NCBI RefSeq assembly: GCF_016482825.1
Contig: NZ_JAEMNV010000002.1
Location: 62,001-126,000 of the forward strand
Length of the DNA stretch: 64,000 bases
Reading direction: 5' to 3'
Source of the DNA: Antrihabitans stalagmiti
GTDB lineage: Bacteria; Actinomycetota; Actinomycetes; Mycobacteriales; Mycobacteriaceae
Within the stretch, counting starts at the first letter, position 1; each line of letters begins with the position of its first letter. The notes below the pieces were generated by a model, which was given only the letters and a program-made list of their open reading frames with translations, was not told the origin of the DNA and did not search any database. Below, one piece after another: positions 1-64,000 of this stretch. Both the position numbers and the translations under genes were made by a program.

Positions 1-378
1 GGGACCCATTCCGGCGCCGATGTAGAGCACGGTGGCTATGGCATTGAGTACCACCGCTGCGATCATTGCGGTGACCCGCAGCCAGACCTCGTCGATGTCG
101 GGCAGTGTCGCCAATCCCGCATCCACGGATACTGCGATGACGACGACGTTGCTGATCGTCCCGAGACCTGGGCGCTGTCGAAGCGGAATCCAGGCCAGCA
201 GCACAACGAGGCCGGTCAGCGCGGTGACGGTGCCGAAACTGAGCGGAACGTGCTCGGTGACGCCCTGATGGAAGACGTCCCAGGGGTCCAACCCGAAATT
301 GGCGCGAATCATCACGGCCATGGAGAACCCGTAGAGCCAGAGACCGAAGTAGAGAGCACCGAGTCGACGAAGAAGCAT
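1..378 (-). CDS. YczE/YyaS-type membrane protein, 3' end cut by window edge
   Basis: The minus strand is open from an ATG at 378 to base 1, giving the first 126 residues of a protein whose C-terminus lies off the left edge. It starts MLLRRLGALYFGLWLYGFSM and continues with a GLDPWDVFHQG stretch, which I recognise as the conserved early motif of the YczE/YyaS family of multi-pass membrane proteins. Hydrophobic segments lie near residues 8-25, 45-60, 70-85 and 100-122. The molecular function of the family is not established; it is often suspected of transport. No promoter is obvious in the 61-bp gap to the next gene on the same strand. Confidence 0.75.
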   Translation of the reverse strand, partial: MLLRRLGALYFGLWLYGFSMAVMIRANFGLDPWDVFHQGVTEHVPLSFGTVTALTGLVVLLAWIPLRQRPGLGTISNVVVIAVSVDAGLATLPDIDEVWLRVTAMIAAVVLNAIATVLYIGAGMGP

Positions 379-439
379 GACACCAGCGTGACGGCAACTG
401 GCCATCCAACAAAGAGCCAGTTGCGGGATTCTGGCCTGC

Positions 440-880
440 CTAGTCGCTGGCCACTTCCGCTGACCACCCGTGCCAGGTCAGTTCTCGCACCACGACGACA
501 GGTCCGGCCGGCCGCACCTGGTCGTACTGCCGATACTTGGCCACCAGGGCGTCGATCGCCGACCGACCGTCGTCGCTCTCGGCATCAAGAACGGTCGCTG
601 TGCCGTCGACTCGGACCCACCACAACGTCGACCAGTCGTCGGCGTAGTGGTCGACCAGCAGGCTTACAGCCGGATTGGCCGCAATATTGTCGAGGCGACG
701 AAGCTGTCGAGAGCGCTTGGGTTTGTGATCCACCGCGAAACACACAGTGTGGCCGTGCCCGAGATCGTTGCGGACGGCAAACACAAGGGGAACCAAGTGC
801 GGCTGACCCGAGTCGCTCGCTGTCGCCAGTCGTGCGACTCGCGCGGAGGCAAACCGCTGTCGCGCTGTCTCGAGATCCAT
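440..880 (-). CDS. PPOX-class F420-dependent oxidoreductase (TIGR03668-like)
   Basis: The 146-residue protein opens with MDLETARQRFASARVARLAT, the start typical of actinobacterial pyridoxamine-5'-phosphate-oxidase-fold proteins. Its length and internal features (HLVPLVFAV, a DHKPKRSR stretch, WWVRVDGTA) fit the TIGR03668 subgroup, which is thought to bind the deazaflavin F420 instead of FMN. The substrate is unknown, and reduction of a small soluble compound in the cytoplasm is the family expectation. It starts 6 bp after the stop of the PTH2-like gene, so the two are probably co-transcribed. F420 use is inferred from the family, not seen directly. Confidence 0.8.
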   Translation of the reverse strand: MDLETARQRFASARVARLATASDSGQPHLVPLVFAVRNDLGHGHTVCFAVDHKPKRSRQLRRLDNIAANPAVSLLVDHYADDWSTLWWVRVDGTATVLDAESDDGRSAIDALVAKYRQYDQVRPAGPVVVVRELTWHGWSAEVASD

Positions 881-886
881 CGGGCG

Positions 887-1603
887 TCAGACCATCGCGA
901 CGACGGTCATCGATCCGGGCGCAACCTCGGTGAAACCGGCATCGCGCACGCCGACAGCCGCGCCGCGGGCGACCTCCTGCGCAAGCTTCGCCCACGTGTG
1001 CGAATCCGCCTGCCGCACAGCACAATCGAATCCGCGCACCGACCACTCGAACGCGTCGTCGGTGGTCATCGCCGCAGCGAGGAGCATGGAGGCGTGGCCG
1101 ACCTGGGCTGCCGTCTTGCCGAGTGTCATGTCGAGGGCGGAATTGACCCAGAGCACCGGGACACCGGTGCGTTCGGCGGGATCGTCGTGTTCGAGATCAG
1201 TGCCGCCCACCTGCAGGCGCTTGATCCGAGGGTCCAGCTCGCCGACCGGACCTGGCACCAGCGCACGTGCTTGCGCACCATCGATGTCGACGGTGATCCC
1301 GTCGATCTCTTGCGCTGCAAGCCAATGCGCTCCCCGTGCGCGTCGGGCAACCTTGCGGATACGCACGTCGACCCAGTTACGAAATGCGGTCTCCCACGGT
1401 CCGTTCACACCGACTCGCTCGTCGAGGCACAGCGCGACAACCGACGCCGCAGCTGCTTCCAGCACCGCCGAACGCTTGGGTGGATCCTGCTTCGGCAGGT
1501 GCAGAACGATCGGCATCGCCTGGATCAGCGCGGGATCGTCCGGCTCGTCGCGTGCGCCGTAGCCAGCCGCAAGGACCGCGTGGCGAGCCGCGAAATCGCT
1601 CAT
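887..1603 (-). CDS. PTH2-family peptidyl-tRNA hydrolase-like protein
   Basis: This 238-residue protein has a C-terminal half matching the PTH2 fold: LWVNSALDMTLGKTAAQVGH (about residues 149-168) carries the glycine-lysine motif used by archaeal and eukaryotic Pth2 enzymes. The N-terminal 140 residues have no motif I recognise and make the protein about twice the size of a minimal Pth2 (about 115-120 residues). Bacteria normally use the unrelated Pth1 for recycling peptidyl-tRNA, so this may be an auxiliary hydrolase or act on another substrate. It lies between serB (11 bp upstream) and the PPOX gene (6 bp downstream) on the same strand, suggesting one transcript. Confidence 0.72.
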   Translation of the reverse strand: MSDFAARHAVLAAGYGARDEPDDPALIQAMPIVLHLPKQDPPKRSAVLEAAAASVVALCLDERVGVNGPWETAFRNWVDVRIRKVARRARGAHWLAAQEIDGITVDIDGAQARALVPGPVGELDPRIKRLQVGGTDLEHDDPAERTGVPVLWVNSALDMTLGKTAAQVGHASMLLAAAMTTDDAFEWSVRGFDCAVRQADSHTWAKLAQEVARGAAVGVRDAGFTEVAPGSMTVVAMV

Positions 1604-1614
1604 CTCCGCACTCG

Positions 1615-2883
<1,269 letters not shown>

Positions 2884-2970
2884 CTAGCAGCCAGTCGGGA
2901 CCCATTGTGTCAATGGTGAACCGACCGTGGTTGCGCAGCCCGAGAAAGCAGAGGTTGGGCACAACAGCAA

Positions 2971-2999
2971 AGTCCCCGCCGGTGAAACCGGCGGGGACT
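2971..2999 (-). terminator. Hairpin after ctaD
   Basis: A perfect 13-bp inverted repeat, AGTCCCCGCCGGT and its complement, flanks a GAA loop just beyond the ctaD stop. It is a strong GC-rich hairpin with no long T-run, as is common in actinobacteria. It separates ctaD from the serB unit on the same strand. Confidence 0.75.
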
Positions 3000-3010
3000 C
3001 GGCGTTGCGA

Positions 3011-4756
3011 CTACTTGGTCAGCGAAGGTTTCTTCTCTTGGACCTCGGTGGCGTGACCACCGGCGCCCCAGCCGACATGAGCTTCAGCTCGCATTCGATC
3101 GACCATGTGCGGGTAGTGCAGCTCGAATGCCGGACGCTCCGACCGGATGCGTGGCAACTCGTAGAAGTTGTGCCGCGGCGGCGGGCAGGTCGTTGCCCAT
3201 TCGAGGGAGTTGCCGTAGCCCCACGGGTCGTCGACGGTGACAACTTCGCCGTAGCGGAAACTCTTGAAGACGTTCCAGACGAACGGCAATGTCGATGCGC
3301 CGAGGATGAAGGATCCGACGGTGGAGAACGTGTTGAGGAACGTGAAACCGTCGCCCGGCAGGTAGTCGGCGTAGCGGCGGGGCATGCCCTCGTTACCGAC
3401 CCAGTGCTGCACGAGGAAGGTGGCATGGAAACCGACCATCGTCAACCAGAAGTGCCACTTGGCCAGGCGTTCGTCCATCATGCGACCGGTCATCTTCGGG
3501 AACCAGAAGTAGATTCCGGCGAAGGTGGCGAACACGATGGTGCCGAAGAGCACATAGTGGAAGTGCGCGATCACGAAGTACGAGTCCGTGACGTGGAAGT
3601 CGAGCGGCGGGCTCGCGAGGATGACGCCCGACAGACCACCGAAGAGGAAGGTCACGAGGAAACCGACAGAGAACAGCATCGGTGACTCGAAGGTCAATTG
3701 CCCTCGCCACATTGTTCCGATCCAGTTGAAGAACTTGACGCCCGTAGGAACGGCGATCAAGAACGTCATGAAGGAGAAGAACGGCAGCAGCACGGCGCCG
3801 GTCGCGTACATGTGGTGCGCCCACACGGCGATGGACAACGCAGCGATACCGAGCGTCGCGTAGACCAGGGTCGTGTAGCCGAAGATCGGCTTTCGGCTGA
3901 ATACCGGGAAAATCTCGGACACGATGCCGAAGAACGGTAGCGCGATGATGTACACCTCGGGGTGACCGAAGAACCAGAACAGGTGTTGCCACAGCAACAC
4001 GCCACCGGTAGCTGGGTCGTATATGTGGCCGCCGAGGTGACGGTCGACAGCGAGGCCCATCAACGCTGCGGTGAGCAGCGGGAACGCAAGCAGAACCAGG
4101 ATGCTGGTCACGAGGATGTTCCACGTGAAGATCGGCATCCGGAACATCGTCATGCCGGGGCAGCGCAGCACGATGACGGTCGTGGTCATGTTGACGCCAC
4201 CGAGGATCGTGCCGAGACCACTGACCGCGAGGCCCATGATCCATAGGTCGGCACCGACGCCGGGTGAATACAGTGCGCTCGTCAACGGCGAGTACGCGGT
4301 CCAACCGAACTCGGCGGCACCACCTGGGGTGATGAAGCCGGCGGTCGCCATCGTCGCGCCGAAGAGGTAGAGCCAGTAGCTGAACGCGTTGAGACGCGGG
4401 AACGCGACGTCAGGAGCACCGATCTGCAGCGGCAGCACGACGTTCGCGAAACCGAACACGATCGGCGTTGCGTAGAACAGCAACATGATCGTGCCGTGCA
4501 TGGTGAACAACTGGTTGTACTGCTCGTTGGACAGGAACTGCAGGCCTGGAACGGCCAGTTCCGAACGCATGAGCAGCGCCATGAGGCCGCCGATGAGGAA
4601 GAAGCCGACCGCGGTGACGAGATACATGATCCCGAGCACCTTGGGGTCGGTCGTCGTGACCATCTTCCAGATGTACGAGCCCTTGGGGCCGACCCGAGGT
4701 GGGTACGGTCTGACAGCTTCGAGCTGAGGAACCGGCTTGGGCTCTACCGCAGTCAC
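3011..4756 (-). CDS. ctaD: Cytochrome c oxidase subunit I (aa3 type)
   Basis: This is the 581-residue catalytic subunit of the terminal oxidase, which reduces O2 to water and pumps protons in the cytoplasmic membrane. The haem and copper ligand motifs are all visible: MHGTIMLLF (haem a ligand), [10 protein letters not shown] (CuB and cross-linked Tyr), HHMYATG and HFHYVLFGT. About twelve membrane helices follow the usual pattern, with a charged C-terminal tail ending KKPSLTK. The start is GTG at 4756 with a GGAGGATCAG stretch upstream. Other oxidase subunits are not in the window; in actinobacteria ctaD commonly stands apart from ctaC-ctaE-qcr, often next to serB as here. Confidence 0.96.
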
Positions 4757-4982
4757 TGATCCTCCTGAATGCTCGTCCGGCTCGCGGCGAGGCGGACGAT
4801 CGCTGGCTATCGCTCATCGAATCGTAGACGGTGCTTCGCCACGGCGCAGACCCGGTCCTACCGTGTGTCGTAATTAAACTCTGCCGCCCAGCGACGGCGC
4901 AGTCAATGGCCCGAAATCGTGCGCCCGTACCAGGATTGACGCCCGCGGATCGATGGCTGTTCGACTCGTCCGTTATGCCTGG

Positions 4983-5798
4983 CTACGACCAGGGAGTTAC
5001 CGGGCGCAGCTGTGCAACACCGTCGAGGGTGACGTCGACTCGTTCCTGATAGAAGCAGACGAGACCGGCCACCTGGCTCAGTTCCGGTGGCGGCTTCTCG
5101 TAACTCCAAGCGATGTCCGTGCCGTCCTCACCCGCAACGTCGACCGACCAGTGCGTCGCGTGACCCTTGTATGCGCAGACTGTTCGGGTGTCGCTTCGGG
5201 TGAGCGCGACCTGCAAATCGTCCGCAGGAAGGTAGAACCGAGCGGGAATCATCGTCTCGAACAGCAGGACGGGCCGGGAGGACTCCGCCAGCACGACGCC
5301 GCCGAGCTCGATCCTGATGTGTCGCGAACTCGAACGCATATCGATGCGGGAGAACGGGTCGCGCGGGTGCCCGAAGATCGATTCGTCCTCTTCCAACCAG
5401 TCGAACGCGTCGAAGTCGAGGACGACGTAACCGTCGAGGTCGGGGTCGGCGAGGCGATAGCCGACACCTCTCGCCGCGCCGGAGACAATTTCGACAGGTG
5501 TGCCGGCAGCGGTGTGAAACGCGAACGCGGTACTCGGGTCGAGCACGGGAGGTCCAGCGCCGAGTTGCACCGGCCGCTCGTCGGCTGCGGTCGCCTCGAT
5601 CGCGACGACGTCACCTCTGATGTCGACCGTCGGGATCGCATAGGACGCAACGACACGGCGGGGCTCCCAGATCAACAGTGCCGCGCGGGTATCCGCGACG
5701 GTTGTCCCCGCGGCAAGTACCCGAACCCGCTTCTCGGTCGGCTGATACCTGAGTTCGTCCAGATGGTCGAAGAACTTCGACGCGCGGTCGATCGCCAT
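4983..5798 (-). CDS. DUF427 domain-containing protein
   Basis: This 271-residue protein appears to contain two related halves. The second, from about residue 160, has the DUF427 signature: RPVLLFETMIPARFYLPADD, then a CAYKGHATHWSV stretch and a DIAWSYEKPPPE stretch. The first half contains RRVVASYAIP and a shorter version of the same pattern. DUF427 proteins are small beta-rich cytoplasmic proteins of unknown function, common in actinobacteria. The gene stands alone, divergent from the unknown gene at 5965 across about 165 bp in which I see no clear operator. The 226-bp gap to ctaD holds no recognisable gene. Confidence 0.8.
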   Translation of the reverse strand: MAIDRASKFFDHLDELRYQPTEKRVRVLAAGTTVADTRAALLIWEPRRVVASYAIPTVDIRGDVVAIEATAADERPVQLGAGPPVLDPSTAFAFHTAAGTPVEIVSGAARGVGYRLADPDLDGYVVLDFDAFDWLEEDESIFGHPRDPFSRIDMRSSSRHIRIELGGVVLAESSRPVLLFETMIPARFYLPADDLQVALTRSDTRTVCAYKGHATHWSVDVAGEDGTDIAWSYEKPPPELSQVAGLVCFYQERVDVTLDGVAQLRPVTPWS

Positions 5799-5964
5799 CT
5801 CTGTCTCCTCTCGACGCGGCGACTGTGCCTACTTTCTGTCTATGCCTTTCTGTCTACGCCGCCTGCCGACCTGCGACATCGGTATGTCCTACCGAATTTT
5901 CGTTGGCTCCGATCCCATTTCGAACTCCGGACGCTCGTGAGGTGTCGCGCTACGATCCCGCGCT

Positions 5965-6810
5965 ATGGGATTGCTGTTCTGGCGTAAGAAACGCACCACA
6001 CGGAAGCTCGAAGTGGGCACGGAACCAGCAGTACCCGGCCGCGAGGTGTCGCTCGCGCTCGTCTCGGCCAAGGTCGCGCCCGGCTACCGCCTCGGCGATT
6101 GCAAGGCAAAGGTTGTCGTGAACGGCAAGAAGGACGTCGACAACACCTACCACAGCGGTGAGGGCCTCACGTCGAGCGAGGTTTCCGCCACGCTCGACAT
6201 AGCCGAGCAGGCCGTTCTTGCCGATGCCGACACGGCTGGGCCGACCGCCGACCTGCCCTTCACAGTCAGGTTGCCGATCTGGGCGCCTCCGACAGCAATC
6301 GGCGATCTGCGCTTCCTCACCTACAGTTCTCGCCCCGGCGTCGAACTGAGCCCGCTCGCGTACGGCGGTACGGCTCGATTCGACATCGATGCGCTGCCGG
6401 TTCATCACACGCTCCGCGCGGCGGTCGACGCGATGGGTTGGACATTCGTTCGGTCGCAGCTATGGCATCGGTCCGGGCGGAAAGGTCCGTCGGTCGTGCA
6501 GGTTCTCACGTTCCGACCCGGCAACTCGGTCGAGCTAGCGGGCGCGAAGGTCGTGCACGTCCAGGTCGTGGCGATTGCGACGAGCCCGAACTCGGCTCGC
6601 GTCGAGATCGGTGTCCACGCCCGCAAGTTCCCACACGGGCTGTTTCGTATCGCCAAAGTCGACGACGTGGCCATCGGCGACGACTCCCGGACGTGGGCGA
6701 ACGCCGTCAAGGTTCGGCTCGCCGAGGAGTTGGCCACGGCGAAGATTCCCGGCGGCGGCCTGATCGACGACAACGCCATCGCCGGGGCTATCACGACCTT
6801 GCTCGGCTGA
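5965..6810 (+). CDS. Unknown protein, possibly Spo0M/arrestin-like
   Basis: This is a 281-residue protein of no certain family. It starts MGLLFWRKKRTTRKLEVGTE, has no signal peptide or clear membrane segment, and is rich in predicted beta strands. The opening region, with VPGREVSLALVSAKVAPGYR and a following basic VVVNGKKD segment, is loosely reminiscent of sporulation-control protein Spo0M, an arrestin-like fold, but I cannot confirm this. It ends 33 bp before the siderophore-binding lipoprotein gene on the same strand, so the two may be co-transcribed. Confidence 0.7.
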   Translation: MGLLFWRKKRTTRKLEVGTEPAVPGREVSLALVSAKVAPGYRLGDCKAKVVVNGKKDVDNTYHSGEGLTSSEVSATLDIAEQAVLADADTAGPTADLPFTVRLPIWAPPTAIGDLRFLTYSSRPGVELSPLAYGGTARFDIDALPVHHTLRAAVDAMGWTFVRSQLWHRSGRKGPSVVQVLTFRPGNSVELAGAKVVHVQVVAIATSPNSARVEIGVHARKFPHGLFRIAKVDDVAIGDDSRTWANAVKVRLAEELATAKIPGGGLIDDNAIAGAITTLLG

Positions 6811-6843
6811 CACCACCATTCGCGCGGCCGGTACCCTCACCGC

Positions 6844-7875
6844 ATGCCCCGCAAGCTGTTCGCCGTTGCCGCCCTGTCTGCTGTCGTTCTGCTCGCCGGG
6901 TGCAGCGGAACCGAATCCGACGATGCAGCCAACGAGATCGTTCGGACGACGACGGTGATCGCCGGAGCAGGCGTCGTCGGGGTCGAGCGCGACACCACCA
7001 AAGCGTGCCCGACGCCCTCCTTCCCGGATCAGGGCGAAGGCTCGACCCGGCAAGTGACACATGCAGGCGGTGAATCGACCGTCCCCGCCGACCCGACGCG
7101 GATCGTCGTGCTGAGTACGCAAGCTCTCGACACCGTGTGTGCGGTAGGACTGTGGGAACGCGTCGTCGGTGCGGCGACACTGCCTGGGGCGCAACCACAA
7201 CCGAGTTATCTCGGCACCGGCGTCCTCCTGATTCCCAGTGTCGGTACGGTCGGCGCACCCGACATCGCCAAGATCGCCGAGCTCGACCCGGACGTCATCC
7301 TTGGTTCGACTGTTCCGGACAAGGCTGTCGCAGAACAGCTTTCGAACATTGCCCCGACCGTGTACGACTCCGTCGACGGTGGCTGGAAACGTCAGTTCGG
7401 CGTCGGCGCTGCAGGTTTGGGCCGCGGCGGCGCAGCAATCAAGGCAGTCGAGGACTACCAGGTCGCCGCTCGTGAGGTCGGTGCGGCCCTGGCGTCGGAA
7501 CAGACGCAAGCGTCGATCGTTCGCTTCACCGCGGACTCCATTTCGGTACAGGGTCCAGGATCGTTCGCCGGGCAAGTCCTCGCGGACGCAGGCGTTCGAC
7601 GCCCCCCGTATCAGCGTGAGGGCTCCTTCGATCTCGCCGCCGACGACCTGAAACGCGCTGAGGGCGACATCATCTATGTCAGCTTCGCCGGTGACGACGG
7701 CAAGGACCATGGAATCGACGTCATGGAGAGCGACGAGTGGGAGGATCTCGGCGCGACGAAGGACAAGCGAGTGTTCGCCGTCGACGACACCATCTGGAGC
7801 GGTAGCGGCCTCGTCGCCGCGCGCGCGATCCTGACCGACCTCAGCGGATCCCTCAACGGGTACGTGTCCGGCTGA
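6844..7875 (+). CDS. Ferric-siderophore ABC transporter substrate-binding lipoprotein (FecB-like)
   Basis: The 343-residue protein has a lipoprotein signal peptide ending LLAGC (Cys near residue 20), so the mature protein is lipid-anchored outside the membrane. The body matches the class III periplasmic binding proteins that deliver ferric siderophores to ABC importers: RIVVLSTQALDTVCAVGL, IAELDPDVILGS and a C-terminal KRVFAVDDTIWSG region. Two lobes joined by a long helix are expected. No permease or ATPase gene is adjacent, so its partner must be encoded elsewhere. I see no convincing iron box in the short upstream gap. Confidence 0.88.
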   Translation: MPRKLFAVAALSAVVLLAGCSGTESDDAANEIVRTTTVIAGAGVVGVERDTTKACPTPSFPDQGEGSTRQVTHAGGESTVPADPTRIVVLSTQALDTVCAVGLWERVVGAATLPGAQPQPSYLGTGVLLIPSVGTVGAPDIAKIAELDPDVILGSTVPDKAVAEQLSNIAPTVYDSVDGGWKRQFGVGAAGLGRGGAAIKAVEDYQVAAREVGAALASEQTQASIVRFTADSISVQGPGSFAGQVLADAGVRRPPYQREGSFDLAADDLKRAEGDIIYVSFAGDDGKDHGIDVMESDEWEDLGATKDKRVFAVDDTIWSGSGLVAARAILTDLSGSLNGYVSG

Positions 7876-7876
7876 T

Positions 7877-7896
7877 CCGGCGGTCTACCCCGCCGG
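7877..7896. terminator. Possible bidirectional hairpin between convergent genes
   Basis: A 7-bp inverted repeat (CCGGCGG and its complement, loop of six) sits right after the lipoprotein stop and overlaps the last codons of the convergent VOC gene. It is short, with no T-run. Confidence 0.4.
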
Positions 7897-8277
7897 CGCG
7901 GCCGTCTCCCACAAGCCGAGGGTGTTCCCTTCGGTGTCCGTGAAGTAGGCCGCGAAGCCCATCTCCCCGACCGGCATCTTTTCGACAACCTTTGTGCCGC
8001 CGAGTTTTTCGATGGTCACCAGAGCGGCGTCGATGTCGGGGACGTCGATGACGATGACCGGACTGGTGGGCGACTGCGCATCGCGCAAGTACATGCCGCC
8101 GTTGATGTAGCCGGGCTCGGTCGGCATACCCGAGTCCTCGACAGGCCCGGTCTGCGCGATGGTGTACCCCATCTCCGGCATTTCGGTGACACCCCAACCG
8201 AACGCATCCTTGTAGAACGCGTGCGCGCGCTCCTTGTCGTCGAACGGGACCTCGAAATGAACGATCCTGCCAGTCAT
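7885..8277 (-). CDS. VOC (glyoxalase/bleomycin-resistance) family protein
   Basis: The protein has 130 residues from the ATG at 8277 (MTGRIVHFEVPFDDKERAHA). This start is preferred over one 21 codons upstream because it matches the family start. Motifs typical of this VOC subgroup are visible: FYKDAFGWGV, YINGGMYLR, VIDVPDIDAAL and the C-terminal DTEGNTLGLWE. The fold pairs beta-alpha-beta-beta-beta units around a metal site. The substrate cannot be told from sequence. It is convergent with the siderophore-binding gene and near the acetoacetate-decarboxylase-like gene on the same strand (78 bp gap). Confidence 0.88.
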   Translation of the reverse strand: MTGRIVHFEVPFDDKERAHAFYKDAFGWGVTEMPEMGYTIAQTGPVEDSGMPTEPGYINGGMYLRDAQSPTSPVIVIDVPDIDAALVTIEKLGGTKVVEKMPVGEMGFAAYFTDTEGNTLGLWETAAPAG

Positions 8278-8355
8278 GTCCGCCTCCTCGATATCGCTGA
8301 ATGCGCCAACGAGGGAGACGTTAGACCGGCGGACCGACACGTTTCCGCAGATTGT

Positions 8356-9057
8356 TCAGCGCACCTCGTATGGTGCGCCGAGCGTGAACGTCATCGACTC
8401 GATGATCGCGCCGAGATGGCGTCCCGGTCGTAGCCACTGCGGCAGTGTCGCGTCGGATTCGACGTCGACGCTCACCAGTGCGGGCCGCGCCCTACCCTTC
8501 ATCTGCAGCTTCGAGTGTCGGACGACACCGTCCGGAAAACGTTGCAGGACAACCGCTGCCGAGAACATGGGGATGGCAGGTCCGAGCGCTCGTGGCGTCG
8601 CCGCGACCGACCACGACGGGCCAACGGCGTTGGCGGCCCGCATCGTCGTACCACTTGAGATCTCGCCGTCGAAGCTCGCCAGCGTCTTCGGCATCGCCCA
8701 GTTCGTTCGGCCACCGACGATGCTCACCTCCGAGTCGACAGCCATGAACGCAACGTTGCCGCGAACGCCGAGTCCGCGACGGAAGCCGACCGCACCGAAG
8801 ACCTCGTCGTAGGAGCCGACCGGAGTGTCGGTGTAGCGCACCATGCCGCCACAGACCGCAGGCACGCCGGAGTCGCCGCCGATCACCGACTGCAATGCTG
8901 CTGTTGCTGCACTGCCACCACGGTTCGTCCAGACGAGCGCCTCGCTCGAGCACGTCCACGGCGCGGGTGCCAGGTTCCCCGGCAGCCGGTCGAGCAGCGC
9001 CTGCGTCAGGACGGTCTCGGGCACACCTGGAACCGCTGCAATATCGATGACGCTCAT
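8356..9057 (-). CDS. Acetoacetate decarboxylase-like family protein
   Basis: This 233-residue protein resembles the acetoacetate decarboxylase (ADC) superfamily: YDEVFGAVGFRRG, NVAFMAVDSEVSIVGGRTNW, and a C-terminal LPQWLRPGRHLGAI. In true ADC a lysine pair forms the Schiff base. I do not see that lysine pair in the expected place here, so it may belong to one of the ADC-like families with other lyase or aldolase chemistry. Its ATG overlaps the stop of the SDR gene by four bases (ATGA at 9054-9057), so the two are translationally coupled and probably act on the same compound. Confidence 0.78.
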   Translation of the reverse strand: MSVIDIAAVPGVPETVLTQALLDRLPGNLAPAPWTCSSEALVWTNRGGSAATAALQSVIGGDSGVPAVCGGMVRYTDTPVGSYDEVFGAVGFRRGLGVRGNVAFMAVDSEVSIVGGRTNWAMPKTLASFDGEISSGTTMRAANAVGPSWSVAATPRALGPAIPMFSAAVVLQRFPDGVVRHSKLQMKGRARPALVSVDVESDATLPQWLRPGRHLGAIIESMTFTLGAPYEVR

Positions 9058-9914
9058 CGTGAGATTCCTTCGCTGTCGCCTGCCGCGCGTTGCTGATATG
9101 CCTGACGCGCTGACTTGTCGATGGTTTGGGTGACCTTCTCGCCGCCGGACAGTCGGAACAGGGCGTCGCGCAGACCCGCGGGAAGCGGTGCGGTGCCCTT
9201 CGAGATGAAGCCGACCGGCTTGGGAACGAACGTCTCACCAGACCTGCCGGATGCCACCGCATCGATGACCGCGTCGGCAACTGCCTGCGGGTCGACCATC
9301 CCGACCTTCTGCATGACGGCGTTGGCGGTCATGCCCGAAATCAGCTCGGTCCGAACGAAACCGGGACAGATCGTCGTGATGTGAGCGCCGGTCCCACGCC
9401 ATTCCTGACGTAGCGCCTGGCCTAATCCGACGACGGCGAATTTGGCCGCACAGTAGGTTGCCGCGTTGGGCGATGCCATCGTTCCCATGATCGAAGCGAT
9501 GTTGACGACATGGCCCGAACCACGTTCGACGAACGTGCGGCCTGCCAGCTTCGTCCCGGTGAGGACACCGCGAATGTCGATGTCGACCGTACGCGTGGTG
9601 AGGCTGTCGGCCTCGTCGACGAACGAGCCGATGGGCATGATGCCCGCGTTGTTGACCAGTACGTCGACAGTTCCGAACGTCGCCGCTGCCTCGTCGAGGA
9701 ACTTCGCGAAGCCCGCCGCATCGGTGACGTCCAACGGGAACGCGACGACGCCGCGACCGAGTTCGGCAGCAGTCGCGGCCACTGCGTCGGCATCGATGTC
9801 GCCGATGGCGACGTGCGCTCCACGCGCCGCGAATGCAGCCGCGATTTCGCGACCGATGCCGCGCGCTCCCCCGGTGATGGCAATCGAGAGTCTCTCGATC
9901 GATACTGACGTCAT
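9054..9914 (-). CDS. SDR family NAD(P)-dependent oxidoreductase
   Basis: This 286-residue classical short-chain dehydrogenase has the cofactor motif TGGARGIG near residue 14, DIDADAV (acidic residue favouring NAD), VNNAGIMP, a catalytic serine within NIASIMGTM, and the YCAAK active-site motif. The C-terminal region (FVPKPVGFISKG) is like that of mycobacterial SDRs acting on lipids or steroids. It is the first gene of a two-gene operon with the ADC-like protein. GGAGG stands nine bases before the ATG. A 7-5-7 palindrome lies 15 bp upstream, suggesting control by a regulator encoded elsewhere. Confidence 0.9.
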   Translation of the reverse strand: MTSVSIERLSIAITGGARGIGREIAAAFAARGAHVAIGDIDADAVAATAAELGRGVVAFPLDVTDAAGFAKFLDEAAATFGTVDVLVNNAGIMPIGSFVDEADSLTTRTVDIDIRGVLTGTKLAGRTFVERGSGHVVNIASIMGTMASPNAATYCAAKFAVVGLGQALRQEWRGTGAHITTICPGFVRTELISGMTANAVMQKVGMVDPQAVADAVIDAVASGRSGETFVPKPVGFISKGTAPLPAGLRDALFRLSGGEKVTQTIDKSARQAYQQRAAGDSEGISR

Positions 9915-9928
9915 TGTCGACCTCCGCT

Positions 9929-9947
9929 TATTGACAGTTCGTCAATA
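9929..9947. promoter_or_regulatory. Palindromic operator candidate before the SDR operon
   Basis: Perfect 7-bp arms TATTGAC and GTCAATA are separated by AGTTC, 15 bp upstream of the SDR ATG. The size and symmetry fit a TetR-family operator, but no TetR gene is adjacent, so the regulator is unknown. Confidence 0.55.
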
Positions 9948-9991
9948 GTGCCACAGAGGTCGCCCGAAAACCAAGAGTCTCTGAGCTGGGG

Positions 9992-10960
<969 letters not shown>

Positions 10961-10984
10961 TCAGTCCTCGCTTCGCTTAGGGAT

Positions 10985-11043
10985 TGTGCGCGGTCGACGG
11001 GTCCATAGACCCGTCGACCGCGCACAGGCGGCGGAGCCGCCTA
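10985..11043. repeat. Hairpin between nrdE and nrdF with a shared 'head' module
   Basis: Perfect 19-bp arms (10985-11003 and 11008-11026) surround a CATA loop. Next to this, a 6-bp GGCGGC/GCCGCC hairpin runs into the nrdE stop. Read on the minus strand, the nrdE stop starts TAGGCGGCTCCGCCGC, identical to the first 16 bases of the 75-bp palindromic element at 58509, but the core differs. It is therefore probably a relative of that repeat family, and it may act as an mRNA stabiliser or attenuator between nrdE and nrdF. Confidence 0.75.
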
Positions 11044-13242
11044 CAACATGCAGGAGACGCAACCTTCGACTTCGGTGCCTTCGAGAGCCATCTGACGCAG
11101 CCGGATGTAGTACAGCGTCTTGATGCCCTTACGCCACGCGTAGATCTGCGCCTTGTTGATATCGCGGGTCGTCGCGGTGTCCTTGAAGAACAGCGTCAGC
11201 GAAAGCCCTTGGTCGACATGCTGAGTCGCCGCAGCGTAGGTGTCGATGATCTTCTCGTAGCCGATCTCGTACGCGTCCTGGTAGTAGTCCAGGTTGTCGT
11301 TGGTGAGATACGGCGCCGGGTAGTACACGCGGCCGATCTTGCCTTCCTTGCGGATTTCGATCTTCGACGCCACCGGGTGAATCGAGCTGGTGGAGTAGTT
11401 GATGTAGCTGATCGATCCGGTCGGCGGGACGGCCTGCAGGTTCTGGTTGTAGATGCCGTACTCCTGGACCGACGCCTTGAGCTCGACCCAATCCTGCTGG
11501 GTCGGGATGTGCACGTCGGCGTCGACGAACAACTGCCGCGCGACGTCGGTCTTCGGCTCCCACACCTGGTCGGTGTACTTGTCGAAGAATTCACCCGACG
11601 CGTACTTCGACTCCGGGAAGCCCTTGAAGTAGCTGCCGCGTTCCTTGGCGATCAGGTTCGATGCCCGGATCGCGTGGAACAACACCGTATAGAAGTAGAT
11701 GTTGGTGAAGTCGATGCCTTCTTCGGAGCCGTACAGGACGCGCTCGCGTGCCAGGTACCCATGCAGGTTCATCTGCCCGAGACCGATGGCATGCGAATCG
11801 TTGTTGCCCTGCTCGATCGACGGCACCGAGAAGATGTGTGTCTGATCCGAGACGGCCGTGAGTGCCCGGATGGACACCTCGATCGTCTTCGCGAAGTCGG
11901 GCGAATCCATCGTCTTCGCGATGTTCAAGGAACCCAGGTTGCACGAAATGTCTTTGCCCACATGGGAATACGAGAGGTCGTCGTTGAACTCCGACGGCGT
12001 CGACACCTGCAGGATCTCCGAGCACAGGTTCGAGTGCGTGATCTTGCCCGCGATCGGGTTCGCACGGTTCACGGTGTCCTCGTACATGATGTACGGGTAG
12101 CCCGACTCGAACTGCAGCTCCGCAATCGTCTGAAAGAACTCGCGCGCCTTGATCTTCGACTTCCGAATGCGCTTGTCGTCGAGCATCTCGTAGTACTTCT
12201 CGGTTACGTCGATATCGGCGAACGGAACGCCGTAGATCCGCTCGACGTCGTATGGCGAGAAGAGGTACATGTCCTCGTTCTTTTTCGCCAGCTCGAACGT
12301 GATGTCGGGAATGACAACGCCGAGGGACAGCGTCTTGATGCGGATCTTCTCGTCGGCGTTCTCACGCTTGGTGTCGAGGAACCGGTAGATGTCGGGGTGA
12401 TGCGCGTGCAGGTAGACCGCGCCTGCACCCTGACGCGCGCCGAGCTGGTTGGCGTAGGAGAACGAATCCTCGAGCAGCTTCATGATCGGGATCACGCCCG
12501 AGCTCTGGTTTTCGATCTTCTTGATCGGCGCGCCGTGCTCACGAATGTTGGTGAGCAGCAACGCAACTCCGCCGCCACGCTTGGACAGCTGCAACGCCGA
12601 GTTGATGGAACGCCCGATCGACTCCATGTTGTCTTCGATACGAAGCAGGAAGCACGAGACAGGCTCGCCGCGCTGCTTCTTACCGGAGTTGAGGAACGTC
12701 GGAGTCGCGGGCTGGAAGCGTCCGGCGATGATCTCGTCGACCAATTCCTTCGCCAGAATCTCGTCGCCTGCCGCAAGGGTCAGCGCAACCATGCAGACGC
12801 GATCCTCGAAGCGCTCGAGGTAGCGCTTACCGTCGAACGTCTTGAGTGTGTACGAGGTGTAGTACTTGAACGCGCCGAGAAACGTAGGGAACCGGAACTT
12901 CTTCGAGTACGCGTGGTCGATCAGGTGCTTCACGAAGTTGCGTGAGTACTGATCGAGAACTTCGCGCTCGTAGTAGTTCTCCTTGACCAGGTAGTCCAGC
13001 TTCTCGTCCATGTTGTGGAAGAAGACTGTGTTCTGGTTGACGTGCTGCAGGAAGTACTGGTTGGCCGCTTCGCGATCCTTCTCGAACTGGATCTCGCCGT
13101 TGGGTCCGTACAGATTGAGCATCGCATTGAGTGCGTGATAATCGAGCCCGTCGGTGGCCTCCGGAGTACGGACCGGCCCCTGATTCAGGCGCCCAGTCGC
13201 GACAGCGGAGTCGGTTGATGGAGTCGCGGTATATGTTGCCAA
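11041..13242 (-). CDS. nrdE: Class Ib ribonucleotide reductase alpha subunit NrdE
   Basis: This is the catalytic subunit that reduces ribonucleoside diphosphates. The 733 residues are full length for the family. Visible landmarks include [12 protein letters not shown] near residue 35, [19 protein letters not shown], the substrate-loop segment [28 protein letters not shown], and the C-terminal redox pair in [10 protein letters not shown], which NrdH re-reduces. The reading frame requires a TTG start at 13242, preceded by AAGGATTGGG; it overlaps nrdI by 58 bp in another frame. No ATG or GTG lies between that TTG and the conserved region. Confidence 0.96.
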
Positions 13243-13643
13243 AACAATCCCAATCCTTCGCGGACGCGCTCGACGTCCTCAGCAGTTCCCATGAGTTCGA
13301 AGCGGTACAGGTACGGAACCTGACACTTCTGCGAGATCACGTCTCCAGCGAAGCAATACGAGTCGCCGAAGTTCGTGTTGCCGGCCGCAATGACCGCCCG
13401 GAGCAATGATCGATTGTGTGTGTTGTTGAGAAATTTGATAACCGGCTTGGGAACGTGACCGTTGTCCCGGCCCGCGATGTGAGCACCGCCGCCGTAGGTG
13501 GGAACGATCAGCACATAAGGCTCGGCGACCCGGAAGGCCCCTTCGCGATCGTGCAGTGGAATGCGGGTCGCGGGCAGATCCAACTTCTGAACGAATCGGT
13601 GTGTGTTCTCCGATGCGCTCGAGAAGTAGACAAGCGAACTCAT
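13185..13643 (-). CDS. nrdI: NrdI flavodoxin-like maturation protein
   Basis: NrdI is a small flavoprotein that supplies the oxidant for assembling the dimanganese-tyrosyl radical of NrdF. The 152-residue protein starts [20 protein letters not shown], the FMN phosphate-binding pattern of the family, and contains [12 protein letters not shown] and [13 protein letters not shown]. It lies between nrdH (24-bp gap) and nrdE (58-bp overlap), the canonical nrdHIE order, implying one transcript. Confidence 0.96.
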
Positions 13644-13667
13644 CTGCCCGTCACCAACTCGATCTGA

Positions 13668-13901
13668 CTAGGCCGCGCTCGTGACGAGCGCCTTGATGCG
13701 GTCCGGACGGAAGCCCGACCAGTGCGAATCCTCAGCGACGACAACGGGCGCCTGCAGGTAGCCGAGCGCCATGACGTAGTCGCGGGCTTCGGCGTCCTGC
13801 GAGATGTCGACGACCGAGTATTCGATACCCGCCTTGTCGAGCGCGCGGTAGGTCGCGGTGCACTGAACGCATGCAGGCTTGGTGTACACGGTGATGGTCA
13901 T
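13668..13901 (-). CDS. nrdH: NrdH glutaredoxin-like electron donor
   Basis: This 77-residue glutaredoxin-like protein starts MTITVYTKPACVQCTATYRA, with the CVQC redox active site at residues 11-14. It ends with the GFRPDRIKAL motif typical of NrdH, which lets thioredoxin reductase reduce it. It donates electrons to the NrdE C-terminal cysteines. It is the first gene of the operon: AGAGGGA precedes the ATG, and a 16-bp NrdR-type box lies about 160 bp upstream. Confidence 0.96.
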   Translation of the reverse strand: MTITVYTKPACVQCTATYRALDKAGIEYSVVDISQDAEARDYVMALGYLQAPVVVAEDSHWSGFRPDRIKALVTSAA

Positions 13902-14062
13902 CTAGGTCCCTCTTTCTACGGCCTTCGAGTCGACTCAGAGCTGACTTGCGACGCTGGAATGTGTTGCTGGTGCCACGGAGAGAGAACGCCGTTTCGAGCT
14001 CGCCCGGTGCCTTTGCGGCTCCGATCGGGTCTCGTCCCCGTTGTGGTCTCCCAGTCCTCAAG

Positions 14063-14110
14063 ACACTACACCTAGTGTCCGACAAGGAAGGGCAACACGA
14101 CATGTTGCGA
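14063..14110 (-). promoter_or_regulatory. NrdR box pair upstream of nrdH
   Basis: The 16-bp site ACACTACACCTAGTGT at 14063-14078 has perfect 6-bp arms and matches the NrdR consensus ACACWATATATWGTGT closely. A second, weaker copy begins at 14095 (ACACGACATGTTGCGA, 11 of 16 consensus positions), 32 bp away, about three helical turns. That is the paired spacing known for NrdR-repressed ribonucleotide reductase promoters. NrdR itself is not in the window. Confidence 0.8.
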
Positions 14111-14288
14111 ACAACATTGATGAAATTCCCTGGTGGACGTTTCGAAAGTTCGCGAATTTATGCCGATCGTCGGCGTGTCGTGCGTCACATTCGACCGCGT
14201 CGGGTAATTGCTCGGCTAACACCGTACGACGTACGTTATAAAAGGGAGCAGCTGGTCCAGCGCACCAGCGCGATCAGGGCGTGTCGAT

Positions 14289-14328
14289 TCGGGTCGGTGT
14301 GCGGCCGATCGACCGCGCACCGACCCGA
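14289..14328. repeat. Palindromic repeat, GGGTCGGTGTGC family, copy 1
   Basis: A 16-bp arm TCGGGTCGGTGTGCGG pairs with its complement at 14313-14328 (15 of 16), with an 8-bp loop. The same core occurs at 53848 and 61503. This copy lies downstream of rpmJ, so it may serve as its terminator. Confidence 0.75.
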
Positions 14329-14378
14329 TTGGCTACACACCGACGCATCGTTCGATGCCGTCGGGCGCGTCGGGCCGA

Positions 14379-14501
14379 TCAGCCCTGTCGCGCCTTGAAG
14401 CGCGGTTCCTTCTTGTTGATGACATATGTCTTGCCGCGACGACGAACCACCTGTGCGCCCGGCTTGTTCTTCAGCGACCTCAGCGACTTCCGTACCTTCA
14501 T
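14379..14501 (-). CDS. rpmJ: Alternative (cysteine-free) ribosomal protein L36
   Basis: This 40-residue gene is too short for routine ORF lists. The protein starts [20 protein letters not shown], followed by an [20 protein letters not shown] end, which is the L36 family's shorter C-minus form (YkgO type). The four zinc-binding cysteine/histidine ligands of the standard form are absent: there is no cysteine at all. Such paralogues replace the zinc-containing L36 in the large ribosomal subunit when zinc is scarce. The gene stands alone and divergent from the AhpD-like gene, with an imperfect 23-bp dyad 14 bp upstream that might be a Zur site. Confidence 0.93.
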
Positions 14502-14515
14502 GCCATCCAGCCTAC

Positions 14516-14538
14516 ATGCAAACGGTTGTCGTTTTCAT
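14516..14538 (-). promoter_or_regulatory. Dyad upstream of rpmJ, possible Zur operator
   Basis: Arms ATGCAAACG and CGTTTTCAT (8 of 9 complementary) are separated by five bases, 15-37 bp upstream of the rpmJ start. TG...CA ends with A-rich arms are reminiscent of Zur boxes, and this L36 form is Zur-controlled in other bacteria. The inner half-sites differ from the actinobacterial consensus I know, so the assignment is tentative. Confidence 0.4.
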
Positions 14539-14614
14539 AAGAGGCTTGTCACGTTTTCGCGAGCTGCCTCGTCCACCTGTTGTAACCACGCAAGCACACG
14601 AACAGGAGCACGAA

Positions 14615-15061
14615 ATGTCGACTCGTTTCACCATCGGCGATGTCAGCCCCGAAGGCCTACGCAAGCTCGTCGGCCTCGAGATGTACGGACAGAAAGAGGT
14701 CGAGTCCGATCTGATCGAGCTGATCAAGCTCCGCGCATCGCAACTCAACGGCTGCGCCTTCTGCGTCGACATGCATTCGGTCGATATGCAGAAGAAAGGA
14801 ACGCCGGATCGGAAGATCTTCGCGGTTTCGGCATGGAAGGAAGCCACGTTCTTCGACGACCGCGAACGCCTGACTCTCGAACTCACCGAGGCCGTGACTC
14901 ACATCGGCGCCGGCGGAGTCGACGACGACCTATGGGCGCGTGCGAACAAGGAGTTCGGCGACAAGGGACTCTCGGACATGATCCTGGCGATCGCCACCAT
15001 CAATGTCTGGAATCGGATCGCCGTCGCTACGCACCAGGCGCCACCGCCACTGGAGTCCTGA
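14615..15061 (+). CDS. AhpD-like carboxymuconolactone decarboxylase family protein
   Basis: The gene encodes 148 residues from ATG 14615, chosen because AGGAG stands just upstream and the conserved sequence starts there; an in-frame ATG at 14426 would add unrelated sequence. The motif CAFCVDMH near residue 47 is the CxxCxxxH redox site of AhpD-like alkylhydroperoxidase proteins, where two cysteines act with a histidine relay. The family works in the cytoplasm in peroxide or disulfide chemistry, but the partner is not known. The gene's last 35 bp overlap the convergent membrane protein gene. Confidence 0.9.
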   Translation: MSTRFTIGDVSPEGLRKLVGLEMYGQKEVESDLIELIKLRASQLNGCAFCVDMHSVDMQKKGTPDRKIFAVSAWKEATFFDDRERLTLELTEAVTHIGAGGVDDDLWARANKEFGDKGLSDMILAIATINVWNRIAVATHQAPPPLES

Positions 15062-16157
15062 GCAACTCGGCGCGCGCGGCGATCCGGCGGTTCATGTTGT
15101 AGTTCAGTACGAGGAGCGCGAACAGTCCGACACCGAGGTTGGCGACCGCGGCGAACCCGGATGTCGCGAACTGCACAAGGGCGTTGAGCATCGTGAAGAT
15201 CAGCGCCGCGTCGCGGAGCAGCCGGATCGGCCACAAGCGGTCGGTGCGGTTCATGTAGAGCATGGCCGGGAGGGCGAGAGCGAACGTGATGGTCGCACTG
15301 ACCAACAGGATCGCCGTCGCAACGCTCATCCCGGCCAGCTCGAACGTCACCTTGTCGTCCTCGTAGAAATAGCCACCGAGGGCGACTCCGAGCGCACCGA
15401 ACGCCAAGCCGAGGAACGACAGAGCAACAAGAATCCAACCGACGACCGGCACCCACCGGGGACTTCTGAAGAAGTCCGGAATCAGCCGCGGGACCAGCTC
15501 CTGCAGCGCACGGAGTCGTGCGGGCACGGGGGCGGCGTGCGCGAGTAGTGACCGGATGTCGGCAACGACCTCAGGGTCGCCACCGTCGGCTTCCGCCCGG
15601 TCGACGAGCAGGCGTGCCCACTCCCGCCGATGCTCGGGTAGGCCCGACACGATGCCCGATGCTGCGATGGCGGCCGCATTGGACAGACATTCCTCGGGTG
15701 TCGGCGGCCGAACGTCACGAACGATGCGGCCGAGAACGAGCAACACGACGACGAGGACGTACATCATCTCCGCCGACGGACCGTAGAAGTAGTCGTTGTC
15801 CTTGGTGACGAACTTGCCGACCTCGTCGAGAAACAGCCCGAACCCGATCCCGCCGAGGACGACACACACCACCCGCGTCGCAAAGCCGAGGAAGGTCCAG
15901 CCGATCAGTAGCGCGAGCATCATCAGCGCACCGCCGTAGAGCGCGTGTGCGATGTGCAGATTGCCGCCGCCGACTTGGGGATAGTCGGTGAGGTGCAGAT
16001 AGGCGCGGGTCAACAGAATGGTGAGGATGGCGATGACCATGAACGCCTCGCCGGAGGGGCCGCCGTAGGCATCCCGAAGGACCCGATTCCGCCGATCAGT
16101 CTTCAGCCTTTTGTCCAACATTGGCCGATTGTCCTCCGCGGAGAGCAATCGGACCAT
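15027..16157 (-). CDS. Unknown multi-pass membrane protein
   Basis: This is a 376-residue protein with about four hydrophobic segments in its first 150 residues, a soluble helical middle (about 155-225, rich in Ala, Glu and Arg) and about four more hydrophobic segments near the C-terminus. The first half has an FGLFLDEVGKFVTKDNDYFY stretch that looks conserved but matches no family I can name. It ends inside the convergent AhpD-like gene (35-bp overlap). The unknown gene at 16167 lies 9 bp upstream on the same strand, so the two are probably an operon. Confidence 0.78.
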   Translation of the reverse strand: MVRLLSAEDNRPMLDKRLKTDRRNRVLRDAYGGPSGEAFMVIAILTILLTRAYLHLTDYPQVGGGNLHIAHALYGGALMMLALLIGWTFLGFATRVVCVVLGGIGFGLFLDEVGKFVTKDNDYFYGPSAEMMYVLVVVLLVLGRIVRDVRPPTPEECLSNAAAIAASGIVSGLPEHRREWARLLVDRAEADGGDPEVVADIRSLLAHAAPVPARLRALQELVPRLIPDFFRSPRWVPVVGWILVALSFLGLAFGALGVALGGYFYEDDKVTFELAGMSVATAILLVSATITFALALPAMLYMNRTDRLWPIRLLRDAALIFTMLNALVQFATSGFAAVANLGVGLFALLVLNYNMNRRIAARAELLRTPVAVAPGA

Positions 16158-16166
16158 AGGAATGAA

Positions 16167-17354
16167 TCAGGCAGTGCCACGTGCTGTCAGTGCGGCGATG
16201 TCGGCGCCGAGCACACTCTGATACGTCATCATCAGCTCGTCGACATCGGCGAACTGATCACCGACGAAATGTGTATTCGCCGCGGAGAGTTCGCGATTGC
16301 CGGATCGTGCGAGCAACTCGTCGATCCGCGAATCGAGGCTGAGCGTGTGATTGACCGCGGCGATCGATTGCAGTTGCTCCTCGGCCTTGCCGAGCAGATC
16401 GCCGATCCGAGCAAGCGCGGAAACCCGCTCGACGAGCTGATTCCATACCGGAGCCAGAGCCCGCTCACGTGCTGCGATCTGGGCGCGGGCCGAGTCCGAC
16501 CGTGCCGCACGCGCCGCAGTCGCGAGTTCGATTCCGATGCCTCGCAACGCAACGGTGTCGACCGCGATCTGCAACAGTTCGTCGGCGAGGTCCAACTGCG
16601 CCCGCTGGACGAGAAAGTGGTCGGAATGCCAGACCCGCGAGCTGTCGATTCGGTCGAACAGGGTGCCTGCAAGGAACAGTAGAGCGTCGTGCCGATCGGT
16701 GAACGACTGCCCGTCGCCGCCCGGACTTCCGGCAAGGGCATCCGCAGCCCTGCGGCCTGCGTCGGCAAGACGGGCGTTGCGTGTTTGCTGAGCGAGTCTT
16801 TCCGCTGCTTCGACCGCGACACCGCGCACCTGGATCATCGAGGTCGCGCGGGCCGGAGCCGGTGTCGCCCGCAATGCGGCGAACAATGCGTCTCGTTGCT
16901 CGAGATCCAAGTGGACGCCTGCCCGTCGGTCGCGGCGTATCGCGCGGATTCCGGTCGCATAGTGCGTGGGCGATGTCACTACGGTGCTGCGCGCTGCCTG
17001 CAGACGTCGTAGCAATTCCCCGAGTCGGTAGTTGTAGATCATCTGCACGGGTCCAGGCCGCAGCTGTGCCGCCTTTTCCTGGACGCGCCGGTACTCGTCG
17101 AAAACCAGGCGCAACGCACCGAAACCGCCGACCGTTGGGATGGTTCGTCCTTCGGCTCGCCGGTTCAGCAGGACTGTTCGAGTCGATTCGTCCAGGTGAC
17201 CTGCGGCGATGAGCACAGCCGCGTCGTCGGACAGCGGTCGGTCGACGGTGTCGATGCGGCCGAGCTCACACCACTGTCGGACCTGAGCAGAGATGCGAAC
17301 GCGGCGATCCGCTTCGGTTTCGTGCCAGCCGTCGACGACGTTGTCGTCAGCCAT
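16167..17354 (-). CDS. Unknown soluble helical protein
   Basis: The gene encodes 395 residues from the ATG at 17354, chosen because GGAGG lies seven bases upstream; an upstream in-frame start adds 15 residues of no visible merit. The protein is mostly predicted helix, rich in Ala and Arg, without signal peptide, membrane segment, coiled-coil heptads or cysteine motifs. No family recognised. It ends 9 bp before the multi-pass membrane protein gene, so the pair is likely to work together. Confidence 0.72.
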   Translation of the reverse strand: MADDNVVDGWHETEADRRVRISAQVRQWCELGRIDTVDRPLSDDAAVLIAAGHLDESTRTVLLNRRAEGRTIPTVGGFGALRLVFDEYRRVQEKAAQLRPGPVQMIYNYRLGELLRRLQAARSTVVTSPTHYATGIRAIRRDRRAGVHLDLEQRDALFAALRATPAPARATSMIQVRGVAVEAAERLAQQTRNARLADAGRRAADALAGSPGGDGQSFTDRHDALLFLAGTLFDRIDSSRVWHSDHFLVQRAQLDLADELLQIAVDTVALRGIGIELATAARAARSDSARAQIAARERALAPVWNQLVERVSALARIGDLLGKAEEQLQSIAAVNHTLSLDSRIDELLARSGNRELSAANTHFVGDQFADVDELMMTYQSVLGADIAALTARGTA

Positions 17355-17413
17355 GCAGCCCTCCTGGTTCGATTTGGACCTGAAATCTGTCCGTCCCAAT
17401 CCACTGTTCCAGA

Positions 17414-17489
17414 AAGGCGGCTACGCCGCTCGTGAGTCTTTTCGGAGGTCGCACCCGCCGAAAGGACTCACGAGGCGCGAAGCGACCTA
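17414..17489. repeat. 75-bp palindromic element, copy 1
   Basis: The outer ends read AGGCGGCTACGCCGC and CCTA. The inner stem is CTCGTGAGTCTTTTCGG at 17429-17445, paired with 17458-17474 (16 of 17). The terminal CTA is the stop codon, on the minus strand, of the FMN reductase gene, and the other end lies upstream of the unknown gene at 17354. Other copies are at 26111, 42545 and 58509. Confidence 0.88.
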
Positions 17490-18050
17490 GGCAGCGACCG
17501 GCGCTGATGCTGCGACGAGTTCGGTAACGACTCCGGCGATCAGGTCCGAGACCTCGACGTTCTCGCGCGGGTGGAGGTCGCCGAACTTCTGGCCTGTGCC
17601 TCCGACGATGAGCGTCGCATTGTCGACGACCCGACCGCCTGCAATGCCTACGGCCTTACGGGTGTCTTCCTGCGCCCACTTGCCGCCGTTTGCGCTTGGC
17701 GACTGACCGATGACGGCGATCGGCTTGTCCTTGATCGCGCCGATGCCGTACGGACGCGAGATCCAGTCGATGGCGTTTTTCAGGACGGCGGGAATCGTGC
17801 CGTTGTATTCCGGCGTCACGAGGATGAGCGCGTCGGCCTGAGCGGTTGCCGCGCGAAGTGCTGCAACGGCTGGGATCGGCGAGTTCGGATCGTCGATGTC
17901 AGGGTTGTAGAAGGGCAGATCGGCAAGTCCGTCGAACACGTCGACAGCGACACCCTCCGGCGCCACGTGGGCTGCCGTTTCGGCCAGCTGACGGCTGACC
18001 GCACCATCGCGAAGGCTTCCGACGAGTGCGAGAACACGAGACTGAGTCAT
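17487..18050 (-). CDS. NAD(P)H-dependent FMN reductase
   Basis: This 187-residue flavodoxin-fold protein has the phosphate-binding start RVLALVGSLRDGAVSRQLAE, and LVTPEYNGTIPAVLKNAIDW with the PEYNG motif of the NADPH-dependent FMN/quinone reductase family. It would reduce flavins, quinones or azo compounds in the cytoplasm. It is divergent from a TetR regulator, and the 100-bp gap contains a 12-bp palindrome over its likely -35 box, so the TetR protein probably represses it. Its stop codon is supplied by the palindromic element at 17414. Confidence 0.92.
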   Translation of the reverse strand: MTQSRVLALVGSLRDGAVSRQLAETAAHVAPEGVAVDVFDGLADLPFYNPDIDDPNSPIPAVAALRAATAQADALILVTPEYNGTIPAVLKNAIDWISRPYGIGAIKDKPIAVIGQSPSANGGKWAQEDTRKAVGIAGGRVVDNATLIVGGTGQKFGDLHPRENVEVSDLIAGVVTELVAASAPVAA

Positions 18051-18090
18051 TGAGCTACTTCCTTAGACCGATCGAGTTGGTTCTTCATCA

Positions 18091-18120
18091 GGTATAGCAG
18101 TACAAACGGACCGCGGTCCA
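18091..18120 (-). promoter_or_regulatory. Promoter and TetR operator for the FMN reductase
   Basis: On the minus strand TGGACC (18120-18115) and TATACC (18096-18091) are spaced 18 bp apart and fit a sigma-70 promoter. The perfect palindrome GGACCGCGGTCC at 18108-18119 overlaps the -35 box and lies 31 bp before the divergent TetR start, a typical arrangement for a TetR-controlled divergent pair. Confidence 0.6.
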
Positions 18121-18150
18121 CTTGCATTCCCGGCGAGTAGAATTCTTTTC

Positions 18151-18756
18151 GTGATCGGTCAAAATCTGCATGTTGTCGGCAACGAGCCCGGAGAACGGGC
18201 CGATGCCGCCCGTAACCGTCGACTTCTGCTCGATGCAGCCGAAGCACTCGTCGCCGAACAGGGACCCGATTGTGTGACGATGGACGCTGTCGCCAACAAA
18301 GCCGGAGTGGGCAAAGGCACAGTCTTTCGCCGCTTCGGTAGCCGCGCCGGGATGATGCGGGCACTGCTCGACCACACCGAAAGTCAACTGCAGAACGACT
18401 TCATGTTCGGCCCTCCCCCGCTCGGCCCTGGCGCCGATCCGATCGACCGTCTGATCGCGTTCGGGCGCGCACGCCTCGAACTCGTCGAGGTCGCCGGCGA
18501 AGTGCTACGCGCAGCCGACTCGTCGACCGAGCTGCGCTATATCCATCCGGCGTACCTGCTGTGTCACGCGCACGTGGCGATGCTGCTTCGACAGGCGGAG
18601 ATACCCGGCAACGTCGACCTGCTTGCCGATGCGCTGCTCGCACCACTCGATGCCGGATTGTTCATGCATCAGACGAAGGCTCGCGGGATGACGATCGAAC
18701 AGATCGGTGAGGCATGGGAGGACCTGGTCAGGCGCGTCACCCGCTGTTCGGGATAG
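18151..18756 (+). CDS. TetR family transcriptional regulator
   Basis: This 201-residue regulator has a GTG start at 18151. The N-terminal helix-turn-helix is clear: RRLLLDAAEALVAEQGPDCV, then KAGVGKGTVFRRFGSRAGMM near residues 50-70. The C-terminal domain contains HPAYLLCHAHVAMLL and has no ligand motif I recognise. It is divergent from the FMN reductase, with a palindrome between them, and probably represses that gene and itself. The iol genes begin 88 bp downstream on the same strand, so read-through could also link it to inositol catabolism, but there is no direct sign of that. Confidence 0.9.
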   Translation: MIGQNLHVVGNEPGERADAARNRRLLLDAAEALVAEQGPDCVTMDAVANKAGVGKGTVFRRFGSRAGMMRALLDHTESQLQNDFMFGPPPLGPGADPIDRLIAFGRARLELVEVAGEVLRAADSSTELRYIHPAYLLCHAHVAMLLRQAEIPGNVDLLADALLAPLDAGLFMHQTKARGMTIEQIGEAWEDLVRRVTRCSG

Positions 18757-18844
18757 TCGTGTCGACGTCGCTGACGACGAATCTGTGACAATGTCGGAAA
18801 GGCGAAGATCAGGAGAACGCACGTCTACCTCGGGAGCTCCACAC

Positions 18845-19825
18845 GTGACGACGGCAGGCACCAGCGCATTCGACGTACTCGCCATCGGGCGATGCGGCGT
18901 CGACCTGTATCCGCTGCAGGCTGGGGTCGGGCTCGCAGATGTCACTGCATTCGGCAAGTTTCTCGGCGGGAGCGCCGCGAACGTCGCAGTTGCCGCCGCC
19001 AAACTCGGTTTGTCGACCGCACTCGTCTCCGGAGTCGGCAACGATCCGTTCGGGACTTTCGTCAGAAGAAGTCTCGGCGAACTGGGTGTCGACGCTCGCT
19101 TCGTCGGCACGGACGACAACCTGGCAACTCCGATCACCTTCTGCGAAATATTCGCGCCGGATCGATTCCCCATCTACTTCTATCGGCAGCCGAGTGCGCC
19201 CGACCTGCAGGTGCGCGCCGACGAACTCGACTACGACGCCATCGGATCAGCCGCGCTGCTCTGGTCGACCGTCACCGGACTATGCGAAGAACCAAGCCGT
19301 GCCGCGCATTTCGCAGCATGGGAGACGCGGGCACGTGCCCCGCTGACGGTTCTCGACCTGGACTACCGACCGATGTTCTGGACGTCGCCCGAAGCAGCGC
19401 GGTCCCAGATCCGGGACGCGTTGAATCACGTCACCGTTGCCGTCGGCAATCGCGAAGAGTGTGAAATCGCAGTCGGGGAAACAGATCCCGACCGCGCAGC
19501 CGATGCCTTGCTCGCCTGTGGCGTCGAACTTGCGATCGTCAAGATGGGACCCGCCGGAGTGCTCGCCAAAACGGCACACGAATCCGTCACGGTCGCACCG
19601 AACATCGTCGACGTCGTCAACGGTTTGGGCGCGGGCGACGCGTTCGGAGGCAGTTTGTGCAACGGACTGCTTGCGGGGTGGCCGTTGGAGAAGACTGTGC
19701 GATATGCGAATGCAGCAGGCGCCATCGTCGCGTCCCGTCTCGAATGTTCGACGGCGATGCCAACTTCGGCCGAAGTCGCCGCACTCGCCGAACAATCGGA
19801 GGCGGCAGGAATGGTCGGACGATGA
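18845..19825 (+). CDS. iolC: 5-dehydro-2-deoxygluconokinase IolC (PfkB family)
   Basis: IolC phosphorylates 2-deoxy-5-keto-gluconate in myo-inositol breakdown. The PfkB kinase has its first signature in GKFLGGSAANVAVAAAKLGL (about residues 36-55) and its second near the C-terminus as NGLGAGDAFGGSL with the catalytic Asp. I chose the GTG at 18845 (326 residues): GGGAG precedes it, and the FDVLAIGRCGVDLYP start follows closely. An ATG 18 codons upstream lacks such a site. The stop overlaps the iolB start (ATGA). It is the first gene of the iol cluster. Confidence 0.9.
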   Translation: MTTAGTSAFDVLAIGRCGVDLYPLQAGVGLADVTAFGKFLGGSAANVAVAAAKLGLSTALVSGVGNDPFGTFVRRSLGELGVDARFVGTDDNLATPITFCEIFAPDRFPIYFYRQPSAPDLQVRADELDYDAIGSAALLWSTVTGLCEEPSRAAHFAAWETRARAPLTVLDLDYRPMFWTSPEAARSQIRDALNHVTVAVGNREECEIAVGETDPDRAADALLACGVELAIVKMGPAGVLAKTAHESVTVAPNIVDVVNGLGAGDAFGGSLCNGLLAGWPLEKTVRYANAAGAIVASRLECSTAMPTSAEVAALAEQSEAAGMVGR

Positions 19826-20700
19826 CTGAACTCGTAATTGTGGCGGACCCGACCTCCGAGCCACCTGTCCTGCTGTCGGTGACGCCCGAATCGGCGGGCT
19901 GGGCCCACACGAGTCTGTGGATCGTCTCCCTGTCCGCGGACGAAGGTATCTCGCTCGAATCCGAAGCCGACGAAATACTCGTCGTGCCACTTGCGGGTTC
20001 GGCGGCCGTGACGTGTGGGGACACTCGGTTCGAGTTGCAGGGTCGCGCTTCGGTTTTCGACGGTCCTACCGACTTCGCCTATGTCGGCAAGGATTCGGAG
20101 TTCTCGATCGACAGCGAGTTCGGCGGCCGGTTCGCACTCTGCGGTGCGCGCGCGGCGGCGCAACATCCGTTTCGCTATGTTGCCGCAGAGGCGGTAGCCG
20201 TCGAACAGCGCGGTGCCGGAAACTGCAGCCGCCAGATCCACAACTTCGCCACCGCGGACGAATTCGAAGCCGATTCGATCATCGCCTGCGAGGTCATCAC
20301 CCCAGGCGGCAACTGGTCCTCGTACCCGAGTCACAAACACGACGAAAACACCGACACCGAAACCGAACTCGAAGAAATCTACTATTTCGAGATCGCACCG
20401 GGTCCCACCGGCGAACGCGGCTTCGGCTATCAGCGGATCCATGGCACACCGGCACGGCCGATCGAGTTGCTCGCGGAGGTGCATTCCGGCGACGCGGTGC
20501 TCGTTCCGCACGGCTTCCACGGTCCGTCGATCGCGGCACCCGGTCACGACATGTACTACCTCAACGTGATGGCCGGCCCAGGCGACGTGCGCGCGTGGCG
20601 GATCACCGACGACCCCGAACAGGCATGGATACGGGCTGCATGGACGGATGCGGCGATCGACCCGCGGCTGCCCTTCGGTCGGGTTCCGGATCGCCCATGA
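19822..20700 (+). CDS. iolB: 5-deoxy-glucuronate isomerase IolB
   Basis: IolB converts 5-deoxy-glucuronate to 2-deoxy-5-keto-gluconate. The 292-residue cupin starts at ATG 19822, overlapping the iolC stop by four bases. Metal-binding motifs are visible: GGNWSSYPSHKHDE near residue 160 with the His pair, EEIYYFEI, and LVPHGFHGPSIAAPGHDMYY near residue 230. The two cupin barrels fit the family length. The 3' end overlaps iolD by four bases. Confidence 0.93.
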   Translation: MTELVIVADPTSEPPVLLSVTPESAGWAHTSLWIVSLSADEGISLESEADEILVVPLAGSAAVTCGDTRFELQGRASVFDGPTDFAYVGKDSEFSIDSEFGGRFALCGARAAAQHPFRYVAAEAVAVEQRGAGNCSRQIHNFATADEFEADSIIACEVITPGGNWSSYPSHKHDENTDTETELEEIYYFEIAPGPTGERGFGYQRIHGTPARPIELLAEVHSGDAVLVPHGFHGPSIAAPGHDMYYLNVMAGPGDVRAWRITDDPEQAWIRAAWTDAAIDPRLPFGRVPDRP

Positions 20701-22601
20701 CGGAGAAGACAACTCGGGCAACGGTCGGTCAAGCACTCGTCCGATTCCTGACCTGTCAGTACACCGAACGCGATGGAGTCACCCAGCGTCTGTTTCCCGC
20801 GTGCCTCGGGATCTTCGGGCACGGCAACGTCGCGGGCATCGGTCAGGCACTGCTGGAATCCGAGTCGAACGATCCGAGCGCGCTCCCCTACATCCTCGGT
20901 CGCAACGAGCAGGGCATGGTGCACACCGCTGTCGGTTACGCCCGCGCGGCGGACCGGCTCCAAACCTTGCCGGTCACAACGAGTGTGGGTCCGGGTGCGA
21001 CGAACATGGTCACCGGAGCCGCGTTGGCGACGATCAACAGAATCCCGGTGCTGTTGCTGCCTTCCGACACTTTCGCAACGCGGGTGGCGACCCCGGTGCT
21101 GCAGGAACTCGAGCTGCCGGACAGCGGCGACGTGACGGTCAACGATGCATTCCGGCCGGTGTCACGGTATTTCGACCGAGTGTGGCGTCCCGAACAGCTT
21201 CCGGGAGCGCTGCTCGGCGCGATGCGAGTGCTCACCGATCCAGCCGATACCGGTGCGGTCGTTGTCGCGCTGCCGGAAGACGTCCAAGCACAGGCACACG
21301 ATTGGCCGGAAGCCCTTTTCGTCGAACGGGTTTGGCACATCGGTCGCCCACGACCGGATCACGAGGCTACGCAACGCGCGATCCAGGTGATTCGGGCAGC
21401 GCGTGCGCCGATGATCATCGCCGGTGGTGGCGTGATCTATTCGCGGGCTACCGATTCGCTGGCGCGCTTCGCACAGCAGACCGGCGTTCCGGTAGCGCAC
21501 ACGCAGGCAGGTACCGGCGCGCTTCGCCACGATCACCCGCAGTCGGTCGGCGCGATCGGTGCGACTGGTACGACCGCTGCAAACGCGATTGCCGCCGACG
21601 CCGACGTGATCATCGGAATCGGTACGCGCTACAGCGATTTCACCTCTGCCTCCAACTCTGCGTTCGCGAATCCGGACGTGCGATTCGTCAACATCAACAT
21701 CGCGAATCTCGACGCAGTGAAAAACAGTGCCGTGAGCGTGCAGGCCGATGCACGCACGACACTCGACGAACTGATCATGGAACTCGCCGACTACGAGGTG
21801 CCTGCCGAGCACCGCGAACGCACGAGAGTCCTCGCCTCCTCGTGGCGTGCGACCGTCGTAACCGCCTGTGCCCCTTCGGCTGATGCGATCACCCAGACCC
21901 AGGTCATCGGTATCGTCAACACCGTGTCGGCACCGCGCGACGTCGTCGTGTGTGCCGCGGGCTCCATGCCCGGCGATCTGCACAAGTTGTGGCAGGCGCG
22001 TGACCCGAAGGGCTATCACGTCGAATACGGCTACTCCTGCATGGGATACGAGATTGCGGGCGGACTCGGCGTCGCCCTCGCGAGTCCGGATCGCACCGTG
22101 TTCGTCCTGGTCGGGGACGGGTCGTTCTTGATGATGGCAGGCGAGTTGATCACTGCAATTCAGGAACGCGTCCGGCTGATCGTCGTCGTCGTCGACAACC
22201 GTGGCTTCGCGTCGATCGGCGGTCTGTCGGAATCCATCGGTTCGCAGCGGTTCGGCACCGAGTACCGCTATCGCTCGGCCGACGGCCGGTTGGGTGGCGA
22301 TCCGTTGCCCGTCGATCTCGCCGCCAACGCGGCAAGCCTCGGTGCGTATGTGCGCAAGGCCTCGACGTGCGCCGAGTTCGCCATCGCCCTTCGCGAGGCG
22401 ATGGAACGCACAACGGTCAGCGTCGTCGTCGTCGAGACCGACCCTGCCGATAGGTCACCCAGTAGCGAATCCTGGTGGGATGTACCGGTTGCCGAGGTAT
22501 CGGCGCTGCCCTCGACGCAAGAGGCCCGCGCACGGTACGAATCCTCGCGAGCAGCGCAGCGGACCTACTTCCGGCCGGCGGAATCGGAACCCGAACCATG
22601 A
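20697..22601 (+). CDS. iolD: 3D-trihydroxycyclohexane-1,2-dione acylhydrolase IolD
   Basis: IolD is a thiamine-diphosphate enzyme that opens the inositol ring, hydrolysing 3D-(3,5/4)-trihydroxycyclohexane-1,2-dione to 5-deoxy-glucuronate. The 634-residue protein starts at ATG 20697 (MTEKTTRATVGQALVRFL). The N-terminal pyrimidine-binding domain carries the HGNVAGIGQALLE segment and the catalytic Glu region NEQGMVHTAVGYA. The C-terminal domain has the diphosphate motif VGDGSFLMMAGELITAIQE, followed by VVDNRGFASIG. Both junctions are ATGA overlaps. An upstream extension of this frame is an artefact of overlap with iolB. Confidence 0.95.
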   Translation: MTEKTTRATVGQALVRFLTCQYTERDGVTQRLFPACLGIFGHGNVAGIGQALLESESNDPSALPYILGRNEQGMVHTAVGYARAADRLQTLPVTTSVGPGATNMVTGAALATINRIPVLLLPSDTFATRVATPVLQELELPDSGDVTVNDAFRPVSRYFDRVWRPEQLPGALLGAMRVLTDPADTGAVVVALPEDVQAQAHDWPEALFVERVWHIGRPRPDHEATQRAIQVIRAARAPMIIAGGGVIYSRATDSLARFAQQTGVPVAHTQAGTGALRHDHPQSVGAIGATGTTAANAIAADADVIIGIGTRYSDFTSASNSAFANPDVRFVNINIANLDAVKNSAVSVQADARTTLDELIMELADYEVPAEHRERTRVLASSWRATVVTACAPSADAITQTQVIGIVNTVSAPRDVVVCAAGSMPGDLHKLWQARDPKGYHVEYGYSCMGYEIAGGLGVALASPDRTVFVLVGDGSFLMMAGELITAIQERVRLIVVVVDNRGFASIGGLSESIGSQRFGTEYRYRSADGRLGGDPLPVDLAANAASLGAYVRKASTCAEFAIALREAMERTTVSVVVVETDPADRSPSSESWWDVPVAEVSALPSTQEARARYESSRAAQRTYFRPAESEPEP

Positions 22602-23518
22602 GTGTGATCCGTGTCGGGTCGGCACCGGACTCGTGGGGTGTCTGGTTTGCAAACGATGCACGGCAACTGCCTTACGACCGTTTTCTCGACGAAGTTGCCG
22701 AGGCCGGCTATCGGTGGATCGAGTTGGGGCCCTTCGGCTATCTACCGATCGACCCCGAGCAACTGCGGGACGAACTCGACTCACGCGGGCTGACCCTTTC
22801 GGCAGGAACGGTTTTCGAGCAACTGCACCGACCCGGATCCTGGGATGCCGTGTGGCGTCAGGTGAGTCGGGTTGCGGAGCTCACCGCGGCTGCGGGGGGC
22901 AAACATGTTGTCGTCATTCCCGAGATGTGGCGCGACTCGGCGACCGGCGCAGATCTCGAGTGCCGCGACCTGTCGGCCGAGCAGTGGCACGCGAAAACGT
23001 CCGGCGTCGACCGCCTCGCCAAGGCGATGTACGAGAGCTACGGCGTTGCCTTGCAATATCATCCGCACGCAGACAGTCATGTCGGTGCACCTGCCGAGGT
23101 CTATCGGCTGCTCGAATCCACCGACCCCGACTTTGTGCATCTTTGCCTCGACACCGGCCACATCAGCTACTGCGGTGGGGACAATCTCGAGATCATCGGC
23201 AAGTACCCGGATCGCATCGGCTACCTCCATCTCAAGCAGGTGGACCCAGCCATCTCGACCGCGGTGACGACGGACGACGTGCCTTTCGGCGATGCGGTCC
23301 GGCGCGGAGTGATGACAGAACCGCCCACCGGCATTCCCGACCTGCCACCGATTCTCGCTGCGATCGCTCACCTCGACGTCGACGTCTTCGCGATCGTCGA
23401 ACAGGACATGTATCCGTGCGAGCCGGACCGGCCTTTGCCGATTGCGCAGCGAACACGGAAGTTTTTGTCGGGGTGCGGGATACCCGCGCTGCACTTCACA
23501 CCGGAGGATGTGCGATGA
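22598..23518 (+). CDS. iolE: Inosose dehydratase IolE (sugar isomerase-like TIM barrel)
   Basis: IolE dehydrates 2-keto-myo-inositol to the trihydroxycyclohexane-dione. The 306-residue protein begins RVGSAPDSWGVWF, the typical IolE start, and has a TIM-barrel pattern with metal ligands in IPEMWRDS, LQYHPHADSHVG, LCLDTGHISYCGG and HLKQVDP. The ATG at 22598 overlaps the iolD stop, and its own stop overlaps the next gene. Confidence 0.94.
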   Translation: MSVIRVGSAPDSWGVWFANDARQLPYDRFLDEVAEAGYRWIELGPFGYLPIDPEQLRDELDSRGLTLSAGTVFEQLHRPGSWDAVWRQVSRVAELTAAAGGKHVVVIPEMWRDSATGADLECRDLSAEQWHAKTSGVDRLAKAMYESYGVALQYHPHADSHVGAPAEVYRLLESTDPDFVHLCLDTGHISYCGGDNLEIIGKYPDRIGYLHLKQVDPAISTAVTTDDVPFGDAVRRGVMTEPPTGIPDLPPILAAIAHLDVDVFAIVEQDMYPCEPDRPLPIAQRTRKFLSGCGIPALHFTPEDVR

Positions 23519-24495
23519 CCGGGCGCGACGAGTTACGTGTTGCGGTAGTCGGCGTCGGGGTGATGGGCGCCGATCATGTCCGGCGGATCGTCGAACGCGT
23601 CCGCGGCGCGCGCTGCACGGTCGTCAGCGACGTACTCCCCGATCGCGCCGCGGCTGTCTCGGCGTTTGCGCCCGGTTCCCGCGCCGTCGCCGATCCGTAC
23701 GACGCGATCGCGGCCGACGACGTGGACGCGGTTGTCCTTGCGTCTCCGGCAACGATGCACGAGAAGCAGGTCCTCGCTTGCCTCGCCGCACGCAAACCGG
23801 TTCTGTGCGAGAAGCCGTTGACGACCGAAGCCGAGACTGCCCTCGACATCGTCCGTCGCGAAATCGAATCGGGCGTCGAGCTCGTCCAGGTCGGGTTCAT
23901 GCGCCGCTACGACACCGAGTACCTCGCGCTCCGCGACGCGATCGCGAGCGGCAAGCTCGGCACCCCTCTCGTTGCGCATTGTGTGCACCGAAATCCCTCT
24001 GTACCAGACTATTTCGATAGCTCGATGGTCATCAAAGACTGCCTCGTGCACGAAATCGATGCCACGCGGTATCTCCTCGGCGAGGAAATCCGGTCTGTTC
24101 AGGTGCTGAGGCCCACACCCAATTCGCAGGCGCGACGCGGACTGCAGGACCCTCAGCTGGTGATCATGGAGACCACATCCGGCAGGCTCGTCGATGTGGA
24201 ACTCTTTGTCACGAGTGGCATCGGGTACGAGGTTCGTATGGAGGTCGTCGGCGAAAGCGGCAGTGCAACTTTGGGTTTCGGTCGAAAGAGTCCCGGCTTC
24301 ATCGACCATTTCGCCGCTGCGTACGACGCCGAGGTGCAGAGTTGGGTCGACGCCGTACACGCGGGACCGGCGACCGGCTCGTTCGTCGACGGCCCGGGCG
24401 CCTGGGACGGCTACGCGGCCGCGGCCGTCTGTGCGGCAGGATTGCTGTCGCTGCAGACGGGCAACCGAGTGAGCGTCGAGCTAGAGCAGCCGTAG
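23515..24495 (+). CDS. iolG: Inositol 2-dehydrogenase (Gfo/Idh/MocA family)
   Basis: The 326-residue oxidoreductase would carry out the first step, oxidising myo-inositol to 2-keto-myo-inositol with NAD. The Rossmann motif VAVVGVGVMGADHVRRI is at residues 9-25. The catalytic-region motif KPVLCEKPLTTEAETALD lies near residue 95, and VQVGFMRRYDTEY and KDCLVHEIDATRYLLGEE (with the conserved Asp and His) follow. It starts by ATGA overlap with iolE. Its last 15 bp overlap the convergent kinase-like gene. It is the last gene of a five-gene iol cluster that here lacks iolA, iolJ and a transporter. Confidence 0.9.
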   Translation: MTGRDELRVAVVGVGVMGADHVRRIVERVRGARCTVVSDVLPDRAAAVSAFAPGSRAVADPYDAIAADDVDAVVLASPATMHEKQVLACLAARKPVLCEKPLTTEAETALDIVRREIESGVELVQVGFMRRYDTEYLALRDAIASGKLGTPLVAHCVHRNPSVPDYFDSSMVIKDCLVHEIDATRYLLGEEIRSVQVLRPTPNSQARRGLQDPQLVIMETTSGRLVDVELFVTSGIGYEVRMEVVGESGSATLGFGRKSPGFIDHFAAAYDAEVQSWVDAVHAGPATGSFVDGPGAWDGYAAAAVCAAGLLSLQTGNRVSVELEQP

Positions 24496-25254
24496 CACCT
24501 CCCTTGCGGCACTGTGCAATTGCCGACCGTAGCCGGGTCCGTAGCCTGCGGCGTGGACCGCGAGCGGATGCAGCTGGTGCAGCGGCACCCGCTCCTGCCA
24601 CCCCGGCCGCAGCGGATGCACGTCGCAGTAACCTGCGATGACGTCGGGCAGGAATGGGCAGCCGAACAACGCGAGCATCGCAAGGTCCGTCTCGCGGTGG
24701 CCACCATGGGCTGCCGGATCGATCAGCACCGCTCCGCGGGGCGTCCATACGACATTGCCGTTCCACAGGTCGCCGTGGATCCGTGCGGGCGCGGCATCGT
24801 CGTCGAATGTGCCGTCGGCTACAGCGCCGCAGGCACGTTCGATATCGCCGAGTTGCTCGGTCGACACACTGCCTGCGTCGACAGCGATTCGAACGAACCC
24901 GACCACCCGTTCGGCGGCGTAGAACTCACCCCACCGGCTGTGTTGTGTACTGCTCATCGGGCGTCTACCGATGAAGATCTGCCCGGCGAATCCGTCCGGC
25001 GGACAACCGAAACCACCGTCGACACCGGCGTCGTGCATCGTTGCGAGAGCCCTCCCGAGGACGCGCGCGGCGGCGGGGTCGGCCCGACCGGACATCAGCC
25101 GTTCGAGGTCGATGTGGTCCTGCGCGACATCGATCACATCGACCACCGGAGCGCCCGCCGCGCCTAACCAGCGCAACCCTGCGGCCTCCGCCGCAAAGAA
25201 GTCGGGGTGCGCGTCGGGGTTTCGTTTGGTGAACAACGCGCTCGACCTCACCAC
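24481..25254 (-). CDS. Fructosamine kinase family protein
   Basis: This 257-residue protein kinase-like fold enzyme belongs to the fructosamine/ketosamine-3-kinase family, which repairs glycated proteins by phosphorylating the sugar. The catalytic loop [11 protein letters not shown] near residue 159 and the metal motif [20 protein letters not shown] are clear. The lysine region is [20 protein letters not shown] at the N-terminus. GTG at 25254 is the start; a tandem GTG makes the exact position uncertain by one codon. The gene is convergent with iolG and divergent from nadE (34-bp gap). Confidence 0.9.
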
Positions 25255-25288
25255 CTGGTGCTCCCCTGTTCGTAGCTACAGTGCCTAC

Positions 25289-26113
25289 ATGGCGAATCTA
25301 CGCGAGCAGATCATTGCCGAGTTGGGCGTCGCGCCCATCATCGACGCAAGAGCCGAGGTCAGGCGTCGAGTGGAGTTCTTGAAGGACTACCTGCGCTCCA
25401 CCTCCGCACGGGGGTTTGTGCTCGGGATCAGCGGCGGGCAGGACAGCGCGCTCACCGGCAGACTCTGCCAACTCGCTGCGGAAGAACTGCGCAGCGAAGG
25501 ACACGAGGCAACCTTTGTCGCCGTCCGGTTGCCGTACGGAATACAGGCCGACGAGGACGACGCTCAGATCGCGCTTCGGTTCATCTCACCCGACCGCTGC
25601 GTCGTCGTCGACATCAAGCCGGGTGCCGACGCGGCCGGTGCTGCCGCAGCGGCAGGGCTGGGTGTGGACAGGTTGCGAGACTTCGTCCGCGGCAACGTCA
25701 AAGCGCGCAAACGGATGATCGTCCAGTACGCGATCGCAGGAGAACTCGGGCACCTGGTGGTCGGCACCGATCATGCGGCAGAAGCGGTGACAGGATTCTT
25801 CACCAAGTTCGGCGACGGCGGGGTCGACGTGACACCACTCACCGGGCTCACCAAACGCCAGGGCGCGGCGCTGCTTGCCGAGCTCGGTGCGCCACCGAGC
25901 ACGTGGGCGAAGGTGCCGACGGCCGACCTCGAAGACGACCGCCCTGCGCTGCCCGACGAGGTAGCTCTCGGGGTGACCTACGCGCAGATCGACGACTACC
26001 TCGAAGGCAAGGACGTTGCGGCCGAGGTCGCCGCGAAACTGGAGTCGACTTTCCTTGCCACGCGCCACAAAAGGACGGTTCCGGTCACGCCGACGGACGT
26101 TTGGTGGCGCTAG
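25289..26113 (+). CDS. nadE: Ammonia-dependent NAD+ synthetase
   Basis: NadE amidates nicotinic acid adenine dinucleotide, the last step of NAD synthesis. The 274-residue protein starts [14 protein letters not shown] and has the ATP-pyrophosphatase loop SGGQDSAL near residue 47. [20 protein letters not shown] and a C-terminal [14 protein letters not shown] region match the short form that uses free ammonia; there is no N-terminal nitrilase-like glutaminase domain. The ATG at 25289 is preferred, since an upstream extension overlaps the divergent kinase gene. Its TAG stop is the first codon of the palindromic element at 26111. Confidence 0.95.
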
Positions 26114-26185
26114 GCGGCTACGCCGCTCGTGCGTCTTTTCGGTGGTCGGGCCCGCCGAAAAGACGCACGAGCCGCGTGCGGCCTA
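26111..26185. repeat. 75-bp palindromic element, copy 2
   Basis: It fills the whole space between two convergent genes. TAG at its left end is the nadE stop, and CTA at its right end is the stop of the monooxygenase fusion. The inner 17-bp stem CTCGTGCGTCTTTTCGG (26126-26142) pairs perfectly with 26155-26171. Relative to other copies, the stem has a compensated change (GCGTC/GACGC for GAGTC/GACTC), which argues for selection on the fold. Confidence 0.92.
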
Positions 26186-29002
26186 TGTGTACAGCTCCGG
26201 CTCGAAATTCCTTGTCCGATACCAATATTCGAAGGTGAAGCTCGGCCACAGCGTCCGATTCTTACCGAACTCATCCAGATACCAGCTCTCGCAGCCGCCC
26301 GCCGACCACACCGCTCCGTCCAGCTTCTGCTGCAGACCGTCGTTGAATTCGCGCTGCACCTCGGCCTTGACGTCGAGCGAATCGAGTCCGTCGTCGCCCA
26401 ACATCTGTACAGCCTGCAGCGCGTAGTTCACCTGCGACTCGATCATGAAGATGATCGACGTGTGGCCGAGTCCCGTGTTCGGTCCGAGCAGCATAAAGAA
26501 GTTGGGGAAACCCGCAACGGACACACCGAGATACGCCTCCATGCCACTCCCCTCCTTCCACGAGTCACGAATCTCGACGCCACCCTTGCCGACGACCTGC
26601 ATCGGACCGATCGGGTCGGAGACGTGAAACCCTGTGCCGTAGACGATGGCGTCGACCTGCCGCTCGACGCGGTCGTCGGTGGTGATGCCGTGCGGACCGA
26701 TCTCGGCGATCGATTCGGTGACGACCTCGACGTTGTCTCGGTTGAGGGCCGGGTAGTACTCGTCCGACATCAGAATTCGCTTGCAGCCGAGCGTGTAGTC
26801 GGGAGTCACCTTCGCGCGAAGCTCGGGGTCGTCGATCGAATTGTCGATGTGCCGTCGCGCATAGATCTCGGCGACTTTCATCGCTCGCGGGTCCACCGCG
26901 AGGCCGAGCACGCGGCTTTCCATCCACACGTAGATGCCGCTCCGCGCAACTCTTTGCGCCAGTGGAATATTGGCAAGAATTTTCTGCTCGATGTCGGTCA
27001 TCTCGCGGTCGGGCTTCGACATCACCCACGGCGGCGTGCGCTGGAACAGCGTCAGCTTCTCCACAAGCGGCGCGATCTTCGGCACGAATTGGATTGCCGA
27101 AGCACCGGTTCCGACCACGGCGACGGTCTTGCCGCCGAAGTCGAAATCGTGATCCCAACGGGCGGAGTGGAATGCGGTGCCTTCGAACTTTTCGATACCG
27201 TTCAACCGGGGGTAGGCGGGAATACTCAACGCGCCGACCGCAGAGATCACCACCTTCGCCGTAGTGACCTGGCCGTCGCGTGTTGTGATGCGCCAATACC
27301 GGCGATCGTCGTCCCATTCCAGGCGGACCACTTCGCTACCGAGTCGCAGATGTGGTGTCAATTCGTACTTTTCGACGCAATGGCGTTGATACGCCCAGAT
27401 TTCCGCCTGGGGAGCGAACATCCTCGACCAGTGCGGATTGGGCTCGAACGAGAACGAGTACAGGTGTGACGGAACGTCGCACGCGCAGCCCGGATAGATG
27501 TTGTCGCGCCACGTCCCGCCGATATCGTCCGCTTTTTCGAACAGCACGAACTTGTTGATCCCGGCTTCTTTGAGTTTGATCGCCGCACAGAGTCCGGCAA
27601 AGCCAGCGCCGACGACTGCTACGCGGTGCTCGGCGTGCACGGGCGCACTCGACGTCAACTCCGGCCGCGACTGCGACGACGAAACCTGATGCGACACAGC
27701 AGCGGTCACACCGAGCTGTTCGAGAAGCAGGTCGGTGAACGCTTCGGCAGCCTCGGCGTCGAACTGCTCGAGCAGGTAACGCAACGACAGATGGATCGAC
27801 CCGGCGACGGTCACGGCACCGACGCTCACACCGATCGGCAACGCGGCAGGCGGCGAGAAGTACACCGACGTCGGACCGGAGCCGTCGAAATAGGGCGCCG
27901 AAGGGACGCGGCCGAGGTTGGAGAGCACGGCCGAGTCGACGAGACGATTCCCGGTCAAGGGCAACAGTGCAGGAAGCGCCTGCTTGACGCCGACCGGTAT
28001 GCGTTTGCCGATTCCCATCAGGTCGAACAGCCCTGCCGACCGCTGCGCGCGATGCACCGGCTCAGTCTGTGCTGCGATAGCCGCAGTAGCCGTGGCAAGG
28101 TCGACGCGGTCCGAGGCATCCGTCGACACCGACGCCATGGACGTGTAGTTGCCGACGCCGTCCCAGAACCAATCGCTCGGGCGGGTGTTGACCGGAACGA
28201 GCAACGAGATGCGGCCGACGGCGGACCCCCGTTCGGAGTTCCAGCGGTCGATCGTCAGCTGGAGCCCTGCAAGAAGTACGTCGTTGAGCGTGGCACGGTC
28301 CGGTCTGCCGTGCAGCAGCAGATCTGTTTGATCGGAGCCGAGTTGTCGAATGACGACGCCCGAACCCGGATGCGGCGATTCACCCTGTGTCGCAACGCGA
28401 GACGGTCCGCGGAGTCCGTCGACCAACCGCGCCGCGCTCTGCAGCGCACGACTGGTCCACTCCCGCCAATCGGTGGCGGACAATCGTTTGTCGAGTGCTC
28501 GCGCCACCTCGATCGGAACGACGTCCGAGGGATCGGTTGCCGAGCGGTACGCGCTGGCGACGGACTGGACGAAGCGGTAGGCGCCGACACTGTCGAAAGC
28601 GACGTTGCTGAACGCGAACAGCACCGTGTCGCCGACGCGACCGTGCGCAAGCACGACGCGAAAGCCCGGCGCAAGGCTCAGCGGTATGGGCGCACTTGCC
28701 AGGTTGGCTCGAATTTCGGCAAGCCGATCGGGGTCAGGACAGTCGACGGCGTTGAGCGGGTCAAGGTCGAAGCTGTCCGGCACCAGCCACCGGTAGGACC
28801 GGTCGAGTCGGCTCCAATCCTGCAATCGCGCCCGCGCGAGAGGGTGTCGAGCGGCGGCGGTACGGATGGCGCGATCGAGTCGACTCAGGTCGAGCGAGCC
28901 GGTGGCGCCGACCTCGATGAGCAAGTTCCATGGACTCGACGCCTGTTCGAGGTGAAAGACAGCTTCTTCGAATTCTCTGAACCGAAATGTCTGCGTTGAC
29001 AT
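26183..29002 (-). CDS. Condensation/acyltransferase-like domain fused to Baeyer-Villiger monooxygenase
   Basis: This is a 939-residue fusion. Residues 1-430 resemble the condensation/PapA/wax-ester-synthase acyltransferase superfamily: a start rich in helix, FSNVAFDSVGAYRFVQ (131-146) where HHxxxDG should be, LVPVNTRPSDW (268-278), and SNLGRVP (361). The two catalytic histidines are replaced by Ser-Asn. Residues 460-939 form a complete flavin monooxygenase: VAVVGAGFAGLCAA for FAD, the Baeyer-Villiger fingerprint FEGTAFHSARWD (606-617), VAVVGTGASAIQF for NADPH, and a GGCESWYLDEFGKN end. A lipid-like or acyl-chain ketone substrate is inferred. It lies 72 bp after moaD on the same strand. Confidence 0.88.
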   Translation of the reverse strand: MSTQTFRFREFEEAVFHLEQASSPWNLLIEVGATGSLDLSRLDRAIRTAAARHPLARARLQDWSRLDRSYRWLVPDSFDLDPLNAVDCPDPDRLAEIRANLASAPIPLSLAPGFRVVLAHGRVGDTVLFAFSNVAFDSVGAYRFVQSVASAYRSATDPSDVVPIEVARALDKRLSATDWREWTSRALQSAARLVDGLRGPSRVATQGESPHPGSGVVIRQLGSDQTDLLLHGRPDRATLNDVLLAGLQLTIDRWNSERGSAVGRISLLVPVNTRPSDWFWDGVGNYTSMASVSTDASDRVDLATATAAIAAQTEPVHRAQRSAGLFDLMGIGKRIPVGVKQALPALLPLTGNRLVDSAVLSNLGRVPSAPYFDGSGPTSVYFSPPAALPIGVSVGAVTVAGSIHLSLRYLLEQFDAEAAEAFTDLLLEQLGVTAAVSHQVSSSQSRPELTSSAPVHAEHRVAVVGAGFAGLCAAIKLKEAGINKFVLFEKADDIGGTWRDNIYPGCACDVPSHLYSFSFEPNPHWSRMFAPQAEIWAYQRHCVEKYELTPHLRLGSEVVRLEWDDDRRYWRITTRDGQVTTAKVVISAVGALSIPAYPRLNGIEKFEGTAFHSARWDHDFDFGGKTVAVVGTGASAIQFVPKIAPLVEKLTLFQRTPPWVMSKPDREMTDIEQKILANIPLAQRVARSGIYVWMESRVLGLAVDPRAMKVAEIYARRHIDNSIDDPELRAKVTPDYTLGCKRILMSDEYYPALNRDNVEVVTESIAEIGPHGITTDDRVERQVDAIVYGTGFHVSDPIGPMQVVGKGGVEIRDSWKEGSGMEAYLGVSVAGFPNFFMLLGPNTGLGHTSIIFMIESQVNYALQAVQMLGDDGLDSLDVKAEVQREFNDGLQQKLDGAVWSAGGCESWYLDEFGKNRTLWPSFTFEYWYRTRNFEPELYT

Positions 29003-29074
29003 AGGTTTCCCATCGATCCGGTACCCGGATCTCGGACCTTACGCCGCTGCAACGGAGTCCTCGGCGGGATTGAC

Positions 29075-29308
29075 TCAGCCTCCGGCAAAAGGCGGAAGAA
29101 CGTCGACGCGATCGCCGAGAACGGTGCTGTCGTCGCGGGTCAACTCGTCACCGACCAGATACGCGGAGACCGTGAGCATCCGGTCCATTCCAGCGCCGTA
29201 CTTCGTGATCAGGATTCGTCGGAGTTCGCCAACCGTGCCGGCGTCGAGTGTTTCCTTGGCGCAACCCGTCGCGTCGGCGATGGCGGCGAAGTAGCGGACC
29301 TCAACCAC
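29075..29308 (-). CDS. moaD: Molybdopterin synthase small subunit MoaD
   Basis: MoaD is the sulfur carrier of molybdopterin synthase; its C-terminal Gly-Gly is thiocarboxylated and donates sulfur. The 77-residue protein starts [20 protein letters not shown] and ends DVLPPFAGG, with the required double glycine. The GTG at 29308 overlaps the end of moaA by eight bases. A long upstream extension of the frame is only the shadow of moaA. The partner MoaE is encoded at 32618. Confidence 0.93.
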
Positions 29309-30362
29309 CGATCGCGCCCATGCTTCGCTCGGGTGGGGTGAACCCGTCGACGTTGATGCCGTGTCCTGCCCATTTGTTCCACATTGCGCCCCGCCACGCC
29401 ATCGCGATGTCGTCGTCGGATGCGCCGTTGCGAAGCGAGTCACGCAGGTCGATCTCCTGATCGCTGAACAAGCAAGAACGCACCCTGCCGTCTGCGGTGA
29501 GCCTCGTCCGATCGCAGTCCGAGCAGAACGACCGTGTGACCGAGGCAATGATGCCGACCGTGCCAGGACCCCCGTCGACCGTCCATGCCTCGGCCGGCGA
29601 CGACGGGTCGTCCCGCCCGACCTCGACAAGTTCGAAATGTTCGCCGAGGACACCGAGCAGGCGTTCCGCGGTGATCATGTTGTCGCGCGCCCATTCGTGG
29701 TCGGCGTCGAGTGGCATCTCTTCGATGAACCTCAGTTCGACGCCCGCATCATGGCACCACTGCAGTAGGTCGACGGCACCGTCGATCGTTTGCGGCATCA
29801 GCACGGCGTTGACCTTGATCGGCGTCAGCCCTGCGGCTCGCGCCGCGGTGATACCTGCAAGCACCGACTGCAGCCGGTCTCGGCGGGTGAGCTGCGCGAA
29901 CTGCGCGCGATCGACCGAGTCGAGCGAGACGTTGATTCGCCCCAACCCCGCCTTTGCGAGTGCGGCGGCCCGGTGCTGCAAACCCACCGCGTTGGTCGTC
30001 ATCGACAGCGGTGTGCCCGGCACGGCCTCCGCGCAGCCTGCGATGATCTCTTCCAGGTCCCGACGCATCAGCGGTTCGCCGCCGGTGAACCGCACCTCTT
30101 CGACGCCGAGCTGCCGAACGGCGATGGTGACGAGCCGGACGATCTCGGTCGCGCTGAGCAACTCGTCGGCGGGGATCGCGGGCAGACCCTCTTCCGGCAT
30201 GCAATACGTGCACCGCAGCGAACACTTTTCGGTGATCGAAACCCTGAGGTCTTTGGCAACTCGGCCGAACTTGTCGAGCAGCTGCGGCACGTCAGGTCGG
30301 CCGTCGAGCGATGGCCGCGCGCCGGAGCGCACGGTGGGGATACCCACTGAAACCATCGTCAT
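29301..30362 (-). CDS. moaA: GTP 3',8-cyclase MoaA (radical SAM)
   Basis: MoaA makes the first molybdenum cofactor intermediate from GTP, together with MoaC. The 353-residue protein has the radical-SAM cluster motif CSLRCTYC near residue 41, [12 protein letters not shown] for SAM, the second iron-sulfur cluster ligands in [20 protein letters not shown], and the essential C-terminal Gly-Gly (GAIGG). The ATG at 30362 is preferred over a far upstream frame extension, which overlaps the divergent moeA. moaD follows with an eight-base overlap. Confidence 0.96.
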
Positions 30363-30456
30363 GTTCACCAGTATGCCGCTGTCGCTCCGAGCAGGAGTTC
30401 TCGAGCCTCTCCCCGTGGCGGGATCCCGCGTAGAGGAGCACCTATAACCTGATCCC

Positions 30457-31641
30457 ATGACCCGTCGAACTGTGGCCGAATATCGTCGCCACGTCGCACA
30501 GCTGTTGAGTGCGCTCGACTCCCTTCCCGCCGAAACCGTCGAACTCGACGCTGCGCTCGGCAGGCTGCTCGCCGTCGATGTGACCGCGCCGATGGACCTG
30601 CCGCAGTTCCGGAATTCGCAGATGGACGGGTACGCCGTCGATGCAGCCTCGATCGCCGCGGTACCCGTCGAGCTGCCGGTGCTGCAGACGGTTGCTGCCG
30701 GCGACGCCGGACCCGCCGCCTTCGCGTCGGGGACAGCAGTCAAAGTCATGACCGGAGCACCGGTTCCACCGGGCGCCGATTGTGTGGTCCCCGTCGAAGA
30801 CACGACCACCAGCGGTGATCGGGTCACCGTCACTCGCTCTCGTTCGGTCGGCGAGTTCGTCCGCGAGCCCGGCACCGATGTCCGAACAGGCGAACGCCTG
30901 CTCAGTGCGGGTGTACTGCTGGCACCGAGGCACGTCGCCGTGCTTGCAGCGGTCGGTGTCCGGACTGTCGAGGTGCGGCGACGACCACGTGCGGCGGTCA
31001 TCACCACCGGTGCCGAATTGGTTGCTGCAGGAACAGCATTGCAGCCTGGACAGATCTACGACTCGAACGGTATCGCGCTTGCGACGAGCCTGCGGGCCAA
31101 CGGTGTCGACGTCACCTCGGTGTCGAGGAGCAGCGACGACGTCGCCGAGTTCCGTGAACTTCTCACTGCTGCAATCGAAGACGCCGACGTGGTCTTCACC
31201 TCGGGTGGGGTGTCGATGGGCGACTTCGAAGTTGTCAAAGATGCGCTGACGCCTCTCGGTGGCGAATTCGGCCATGTCGCAATGCAACCGGGCGGTCCGC
31301 AGGGTTCGACTGTCGTCGACGGCGTGCCCGTGTTGAGTTTTCCCGGCAATCCGGTGAGCACCCTCGTCTCGTTCGAGGTGTTTGCTCGACCCCTGTTGCG
31401 ACGCGCGGCCGGCCTCCCCGACCTCGCCGGCTACGAAGTGCGCCTTGCCGCTTCGCTTACCTCGGTACCGGACCGGCAGCAGTTTCTCCGCGGCCGCAAA
31501 GTAGATGACACAGTCGAACTCGTCTCGGGACCGGGTTCGCATCTGGTCGCCGGGATGGCGCTGGCCGACGTTCTCATCGACATTCCCGCAGAGGTGACGG
31601 TATTGGAAGCTGGTGCACACGTGCAGGTACAAGAGCTGTGA
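30457..31641 (+). CDS. moeA: Molybdopterin molybdenumtransferase MoeA
   Basis: MoeA inserts molybdate into adenylylated molybdopterin. The 394-residue protein has the expected landmarks: [16 protein letters not shown] near residue 48, [42 protein letters not shown], and [15 protein letters not shown]. It is divergent from moaA across 94 bp, and the stop overlaps the next gene's GTG start, so it leads a moeA/moaC-mog/moaE operon. Confidence 0.95.
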
Positions 31642-32621
31642 GTGAACTGTCGCACGTCGACCGCGAGGGACGCGCGCGGATGGTCGACGTCAGCGCGAAA
31701 TTCGACACCGCGCGCATCGCTGTGGCTGCCGGCGAACTGCGAACGACCGCAGCCGTTGTCGCGCTCGTACGGGCCGACGACCTGCCGAAGGCCGACGTGC
31801 TCGCGACCGCCAGAATCGCCGGTATCGCAGGTGCCAAGAAGACCTCCGAGCTGATCCCACTCTGTCACCAGCTCGCGCTGTCGTCGGTGGAGGTGTCGTT
31901 CGGCTTCACCGAAACCTCGATCACGATCGAGGCGACGGCGAAGACGAAAGGGCCGACCGGCGTCGAGATGGAAGCTTTGACGGCCGTCGCGATAGCCGGT
32001 TTGACGTTGCACGACATGGTGAAAGCGGTCGACCCGGCGGCGAGCATCGACGGCGTTCGACTGTTGACCAAGGACGGCGGCAAACGCGGACACTGGGAAC
32101 GAACGCCGACGCAGGCACCGGCAGAACTCGGTCCTAGGTCCGCGGTCGTGCTCGTCGCCTCGACCGGTGGAGCGAATGGCACCAGAGCCGACACAACCGG
32201 ACCTCAGATCGTCGAATGGCTTACCGGACAGGGTTTTACCGCCCGTGGACCACTCGTCTACGCAGACGCGGACATCAAGACAGGTCTCGCCGATGCACTC
32301 GCGGGTGCACCCGCGGTCGTCATCAGCACAGGTGGGACCGGCGCGTCTCCGACCGACGCGACACCGGAAGCCACACTCGCGATCCTCGACCGCGAGCTTC
32401 CCGGCGTCGCCGAGGCGATTCGCGCGCGCGGAGCGGCGAAGTTCCCACATGCGTCGCTGAGTCGCGGCGTTGCCGGTTTGGCAGGCACGACGGTAGTGGT
32501 CAACCTGCCCGGCTCCCCCGGCGGCGTTCGGGACGGTCTGGCGGTGCTCGAACCGATTCTCGGGCACCTTGTCGATCAAGTCGCCGGTGGCGGCCCCCAT
32601 GAGGACGGTGCACACCAATGA
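31638..32621 (+). CDS. moaC: Bifunctional MoaC-MogA/MoaB molybdenum cofactor protein
   Basis: This is a 327-residue fusion. Residues 1-155 are MoaC, the cyclic pyranopterin monophosphate synthase: LIPLCHQLALSSVEVSF near residue 74, GVEMEALTAVA near 115, and the KAVDPAASIDGVRLL helix. Residues 165-327 are the MogA/MoaB domain that adenylylates molybdopterin: VVISTGGTGASPTDATPEAT and VVNLPGSPGGVRDGL. The GTG start at 31638 overlaps the moeA stop (GTGA), and the stop overlaps moaE (ATGA). Fused MoaC-MoaB proteins are known in actinobacteria. Confidence 0.94.
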   Translation: MSELSHVDREGRARMVDVSAKFDTARIAVAAGELRTTAAVVALVRADDLPKADVLATARIAGIAGAKKTSELIPLCHQLALSSVEVSFGFTETSITIEATAKTKGPTGVEMEALTAVAIAGLTLHDMVKAVDPAASIDGVRLLTKDGGKRGHWERTPTQAPAELGPRSAVVLVASTGGANGTRADTTGPQIVEWLTGQGFTARGPLVYADADIKTGLADALAGAPAVVISTGGTGASPTDATPEATLAILDRELPGVAEAIRARGAAKFPHASLSRGVAGLAGTTVVVNLPGSPGGVRDGLAVLEPILGHLVDQVAGGGPHEDGAHQ

Positions 32622-33031
32622 CGGCACAACTCGCCCGAATTTCGTCGGAACCGTTGGACGCTGCGGTCGTGGACGCTGCGGTCGCCGGACCCGAACACGG
32701 CGCGGTTGTCGTCTTCACCGGGGTGGTGCGCAATCACGATGGCGGGCAAGCGGTGTCGCTGCTCGAATATCAGGCGCACCCGGACGCGGAGAAGTTCTTG
32801 AAGACCTGCTGCGACGACGTCGCTGCCTCGAGTGGCCTGCCCGTTGCCGCCATCCATCGGGTCGGGTCGTTGTCGATCGGCGACCTTGCTCTCGTTGCTG
32901 CCGTCGCTGCGCCGCATCGCGCCGAAGCCTTCGCCGCGTGCGCCGAGCTGGTCGAACGCATCAAGCACGAAGTACCGATCTGGAAGCGCCAGCACTTCGC
33001 CGATGGCGTCAGCGAGTGGGTCGGTATCTGA
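32618..33031 (+). CDS. moaE: Molybdopterin synthase large subunit MoaE
   Basis: MoaE is the catalytic half of molybdopterin synthase, transferring sulfur from MoaD to the pterin. The 137-residue protein contains GAVVVFTGVVRNHDGGQAVS, LEYQAHPDAEKFL, HRVGSLSIGDLALVAAVAAP and VPIWKRQHFADGVSEWVG, the whole family pattern. The ATG overlaps the previous stop by four bases. It ends 12 bp before the convergent flavin monooxygenase gene. Confidence 0.96.
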   Translation: MTAQLARISSEPLDAAVVDAAVAGPEHGAVVVFTGVVRNHDGGQAVSLLEYQAHPDAEKFLKTCCDDVAASSGLPVAAIHRVGSLSIGDLALVAAVAAPHRAEAFAACAELVERIKHEVPIWKRQHFADGVSEWVGI

Positions 33032-33043
33032 CGAACCCCTCGC

Positions 33044-34813
33044 TCACCCGGAACCGACGACAGCCGTCGATTCCCACGGCGCGCGACCGACTCCGGTGAT
33101 CCGGTAGTTGCCCCACGGATCCTTGTCCGCCAACGCGGCTGGCGTAGCGGGTCCGTCGCCGATGGTCAGCAGCAGCGGCGATCCGCTTGGCTTCTTGAAC
33201 TCGTCGATATCGCCGACCACTCGTCCGTACCAGTGATACTTGCCGTCGAGCGGTTCCAGGTGACCGTTGAGGTGAACATCGACATGTCGCGTCCGCTCCC
33301 CCGCGGAAAGTACTGCGGCACCGCTGAATTCGGTGTCAGGTTCGCGCTCGTCGACGCTGCTCAACTCGTAGGCCCGTCGCTCGGGTGAGCGCATTCGACG
33401 CCAGTACGACACACTCGACCCAGGCCATGCGGCGCGATTGCGCCCCGTCTCGTCGAGGTACCAGCTCTCGCAGCCGCCCGAATTCCACACCGAGCCTTCG
33501 AGTTCGGCATGTACCTGTCGATTGAAATCACGTTGCATGCCTGCGCGAACCTCGATGCGAGTGGCGTCCTGAGCGTCCATCATCGCCAGACATTCGACGA
33601 TGTAACGCGCCTGGGCCTCGATCACGAAAACGATCGACTGATTACCGCCACCGGAGTTGGGTCCCATCATGAGGAAGAAGTTCGGGAACCCCGCGACCGC
33701 CACACCCAGATAGGCCTCCATCCCGTCACGCCAGGCCGTCGTGATGCTCAGACCACCGCGGCCGACGATGTGCTCGTGGGTGAACCTTTCGCTGATCTCG
33801 AAGCCGGTTCCGTAGACGACGACATCGGCATCGTGGACTTCGCCGTCCACGGTCCGGATACCAGTCTCGGTGAATCCGGCTATTCCGGCGGTCACCAGGT
33901 CGACGTCGGAGCGCTGCAGCGTCGGATAGTAGTTGCTGGAGACCAGTATTCGCTTGCAGCCGATCGTGTAGTCGGGAGTGAGCACCGCACGTAGCTCGGG
34001 ATCGCGGACCTGTTTGTGCAGCAGACCACGGGCAGCCGATTCGAGTCCTCTCATCAGCTTCGGATGCATGAAGCCGAGAATCAGGTATTCGTGTGCCCAG
34101 TAGATGGCGCCACGGTAGGCACGTTGAACACCTGGCACCCGGTCGAAGGCCTGCTTCTCCCGTCGCGAGATTGCGCGGTCCAGCTTCGGAAGGATCCAGT
34201 GCGGCGTGCGCTGAAAGACGTCGACATGCGCGGCGTGCTTGGCGATCTCGGGTACGAACTGGACAGCGCTTGCGCCGGTGCCGATGACGGCGACCCTTTT
34301 GCCTGCCAGATCGACGGAATGGTCCCACTCGGCGGAGTGAAACGTAGGACCTGTGAACGTTTCTCGGCCGGGGAAGGTCGGGATGCTCGGCTTGTGGAGC
34401 GGGCCAGGCCCGGCGACGACGATCCGCGCTGTGTAGGAGGTTCCGCCGCGCGTCCTGACGTGCCACAGGTCCGCTGCCTCGTCGAAATCGTAGGCGATCA
34501 CCTCGGAACCAAATCGAATATGGTGCGCCAGATCGTATTCCGCGACGACGCGCTCGATGTAGTCGAGAATCTCGGGCTGCCGAGCGTACATCCGCGTCCA
34601 CTTGCGATTCGGCGCGAACGAGAACGAATACATCAGGGACATGACGTCGCAACCACAGCCCGGGTAGGTGTTCTCTCGCCACGTTCCGCCGACGCGGTCG
34701 GCCTTCTCCAGCACGACGAAGTTGTGCCGACCCGACTCCTTCAGCTTGATAGCCATACAGAGGCCGGCGAACCCGGTCCCGACGATCAGGACGTCGTGAA
34801 AGCGTTCACTCAC
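33044..34813 (-). CDS. Flavin monooxygenase (BVMO-like) with C-terminal DUF4873 domain
   Basis: The protein has 589 residues if it starts at the GTG at 34813, which overlaps the AurF-like gene's stop as GTGA; a GTG seven codons upstream is the alternative. The FAD motif VLIVGTGFAGLCMAIKLKES, the Baeyer-Villiger fingerprint FTGPTFHSAEWD and the NADPH motif VAVIGTGASAVQF are intact. The last ~110 residues, with HLEPLDGKYHWYGRV and WGNYRITGVGRAPWE, are the DUF4873 domain often found behind such enzymes in actinobacteria. It is the second gene of a two-gene operon with a diiron oxygenase, implying successive oxidations of one substrate. Confidence 0.9.
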   Translation of the reverse strand: MSERFHDVLIVGTGFAGLCMAIKLKESGRHNFVVLEKADRVGGTWRENTYPGCGCDVMSLMYSFSFAPNRKWTRMYARQPEILDYIERVVAEYDLAHHIRFGSEVIAYDFDEAADLWHVRTRGGTSYTARIVVAGPGPLHKPSIPTFPGRETFTGPTFHSAEWDHSVDLAGKRVAVIGTGASAVQFVPEIAKHAAHVDVFQRTPHWILPKLDRAISRREKQAFDRVPGVQRAYRGAIYWAHEYLILGFMHPKLMRGLESAARGLLHKQVRDPELRAVLTPDYTIGCKRILVSSNYYPTLQRSDVDLVTAGIAGFTETGIRTVDGEVHDADVVVYGTGFEISERFTHEHIVGRGGLSITTAWRDGMEAYLGVAVAGFPNFFLMMGPNSGGGNQSIVFVIEAQARYIVECLAMMDAQDATRIEVRAGMQRDFNRQVHAELEGSVWNSGGCESWYLDETGRNRAAWPGSSVSYWRRMRSPERRAYELSSVDEREPDTEFSGAAVLSAGERTRHVDVHLNGHLEPLDGKYHWYGRVVGDIDEFKKPSGSPLLLTIGDGPATPAALADKDPWGNYRITGVGRAPWESTAVVGSG

Positions 34814-35697
34814 AGGAACCGGCCGCGTCGCCACAATGCGCGCGCAGGCGCCAACATCAAGCCGTTCTCGGCGAGAAATGCTGCGAGGCTTTCGAATCCA
34901 CGTTTCTGGACGTCCTGGAAGTGCGGATTGGACCGCGCTTGACGCCGCGCCTCAACCGGATCGAGTCCAGCACGCTTGTACATCACGGGATTGGTGAACA
35001 GGCGTTGGAAGAGCGGTCCACCGACGCCGTTGATCGAACCGACCCACAGCCGCTCGATCGGATGGGTCTCCGCGGCACGACGCCGGACACCTTCGCGAGC
35101 AAACCGGATGTGCCTGGATTCCTCGGTGACGTGAATTTGCATGAGCCGCTTGATCATCGGCTGCAGTTCGGGGTCGTCGAGGACACGCCGCTGCGTCGCA
35201 TCGAAGATTTCCTCACCGATCAGCGCAGCGACCCACAACATCGTGCCACGGAAGAACTTGGGCAGAATATTGACGACGACACTCTGATACCAGTGCAACT
35301 GGTACGGCTTTGCACCCATCTGTTCGATGGCTCGCCCGAACATGGTCATGTGTCGACATTCGTCGCCCATCTCGGTCAGCATGTACCGCGAGTGCAGCGA
35401 ACTCGGGTCGTTGTGCAGCAGCGACCTCAACAGTGCCTGGTTGAGAATGTTCTCGAACCAGATGCCGACGCTGAGAATGTTCGCGGCCTCCTGGCGGGAC
35501 AGCTCGATACGCTGCGCTTCGCTCATCGTCTCCCACATCGGCGTCCGATATAGCGAAAGCACGGTGGGCGGAAGAAAGTACTTTCCCTCGTGAAGTGGTG
35601 CGTCCCAATCGATATCGACGGCCGGCGCGTAGGAATGCTTGATCGACCCTTTGAGGAGCCTGCTCGCTACGGTCTCTTTGTCGACAGCTCGCGTCAT
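34810..35697 (-). CDS. AurF-like diiron oxygenase
   Basis: This 295-residue all-helical protein is related to p-aminobenzoate N-oxygenase AurF and the mycobacterial diiron proteins of PF11583. The metal-ligand helices are visible: ILSVGIWFENILNQALL, MLTEMGDECRHMTMFGRA, VAALIGEEIFDATQR and HVTEESRHIRFAREG, each with the Glu or His expected of a dimetal site. It would oxidise an amine or a C-H bond. It is the first gene of an operon with the DUF4873 monooxygenase, behind a clear promoter and divergent from a TetR regulator. Confidence 0.87.
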   Translation of the reverse strand: MTRAVDKETVASRLLKGSIKHSYAPAVDIDWDAPLHEGKYFLPPTVLSLYRTPMWETMSEAQRIELSRQEAANILSVGIWFENILNQALLRSLLHNDPSSLHSRYMLTEMGDECRHMTMFGRAIEQMGAKPYQLHWYQSVVVNILPKFFRGTMLWVAALIGEEIFDATQRRVLDDPELQPMIKRLMQIHVTEESRHIRFAREGVRRRAAETHPIERLWVGSINGVGGPLFQRLFTNPVMYKRAGLDPVEARRQARSNPHFQDVQKRGFESLAAFLAENGLMLAPARALWRRGRFL

Positions 35698-35758
35698 CGT
35701 CGCACCCTCGTGTTCGTCGTTGAACCAGCTCGCGCAGATTGTTTTCGTTGGTCCCTAA

Positions 35759-35787
35759 AACGTAAACCTGCCGAGTCTGTCGGTCAA
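35759..35787 (-). promoter_or_regulatory. Promoter of the AurF-like operon
   Basis: On the minus strand, TTGACC (35787-35782) and TACGTT (35764-35759) are separated by 17 bp, a good sigma-70 match. The transcript would begin about 55 bp before the ATG at 35697. A partial dyad with CAAT...ATTG arms at 35801-35815 just upstream may be the site of the divergent TetR protein. Confidence 0.6.
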
Positions 35788-35851
35788 GGAATACCTGTGA
35801 CAATCGTTAACATTGGCCACACCAGAAGCGGGTGCATTTACAATCACGCCA

Positions 35852-36472
35852 GTGACCTCGGCCAACTCGGTAGATCCCGCGAGCATCAGGGAGCGAATCC
35901 TCGATGCCGCCGAACTGTGCCTTGTCGAAAACGGTTACAACACACGCCTGCACGCCGTCATCGCGCAGCGCGCAGGGTTCTCGCGTCCGACTCTGTACAA
36001 GTACTTCGGCGACCAGGCCGCAATCGTCGACGCACTGTTCCAGCGCGAACTGACCAAGTACCTAGCTGTTCTCGACCCGATCCTCCGCGGCCGCGAGAAG
36101 CTGCTCGAAGTCGGATTCGTCGACGCGATCGTCTACACGGTCATCTACGCGCGCGATCACGAACTACTGCAGAAGGGGCTGCGCGACAGTCCGGAGATCG
36201 TCCTGCCCTGGTTCACAACCAGGTCGAAGCCGATCGTCGAGGTTGCAACCGGCGCTCTCACACCACATTTCGAGCGGTTGTTCACCCCGGAGCAACTGGC
36301 GAAGATGAGCCCGCGCGCGATCTCCGAGTGGGCCTTCCGCATCATCGCCTCGCTCATCACCACGGACGGGATCGTCGACACCGCCGACGAACAAGCACTG
36401 CGATCGTTCGTGAAGTCACTGCTGTCGATCGCGTTTCTGCCCCCGCCGGATCAACACCGCGACGACCGCTAA
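35852..36472 (+). CDS. TetR family transcriptional regulator
   Basis: The gene encodes 206 residues from the GTG at 35852, which gives the usual short arm before RERILDAAELCLVENGYNTR; a TTG at 35813 is possible but overlaps the likely operator. The helix-turn-helix continues with QRAGFSRPTLYKYFGDQAAI near residues 42-61. The C-terminal ligand domain is unremarkable. It is divergent from the AurF/monooxygenase operon, and so its probable regulator. The stop overlaps the convergent COG0523 gene by four bases. Confidence 0.88.
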   Translation: MTSANSVDPASIRERILDAAELCLVENGYNTRLHAVIAQRAGFSRPTLYKYFGDQAAIVDALFQRELTKYLAVLDPILRGREKLLEVGFVDAIVYTVIYARDHELLQKGLRDSPEIVLPWFTTRSKPIVEVATGALTPHFERLFTPEQLAKMSPRAISEWAFRIIASLITTDGIVDTADEQALRSFVKSLLSIAFLPPPDQHRDDR

Positions 36473-37500
36473 CGCTCCAGGTATCGGTGAATGCCGAGCA
36501 TCGCCTGCTGCTCGAGCACCGTGCCGGTGTGCACCGCGGCGTCGAGTCGTCCGCGGATCGCCTCCACATCGAGCTTCGTGCCTATGACCACCAACTGCGT
36601 CTCCCGTAGGTCACTCGCGACCCAGCGCGTCGCACGGATACGCAGATGACGGCCCACGTTGTGCACGACGAACTTTCGCTTCTCGCCGGCGACGGCAAAC
36701 CTGGCGAAACCCTTCACCCGGAACACTCCGACCGGTAGGTCCTCCAGGAACTCGAGCAGCCTGACCGGATGCAGCGGCGTCGGCGTTACGAAGCTCACGC
36801 TGTCGTAATCGTCGTGCAGGTGCCGGTGGGTTCGCGGTTCGCCTGGCTCGTGGTGATGGTCCTCGATCAGTAGCTGGTCGAGGGACAGCTGTCCCGTCGC
36901 AGGCACCGTCTTCGGGTCGAACAGCAGCCGCGGATCGATCCGCGCCTCGGCGGTTGCGAGCACGGGAACCTGCTCGACGATGCCGCGAACCGTCGCGACC
37001 GTCGCCGAAAGCTGTTCTGCAGCAACCCTGTCCGCCTTGTTGACGAGGACGAGGTCGGCGAGCCGCAGGTGCTGATCGATTTCGGGATGCCGCTCGCGTG
37101 TCTCGGCGAACTCGGCCGCGTCCACAACTTCGATCAGTCCCCCGTAGGCGATATGCGGATTGGCACTGCCGAGAACCAACCTGATCAGACTCTTCGGCTC
37201 AGCGAGTCCACTTGCCTCGACGACGATGACGTCGATCTCGGATCGGGGGTGCGCAAGCCGGGCGAACAGGTCGTCCATCTCGCTGACGTCGACAGCGCAG
37301 CAGAGGCAGCCGTTGCCGAGGGACACCATCGAGTCGACCTGGCCGGCGACAAGCATCGAGTCGATGTTGATACTGCCGAAGTCGTTCACGACGACACCGA
37401 TGCGAGCACCACCGCTGTTGTGCAGCAGATGATTGAGCAGCGTCGTCTTACCCGACCCGAGGTAGCCCGCGACGATCACGACGGGAATCGGGTTCTTCAC
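36469..37500 (-). CDS. COG0523 (CobW/YciC-type) metal-chaperone GTPase
   Basis: The gene encodes 343 residues if GTG 37500 is used (MKNPIPVVIVAGYLGSGKTT); GTG 37509 is equally possible. The Walker A motif GYLGSGKTTL is followed by the hallmark metal-binding motif GCLCC (in LGNGCLCCAV), the ASGLAEP switch region and NKAD. A His-rich stretch (EDHHHEPGEPRTHRHLHDD) near residue 240 likely binds metal, and a CobW C-terminal domain follows. Members load or insert zinc, cobalt or other metals. A cobalt-type nitrile hydratase is in this window, but 20 kb away, so the client is unknown. Confidence 0.9.
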   Translation of the reverse strand: MKNPIPVVIVAGYLGSGKTTLLNHLLHNSGGARIGVVVNDFGSINIDSMLVAGQVDSMVSLGNGCLCCAVDVSEMDDLFARLAHPRSEIDVIVVEASGLAEPKSLIRLVLGSANPHIAYGGLIEVVDAAEFAETRERHPEIDQHLRLADLVLVNKADRVAAEQLSATVATVRGIVEQVPVLATAEARIDPRLLFDPKTVPATGQLSLDQLLIEDHHHEPGEPRTHRHLHDDYDSVSFVTPTPLHPVRLLEFLEDLPVGVFRVKGFARFAVAGEKRKFVVHNVGRHLRIRATRWVASDLRETQLVVIGTKLDVEAIRGRLDAAVHTGTVLEQQAMLGIHRYLER

Positions 37501-37554
37501 GACGACCACCCTAGCGCCGGGGTTGCGACGTTCGGCGCGGCGTAGCCTGCAGTC

Positions 37555-38439
37555 GTGGAACCGACGCTGACAGAGTGGATCGCCGCAGGCAACAGGATGC
37601 AGGTCGGAGAGCACACGCTCTTCGTGCGTCAGGACGGGCCGTCGGACGGTCGGCCCGTGACGTTGCTGCACGGCTTCCCGACCTCCTCGCACGACTGGTC
37701 GCTGGCCCTACCCGCCCTCGTCGAAGCTGGTTGCCGGGTAACCACTCTCGACTTTCTCGGGTTCGGCGCGAGCGACAAGCCACATCCACACGACTACCTC
37801 CTGACCGAGCAGGCGACGCTCGTCGAGGGGGTGTGGGCGGCACTGAACATCAGCGAAACCGACTTGGTCGCACACGACTACGGTGTGAGCGTTGCGCAGG
37901 AACTGCTTGCGCGGCGCTCCGATCGGATCACGTCCATGGCCTGGCTGAACGGAGGTCTGTACCCGGACCTGCACCGTCCCATCAGGATTCAGAAGTTGAT
38001 CCACGGTCCGATCGGCGGGTTGCTGTCCCGCGCCGCCAGCGAACGTACTTTCTCGGCATCGCTGAGGAAGGTTTTCGGCAGGCCCGTGGCCGACGATGTC
38101 CTGCACGAGATGTGGGTGTCGACCTCGAGCAACCGCGGCAAACGAGTCCAGCACGCGTTGTTGCAGTACATCGACGAACGCAAAGTCAATGCGAAACGTT
38201 GGCAGCAGGCGTTGGAGTCCTACGCCGGCTCGACACTGTTCGTCTGGGGTACGGCCGATCCCGTCAGCGGAGGCCACGTGCTGCCACGGCTACGCGAGCG
38301 GCTACCCGACGCGGAGTTCGTGGTGCTCGACGCCGCGCCACCGACCGGTCACTATCCTCAGGTGGAGAATCCTGACGCAGTCGGTGCCGCGCTGTCGGCG
38401 TTTCTGCGACGGGGCGAGCTTCCGAAACAGGCGGACTAG
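37555..38439 (+). CDS. Alpha/beta hydrolase (epoxide hydrolase/haloalkane dehalogenase-like)
   Basis: This 294-residue alpha/beta hydrolase has oxyanion motif LLHGFPTSSHDW near residue 39 and nucleophile elbow VAHDYGVSVAQ near residue 105. An Asp in the elbow (H-D-Y-G) is the epoxide hydrolase and haloalkane dehalogenase pattern rather than the Ser of esterases. LFVWGTADPVS and GHYPQVENP provide the acid and base region. Substrate unknown. The start is GTG at 37555, divergent from the COG0523 gene, and the stop overlaps the convergent amidase by four bases. Confidence 0.88.
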   Translation: MEPTLTEWIAAGNRMQVGEHTLFVRQDGPSDGRPVTLLHGFPTSSHDWSLALPALVEAGCRVTTLDFLGFGASDKPHPHDYLLTEQATLVEGVWAALNISETDLVAHDYGVSVAQELLARRSDRITSMAWLNGGLYPDLHRPIRIQKLIHGPIGGLLSRAASERTFSASLRKVFGRPVADDVLHEMWVSTSSNRGKRVQHALLQYIDERKVNAKRWQQALESYAGSTLFVWGTADPVSGGHVLPRLRERLPDAEFVVLDAAPPTGHYPQVENPDAVGAALSAFLRRGELPKQAD

Positions 38440-39599
38440 CGAGTTCCCTGAAAGGCACCGAGCCCGAGGCCGAGTAGCTGACTCGCCAAATTCGAGACCA
38501 GGCCGAACATCTCGTCGTCGACCATCGACTCGGCGCTACCTACACCGAGTGCATTGAGCAGCGGGCGCACGATCTCCATGATCGTTGCTGGCACGGAGTC
38601 ACCGGAGCTTCCGGTCCCCGACTTGTCCGCCTTCGGCGTACTGGCTTTCGGTGTCGTCTTGGCTTTCGGTGTCTTGGGGGTCTCGGTGTCCGACGATTCG
38701 TCCGAGAACTCGTCGGACTCCGACGAACTCGGTGCTGTGGACTTCGGCGGTGTGCCACGGGCCGGGGTCGTGATATCGGGGCTGCCGTCGAGCAGGTAGG
38801 TCACGATTCCGGTGGTGATGGCGATGGCATGCTTGAGTTGGCCGTCGCCGTTCTCCAGCAGCGCGGCGTCCTCTGCGTTCGCGCCGTTGCCCATCTCGAC
38901 GAAGACGAGTGGAACGGTGGTGAGCGCGGGACCTGCAACGTCGCTTCGCGTTTGCAGTCCATCGTCCACACCGGCGTAGTTGGCCGGGCTGAAGCCTGCC
39001 TTCACGTATGCGTCACGCACGTCCTTCGACGCTGCGAGACCGCCTTCGGACTGCGCCTTGTCCGCGGCAGCACTCGGTATCGGTAACTGCGGGATGATGA
39101 GGTGGAAGCCGTGATCCTCGGCGGGTGCGCCGTCGGCGTGAATGCTGACCGCGACGTCTGCGCCCGATTTGCTTGCCGCCGCGGCGCGCTCGTCGACGCA
39201 GCCGCCCCAGCCGGTGTCGTCGTTGCGACTGAGCACAACACTGGCGCCGAGGCTTTCCAGCGATGTCTTGATCAGCTGCGAGACGTTCCAGGCAATGGTG
39301 TGCTCGGGGACGCCGTTCATACTCGTCATCCCGGTGGTCTGGCAATCCTTCGTGCCACCGCGTCCGTCGTCGACCTGACGGGACAGGTTTTCGGAATGTC
39401 CGGTGCCCTGATGACCAGGATCGAGGAAGACCGTGCGCCCCGCGAGCTTCGTGCTCATGTCGGCAGGCGCGGCTGGTTCCGTCGTTTCGGTCGGTGTTGT
39501 CGGCGCAGGCTTCGTCGGTGCGGCATGCGCGGTAGCGGGCAACGCCAACGTCGATGCGACAGCGAGGCAAAGCCCGGCTTTCATAAGGCTTTTCTTCAT
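38436..39599 (-). CDS. Secreted N-acetylmuramoyl-L-alanine amidase (Amidase_3)
   Basis: The enzyme cuts the bond between N-acetylmuramic acid and the peptide stem in peptidoglycan. The gene encodes 387 residues from ATG 39599, giving a Sec signal peptide MKKSLMKAGLCLAVASTLAL ending near ATAHA. Amidase_3 zinc ligands are in VFLDPGHQG (His), NGVPEHTIAW (Glu), and SIHADGAP (His); the catalytic Glu is in PLVFVEMGNGANAED. A low-complexity Ser/Thr/Pro/Lys linker (about 270-330) precedes a short C-terminal helical region. It resembles mycobacterial Rv3717 with a longer C-terminus. Confidence 0.9.
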   Translation of the reverse strand: MKKSLMKAGLCLAVASTLALPATAHAAPTKPAPTTPTETTEPAAPADMSTKLAGRTVFLDPGHQGTGHSENLSRQVDDGRGGTKDCQTTGMTSMNGVPEHTIAWNVSQLIKTSLESLGASVVLSRNDDTGWGGCVDERAAAASKSGADVAVSIHADGAPAEDHGFHLIIPQLPIPSAAADKAQSEGGLAASKDVRDAYVKAGFSPANYAGVDDGLQTRSDVAGPALTTVPLVFVEMGNGANAEDAALLENGDGQLKHAIAITTGIVTYLLDGSPDITTPARGTPPKSTAPSSSESDEFSDESSDTETPKTPKAKTTPKASTPKADKSGTGSSGDSVPATIMEIVRPLLNALGVGSAESMVDDEMFGLVSNLASQLLGLGLGAFQGTR

Positions 39600-39794
39600 T
39601 CGGATCGGCACGCCAATATCGCCGTGCCGCCTCCTTCCCCACTAGTTGACATCAATCCCGTTAGCCACTGTCGCAACATTGGCCTCAACTGACAAGGCTG
39701 CGAGCAGGCCGTTACGGAACTGTTGTTCGGGGAAGGAGGCGTGTCGAGGCCACCTTCGGCGCTTCGATCAGGTAACGCCGGACTTTCCGAAGAG

Positions 39795-40247
39795 CTAGGT
39801 CTTCACAATCGAGTCACCCTGCACCGCGATGCCGATACCCGGCAGCGGCGACGGCGCCGGACCACCCGCGACCGTGCCGTCGAGGTTGAACGAACTCGCG
39901 TGACACGGGCAGATGATCGTGCCATCGGAGATCTCGTTGACAAGACATCCCTGGTGCGTGCACGTCGAGGAGAACCCGCGGAAATCCCCCGCAGTCGGTT
40001 GCGTGACGACGATGTCGCCGAGAATCTTGCCTGAGCCGACCGGAATGTCGGACGTCTTGGCGATGGCATCGACGGGCGCTGCACCGTTCGCAGGCGCAGG
40101 CACCACCGGCGCGGGTGTTGCTGCAGATCCGGCAGGCGCCGAGTCCTTGCCGTAGGTGGTGCACGCCGCCAATGCCGTGGCCGCTGCCGCAATTCCCGCG
40201 CCTGCGACAACTGTCCGGCGAGTGAGCTGAGGGTCGTCGAGTTGCAT
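39795..40247 (-). CDS. Rieske [2Fe-2S] lipoprotein with Tat signal
   Basis: The 150-residue protein begins with a twin-arginine signal (RR at 10-11) and a lipobox-like LAAC (Cys 29), so it is probably exported folded and lipid-anchored. The Rieske centre is intact: CTHQGC (Cys 96, His 98) and CPCH (Cys 113, His 116), with the disulfide pair Cys 101 and Cys 115. A Pro/Ala linker separates anchor and domain. It is the last gene of a minus-strand locus with a DUF6529 membrane protein, a secreted protein and an ECF sigma factor, suggesting an extracytoplasmic electron-transfer role. Confidence 0.9.
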
Positions 40248-40350
40248 GTCGTAACTCCGTAATCGTGGTCGTGGTTGTCAGCTGCGCCGAGGGCTGTCGA
40301 CGCAGCTGCACTGTCTTTTCACGTGGCAGCAGAGCTTCGGGTTCACTACA

Positions 40351-40926
40351 TCAGAACGTGATGCCTTTTTCTTGGAAGAACCACAGCGACGACGTAAGCC
40401 ACAACCCGATAAGTCCGGCGAACACCACCCCACCGAACACTGGAATGACCCAGCCCGGCAACCCCTGCTTGGTCAGCAGCAGCATCTTTGCGGTGAATAC
40501 GCCGTAGAAGAAGCAACCGAGCAACGAGTGCACCAACACCCGCGTCGTCGTGTCCTCGAAACCGAGTGCGTACAGACAGTGGACCGCGACAGGAACGGTT
40601 GCAAGCACGGCGAGTCGACCCGACCAGACGTGCACGACACCGATCCACTGCGGCGATCCGATTGCCGGAATCTTGCCGTATATCGCTGCCGCAGAGAACA
40701 ACTGGAGCACGGCCAGCGCGGCGGCGACCGTGCCGAGCCACGACTTCACGGCAAGAGGACCCGAAAATCCAGCGACGTTGATCGAAAAGAACTGTGGGTT
40801 GTGGACCTTCGAGTACACCCCGAGCGCCACGGTTACCAACGCTCCGATCAGCAACGGCACCAGGATCGCACCCGCGGACGGTCCGCGGGACGTGCGCTGG
40901 ACAACGGTGATGTCGTCAGAAGACAT
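40351..40926 (-). CDS. DUF6529 membrane protein, possible b-type cytochrome
   Basis: The gene encodes 191 residues from ATG 40926 and has about five hydrophobic helices. Histidines sit inside or at the edge of the helices (GVVHVWSGRLAVL, VPVAVHCLYALG, RVLVHSLLGCFFYG), an arrangement seen in haem-b membrane proteins such as ferric reductase-like and cytochrome b561-like families. This makes it a possible electron donor to the adjacent Rieske protein. The haem assignment is inference. Its start overlaps the preceding secreted-protein gene by 11 bp. Confidence 0.75.
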   Translation of the reverse strand: MSSDDITVVQRTSRGPSAGAILVPLLIGALVTVALGVYSKVHNPQFFSINVAGFSGPLAVKSWLGTVAAALAVLQLFSAAAIYGKIPAIGSPQWIGVVHVWSGRLAVLATVPVAVHCLYALGFEDTTTRVLVHSLLGCFFYGVFTAKMLLLTKQGLPGWVIPVFGGVVFAGLIGLWLTSSLWFFQEKGITF

Positions 40927-41587
40927 CGACGTCACCGCCGCTCACCTGAACGGCCGTCACAGTCTCGCCGTCGACGACGGCGGTCCCGTTCGGGCTCAAC
41001 GCCGGGGCCGGGGACGTCACCCCGCCGGGTCCGCGTTGGACGCCGGTCACCGTGCCGTCCGCTGCCACGATCCAGCTCTGTCGCGACCCGTCGACGGTAT
41101 TCACGTAGATGCCGGCGGGCGGTGCCACCGGCGCGGCGACGTACGGCCAACTCTTGTCACCGATGAACAATGTGCCTGCCAGGTCGGGTCCGTCCAGACG
41201 GCCGTCGAGGCGAGACGTGTTGTCTGCGTTCGCAAGTGACAGCTCGCCACCGACGGCGCTACCTTTCAGCCAGGTCTCGATCGTGTTGCCGTCGCAGGCA
41301 TACGCGATCGCTTTGTCACCCTCGATCGTGATCGACAGCGTGATCACCCCGGTCGCGGTCGCGATCTCGTTGTCGACGTAGTCCTGCTTCGCCGGAAACG
41401 GCGCGGCCGCCGCCGGAGCGTCGCCGGCCGTCGGCGCGGGTCCTGCCGACTCCGCGACAGCCGGTTGCGACTGTGCTGCGGGCGCCGGCTTGTTCGGTTC
41501 TTCCTGCTTCGAGATGTTGGTTATCAGTAATGCCATGCCCAGGACGGCTGCGGCCGCCAGGGTCAGCAAAGGGCCTCGGCGTTTCAT
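40916..41587 (-). CDS. Secreted or membrane-anchored protein of unknown function
   Basis: The gene encodes 223 residues from ATG 41587 (MKRRGPLLTLAAAAVLGMAL), a signal anchor or signal peptide, then an Ala/Pro-rich linker (about 33-65). The folded part contains ITLSITIEGDKAIAYACDGN and GTLFIGDKSWPY, likely beta-rich. No family recognised. It sits between the ECF sigma gene (154 bp upstream) and DUF6529 (11-bp overlap) on the same strand. Its position beside an ECF sigma factor could suggest an anti-sigma role, but the cytoplasmic N-terminus is only a few residues long, which argues against it. Confidence 0.78.
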   Translation of the reverse strand: MKRRGPLLTLAAAAVLGMALLITNISKQEEPNKPAPAAQSQPAVAESAGPAPTAGDAPAAAAPFPAKQDYVDNEIATATGVITLSITIEGDKAIAYACDGNTIETWLKGSAVGGELSLANADNTSRLDGRLDGPDLAGTLFIGDKSWPYVAAPVAPPAGIYVNTVDGSRQSWIVAADGTVTGVQRGPGGVTSPAPALSPNGTAVVDGETVTAVQVSGGDVDVF

Positions 41588-41741
41588 GGTGAATCCTCTG
41601 TTGGAAGTCGACCGTCGGATGGGCTGTCCGTCACGGTTTCGGTTCAATTTTCGCCCCGCCAGGGGCCTTCGTACATCGGTACCGACTGCCTATTTCTCAG
41701 CCGAATCGCCGAAGGCCACGCTGGACCGCACGCGAAGGCGC

Positions 41742-42335
41742 TTAAGCAGCGTCGATGACGGCAAGCTGTCCGCGCAGAGTGCGCAACCCGTAGTGCACTC
41801 GACTCTTCAAAGTGCCGACCGGGACACCGAGTTCGGTGGCAACGTCCTGGTACGGCCGATCGGCGACGACGACGAGTGCGACAGCTTCACGCTGCGATGC
41901 GGGCAGTCGGTCGAGCAATTCCTCGACGTACCAGGATTCGGCGAGTGCGTTCGTGAAGTCGGCGATCTTGTGGGTGTGGCTCATCATGTCGTCGATCTCG
42001 TCCCAGTGCGTGTCGCCGGGCCGAATCGCGCGGCTTCGCGCAATGTCGATGACGAGGTTGCGTTGAATCGCGAGCAACCAGGCCCGCACCGACCCCGCCC
42101 GGTCGTCGAACGTCCGGCACGCTTTCCACGCCCGCAGGAAGGTCTCCTGCACCGCCTGTTCTGCCAGACCCGAATCGCCGAGGCTGTTGGTTGCCCGCCA
42201 CTGCAGCAGTCCGCGGTCGGCAGCCATGATGGCAGCCATTCCCTCGTCCGTGCACAGCCGAGCGCAATGGGGGGCGCAACGCTCGGTGTCCGCAACCAGG
42301 CGGAGGCGAGCGGAAGATCCTGTCGCAGTAGTCAT
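41742..42335 (-). CDS. ECF-type RNA polymerase sigma factor
   Basis: The 197-residue protein has region 2 (QAVQETFLRAWKACRTFDDR, then VRAWLLAIQRNLVIDIARSR) and region 4 (ELLDRLPASQREAVALVVVA, then ELGVPVGTLKSRVHYGLRTL). The N-terminus is unusual: CAPHCARLC places Cys 20, His 23, Cys 24 and Cys 28 close together, a possible metal or redox site within the sigma factor itself. No zinc-finger anti-sigma gene follows, as would be usual. The ATG at 42335 is preferred over an upstream start. It probably drives the secreted protein, DUF6529 and Rieske genes downstream. Confidence 0.9.
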   Translation of the reverse strand: MTTATGSSARLRLVADTERCAPHCARLCTDEGMAAIMAADRGLLQWRATNSLGDSGLAEQAVQETFLRAWKACRTFDDRAGSVRAWLLAIQRNLVIDIARSRAIRPGDTHWDEIDDMMSHTHKIADFTNALAESWYVEELLDRLPASQREAVALVVVADRPYQDVATELGVPVGTLKSRVHYGLRTLRGQLAVIDAA

Positions 42336-42381
42336 GTGAATTAGATTGCGGGATGTGACCCCCGCACCACATCGGCGAACA

Positions 42382-42405
42382 CTACCTACTTGTGGCACGA
42401 GGTAG
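42382..42405 (-). promoter_or_regulatory. Inverted repeat upstream of the ECF sigma gene
   Basis: Arms CTACCT and AGGTAG are separated by 12 bp, 47-70 bp upstream of the sigma factor's ATG. It may be a regulator site or part of an autoregulated promoter; I see no standard ECF -35 box. Confidence 0.3.
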
Positions 42406-42544
42406 GCATAGGTATCACGGATACGGAAAATGCACCCTAGGGTGGGTAAACGTTCGATCGATCGGCCGCTATGCGGGCCAGAAGGAGCGGACACCACACG
42501 CTCGCTGCAGGGTAATACGGACGCAGCGCCCCTTCGGTTCGCAC

Positions 42545-42618
42545 CGGGCGGCTACGCCGCTCGTGAGTCTTTTCGGTGGTCAGGCCCTCCGGAAGGACTC
42601 ACGAGCGCGGAGCGCCTA
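42545..42618. repeat. 75-bp palindromic element, copy 3
   Basis: It starts GGGCGGCTACGCCGC and ends CCTA, where CTA is the minus-strand stop codon of the beta-lactamase-like gene. The inner stem 42560-42576 pairs with 42589-42605 (15 of 17). The left end lies about 210 bp upstream of the sigma factor gene. Confidence 0.85.
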
Positions 42619-43539
42619 TGCGCAGTTCCCCGGCGTCAATTCGGATACGTGCTTCGAGAGCCACTGGCCGATCTCGGTCAGAATGTCGGTGCCGTCCTCG
42701 AAAGTCCCGGATTTCGGCGACGCCGCCATCGAGATCGCGATCTGTCCGGTCGGCGTTGTGATCAACCCCAACTGCCGGACCAGGTAGCCGCCGTCGACAG
42801 CGCCCGGACCCCAGCCGCCCTTGTATTTCGCTCCTTCGACGGCCCCGAGCCCCCACTGCTGATCCGCTGCTATCGAACCCATCAGGTCGACGACGGGTGC
42901 TGCCAGCGGGAGGCACGGCAGGTCGGCTGTGAACCGAACCTGTTCTGCGAGTGACCATTCGGTTTGCCCGAAGGCCGAGTATTCCGGTCGAATCTTACGT
43001 TGCTGGACGGTCGTGATCTCGTCACCGGTTTCCACCAAGACCGCCTGAACGGCCGGCCCTGCCTGAGCGGGTGTGCCTAGCTGTTCCCAAAGCTGTTCTG
43101 CTGCAGCATTGTCGGATTGCGTTATCGCTGGGGTGGCGTATTTCGATGCACCCGAGCCGACCTGCCTGAATGCTGCAATCGCCAAAGGCACCTTGATGGT
43201 CGACCACGCTGGACCACTTGTCCACTCGCCCAACATGATCGGATTGCCGCCCGCCCCAACTGGAGCGATTGCGACACCGACCGTACCCGCGAGCGTCGCT
43301 TGCAATTCCTCGAAGCTGGCTTGGAGCTGCGGTAACCCCGGTGCTGCTGTCGATGCCGTCGGCGGAGCTGTCGCCGACCCCGATCCGGTCGGGGATCGAT
43401 CGCTCGAGACCGTCGGCGGTTGCGCAGCGGGAGTGCCGTCGGTAGCCCGCTCGGGTGACTGGCAACCGGTGCCGAGTGCGAGCAGAACCGTGACGGCAGC
43501 GATGCCGGACGACCACCGTCGCCGCCGCTCAGTAGACAT
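42616..43539 (-). CDS. Beta-lactamase-like serine hydrolase lipoprotein
   Basis: The 307-residue protein has a lipobox ending LGTGC (Cys 26), then a Ser/Thr/Pro linker (about 30-70). The penicillin-recognising fold is shown by SxxK (STIK, Ser 113 and Lys 116) and SDN (142-144); a YKGGWGPG segment may replace the KTG motif. It may be a D,D-peptidase relative or have lost beta-lactam activity. The ATG at 43539 overlaps the kinase gene's stop by 11 bp, so kinase and hydrolase are co-expressed. The stop is in palindromic element copy 3. Confidence 0.82.
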   Translation of the reverse strand: MSTERRRRWSSGIAAVTVLLALGTGCQSPERATDGTPAAQPPTVSSDRSPTGSGSATAPPTASTAAPGLPQLQASFEELQATLAGTVGVAIAPVGAGGNPIMLGEWTSGPAWSTIKVPLAIAAFRQVGSGASKYATPAITQSDNAAAEQLWEQLGTPAQAGPAVQAVLVETGDEITTVQQRKIRPEYSAFGQTEWSLAEQVRFTADLPCLPLAAPVVDLMGSIAADQQWGLGAVEGAKYKGGWGPGAVDGGYLVRQLGLITTPTGQIAISMAASPKSGTFEDGTDILTEIGQWLSKHVSELTPGNCA

Positions 43540-44998
43540 AGACCACCGCGTTGTCCCCTCCTGTGCAGGTAACGAGTGGACCACTCGCCGTGCAGTCCAT
43601 CGTGTAGGCCTGCTGTGTCACCGGACTGATGGCGACCACCGGTCGCGACTCCCCTGGCGGCCCGCTACCCGCATAGGCGACACGAACTTCTTCCGCGAAC
43701 GGGCACGACGTGATGAGCGTGCCCTTCGCCGATGTGGTGTACGCCGATGTTTCCGGGTAGAGCTGATCGCACGGCTGCGCCCCCGAGGGCAGCGAGACCT
43801 GTTCCGCGGTCGTCGGTGTCGGGTTCGTCGATTCGCCCGGGGATTCCGACGTCGTGACGCCGTCCCGCGCGTTCGTCGACCCGTCGTCCGACCTCGTCAG
43901 GTAGATCCAGCCGAAGGTCACGCCGAGTACGAGCAGGACGACAAGCAACGCCCCAACTGCGATTCGCGACCCGGACGACTTCGTGGGAGGCGCATACGGC
44001 TGACCGTTCGGCTGCTGCCAGTTCGGTGGCGGGGGCAACGGTGGTGGCACATTCCGCGGACCGCCTGGCGGCATCTGCTGCGGAGGTTGATTGCGTTCAC
44101 CGAACACAGGCGCGTTCGGCACCGTCGGCGGAGCGGGTATGTAGACACCGTCCGGGCCGGTACCGATCAACGCTTGCTGCGCCGCACGAGCGAAGTCGCC
44201 CGCTGACTCGAATCGGTCCGCCGGATTCTTGGCCAGGCCTCGCACAACGACAGCATCGAGACCCGGCGTGATGCCGGCCTGGTGCGTTCCGGGTCGCGAC
44301 GGCGGCGCGTTCACATGCGACATGATCAGCACGCTCACGCTTGTCGTCGGATACGGCGGCGCGCCGGTCAGGCATTCGTGCAGCACACACGCCAGCGAAT
44401 AGATGTCGGCTCGTTTGGTGACGCCGCCCGAGTCGAACCGCTCCGGCGCCATGTACGCATAGGAGCCGATCGCCGTACCAACTTTTGTCAGACTCGGATC
44501 GGTCTCGTTGTTGGCAATACCGAAATCGACGAGATAGGCGAAGTCGTTGGCGGTGAGCAGGATATTTTCAGGCTTCACGTCACGATGGACGAGATGATCG
44601 GCGTGCGCCGCGTCGAGCGCGGCTGCGATCTGGCCGATTATGCCGACCGCGCGTGCGGGAGAAAGCAGTGTCTCGCGCCGCAGCACCGCACGCAGGTCTT
44701 CCCCAGGCACCAGCCGCATGTCGATATAGAGAACGCCATCGATTTCACCCCAGTCGTGGATCGGGATGACGTGCGGTTCCTGCAATCGGGCGGCGGCCCG
44801 CGACTCGCGGCGGAATCGTTCCTGGTAGTCGAGGTTCTTCGCAAGAGACTCGGGGAGCAGTTTGACCGCGACCGTCCGGTCTTTCACCGTGTCGTAGGCC
44901 TCGTACACCTCACCCATGCCGCCCTTGCCGAGCAGTCTCTGCAACTGGTAAGGCCCGAATCGGGTACCTGCACGCGAGATGTGACCGGGCTCGCTCAT
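43529..44998 (-). CDS. Receptor-type Ser/Thr protein kinase (Pkn family)
   Basis: The protein has 489 residues. Kinase domain about 15-275: LLGKGGMGEVYEAYDTVKDR, VAVKLL, the catalytic HRDVKPENILL and the DFG motif in YLVDFGIAN. A Pro-rich juxtamembrane segment (285-340) leads to a single helix VGALLVVLLVLGVTFGWIYL, then an extracellular domain of about 110 residues with four cysteines. It resembles mycobacterial PknF/PknE in layout, and would sense an external cue and phosphorylate cytoplasmic targets. The start is ATG at 44998. The next gene, a cell-wall-type serine hydrolase, overlaps its end. Confidence 0.93.
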   Translation of the reverse strand: MSEPGHISRAGTRFGPYQLQRLLGKGGMGEVYEAYDTVKDRTVAVKLLPESLAKNLDYQERFRRESRAAARLQEPHVIPIHDWGEIDGVLYIDMRLVPGEDLRAVLRRETLLSPARAVGIIGQIAAALDAAHADHLVHRDVKPENILLTANDFAYLVDFGIANNETDPSLTKVGTAIGSYAYMAPERFDSGGVTKRADIYSLACVLHECLTGAPPYPTTSVSVLIMSHVNAPPSRPGTHQAGITPGLDAVVVRGLAKNPADRFESAGDFARAAQQALIGTGPDGVYIPAPPTVPNAPVFGERNQPPQQMPPGGPRNVPPPLPPPPNWQQPNGQPYAPPTKSSGSRIAVGALLVVLLVLGVTFGWIYLTRSDDGSTNARDGVTTSESPGESTNPTPTTAEQVSLPSGAQPCDQLYPETSAYTTSAKGTLITSCPFAEEVRVAYAGSGPPGESRPVVAISPVTQQAYTMDCTASGPLVTCTGGDNAVVYVY

Positions 44999-45127
44999 GT
45001 CACCCCCTCAGCGTCCGATGGCAGATCGCAACGAAACCCATCGTAGACAGACGCGTTGGAGGTCCCCGTACTCCACACCTGACGAAGGCGACGTCGACCG
45101 CAGCCGCGGTCGCGTCGACCGTCGAAA

Positions 45128-45727
45128 TCAGATGCGGCGTGCCGCGTAGAACGACTGCGAGCTCAGCGGTGAGAACTGCACAGGAACACCGGTCGTCGAG
45201 GCTTCGAGAATCTGGCCGTCGCCCGCGTAGATCGACGCGTGGCCACCACCGTTCGAGATGACGATATCGCCGGGACGAAGGTCGCTGATCGAAACCGGCT
45301 GACCGACGGTGCCCTGTTCGAACGACGTGCGTGGCAGGTTGATGCCCGCTTGCTTGTAGGCCCACTGCACCAAACCGGAGCAGTCGAAGGCGTTCGGTCC
45401 GGTACCGCCCCACGAGTAGCGCGCGCCGACCTTCGTACGTGCGGCATCGAGTGCGCGTTCGCCGGTGGACTCCGCGACCTGCGGCAGCGGCGGAATGCCG
45501 GGTAGGCCCTGGAACTGCGGAAGCGGCGGCAGTTCGGGTGCGGCGAAGACCGGAAGCTGCGGCATATCCGGGACGTTGAAATCGCCGATGCCGGGAATCG
45601 TGACGGTCGCGGCCATTGCCGGTACCGCGGGCAGACCGACAGTTCCAGCGGTGACCGCGCCTGCGATCACTGCCCCTCGCACGGTTCGACTGACGCTCGA
45701 CTCGCGCTGCAATCTGTGCTTAGCCAC
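45128..45727 (-). CDS. Secreted NlpC/P60 peptidoglycan endopeptidase (RipD-like)
   Basis: The gene encodes 199 residues from GTG 45727 (VAKHRLQRESSVSRTVRGAV, a typical start for this group), with a signal peptide ending near PAMAA. A Pro-rich linker (about 50-85) precedes the NlpC/P60 domain: catalytic Cys in NAFDCSGLVQWAYKQAG, His in GGGHASIYAGDG. It cuts peptide stems in peptidoglycan during division or growth. A c-di-AMP riboswitch in its leader probably turns expression off when c-di-AMP is high. GGAG lies about a dozen bases upstream of the GTG. Confidence 0.9.
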   Translation of the reverse strand: MAKHRLQRESSVSRTVRGAVIAGAVTAGTVGLPAVPAMAATVTIPGIGDFNVPDMPQLPVFAAPELPPLPQFQGLPGIPPLPQVAESTGERALDAARTKVGARYSWGGTGPNAFDCSGLVQWAYKQAGINLPRTSFEQGTVGQPVSISDLRPGDIVISNGGGHASIYAGDGQILEASTTGVPVQFSPLSSQSFYAARRI

Positions 45728-45749
45728 AGAAAGTAATCTCCATTCTTCC

Positions 45750-45892
45750 ATCGGTCCGCCGACCGAGTTAGCTGACGGGTTCGGGCCTGGAAGGGCAGCC
45801 CTACTCCCAAACCGCAAGCGGTACAGGGAGATTCACCCCAGAGAACATGGTTCCCCGGCTCGAAGTCCACGGACTTCGATTAGGCGGTGACC
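45750..45892 (-). ncRNA. ydaO/yuaA c-di-AMP riboswitch
   Basis: Read on the minus strand, the leader has the conserved blocks of this class in order: an opening CACCGCCTAATCG, GCCGGGGAACC, CTGGGGTGAATC, GGGAGTAGGGCTGCCCTTCC, and CCCGTCAGCTAACTCGG, closing with TCGGCGG, which pairs with the opening CCGCC. It lies in the leader of the NlpC/P60 gene, a standard place for this riboswitch in actinobacteria, where it is usually a genetic off switch for wall hydrolases. Confidence 0.93.
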
Positions 45893-45940
45893 GTCGATGC
45901 CGGACCAGGAGCGGCTCGGCTGGTTTTCGAGGTCACGGGA

Positions 45941-45969
45941 AGATTACGGAAAGCAAGCGCGCCTGTCCA
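45941..45969 (-). promoter_or_regulatory. Promoter for the riboswitch/NlpC-P60 transcript
   Basis: On the minus strand, TGGACA (45969-45964) and TAATCT (45946-45941) are separated by 17 bp. The start of transcription would fall about 40 bp before the riboswitch aptamer. Confidence 0.6.
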
Positions 45970-46188
45970 GTGAGGAAGACGGCGCGTCACGTTTCGAGTG
46001 TGTTAGCGCACAGCACGAAACGGACATACCTCGCACATCGTCGAGCCGAATCCGCGACTTCCACCGAAACCCCCGCAAACCTCGAGATAACATCGCGCTA
46101 ATCGTCTCGGGTTCAGTCGCATCGACCGAATTCGCCACGTCTTGCATGTGGGGATCTCGAGATCTGCGTGGACAACCCGAGGAGTTCG

Positions 46189-48438
46189 ATGAGCACCCGG
46201 CGGCCGAGCGCACCCGCCTGGCTGTTCCTTGCTGGTTCTGTCGTCGCAGCAACCGCCGTGCTGTTGCTGCCCGCTCCGGCCAATCAAGCCCCGCTGGCAA
46301 CGACCGCGATACTTTCGACGGTCGCAATCGTTGTCGGGATATACCGACACAAGCCGCATCTGCCTGCACCGTGGTGGCTGATCGCGGCGGCGAATACGGT
46401 GTCGACCACCGGCGGTATGTTGCTCGGACGGGCAGCTGATCACTACCCGGGCGTCGCCCTCGTACCCCAACTGATCATGCTCCTCGCCGGTCCGCTCACC
46501 GCTGCGGCAGCGTTGGTTTGGCTCCGGACGTACTCGAAGAACACGGCACGCACCGTCGCCATCGACTCGGCGCTCGTCGGAGTCGGCGCCCTCATGGCCG
46601 CGTGGGTGCTCCTGCTGTCCCCCGCCGTCGGTGCGGGCAGCAGCCTCGAGGACCCCCGTTTCGCCGCGGGAGTGCAATTGGTCGTCGACGCCTTCGTCGT
46701 CGCGATGATCGCGCACGTCGCCTTCACTGCTGCCCGCGGCAATCGCGCCTTCGTACTGATCGGTTCGGCGACGATTCTGCTCCTGGCTTCCGACGTCATC
46801 TATGCAACCGATGCCATCAGAGCCAGCGGCGATGGGCGCTACTTCATGATCGCCGCGACGCTCTCCTACGGCTGTTTCGGTGCCGCAGCGTTGAACCCTG
46901 GGATGGCGAAGATCGGATCCGTGGAATCGAGTGCCCCCGATCGGCCACATCCGCGGTTCGTTGTGGTCGCGGTCGCATGTGTGCTCGCGTCGGCCATTCC
47001 CGCCACCCGGCCACCGTTCGGCATCACCGACCAGATCGTTCGCGCGGTCATTCTGGTCACCCTGATCGCGGGCGTCCTGTGGCGGAGTGAACGCGCCGTC
47101 CGCACCATCGCCCACAAGGAGTCGGACGCCCGCCACCGTGCCACCCACGACGAACTGACCGGGCTCTCCAATCGAGCCTGGCTCTACGCATCGCACCGAC
47201 GTCACGGCGTCGGTGCACCAGCTCGCCCGACAAGCCTGCTGTTCATGGATCTCGACAACTTCAAACTGGTCAACGACAGCTACGGGCATCGCACCGGGGA
47301 CGAATTGATCGTGGCTGCTGCGGAGCGCCTCGAAGACGTCGTCGGCGCTATCGGGATCGTGCACAGGCACGGCGGTGACGAGTTCGTCGTCACAACCCAT
47401 GCCGACCGCCTTGCGACCATCGCGCTTGCGGAACAGATCCTGGCAGCCTTCAGCAAACCTTTCGAGCTGAGCCAAGTTCGCGTCACGCTGTCGACGAGTA
47501 TCGGAATCTCCCAGAGCTCGCTGCACGGGGAACCAGCCGACCTCGACGACTTGATTCGCGAAGCCGATTCGGCGATGTATCACGCCAAATCGAAGGGTGC
47601 CGGTAGCTACGCGATCTTCGACGACCAGCTTCGCGAGCGGGCGATGCAGAAGTTGCAGGTGACAAGCGCATTGCGCGACGCGCTGAACAACCGCGAGTTC
47701 GAACTGCACTATCAGCCCATCGTCGATGCGACAACCGAGCGAACCGCCACCTACGAAGCGTTGCTCCGCTGGCGCCACAAGGGCATGTTGCGGACGCCGG
47801 GTTACTTCATCGAGGTGGCGGAATCCAGTGACATCATCATCGAGATCGGGGCTTGGGCCATCAACTCGGCGTGCGAGCAGTTGGCACGGTTCTGGCAGGA
47901 AACGGCGGACCGTCCCGCGGTCTCGGTCAATCTGTCAGCACGCCAGCTTCGCGACGAGAGCTTCGTCGATGTCGTCGCTGCAGCACTTGCCAAGAACGAA
48001 CTGCCGCCGTCGGCTTTGTGGCTCGAGCTGACCGAAACCGCACTCATCGACGACCACGATGTGGCTCTGACGATTTTGAACAGCTTGAGTTCGATGGGTG
48101 TGACGATCTGCCTCGACGACTTCGGGATCGGGTACTCCGCGTTGAGCAATCTGAACAAGTATCCGATCGACATCGTGAAAATCGACAAGAGCTTCATCGC
48201 CACGCTGGGTTCCGACAGCACGCAGAACGCGAAAGACCGCGTCCTCGTCAACTCGATCGAAGCGATGTCGAACGCACTTGGCCTCGTCACTGTTGCCGAG
48301 GGGGTCGAGAGCACAGACCAGCGGCAGCAGGTGCGGAATATCGGCTGCCGCTACGCACAGGGCTGGCTCTACGGTTTGCCGCAGCCCCGCTTCGCGCCTG
48401 CGGCCACCACCGAATCGATCGACGACCTCACCCACTGA
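46189..48438 (+). CDS. Membrane GGDEF-EAL protein (c-di-GMP synthase/phosphodiesterase)
   Basis: The gene encodes 749 residues from ATG 46189, chosen because AGGAG stands four bases upstream. The first ~310 residues are hydrophobic, with about eight to ten membrane segments. The GGDEF domain follows (HATHDELTGLSNRAW, then the intact HGGDEFVV), and then the EAL domain (YEALLRWRH, with later motifs LWLELTETALID and LDDFGIGYSAL). Both catalytic motifs look intact, so it may make or degrade c-di-GMP depending on signal. It stands divergent from the c-di-AMP-regulated gene. Confidence 0.94.
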   Translation: MSTRRPSAPAWLFLAGSVVAATAVLLLPAPANQAPLATTAILSTVAIVVGIYRHKPHLPAPWWLIAAANTVSTTGGMLLGRAADHYPGVALVPQLIMLLAGPLTAAAALVWLRTYSKNTARTVAIDSALVGVGALMAAWVLLLSPAVGAGSSLEDPRFAAGVQLVVDAFVVAMIAHVAFTAARGNRAFVLIGSATILLLASDVIYATDAIRASGDGRYFMIAATLSYGCFGAAALNPGMAKIGSVESSAPDRPHPRFVVVAVACVLASAIPATRPPFGITDQIVRAVILVTLIAGVLWRSERAVRTIAHKESDARHRATHDELTGLSNRAWLYASHRRHGVGAPARPTSLLFMDLDNFKLVNDSYGHRTGDELIVAAAERLEDVVGAIGIVHRHGGDEFVVTTHADRLATIALAEQILAAFSKPFELSQVRVTLSTSIGISQSSLHGEPADLDDLIREADSAMYHAKSKGAGSYAIFDDQLRERAMQKLQVTSALRDALNNREFELHYQPIVDATTERTATYEALLRWRHKGMLRTPGYFIEVAESSDIIIEIGAWAINSACEQLARFWQETADRPAVSVNLSARQLRDESFVDVVAAALAKNELPPSALWLELTETALIDDHDVALTILNSLSSMGVTICLDDFGIGYSALSNLNKYPIDIVKIDKSFIATLGSDSTQNAKDRVLVNSIEAMSNALGLVTVAEGVESTDQRQQVRNIGCRYAQGWLYGLPQPRFAPAATTESIDDLTH

Positions 48439-48462
48439 CCGCTGAGGTCAGCGTGAGCCTCG

Positions 48463-49956
48463 TCAGTACGCGCCGTCGCTCCCGGCGACCGCACTGATGG
48501 TCTTCTTGATGATGAGCAGGTCGTGGATCATCGACCAGTTCTCGATGTAGGACAGGTCCAGTCTGATCGCTTCGTGCCACGACAGATCCGATCGACCGCT
48601 GACCTGCCACAGACCCGTGACACCGGGCTTGACCATCAGACGTCTGCGAACGGTGTCGTTGTACTGCTCGACCTCACTGCGCAGCGGCGGCCGCGGGCCG
48701 ACGACACTCATCTCACCGCGCAGTACGTTCAAGAATTGTGGTAGCTCATCCAGGCTGTACCTGCGCAGGAAGCGACCGACCGAGGTGACGCGTGGATCGT
48801 CGCGCATCTTGAAAAGCGGCCCCGCGCCGTCGTTCTCCTCCTGCAACGCGGCAACGTGTTTGTCCGCGTCGACGAACATGCTGCGGAACTTGATCATCTG
48901 GAACGGCTTGCCGTCGAGGCCGATTCGCTCAGACCGGTAGAAAACGGGTCCGGGGCTGTTGGTTTTCACCGCTATCGCAGCAGCGATCATGATCGGCGAG
49001 ATCAGCAACGTGGCGAACGCCGCGAAGAAGAAGTCGAAGGCCTTCTTGCCGAGTGAGCGGGTCCGGTCGTATTGCGGCTTCTCCACGTGCAGCATCGGCA
49101 TGTCGGCGACCGGTCGGCTTTCGAGCCGCTGACCAGCAACGTCGACAACGCCGGGGGTGACGATGAGATCGACACCGAGTGGTTCGAGATCCCAGACGAG
49201 CTTGCGGGTATCACCGGGACCGAAATTGTCCGTGGCTGTCAGCGCAACCGTGTCGGCTCCGGTCAACCGGACCGTCTCCAGCACGGTTCGGTCGGTGCCG
49301 AGAATAGGGATGTTCAGGTCCCCGACCTCGATCGACGACACGTCGTCGGTCGGACCTTCAGGGGTGCAGATCCCGACGACGCGGTAGCCGGCGTGCGGTT
49401 CACGGGCGAAAGCCAATGCGGTAGCCCTGGCCGCATAGTGACTGCCGACGACGAGAACCGAGGTTTGGTACTGGTTGTTCGCCCGCATGCGGGTGGCGTA
49501 TCGGCGCCAGGCCCGACGATTGAGCATCAGGGCCGCGAGGCCGAGCGGGAAAGCGATCGCCAGGTAGCCGCGTGCCAAATCGACTCGGGCGAGCAGAGCC
49601 ACGATGGCGACGATGCCGAACAGGCGGAAGGTCGCGGTCGCGATTCGGCGATATTCCTCGGCGCCGCTGCCGATCACCTTGGTCGAACGGGTGTGAAAGA
49701 TGGCGAGCACGGCGAGCCAGCCGACGATGATGACAGCTGACACAACGGCGTAGGAAACCTCACGGCCCAGCGAGAACAGCGAGGTGTCACCGCTCAGGCC
49801 GCCGAACCGAACGAACTGTGCGGTGAGGACGGCCCCGACGACGACGAGTAGGTCGGTGATGGCGAGCCGATTGGCGTATTCGGCCTGCCAGCGCTCCCGC
49901 TCGGATTGCGCGAACGTACGCGAGCTGCGATCGGTGTCGAACGCCGCTGATGCCAT
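48463..49956 (-). CDS. Exopolysaccharide polyprenyl glycosylphosphotransferase
   Basis: This 497-residue membrane enzyme attaches the first sugar phosphate to undecaprenyl phosphate for exopolysaccharide synthesis. It has about four N-terminal helices, then a Rossmann-like middle (VLVVGSHYAARATALAFARE), a single re-entrant helix, and the bacterial sugar-transferase domain with VFYRSERIGLDGKPFQMIKF, RRYSLDELPQFLNVL and KPGVTGLWQVSGRS. It is convergent with the GGDEF-EAL gene, suggesting a link between c-di-GMP and polysaccharide output; that link is inference. Confidence 0.93.
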   Translation of the reverse strand: MASAAFDTDRSSRTFAQSERERWQAEYANRLAITDLLVVVGAVLTAQFVRFGGLSGDTSLFSLGREVSYAVVSAVIIVGWLAVLAIFHTRSTKVIGSGAEEYRRIATATFRLFGIVAIVALLARVDLARGYLAIAFPLGLAALMLNRRAWRRYATRMRANNQYQTSVLVVGSHYAARATALAFAREPHAGYRVVGICTPEGPTDDVSSIEVGDLNIPILGTDRTVLETVRLTGADTVALTATDNFGPGDTRKLVWDLEPLGVDLIVTPGVVDVAGQRLESRPVADMPMLHVEKPQYDRTRSLGKKAFDFFFAAFATLLISPIMIAAAIAVKTNSPGPVFYRSERIGLDGKPFQMIKFRSMFVDADKHVAALQEENDGAGPLFKMRDDPRVTSVGRFLRRYSLDELPQFLNVLRGEMSVVGPRPPLRSEVEQYNDTVRRRLMVKPGVTGLWQVSGRSDLSWHEAIRLDLSYIENWSMIHDLLIIKKTISAVAGSDGAY

Positions 49957-50129
49957 CTACTGATCTCCTGAGAGTCTGATCAATCGGAAAGCCCAGAGCG
50001 TGGGCAGTCCGTAGTAACTATCCAGCAACACGTTGAACTTGTTACAGGGTTGCTTGCAATTGCTAGCAGTGATGTTCGGCACGGCCCGACAAGGCCATTT
50101 TCCCATGCATACCGGGATAAAATCAGGCA

Positions 50130-51164
50130 ATGGTAGAACCTCGACGCATCGCACTCGCCCTCGGCAGCGGAGGGGCTCGTGGCTATGCGCACATCGGAGC
50201 AATCAACGAGCTGGAGAGTCGCGGCTTCGAGGTTGCCGGTGTCGCGGGATCCTCGATGGGCGCCCTGATCGGTGGCGTCTATGCCGCGGGCAAGCTCACC
50301 GAGTTCACCGAATGGGCGCTCTCGCTCACTCAGTTCGAAGTGATTCGGCTACTCGACCCCTCCATACAGGTGGCAGGGGCGATTCGTGCCGAGAAGATCC
50401 TCGACCACATTCGCGAGATCCTCGGCGACATCACTATCGAAGAACTGCCGATGCCCTACGTCGCTATTGCGACCGACCTCGTCACCGGACGCGCCGTGTG
50501 GTTCCAACGAGGTGCTGTAGACACCGCTATCCGCGCGTCCATCGCGATTCCCGGCGTCATCTCCCCACTGCTGACACACGGTCGCGTCCTCGCCGACGGT
50601 GGCATTCTCGATCCGCTGCCCGTCGTTGCGACGGCGGGCATCGACGCCGACCTCACGATCGGCATCAGTCTCAGCGGGGATGCTCCCGGCCATGACGACT
50701 GGGCGACTCCGGCCACTCCGGCCGACCCTGGCGCTCTCAACGAGTGGGTCGGCAAAATCCGACGAAGCGCCGAGCAGCTCAGCGCGCCGGTCACCTCCGT
50801 CATCGAACGTTTCGCGGCTGCGTCCGCCGACGACGAAGACGAAAAGGCAAAGGCAGCTGTCGAATCAGCCGCCGAGACAGACGACGACGAATGGCCCAAC
50901 CTGGGCCGAATCGACGTGATGAACCGGTCACTGGATGTAATGCAGGCAGCATTGGCCCGCTATCAGCGTGCGGGTCATCCACCCGACGTCCTCATCGAGA
51001 TTCCGCGGACTGCCGGTCGCACACTCGACTTTCACCGCGCTGAAGAGTTGATCGAGCTCGGACGCAACGCTGCCGCCAAAGCGCTCGACGACGCAGGTCT
51101 CACCGGACCGGGAGACTCGACGAGTGCTGCCGAGCTCACCGAGCCACAGGCCGTCGACGCCTGA
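50130..51164 (+). CDS. Patatin-like phospholipase (RssA-like)
   Basis: This 344-residue protein has the patatin catalytic dyad: Ser in GVAGSSMGALIGG near residue 37 and Asp in LADGGILDPLPVV near residue 155, plus the glycine-rich oxyanion motif LGSGGARGYAHIG at 11-23. It is likely to hydrolyse acyl esters at the inner membrane face. The C-terminal third is acidic (SADDEDEKAKAAVESAAETD) and is not part of the core. The gene is divergent from the glycosylphosphotransferase gene across 173 bp without a clear feature. Confidence 0.9.
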   Translation: MVEPRRIALALGSGGARGYAHIGAINELESRGFEVAGVAGSSMGALIGGVYAAGKLTEFTEWALSLTQFEVIRLLDPSIQVAGAIRAEKILDHIREILGDITIEELPMPYVAIATDLVTGRAVWFQRGAVDTAIRASIAIPGVISPLLTHGRVLADGGILDPLPVVATAGIDADLTIGISLSGDAPGHDDWATPATPADPGALNEWVGKIRRSAEQLSAPVTSVIERFAAASADDEDEKAKAAVESAAETDDDEWPNLGRIDVMNRSLDVMQAALARYQRAGHPPDVLIEIPRTAGRTLDFHRAEELIELGRNAAAKALDDAGLTGPGDSTSAAELTEPQAVDA

Positions 51165-51177
51165 GCCAGTTCGGCTT

Positions 51178-51792
51178 CTACGAAGCAGGTTTCCGTTCGA
51201 ACCGGTGCCACACGTCTACGAATCGCCCGGTCAGGAACAACAGCAGTAGCGGGTAGTAACCCGTCGCCGGGATCGCCGTTGTGAGCGCAAGGGCAACGAC
51301 GAGAATCGAAAACGTCGCAAACGCTTGCTTCGGGTCCGGCGCCTGTGCGCCACTACGCAAGGCGGGATTCCGAGCGACCGCCCACGAGAGCACGGCCAGC
51401 GCTCCAGCACTGGCCGCCATGGTGCCGACGTACAACGCGCGCGTCGATGTTTCATCCGGCGGACTCGACGATGCGAGTGCCGTCGGAAAGGGCAGGAAGA
51501 CAATGGTGAACGCCCAGCAGGTCAACGTCTGCGTTGCGGGACCATCGAGGTCGATCACGTCACGCAGAATGTGATGTTGCGCCTTCCAAAATCGGAAGAT
51601 CACAACGAAACTCAGGCCGAAGGCCAGCAGTTCTGGCACGTGCTCACGAATCAGATCCACGGCCGATCCCGTGTAATCGGTGGTGAGATCGACGAGGGGC
51701 AGGATCAGCAGCGTGATGGCGATTGCAACGATCGCATCGATGAACGTCAGGAAGCGGTCGACGTAGCGACCGCGTCCGCCCGGCTCTGTCAT
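51178..51792 (-). CDS. TMEM175-family (DUF1211) channel-like protein
   Basis: The gene encodes 204 residues from ATG 51792 (MTEPGGRGRYVDRFLTFIDA). The first helix has the DUF1211/TMEM175 pattern RFLTFIDAIVAIAITLLIL, close to the usual RxxxFSD motif with Ile for Ser. Five further hydrophobic segments follow, for the six-helix unit expected of these potassium channels. Channel function is inferred from distant relatives. It is convergent with the patatin gene (13-bp gap). Confidence 0.85.
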   Translation of the reverse strand: MTEPGGRGRYVDRFLTFIDAIVAIAITLLILPLVDLTTDYTGSAVDLIREHVPELLAFGLSFVVIFRFWKAQHHILRDVIDLDGPATQTLTCWAFTIVFLPFPTALASSSPPDETSTRALYVGTMAASAGALAVLSWAVARNPALRSGAQAPDPKQAFATFSILVVALALTTAIPATGYYPLLLLFLTGRFVDVWHRFERKPAS

Positions 51793-51998
51793 GTCGTCAG
51801 CGTAAAACGGTCGCCCGATGCGCCTAATGACGATCCCCTGCCGCTCCCCCCGCGAATCAGACAAAACGTGCGCACGGTGGTAAGTTCTGGCGCTGTCGGT
51901 AGTTGTGACAACCGCCACTATCACTTCGACACGACACTTCGTTCAACGATGACGATCCCCCGAGCGAACCGCAGCCCGGGCAACCACTTGGAGTGGGC

Positions 51999-53828
51999 AT
52001 GACTGACACAGATATTGCGTTCCAGCACGCGTCGGGAAAGAGCGTTCGTACCCTTCCCGAGGCCTTTCAGGAAACCGTCCGGCTCCAGCCGTCCAGCGTT
52101 GCGATTCGCACGCCCGGCGATGTCCAGACGATCACCTGGTCGGAGTACGCACAACGTGTACAGGCGATCGCCGCCGGCCTGGCAGGGCTCGGCGTGAAAG
52201 CAGGCGACACCGTAGGCATCATGCTGCGCAACCGGCCCGAGTTTCACCTCGTCGACACCGCGGCGCTGCACCTCGGCGCGACGCCGTTCTCCATCTACAA
52301 CACCAGCTCTCCGGAGCAGATCGCCTACCTGTTCGGCAATGCCGAGAACACGGTGGTCATCACCGAGCAGGTGTTCCTTTCGCAGATCAAGGCGTCCGGC
52401 GCGGCACTCGAACACATAGTCGTCGTGGACGGAACTGCCGAGGGCACCATCTCCCTCGCCGAGCTCGAATCGACCCCGGCTCCCGGCTTCGACTTCGAAT
52501 CCGCTTGGCGTGCAGTACAACCCGACGACCTCGCAACGCTCATCTACACGTCGGGCACAACCGGCCCGCCCAAGGGCGTCGAGCTGACCCATCGCAGCAT
52601 CATCGCCGAACTGCTCGCTCTGAATCCGTATCTCGATGTCGGGTTCAACGATCGAATCGCGTCCTACCTGCCTGCCGCACACATCGCCGACCGGGTTTCC
52701 GCGCACGCGGCCAACCAGGTTCGCGGCATCCAGATCACCTCGGTCATCGATCCTCGCGAGATCGCTGCGGCTCTCCCTGACACGCGTCCGACGATCTTCT
52801 TCGGTGTGCCGCGGGTGTGGCAGAAGGTTCGTACGGGCATCGAGGCCAAGCTGGCCGAAGAGCAGAGTCCGGTCAAGAAGAACCTTGCAGGCTGGGCAGT
52901 CGGTGTCGGCAAGAAGGCCGCACGACTGAATATCGAAGGCAAGAGCCTTGGCCCTGTGCTCTCGGCACAGCACAAAATTGCCGACACCCTTGTGCTTTCG
53001 AAGGTTCGTCACGCTCTCGGCCTCGACCAGGTGCAGCTCGCGATCTCCGGCGCGTCCGCGATCCCCGTCGAGGTGCTGGAATTCTTCCTCGCCATCGGCA
53101 TCCCCGTACAGGAGGTGTGGGGCATGTCGGAGTCGTGCGGTGGCACCACACTGACCGACCGCGAAAATCCGAAGATCGGAACCGTCGGCAAGGCACTTCC
53201 CGGTATCGAGCTCAAGCTCGGTGAGGACGGCGAACTGTTCATCCGCGGCGCCGCCGTGATGCGCGGGTACCGCAAGCAGCCCGACAAGACAGCCGAAACG
53301 CTCGACGCGGACGGCTGGTTGGCGACCGGTGACATCGGCACGATCGACGACGAAGGCAACGTCAAGATCGTCGACCGCAAGAAGGAACTGATCATCAGCG
53401 AGTCGGGCAAGAACATGTCGCCGACCAACATCGAGAACGCAATGAAGGCGGCGACGTCGCTCATCGGCCAGGTCGTCGCGATCGGCGACGACAAGCCGTA
53501 CATCTCGGCGATCATCGCTCTCGACCCCGATGCCGCTGCGGCGCGGGCAAAGGCGTTCGACACCCCGAATGCCGACATCGCGACTTTGGCTGCCCGAGAA
53601 GAGATCCGCAAGGAGGTCGCCGAGGCGATCCGAGCAGGCAATGCCAAGCTGTCCCGCGTCGAGCAGATCAAGAGGTTCGTCATCACCGACACCGCATGGG
53701 AGCCGGGCGGTATCGAGCTGACACCGACTATGAAGCTCAAGCGCAAGCCGATTGCCGAGAAGTACGCCACTGCGATCGTCGATCTCTACGACACGACTCC
53801 GCCGGCGTCGGTGGTCGACCTTCGGTAG
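51999..53828 (+). CDS. Long-chain fatty acid--CoA ligase (AMP-forming)
   Basis: This 609-residue ANL-superfamily enzyme activates a fatty acid as acyl-AMP and then acyl-CoA. The ATP motif LIYTSGTTGPPKGVELTHRS is near residue 180, AWGMSESCGG-type sequence appears as VWGMSESCGGTTL near 373, then GWLATGDIGTIDDEGN and KELIISESGKNMSP; the C-terminal lysine region is LTPTMKLKRKPI. It resembles mycobacterial FadD11/FadD15. ATG 51999 was chosen over a GTG two codons upstream. A palindromic hairpin with T-run follows the stop. Confidence 0.94.
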   Translation: MTDTDIAFQHASGKSVRTLPEAFQETVRLQPSSVAIRTPGDVQTITWSEYAQRVQAIAAGLAGLGVKAGDTVGIMLRNRPEFHLVDTAALHLGATPFSIYNTSSPEQIAYLFGNAENTVVITEQVFLSQIKASGAALEHIVVVDGTAEGTISLAELESTPAPGFDFESAWRAVQPDDLATLIYTSGTTGPPKGVELTHRSIIAELLALNPYLDVGFNDRIASYLPAAHIADRVSAHAANQVRGIQITSVIDPREIAAALPDTRPTIFFGVPRVWQKVRTGIEAKLAEEQSPVKKNLAGWAVGVGKKAARLNIEGKSLGPVLSAQHKIADTLVLSKVRHALGLDQVQLAISGASAIPVEVLEFFLAIGIPVQEVWGMSESCGGTTLTDRENPKIGTVGKALPGIELKLGEDGELFIRGAAVMRGYRKQPDKTAETLDADGWLATGDIGTIDDEGNVKIVDRKKELIISESGKNMSPTNIENAMKAATSLIGQVVAIGDDKPYISAIIALDPDAAAARAKAFDTPNADIATLAAREEIRKEVAEAIRAGNAKLSRVEQIKRFVITDTAWEPGGIELTPTMKLKRKPIAEKYATAIVDLYDTTPPASVVDLR

Positions 53829-53847
53829 CCGTCACCACGCATCGAAT

Positions 53848-53886
53848 CGGGTCGGTGTGCACTCTTGACGAGTGCACACCGACCCG
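53848..53886 (+). terminator. Terminator-like palindrome, GGGTCGGTGTGC family, copy 2
   Basis: Perfect 17-bp arms (CGGGTCGGTGTGCACTC and its complement at 53870-53886) enclose a five-base loop, directly followed by TTTT. It ends the acyl-CoA ligase transcript. An extra half copy (GTGCACGCCGACCG) follows at about 53893. It shares its core with the repeats at 14289 and 61503. Confidence 0.85.
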
Positions 53887-53927
53887 TTTTCGTGCACGCC
53901 GACCGAGCGCGGATCCATAATTGGACG

Positions 53928-54437
53928 ATGTCCGACGAGGCGTTTCCCGATGTCCGCTGGGGTCGTGACCGGCCGTGGCTCAACAAACCGATCACAGCGT
54001 TCACATCCTCGCGGACGGGTTCGTGGATCTTCCGCAAACTTGTCCCGTACGACCACAAGCTGCTCGTCCGAAGTCGGGGTCGCTACACGATCCTCGGGCC
54101 GGTCGGTGTGCCGCTGTTGTTGCTCCACACCGTCGGTGCAAAGTCCGGCGAACGCCGAACCAATCCGCTGACCTATATGCGTTCCGGCAATCGAATCTTC
54201 CTCGTAGGCAGCAACTTCGGACAGGAGAAGCATCCGGCCTGGTCGTGGAATCTGCTCGCGAACCCGGACGCATCGGTGAGCATCGGCGGTGCCGAGATTC
54301 CCGTCACCGCAACTCAGCTGCACGGGGACGAGCGGGACCGCGCCTTTGCGATGTTCGTCGACTTCACAAAGACATACGAGAACTACACCGGACGCACCGA
54401 CCGTGACCTGCGGGTCTTCGCCCTCGACCGACGGTAG
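53928..54437 (+). CDS. Deazaflavin (F420)-dependent nitroreductase family protein
   Basis: The 169-residue protein starts at ATG 53928. The sequence LLLLHTVGAKSGERRTNPLT near residue 67 and PAWSWNLLANPDASVSIGG near 104 are the signature of the F420-dependent Ddn family (mycobacterial Rv3547-like), which reduces quinones and nitro compounds at the membrane. F420 binding is expected from the family, and the natural substrate is not known. The gene sits alone between the terminator repeat and the MerR gene. Confidence 0.88.
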   Translation: MSDEAFPDVRWGRDRPWLNKPITAFTSSRTGSWIFRKLVPYDHKLLVRSRGRYTILGPVGVPLLLLHTVGAKSGERRTNPLTYMRSGNRIFLVGSNFGQEKHPAWSWNLLANPDASVSIGGAEIPVTATQLHGDERDRAFAMFVDFTKTYENYTGRTDRDLRVFALDRR

Positions 54438-54523
54438 GTCCGACGCTGTACTCCGCTACGATCGAAACCGTCCATTGAAAAATGGCACAGTCGAAGTTGT
54501 GACCGACGTTGCGAGGTGACGGT

Positions 54524-55438
54524 GTGACCCCTTCTCTACCGCCGCGCAAGCCTGCGCATCCGAGTCCGGTCGCCGTTGCTCTCGACAACATTCGCAAGGC
54601 GCCGGGTCGGGTCCGTCGTCAGTCTCGCGATGCAATCGGCGGCGCGGTCGCTCAATTGCTCGATTTGGCTCTGCTGCAACCGGATTCGAACAGCAGCGGC
54701 GAGTACCGCATCGACGACCTTGCCCGGCTGTCCGGCACGACAACCCGCAACATTCGCGCCTACCGCGAACGGGGACTGCTGCAGCCGCCTCGCAGGGTCG
54801 GTCGCCTTGCCCTCTTCGACGATTCGCACCTCGAACGGTTGAAGCTAATCTCGTCGATGCTCGATCGCGGGTACAACATCACCCACGTCCGCGAGATGCT
54901 CACCGCGTTGGAAGACGGCAAGGAACTTGCCGATGTGCTCGGACTCCAGGAAGCACTCGTCAAGAAGTGGTCCGAGGACGAGCCGGAAGAGATGAGCGTC
55001 GACGCCGTTCGGCGACTCGCCGGAGACCAGCACAGCCTCGACCGTCTCGTCTCTCTCGGGTTGGTCAGCCTCGACGGAGACAAGGCCATCGCCGCCCGCC
55101 CGAAACTACTGCGCGCGTTCGAGGCGATGCGTAACTACGGGATGGCAATGGACACGGTGATCGACGTCCACGAGGAGGTGTCGCCGTCGATCGACAAGAT
55201 CAGTCGCACCCTCGTGGATGCCGGCGCCCAACAGGTGGCGAGGCGCTTCGACCCTGCCAAGCCGCGCGGCGAGGCCGATCTGACGGACCTGGCGAGCATG
55301 CTCGTCGAATTCCGAACGCTCGCGGTGAGTTCTGTAACTGCATCCCTTGCGATTTCGATCGAGCGAACGATCGAAACCGTCGTGGGGAACTTCCTCGCTG
55401 ACCTGCTGGACAAACAATCCGAGCACGAGGCCGGCTGA
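54524..55438 (+). CDS. MerR family transcriptional regulator
   Basis: The gene encodes 304 residues from GTG 54524, with GAGGTG nine bases upstream; a TTG five codons earlier is possible. An unusual N-terminal stretch of about 60 residues precedes the MerR helix-turn-helix: YRIDDLARLSGTTTRNIRAY, then RERGLLQPPRRVGR. The long C-terminal effector region (about 150-304) has a VHEEVSPSIDKISRTLVDAG segment and no cysteine metal motif. The ligand is unknown. Confidence 0.88.
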   Translation: MTPSLPPRKPAHPSPVAVALDNIRKAPGRVRRQSRDAIGGAVAQLLDLALLQPDSNSSGEYRIDDLARLSGTTTRNIRAYRERGLLQPPRRVGRLALFDDSHLERLKLISSMLDRGYNITHVREMLTALEDGKELADVLGLQEALVKKWSEDEPEEMSVDAVRRLAGDQHSLDRLVSLGLVSLDGDKAIAARPKLLRAFEAMRNYGMAMDTVIDVHEEVSPSIDKISRTLVDAGAQQVARRFDPAKPRGEADLTDLASMLVEFRTLAVSSVTASLAISIERTIETVVGNFLADLLDKQSEHEAG

Positions 55439-55474
55439 GAGCTATCGCGAACAGATCGGGGTAGCTTTCAGTCC

Positions 55475-56452
55475 ATGGTTGTCGGAACAATTGCCGAACT
55501 GTGGCGCTACCCGGTCAAATCGATGGGCGGCGAGCAGTTGCCCGATGCGCACATCGACGACCGCGCACTTCGAGCCGACCGGCTATGGGCAGTGCGGGAC
55601 CTGGACCTCGGCGCCGTCACGACGGCACGTCGGTTGCCCGTGTTGCTCGGCTGCTCGGCCCGTTTCGTCGCCGAACCGCCTGCCGACGCGGGGCCGGGAA
55701 ACGTCGTCGACGTCGTGGTCACCTTTCCCGACGGCGTAACCGTCACTTCGACGGACAGCGAGCGGATGGACGCGAAGCTGAGCGAACTGACCCGCAAGAA
55801 CGTCTCGCTGGTATCGCTACCGCCGACCAGTGACAAAGGCGCCTACCGAGGAGTCCGCCCGAACAACGCCGACATCCGTCGGCAATTCGCAATCGAGGAC
55901 GCCGACGATCTTCCTGATCTGTCGATGTTTCCACTCCGAAAATTGGCCGAGCTCGCCCTGTTTGCCACTCCAATAGGCATTTTCGCCGATGCCTACCCGT
56001 TGCACGTACTCACCACCGCGAGCCTGGCGACGATGGCGGGACACGAGCCGAACGGCAACTTCGACACCCGACGATTCCGACCAAATGTCGTCATCGACAC
56101 CACCGCTGCCAACGGACTTGTCGAGCAGGGCTGGCTCGGCGGCATTCTTCGAGCGCCAGGTGCCGCGATACGCGTGGAAATCCCGACTGTGCGATGTTCG
56201 ATGCCGCTACGCGAGCAACAGCACTACGGACTCGATGCCGATCCCAGCGTTGTGCGAGCGGTATCCAGGCATGCCGACAGATGCTTGGGTGTCTACGCGG
56301 ACGTCGAGGAATCGGGTCGGCTGCGACAGGGCGACGCCGTGTCCTTCGAACCGCCTGCAGCACGAGGCGGCCTCGAATCGACGGTCGGACGACTGGCCGG
56401 GCGGCTCAAACGCAACGCGCTACGCGCCGGAAATCGCGTGCTGCCCGGGTAG
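55475..56452 (+). CDS. MOSC domain protein
   Basis: The 325-residue protein starts MVVGTIAELWRYPVKSMGGE, the MOSC N-terminal beta-barrel signature. The MOSC domain (about 135-300) includes PLHVLTTASLATM and NFDTRRFRPNVVIDT, and a conserved cysteine in VRCSMPLREQ, like the molybdenum-ligating Cys of the mARC/YcbX reductases. It probably binds molybdenum cofactor and reduces N-hydroxylated compounds. The cofactor genes at 29-33 kb would supply it. Its stop lies one base from that of the convergent small gene at 56454. Confidence 0.88.
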   Translation: MVVGTIAELWRYPVKSMGGEQLPDAHIDDRALRADRLWAVRDLDLGAVTTARRLPVLLGCSARFVAEPPADAGPGNVVDVVVTFPDGVTVTSTDSERMDAKLSELTRKNVSLVSLPPTSDKGAYRGVRPNNADIRRQFAIEDADDLPDLSMFPLRKLAELALFATPIGIFADAYPLHVLTTASLATMAGHEPNGNFDTRRFRPNVVIDTTAANGLVEQGWLGGILRAPGAAIRVEIPTVRCSMPLREQQHYGLDADPSVVRAVSRHADRCLGVYADVEESGRLRQGDAVSFEPPAARGGLESTVGRLAGRLKRNALRAGNRVLPG

Positions 56453-56453
56453 T

Positions 56454-56801
56454 TCAGGCCTCGAGCCGTGCCCGGATGACGGCAAGCCTCTCCTGCAGTT
56501 CCGCCTCGTTGATAATTCCTCGCTCGACAAGCGAATGTGCAAGCGCGACAAGCTGATTCTCCGGATAGGGCAGGTCAGCGTAGACCGTCGCCGACAGCGC
56601 ATCTTCCTCGTCGCGTCTGTCCTTGAAGTTCGGAGTATCGGCTTCACAATTCGAGCGGTCGAGCGCGTCGCAGATCCCGTCGAGACTGGTTTTCCACGGC
56701 GGCACGGGGTTGGTCACGCCGTACTTGGCTGCCATCCGTGGCCAGACCTGGTTGCGTTCCACGATCGCCTGCAGGGGCGCGATGTCGTGTGGCGTACTCA
56801 C
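56454..56801 (-). CDS. Nitrile hydratase/thiocyanate hydrolase small accessory protein
   Basis: This 115-residue protein (GTG at 56801, GGAGGGA upstream) lies 14 bp after the thiocyanate-hydrolase-like gamma gene. A VPPWKTSLDGICDALDR segment and the ending YPENQLVALAHSLVERGIIN resemble nitrile hydratase activators and the N-terminal part of beta subunits. Such proteins insert metal into the catalytic subunit. It is most probably the maturation chaperone of this cluster, comparable to P15K of thiocyanate hydrolase; a structural subunit role is the alternative. Confidence 0.75.
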   Translation of the reverse strand: MSTPHDIAPLQAIVERNQVWPRMAAKYGVTNPVPPWKTSLDGICDALDRSNCEADTPNFKDRRDEEDALSATVYADLPYPENQLVALAHSLVERGIINEAELQERLAVIRARLEA

Positions 56802-56815
56802 GTGATCTCCCTCCA

Positions 56816-57523
56816 TCAAGGGATGGGATGGATGGCCGGACGGGTGTAGGTGATCACGTTGGTCGTCACACCTGCTTTCGGCAGCGCAACGCCGATCAGG
56901 CAGTCGCGGGTGACGATCTCGGCGAGCTGACTTTCGTCCCAGCCGTCGGTACCCTCCGGACGCATCGGCATCACCATAAATCTGTGCTTCTGATTCGAAT
57001 CCTGCACCCGCACAGCAACACCCTCGGGCAGTACCAAGCCGAATTCGGAAAGAACCTGACGCGGCCAGCGAACCAGACGCCGCCGATAGTTCGGTGTGCG
57101 ATACCACTCCGGCGAATTGCCGAGGATCGGTCGCGGGTAACACGAGCACAACGCACACACGATCACGTTGTGGACGTCAGGTGTGTCCTCGAGGATCGAG
57201 AAGGCGGTGAAATCGCTCGGGGTGCCGAAACCAGTCGGCTCCAGCCAATCCACACCGACCTCTTTGCTCGCGGTCATCGGTTCGCGCAGCGCCAAGGCCT
57301 TGAAGTCGGGATCGACCCAGGCCCGGGCAACGAGGTTCGCAGCCGGAGTGGGTCCGATCTGTTCGGCGAATTCGGTGAAGCGCCGATGTTCCTCGGCCGT
57401 GAAGATGCCCTTTTCGATGCACAGTTCACGCAGCGCGATCTCCAGCACTTCGAAGTCGGTGATCTCGTCGACCATCGGAGCGACAGTGCGAGTGTGGTCA
57501 TGGTCGTGATCGTGGCCGGACAT
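56816..57523 (-). CDS. scnC: Thiocyanate-hydrolase-like gamma subunit (nitrile hydratase alpha superfamily)
   Basis: The 235-residue catalytic subunit starts with a His/Asp run (SGHDHDHDH) and the metal-binding motif VCALCSCYP with Cys 123, 126 and 128, the claw that holds non-corrin cobalt. PRPILGNSPEWYRTPNYRRR, the RRLVRWPRQVLSEFGL stretch and DSNQKHRFMVMPMRPEGTDG closely match thiocyanate hydrolase gamma of Thiobacillus as I remember it, more than ordinary nitrile hydratase alpha. Ala 124 replaces the usual Thr. Substrate could be thiocyanate or a nitrile. The ATG at 57523 is preceded by AAAGGGA. It lies 34 bp after the fused beta-alpha gene. Confidence 0.88.
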   Translation of the reverse strand: MSGHDHDHDHTRTVAPMVDEITDFEVLEIALRELCIEKGIFTAEEHRRFTEFAEQIGPTPAANLVARAWVDPDFKALALREPMTASKEVGVDWLEPTGFGTPSDFTAFSILEDTPDVHNVIVCALCSCYPRPILGNSPEWYRTPNYRRRLVRWPRQVLSEFGLVLPEGVAVRVQDSNQKHRFMVMPMRPEGTDGWDESQLAEIVTRDCLIGVALPKAGVTTNVITYTRPAIHPIP

Positions 57524-57557
57524 GAAATCCCTTTCTGGAGAAGGCAATCGGTGCGGA

Positions 57558-58400
57558 CTAGGTCGCCGGAACGAGCCAGCGTTCGGGGATCTCGGTACGC
57601 AGGACGTCGTTGTCGGGTCCGGTGTAGTCGTCCCACAGGGTCGCCATATCGAACTTGACGACGTAGAACCACTCGGGTTTGGCGTCCTGGCGGTCCCACG
57701 TCTCGTCCTCGGGAGCTGGACTCTCGTAGGCGAGTGCGGCAATCTCCCCCACCGCACCGCGCACGTATTCCGGTGTGCGCGTGTAGAAAAGGGCAGGCAA
57801 TTCACGTACCAGCACCGGATCGCCGACCTTGAATCGCGCTTCGCCGGCTTTGCCCGCGAAAATCTGCGGGTCACCCTTGCCGACCGCATGGATGTGATGG
57901 GTATTGCGCTTGACCGCAGAACCGTCGCCCTCGCTCTTGGGCTTAGCCTCGAGCGTCTTTCCCTCCTCCATGCCACCCTCGTAGCGTGCCTGGACCTCGA
58001 GCATTCGTTCGCTCAGTTCGGTGAGTCCGATGTACTGCTTCTCGGCAAGCACTCGCGCGACGGCGAGCAGCCAGCGCCCGTAGTAGGGAAGGCCGAGGTA
58101 CATCGCCCGTCCGAGGTCGACGTTGCCGATCCGACGGCGCTCCTCCGACAGCCAGATCCCGCGCCACGCAAGCACTTCGCAGATCACGTACGTGTTGTGT
58201 TCCCAGATCTCGTACTGCTTGTTCTCGTAGCGCATCGGAGCGTCGGGTTCGCCGCCCACATCGTGGTCGGTCTTCAGATAGGCCCAGATGCGCTTGTGAT
58301 CGAGGAGATCCGGAGTCGGCGCATTCGGCAACTCGGGATAAGAAGACTTGAGCCGGGCTACGAGATCCAAGGCTGCTGCGCGTTCTTCCGCCGTACTCAT
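57558..58400 (-). CDS. Fused thiocyanate-hydrolase-like beta and alpha subunits
   Basis: This is a 280-residue protein. Residues ~38-150 match the beta subunit of thiocyanate hydrolase (TDHDVGGEPDAPMRYENKQY, EVLAWRGIWLSEERRR, LGLPYYGRWLLAVARV). Residues ~170-280 match the alpha subunit, an SH3-like barrel (GKGDPQIFAGKAGEARFKVG, LFYTRTPEYVRGAVGE, LRTEIPERWLVPA). In Thiobacillus these are two proteins; together they equal nitrile hydratase beta. A charged linker (EEGKTLEAKPKSEGDGSAVK) joins them. ATG 58400 leads the three-gene cluster. Confidence 0.85.
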   Translation of the reverse strand: MSTAEERAAALDLVARLKSSYPELPNAPTPDLLDHKRIWAYLKTDHDVGGEPDAPMRYENKQYEIWEHNTYVICEVLAWRGIWLSEERRRIGNVDLGRAMYLGLPYYGRWLLAVARVLAEKQYIGLTELSERMLEVQARYEGGMEEGKTLEAKPKSEGDGSAVKRNTHHIHAVGKGDPQIFAGKAGEARFKVGDPVLVRELPALFYTRTPEYVRGAVGEIAALAYESPAPEDETWDRQDAKPEWFYVVKFDMATLWDDYTGPDNDVLRTEIPERWLVPAT

Positions 58401-58508
58401 GGCGGCTCCCTTCGACACGGGAACTAACTTGACGTCGCAATCAAATGTAGATCTTGAACGCCGTCGCCGGACGGTTTCGTGCAATTCGTCCCGTTCGAAT
58501 TTGCACGG

Positions 58509-58583
58509 TAGGCGGCTCCGCCGCTCGTGAGTCTTTTCGGCGCTCCCGCCCGCCGAAAAGACTCACGAGCACGGAGTGCCCTA
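58509..58583. repeat. 75-bp palindromic element, copy 4
   Basis: It starts TAGGCGGCTCCGCCGC and ends CCTA, with a perfect 17-bp stem CTCGTGAGTCTTTTCGG (58524-58540 with 58553-58569). Unlike the others, it lies between divergent genes, upstream of both the fused subunit gene and the CYTH gene, so it is not simply a terminator here. Confidence 0.92.
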
Positions 58584-58619
58584 CGGCATACCGATCGCCC
58601 CACGTACTACGGTCTGGCT

Positions 58620-59243
58620 ATGTCTGACACAGGTTTCGGCGACTTCGAGTTCGAGCGCAAGTTCTTCGTACACGAACTCCCGAGTTCGGCGGCCGCCGAC
58701 CCAACTCCCGCGTTGATCGTGCAGGCCTACCTGTTCGCGGCGGACGGCTATGCGGTTCGCGTCAGAGTGCAGGGCCCCGCACCGGCCGAGCTACCGGAGA
58801 CTACCGGCGACCTCGTCGACGCGCTAGGAGAAACGGCATTCGGAACCATGGCCGCGAAAGGACCTGCCATCGGTGGCACACGGTACGAAGCCGAACGCGA
58901 ACTCGACGGACTCGTCGCCGGACAAATCGTGCGCCGCGCCGAGCACGTCATCGCGAAGGTTCGATACTCGCTGTGGATCGACGAGGACGGCTGGATCCTC
59001 GATCGGTTCCTCGGTACCAACGCGCCGCTCGTCGTCGCCGAGGTCGAACGCAGCGGACCCGTCGTCGACCTGCAGATTCCTGCGTTCTGCGCGACCGAGA
59101 TATCCGAGGACGAACGATTCAAGAACGAGCGCCTCGCCTACCAGCCCTACGGCGAATGGGCCGAGGCGTACCGCCGAGAGCTCGCGCTCGTAGGACCCAA
59201 ATTCGTCCACTCGCTCGGCGAGAATCGCCTCAGCGAAAGTTGA
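58620..59243 (+). CDS. CYTH-like domain protein
   Basis: The gene encodes 207 residues from ATG 58620. FEFERKFFVHELP at residues 7-19 carries the ExExK motif of the CYTH/triphosphate-tunnel superfamily. AYLFAADGYAVRVR fits the next strands, RYEAERELDG and KVRYSLWIDEDGWILDRFLG the following ones, and VVAEVERSG the last acid pair. Such proteins bind triphosphates with metal ions, and include inorganic triphosphatases. It is separated from the nitrile hydratase beta gene by 66 bp and lies between the two hydratase clusters. A direct role in them is not evident. Confidence 0.85.
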   Translation: MSDTGFGDFEFERKFFVHELPSSAAADPTPALIVQAYLFAADGYAVRVRVQGPAPAELPETTGDLVDALGETAFGTMAAKGPAIGGTRYEAERELDGLVAGQIVRRAEHVIAKVRYSLWIDEDGWILDRFLGTNAPLVVAEVERSGPVVDLQIPAFCATEISEDERFKNERLAYQPYGEWAEAYRRELALVGPKFVHSLGENRLSES

Positions 59244-59309
59244 CATGACGGCGGCTCTGCGGCCGCTGAATCACCCGCCGGTCGCGTCCGGACGGAATAC
59301 AGTGTGACG

Positions 59310-59990
59310 ATGCCCGAGATCCACGATCTCGGCGGTCGCGCCGAACACTTCGGACCTGTTCCCCACGATGCCGACGAGCAGCCGTTCCACCAGCGATGGG
59401 AGGAGCGGGTCTTCGGCATCGTGTCGATTCACTTGACGGCACAGCGCAAGACCGTCGACGAGTTCCGATCCGACATGGAGCAACTCCCACGCGAGCAGTA
59501 TCTGCCGTCCTACTTCGGGCGTTGGCTCGCCGCATTGGAGAACGGCCTCGTCCGCGACAAACACCTGAGAGCCGGGGAGATCGACGCACGTGTGCGTAAT
59601 CCGCCAGTCGACGTCGACCGCCCTGGCACCGCGCTCCTCGACCCGCCCCACCGTGCCCGCGTGGATCCGCATGTACGTTCTCCCCGCCCGTTCGCCGCAG
59701 CACCACTGAGTCGACACAAACCGGAATTCGCTGTCGGTGCCGCGGTTCGGGTCCGCGCGCGACGCGACGGGCATACGCGTCAGCCCGGCTACGTGACGGG
59801 CAAGGTCGGCGTCGTCGTCGCTCATTTCGGTTCCGCCGCGTTCCCCGATGCTCGGGCGGTCGGCCGACGCGAGCGGGCACAACATTTGTACACAGTCGAG
59901 TTCACCGGGCGAGAAATCTGGGGTGAGGCTGCCGAAGCGGATACAAGCGTGCTCATCGAGCTCTACGAGCCGTATCTGGAGGACGCGTGA
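59310..59990 (+). CDS. nthB: Nitrile hydratase beta subunit
   Basis: The gene encodes 226 residues from ATG 59310 ([17 protein letters not shown]), which matches the classic beta-subunit start; a GTG two codons upstream is possible. The helical N-terminal half contains [20 protein letters not shown] and [18 protein letters not shown]. The C-terminal SH3-like half includes [40 protein letters not shown] and [15 protein letters not shown]. It pairs with the alpha subunit to hydrate nitriles to amides. The stop overlaps the alpha start (GTGA). Confidence 0.92.
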
Positions 59991-60577
59991 GCACCGACGA
60001 CGCCCACATCACCGCCCGCGTAGAGGCGTTGGAAGAACTGCTCGCCGAGAAAGGTCTACTCGACAGAGCGGCGGTCGATCGAGTGATCGATCATTTCACG
60101 GTCAACTACGGACCACTCAACGGTGCGAAGGTCGTCGCGCGTGCCTGGATCGACGACGAGTATCGAAAACGACTCTTGGCCAACGGAACCAAAGCGATCG
60201 CCGAGCTCGGCTTCGGCGGTCCCGAAGCTGCGCATCTGACGGTCGTCGAGAACACGTCGTCGGTCCACAACGTCGTTGTGTGCACGCTGTGTTCCTGCTA
60301 TCCGTGGGCTGTGCTCGGGCTGCCGCCAGGCTGGTACAAATCGGCGGAGTACCGATCTCGTATGGTCGCTACGCCGCGTGCAGTTCTCACCGAGATGGGT
60401 CTCGCGGTATCTGCCGATGTTGCAGTGCGCGTGTGGGACAGCAGCGCCGAGACGCGTTATCTTGTCCTCCCGATGCGCCCGTCGGGCACCGGCGACATGA
60501 CGGAAGGCGAACTGGCAGAGCTGGTTACCCGCGATTCGATGATCGGCGTTGCAGTCGCGCACGACCCTGGCCGATGA
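59987..60577 (+). CDS. nthA: Nitrile hydratase alpha subunit, cobalt type
   Basis: This is a 196-residue catalytic subunit. The metal claw [10 protein letters not shown] has Cys 99, 102 and 104; Thr after the first Cys and Tyr after the last mark the cobalt type (iron types have CSLCSCT). [20 protein letters not shown] and [20 protein letters not shown] fit the family. The gene order beta-alpha-activator is the usual cobalt-type order. GTG 59987 overlaps the beta stop and the stop overlaps the activator start (ATGA). Confidence 0.95.
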
Positions 60578-60894
60578 ACGGTGCGATCCCTGTCGACGTG
60601 ACGGGTCCGGCGGCACCGCCACGATCGAACGGCGAACTCGTTTTCGATGCTCCGTGGCAGCAGCGCGCGTTCGGCGTTGTGCTTGCGTTGACAGAGTCGA
60701 GAACGATCCAATGGTCGCGCTTTCGCGATGGACTGATCACCCGCATCGCGGAATCTCCCGACCGGCCGTACTGGCGATCATGGGCGGTGGCACTGGAGGA
60801 CGCCCTGGCCGCGGCGGACCTGCTGCGGGTCGGCATCATCGATGAGCGTCAATCCGCGCTGGTCAGCGACCACCCCGACCACAACCACGGTTAG
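60574..60894 (+). CDS. Nitrile hydratase accessory (activator) protein
   Basis: The gene encodes 106 residues from ATG 60574, overlapping the alpha stop. It contains [20 protein letters not shown] and [19 protein letters not shown], the activator/P14K pattern that resembles the N-terminal half of the beta subunit. It should help load cobalt into the alpha subunit. It is the third gene of the nthB-nthA-activator operon. A 125-bp gap follows. Confidence 0.9.
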
Positions 60895-61019
60895 CCACAT
60901 CACACCCCCTGCCTGATGTGACGAACACAACATTCATTCGGGGAAGACCTGGCCACCCGCGGGCGTTAACAATTGCAAGCAGTTGTTGCAACGACGCGCG
61001 ACTTCGCGGAGGAGCCCAG

Positions 61020-61253
61020 ATGATGATCCCCACGCTGACCGAATTGACACGACACCGTGCGCAGTCGAAGCGAGAGCGTTCTCGCCGACGAGCCGAGGCC
61101 ATGCTGCGGCACCCATCCGCTGGACTCGCCGTAGCGCACGCGCCCGAGCTCGAAGTCGCTGAGGGATTGTTGCAACGCCAACTCGTCGAGGGAGAGATCG
61201 ATCCGAGCCTCTACCGCGCCGAAATGCGTCGGTTGGCCCTCCTCGCCAGGTAA
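61020..61253 (+). CDS. Small unknown actinobacterial protein
   Basis: The gene encodes 77 residues from ATG 61020, with GGAGGAG six bases upstream. It is highly basic in the middle (HRAQSKRERSRRRAEAMLRH), followed by a helical C-terminus (LQRQLVEGEIDPSLYRAEMR). No family recognised. An in-frame ATG at 60918 has no ribosome-binding site. A hairpin follows 36 bp after the stop. Confidence 0.65.
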   Translation: MMIPTLTELTRHRAQSKRERSRRRAEAMLRHPSAGLAVAHAPELEVAEGLLQRQLVEGEIDPSLYRAEMRRLALLAR

Positions 61254-61288
61254 ACCCCGGACCCGCCATACCTAAACCCTGCATTCAC

Positions 61289-61329
61289 AAGAAAGCCGTT
61301 GAACCTCAATGAGATTCAACGGCCTTCTT
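61289..61329 (-). terminator. Terminator of tRNA-Ala
   Basis: The 15-bp arms AAGAAAGCCGTTGAA and its near complement (14 of 15) lie just beyond the tRNA 3' end on the minus strand, with a U-rich 3' side (GGCTTTCTTGTG). It may also act for the small gene on the plus strand. Confidence 0.75.
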
Positions 61330-61332
61330 CTG

Positions 61333-61405
61333 TGGAGCTAAGGGGACTCGAACCCCTGACCCCCACACTGCCAGTGTGGTGCGCTACCAGCTGCGCCATA
61401 GCCCC
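61333..61405 (-). tRNA. tRNA-Ala(GGC)
   Basis: On the minus strand the 73-base sequence folds as a standard cloverleaf: acceptor GGGGCTA with TAGCTCC, D arm GCGC...GCGC, anticodon stem CCACA/TGTGG with loop CTGGCAG (anticodon GGC), and T arm AGGGG TTCGAGT CCCCT. The CCA is not encoded. It reads GCC alanine codons. Confidence 0.97.
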
Positions 61406-61502
61406 GTGCTTCACGATCGGTTGCCTGACCGCTCGACCGAAGTTACACCATCGGCACTTCGGTCAACAAATCCCGAGCTGGACCCTCGTCACTGTGCACC
61501 CG

Positions 61503-61544
61503 TTCGGGTCGGTGTGCGCTCAGCTGAGTGCACGCCGACCCGAA
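61503..61544. repeat. Palindromic repeat, GGGTCGGTGTGC family, copy 3
   Basis: Arms of 21 bp (TTCGGGTCGGTGTGCGCTCAG and its complement, 19 of 21) meet at a CAGCTG centre with no loop. It lies between the tRNA and the end of the DsbA-like gene. Same core as at 14289 and 53848. Confidence 0.8.
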
Positions 61545-61588
61545 ACGGTGCTGCCTGATACGTCGAGCAGCCGAGCCATCTCCTGTGA

Positions 61589-62338
61589 TCAGCCCAGCTT
61601 CTCGATCCAGTCGGCCTTCGCGGTGTCGACGATCTTGCCGTCGAGCAGAGCAGTCGGTGTGACCTTGGCTCCGGCCGCCGCCATCACCTCACGGCTTCGA
61701 TTGGCGCCGTCGGCAGCTTCCTGTGCCTTCGCTCCGCTCGCAACGCACTGCACGCCGGCGTCCGCGATCCCAGCGTCTTTCGCGAGCTGAGCGAGCTGCT
61801 CATTGGAGAGGTCGGTCTTGCCCTTCTCTTCGGGCTTGTTCTCGTCTGCGTAAAGCGCGACATGGAACTTGTTGTACGCGATCGCATTTCCAGTTTCAGC
61901 GACGCACCGGGTGGCGGCTGCTGCGCGGGTGGAGTAGTCGCCACTCGCTGACAGCTGATTGAGCCCGTCGAGCATGTGGTATCGAATCGCCAGCTTGCCG
62001 TCGTCGATCGCTTGGGCCATTTCCTGACCGAAGAGGTGCTCGAATTGCTGGCAACCGGGGCACATCGCGTCTTCGAACAGATCGACCGTGACAGCAGCGT
62101 CGGGACGTCCGAGACGCACTGCACCCTGGTCTTGGATCTGGACCTGCACCGCGGCATTGTTGACGGTGCCGTAGCCCTCGTTGCGCGGCTTGTCGCGATT
62201 GTTCTGCCAGATCACGCCGCCGATCACGACAATCGCGATCACGACGAGCGCGATGCCGCCGAGAATGTAGGTCGGCGCGCTCGACGTCGGTTTCGGCGTG
62301 TACTTCGAGCTGGCTTTAGCCTTCGGCTTGGCGTTCAC
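61589..62338 (-). CDS. Membrane-anchored DsbA-like thioredoxin-fold protein
   Basis: The gene encodes 249 residues from GTG 62338 (GAAGGAC upstream). A basic N-terminal stretch (KPKAKASSKYTPKPTSS) precedes one helix, YILGGIALVVIAIVVIGGVI (about 24-43), so the body lies outside the membrane. The redox motif CPGC (93-96) sits in DLFEDAMCPGCQQFEHLFGQ, as in actinobacterial DsbA-like oxidoreductases that form or shuffle disulfides in exported proteins. VTPTALLDGKIVD supplies the cis-Pro loop. Confidence 0.9.
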   Translation of the reverse strand: MNAKPKAKASSKYTPKPTSSAPTYILGGIALVVIAIVVIGGVIWQNNRDKPRNEGYGTVNNAAVQVQIQDQGAVRLGRPDAAVTVDLFEDAMCPGCQQFEHLFGQEMAQAIDDGKLAIRYHMLDGLNQLSASGDYSTRAAAATRCVAETGNAIAYNKFHVALYADENKPEEKGKTDLSNEQLAQLAKDAGIADAGVQCVASGAKAQEAADGANRSREVMAAAGAKVTPTALLDGKIVDTAKADWIEKLG

Positions 62339-62453
62339 CGGAAGTCCTTCACTTTCTCTCTTCTGCACATCAACGTCCGCCCTACTCTGCCATTTCGGTC
62401 TGAGCCGGCACTGAGAATCCCCATCGAGAAGGTTGCGCGTAGATTCAGCGCCT

Positions 62454-63185
62454 GTGACCGACGCCCCGTCCGCAGACGATTCGTTACCGCACGAGTTCGA
62501 CCACAAGCATTCCGACGTCTCAGGTGGGTGGCTGCGCGCCGCTACGTTCGGCGCGATGGACGGCCTTGTCAGCAACACTTCGCTCATTGCCGGTATCGGC
62601 GGCGCGGGCGTGGCCTCGCACACCATCGTGCTCGGCGGCGTTGCGGGTTTGGTATCGGGCGCGTTCTCGATGGCGCTCGGTGAATACACCTCAGTCACAA
62701 CGCAGAACGAGCAACTCGACGCGGAGGTGTCGGTCGAGAAGAACGCATTGCGCAGGCACCCCGATGCCGAGCTCGCCGAATTGGTCGACATGTTCGTCGG
62801 GATGGGCATGAGCGAGGACACCGCTCGTTCGGCGGCCGCAGAAGTGCACGCCGACCCCGAACGAGCGCTCGATATCCACGTCAGTCAAGAACTCGGCTTG
62901 GATCCGAGCGACAAACCGTCACCGTTGGTCGCAGCGGGATCGTCGTTCGCGATGTTTTCGATCGGCGCGGTGTTTCCGCTACTCCCCTATTTGCTCGGCT
63001 TCGCCTCGCTCACAGCGGGACTCGTTGTCGGCGGCATAGGCCTGATACTCGCAGGCGCACTCGCTGCGCGCTTCACCGCACAGTCGACGATACGAGGGGC
63101 GTTGCGGCAGTTGCTGTTCGGCGCAATCGCCATCGGCGCAACCTACGCTATCGGCTCACTTATCGGAATCGGCATCCCCGGCTGA
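62454..63185 (+). CDS. VIT1/CCC1 family metal transporter
   Basis: The gene encodes 243 residues from GTG 62454; a TTG seven codons earlier is possible. The first helix motif ATFGAMDGLVSNTSLIAGIG is the family hallmark, followed by GVAGLVSGAFSMALGEYTSV with the metal-binding region, a cytoplasmic helical domain rich in Glu (about 80-145), and three C-terminal helices. Iron or manganese transport is expected. It is convergent with the MFS gene, overlapping it by 30 bp. Confidence 0.92.
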   Translation: MTDAPSADDSLPHEFDHKHSDVSGGWLRAATFGAMDGLVSNTSLIAGIGGAGVASHTIVLGGVAGLVSGAFSMALGEYTSVTTQNEQLDAEVSVEKNALRRHPDAELAELVDMFVGMGMSEDTARSAAAEVHADPERALDIHVSQELGLDPSDKPSPLVAAGSSFAMFSIGAVFPLLPYLLGFASLTAGLVVGGIGLILAGALAARFTAQSTIRGALRQLLFGAIAIGATYAIGSLIGIGIPG

Positions 63186-64000
63186 CCCTTTCGAGGACTT
63201 GGCGACAACTCTCGACGACGTCTCCGGCGACACCGACCAGAACAGGGCCGCCGCAAGCATCAACGCGCCCGTCACCGCGAATGCGACCTGATACGACAGC
63301 ACCTCGGCCAACAGACCCGCAACGATCGGTCCGACGACAACGCCGACGTCGGTGACCATTTGGACGGCGGCGAGCACCGGTCCGCCTCTCACCTTCGATC
63401 CGATGATGTCGGCGATCGCGGCCTGCTGCGACGGCAGCGTGAGTCCGACTCCGACACCGGCGACGAAACCCGTCAGCAGAAACACCCAGATCGATTCCGA
63501 GACACCCATTCCGATGGTTGCACTGCCGCTGATCATCGAGCCGAGGACGAGGAAGGGCTTGCGTCCGTAGCGGTCCGACAACCGACCCGCCGGAATGAGA
63601 ACCAACGCATCGCCAACCGCGAACGCCGTCAAAGCAAACCCGGCGATCTTCACGTCCCGATGCAACGCCTCGACGACGAACAGCGGAATGACGGCGAAGC
63701 GAACGCCCATCACCGCCCAACCCTGAACGAAGCTGGCCCACAACGCGGCCCGGTACGCGACCTTCGCCAACCCGTCCCGCAGCGTCATCGTCGGAGCATC
63801 TGCAGCGGCCGCAGGAGTCGCAAGCGTGGAATCGCGCAGCGCGAAGTAGACGACCGCCGCGGCGATCAGCAACGCGACCGAATAGATCGCGAACGGGACG
63901 CGTAAACCGAAGCCGAGCAACGCACTACCGACCAACGGACCCGAGATGGCGCCGAACAGAAAGCTCGTCGCATACAGCCCGGATACTCGTCCGCGCATGT
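63156..64000 (-). CDS. MFS transporter, 5' end cut by window edge
   Basis: The coding frame is open to the right edge. The visible 280 residues from an internal Met cover roughly the last two thirds of a 12-helix major facilitator protein: the helices after SGLYATSFLFGAISGPLVGS, the central loop, and the DRYGRKPFLVLGSMI motif that starts the second half. The N-terminal domain (about 120 residues) lies outside the window. The substrate is unknown; multidrug or metabolite export is typical. It is convergent with the VIT1/CCC1 gene. Confidence 0.88.
   Translation of the reverse strand, partial: MRGRVSGLYATSFLFGAISGPLVGSALLGFGLRVPFAIYSVALLIAAAVVYFALRDSTLATPAAAADAPTMTLRDGLAKVAYRAALWASFVQGWAVMGVRFAVIPLFVVEALHRDVKIAGFALTAFAVGDALVLIPAGRLSDRYGRKPFLVLGSMISGSATIGMGVSESIWVFLLTGFVAGVGVGLTLPSQQAAIADIIGSKVRGGPVLAAVQMVTDVGVVVGPIVAGLLAEVLSYQVAFAVTGALMLAAALFWSVSPETSSRVVAKSSKGSAGDADSDK

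Follow-up and report, generated by a model that had tools for sequence, protein, structure and literature searches.

The window analysed here, a stretch of 64,000 nucleotides from Antrihabitans stalagmiti, encodes a protein in which a condensation-superfamily domain precedes a type I Baeyer-Villiger monooxygenase (BVMO), and which, judging from its sequence, is most likely an active BVMO with a non-catalytic domain for acyl binding or docking. More precisely, and with a probability of about 0.4, we propose that a type I BVMO has acquired an N-terminal domain of this superfamily, that acyl transfer by this domain would have been lost, and that the domain would be retained because it binds, most likely, an acyl thioester (on coenzyme A or a carrier protein) or a lipid-linked substrate, as the acyltransferases of the superfamily do. 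The bound substrate would thus be brought to the adjoining flavin site, such docking being the presumed reason for retention, and the BVMO half is predicted from its signature residues to be catalytically working. Type I BVMOs use FAD, NADPH and O2 to convert a ketone into an ester or a lactone, or to oxidise heteroatoms. The fusion appears to be a new, moderately interesting combination of known families. The initial annotation had not recognised it as a described enzyme and, in agreement with this, a full-text search of the open-licence literature returned no description of a condensation domain or an acyltransferase joined to a BVMO.

Organisation of the fused protein

The fusion is encoded by one unbroken open reading frame (ORF) with an ATG start codon, and an orthologue with 79% end-to-end identity is present in Antrihabitans sp. 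YC2-6. Its parts are as follows.

26183..29002, minus strand: fusion gene, 939 aa, condensation-like domain plus BVMO (ORF; YC2-6 orthologue)
27710..29002, minus strand: N-terminal condensation/PapA/WS-DGAT-like domain, residues 1 to about 431 (PF00668, TIGR02946 below cut-off, PDB profile matches)
28589..28609, minus strand: SNVAFDS in place of HHxxxDG, residues 132-138 (alignment with 27 unfused homologues; 17 more pairwise)
27632..27709, minus strand: linker, residues about 432-457 (56.5% identity over 23 aligned codons), less conserved between the window and YC2-6 than either of the two domains
26186..27631, minus strand: type I BVMO domain, residues 458-939 (PF00743, motifs, PDB matches)

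The N-terminal domain was recognised by the Pfam Condensation profile PF00668, at 32.1 bits for the full protein (cut-off 30.6, best stretch 236-320) and at 34.9 bits for the N-terminal 439 residues alone against the same cut-off. These 439 residues scored 40.5 bits with the NCBIfam WS/DGAT profile TIGR02946, far under its curated cut-off of 309.95, and neither PF03007 nor PF06974 matched the protein of the window, at full length or in its N-terminal part; by TIGR02946 and PF03007 the protein thus falls outside the WS/DGAT acyltransferases. In an alignment of 18 members, composed of this domain and unfused homologues, PF00668 was found in 17, TIGR02946 in 17 and PapA_C in 6. The profile built from these 18 members matched condensation domains of nonribosomal peptide synthetases in the PDB and, over its positions 21-425, entry 8s6l, a phthiocerol/phthiodiolone dimycocerosyl transferase of the PapA5 type. 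On the strength of PF00668, of the TIGR02946 score below cut-off and of these PDB matches, the domain is assigned to the condensation superfamily, without a closer named family. The condensation/PapA/WS-DGAT architecture read initially from the sequence is hence upheld by profiles; of the four Pfam families proposed for the search, PF00668 and PF00743 were recovered and PF03007 and PF06974 were not. AlphaFold models of the full fusion on a two-row alignment (pLDDT 27.9) and of the N-terminal domain alone (pLDDT 34.0) were too poor to judge the fold, a cleft or a channel. A search of the window's own genome with this domain gave no second copy at E 0.001.

The C-terminal half had been described as an intact BVMO, and its signature residues support this description. 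The FMO-like profile PF00743 reached 64.4 bits (cut-off 22) over residues 459-795 of the full protein. Both dinucleotide-binding motifs of the form GxGxx[GA] are present (GAGFAG at 465-470, GTGASA at 631-636), and between them, at 606-616, stands FEGTAFHSARW, the type I BVMO fingerprint having the consensus FxGxxxHxxxW. In the alignment to cyclohexanone monooxygenase, the stretches around Asp509 and Arg742 are both matched, and by this comparison we take the two residues to be the active-site Asp and Arg. Asp509, Lys741 and Arg742 occur in both fusions and in all 30 aligned relatives, and among 89 conserved BVMO columns both fusions deviate in 3. Type I BVMOs such as cyclohexanone, phenylacetone and steroid monooxygenases, which share with the fusion the two Rossmann motifs, the fingerprint and the active-site Asp and Arg, were the best PDB matches of the full protein, and the 60 PDB matches listed all cover the BVMO half.

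Unfused BVMOs are more distant from the fusion than its YC2-6 orthologue: those listed from the genus reach no more than 50% identity with it, and the best one met (54%) comes from a Nonomuraea plasmid record, which carries no feature annotation around this match. The genome itself gave 37 rows of BVMO-like matches including the fusion, some of them weak or fragments of one gene. Eight long open frames at other BVMO copies (six stretches) were considered as further fusions and discarded, their N-terminal extra looking by eye like read-through before Met; this check took in these eight frames among the BVMO rows of the genome. The second, unfused monooxygenase announced for the window is indeed present.

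33044-34834, minus strand: second BVMO, unfused, with a C-terminal DUF4873 (Pfam)

It lies directly downstream of a gene for an AurF-type N-oxygenase on the same strand (33044-35697, minus, for the pair), and a two-oxygenase operon is possible.

Loss of the condensation motif in fused copies

The replacement of HHxxxDG by SNVAFDS, already noticed in the window's sequence, was verified by alignment. The motif reads [HN]HxxxD[GA] in 27 of 27 aligned unfused homologues, which include near-identical species and are not 27 independent cases, and SNVAFDS in both fused copies. One of these 27 (L041) comes from G002, an Antrihabitans genome without the fusion. In the 17 more distant unfused homologues, aligned pairwise, the second His and the Asp were kept in every case, so that both residues are retained in 44/44 unfused homologues read over the motif; this count leaves out one partial homologue in which the motif is uncovered (L097) and 7 of the 27 places of the class-level search, and eight weak places, at E about 1e-4 and for the most part within very long frames, stayed outside the alignment. 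The seven class-level places lie in open frames of 505-583 aa, too short for the fusion. In the fused copies both His are replaced and the Gly/Ala after the Asp has become Ser, the Asp itself being kept. Within the set of homologues read, only the fused copies have lost the motif.

The fusion consequently lacks the HHxxxDG with second His that marks active condensation enzymes. Mutation of the motif His does not always end the activity of a C domain, according to a review (PMC11546977), and the label "dead", given to the domain at the outset, is for this reason unproven.

Distribution and genomic site

The fusion was found in two of four Antrihabitans genomes, that of the window and that of YC2-6, whose locus was the only one returned for the N-terminal domain by the scan of named genomes. 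A survey of its occurrence, as initially advised, was extended to samples of the family (which we take to be Mycobacteriaceae in GTDB), the class and the phylum. The N-terminal domain was matched in 13 of 401 family genomes (E 1e-25), 23 of 394 class genomes (E 1e-15) and 8 of 396 phylum genomes (E 1e-15), own genome included in each; no fusion beyond the two Antrihabitans genomes was found in these samples, which overlap, are no censuses and were scored for at most four candidates per genome, so that extra copies may be missed.

Unfused homologues occur in several actinobacterial lineages as proteins of about 420-450 aa, which match all or most of the domain at about 27-41% identity and, where read, keep the motif that the fusion has lost. 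No BVMO was found near them in the flanks fetched (from less than 1.5 to about 10 kb, some ended by contig ends). Ten neighbour genes from seven unfused loci were assigned by Pfam to regulators, MMPL, a hydrolase, an acetyltransferase, a flavin enzyme and AMP-binding enzymes, the last, at two of the seven loci, being the sole shared theme. In a tree of 29 rows the two fused domains form a pair, with 100/100 support and a stem of 0.85. Next to them stand 18 unfused rows that belong to the same family, at 91/83, which is under the star threshold of the tool. The domain had no match in plasmid records or in phages; the full protein matched 425 plasmid records, none of which covers 80% of it. Viral contigs gave no relatives for the domain or for the BVMO sequence searched alone, and two relatives, spanning the BVMO half only, with the BVMO alignment as query.

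A few homologues lie in longer frames. L127 sits, partly covered, within an open frame of 1211 aa. The long frames upstream of the domain in L104 and L105 look by eye like read-through, and no BVMO was found in either locus. L108 and L109, which are unfused and come from other lineages of actinobacteria, seem to have in common an additional stretch of about 150 residues at the N-terminus, and L110 shows a comparably long open stretch upstream of the domain.

The following features surround the fusion gene.

29075..29308, minus strand: moaD-like gene, upstream of the fusion (beside moaA also in YC2-6 and G002)
29009..29046, minus strand: conserved block lying 6 bases before the ATG, operator-like or leader hairpin (comparison with YC2-6)
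26164..26180, minus strand: terminator-like hairpin right after the stop codon, weak because the region has one such hairpin where shuffled sequences average 2.5
25313..26113, plus strand: nadE, convergent with the fusion gene (Pfam NAD_synthase, 211 bits)

The gene order moaA, moaD, fusion and convergent nadE is the same in the window and in YC2-6. In G002 the site is empty: moaA, moaD and nadE follow one another directly, and fewer than 10 bases separate the match to moaD from that to nadE. A single gene was thus either gained between moaD and nadE or lost in G002; no nadE match was found in genome G001. The moaD-like gene had no Pfam match at 1e-5, and we presume its name from its position. 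These nearest neighbours, genes of molybdopterin and NAD synthesis, give no pointer to an acyl substrate or to mycolate or polyketide lipids. Elsewhere in the window (31638-32621, plus strand), MoaC and a MoCF_biosynth (molybdopterin-binding) domain share a single ORF.

From the moaD-like stop codon to the fusion ATG there are 72 bases. Of the 38 positions of the upstream block, 35 are identical between the window and YC2-6, the rest of the spacer being poorly aligned, and this conserved block suggests that the fusion is under its own control, as opposed to read-through from moaD. The block contains an inverted repeat, GATCCG-N5-CGGATC (29015-29031), and may be an operator, which is suggestive only: the repeat has a single match in the window, with zero mismatches, where 0.87 are expected at one mismatch or fewer, and its RNA fold (z -1.34 and -1.19) is not striking either. 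No sigma-70-like promoter was found in the region of the fusion gene, 0.4 being expected.

Selection and alternative explanations

The fused N-terminal domain is under purifying selection and is not visibly decaying. Pairwise dN/dS between the window and YC2-6 (Nei-Gojobori) was 0.162 for the N-terminal domain, 0.377 for the linker and 0.089 for the BVMO, values that are approximate with two sequences only and a dS of 1.1 to 1.2; at amino-acid-changing sites (dN) the rate of the domain is roughly double that of the BVMO. In the unfused set, 43 columns show a conservation of 90% or more. For 35 of them the conserved residue is retained by one fused copy or by both; in the other 8 both copies deviate, and among these the motif His is, to our knowledge, the sole catalytic position. 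Asp137, Arg143, Asn240, Asp241 and Asn285 are kept. The low dN/dS and the kept columns indicate constraint despite the lost motif, and such selection, together with a motif loss seen only in fused copies, fits what a retained non-catalytic role predicts.

Such a role could also be that of a scaffold, in which the domain lends stability to the BVMO, determines how it oligomerises or docks it to another protein, and leaves the substrate untouched. We consider this less likely than substrate docking. In its favour, selection holds the domain with its motif lost, the nearby BVMO with DUF4873 also bears an appended domain, and complexes are formed between X domains and their oxygenases (PMC5238595). 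The kept Arg143, Asn240, Asp241 and Asn285 weakly favour a preserved cleft, although they may be purely structural. The same constraint would be expected if the domain were still an acyltransferase through other residues, within a bifunctional protein that would, for instance, oxidise a ketone and then transfer an acyl group. The retained motif Asp and the C domains in which the His is dispensable (PMC11546977) agree with this idea; it is nevertheless improbable, both His and the Gly/Ala after the Asp having been replaced when the second His is kept in all 44 unfused homologues.

The narrow distribution (two of four genus genomes, none elsewhere in the samples) and the twofold higher dN of the domain could point to a decaying passenger of an accidental gene fusion. 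A dN/dS of 0.16 at a dS of about 1.2, the lack of any stop or frameshift in the fusion gene of either species and the 35 columns kept speak against it, and we regard a passenger as very improbable. Finally, in-frame GTG and TTG codons near the domain boundary leave room for internal initiation, and hence for two genes wrongly joined by annotation or assembly. A separate BVMO would, however, lack an ATG, none occurring between codons 329 and 528 in the window copy or between codons 304 and 525 in that of YC2-6, and the recurrence of the identical join and of the synteny in a second species shows that the join is no assembly slip; an artefact is hardly credible.

Relation to known systems

The reading that we prefer, a BVMO with a substrate-binding condensation domain, has a possible parallel in the X domain of glycopeptide antibiotic peptide synthetases. 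The X domain, with the motif HRxxxDD, is an inactive domain of condensation type through which P450s are recruited to peptide synthetases (PMC11546977, PMC5238595); it affects their activity and forms complexes with these oxygenases (PMC5238595). By these descriptions, both domains are condensation-type, altered in their motif and partnered with an oxygenase, but the X domain sits in a synthetase and recruits separate P450s, whereas that of the fusion is joined to a flavin enzyme and no carrier domain was found with it. Indeed, the 939-aa protein, searched with Pfam at full length, contains no other synthetase domain and no carrier domain, and it reads SNVAFDS instead of HRxxxDD, which separates it from X domains proper. 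The fused domain may thus resemble the X domain in principle, a likeness that is unproven. A narrower proposal, in which the inactive domain would present in cis a keto-acyl chain tethered to coenzyme A or a carrier protein, an ester bond being inserted into the chain while it is tethered, appears unlikely to us.

Carrier-tethered substrates or carrier-protein partners may exist in this genome, which has 70 matches to PF00668, within open frames that reach 14,997 aa, and 10 to WS/DGAT profiles, none of them linked to the fusion gene; the 70 do not include the fusion's own domain, so that weak members are missed. Very large peptide-synthetase-like frames, one of them the frame of 14,997 aa, lie at G000:C12:696667-760890 in the same genome.

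We know of no fusion for the mymA locus of Mycobacterium tuberculosis, where Rv3087 and Rv3088 are presumably genes of the WS/DGAT type. Its monooxygenase gene Rv3083 belongs to Rv3083-Rv3089, involved in mycolic acid biosynthesis according to PMC10272862. The genes are separate there, whereas the two domains form one chain in Antrihabitans.

Significance

Few systems are known to us in which condensation domains have turned into binding modules. In the sampled genomes the change is limited to one small genus, Antrihabitans, in which the proposed passage from an acyltransferase to a presenting domain can be tested thanks to the unfused relatives that keep the motif, the genome with an empty site and the two diverged copies. 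If tethered ketones are indeed presented by the N-terminal domain, this would offer a route to aim BVMOs at carrier-bound intermediates, and it would constitute a flavin-enzyme counterpart, within a single polypeptide, of the recruitment of oxygenases by X domains.
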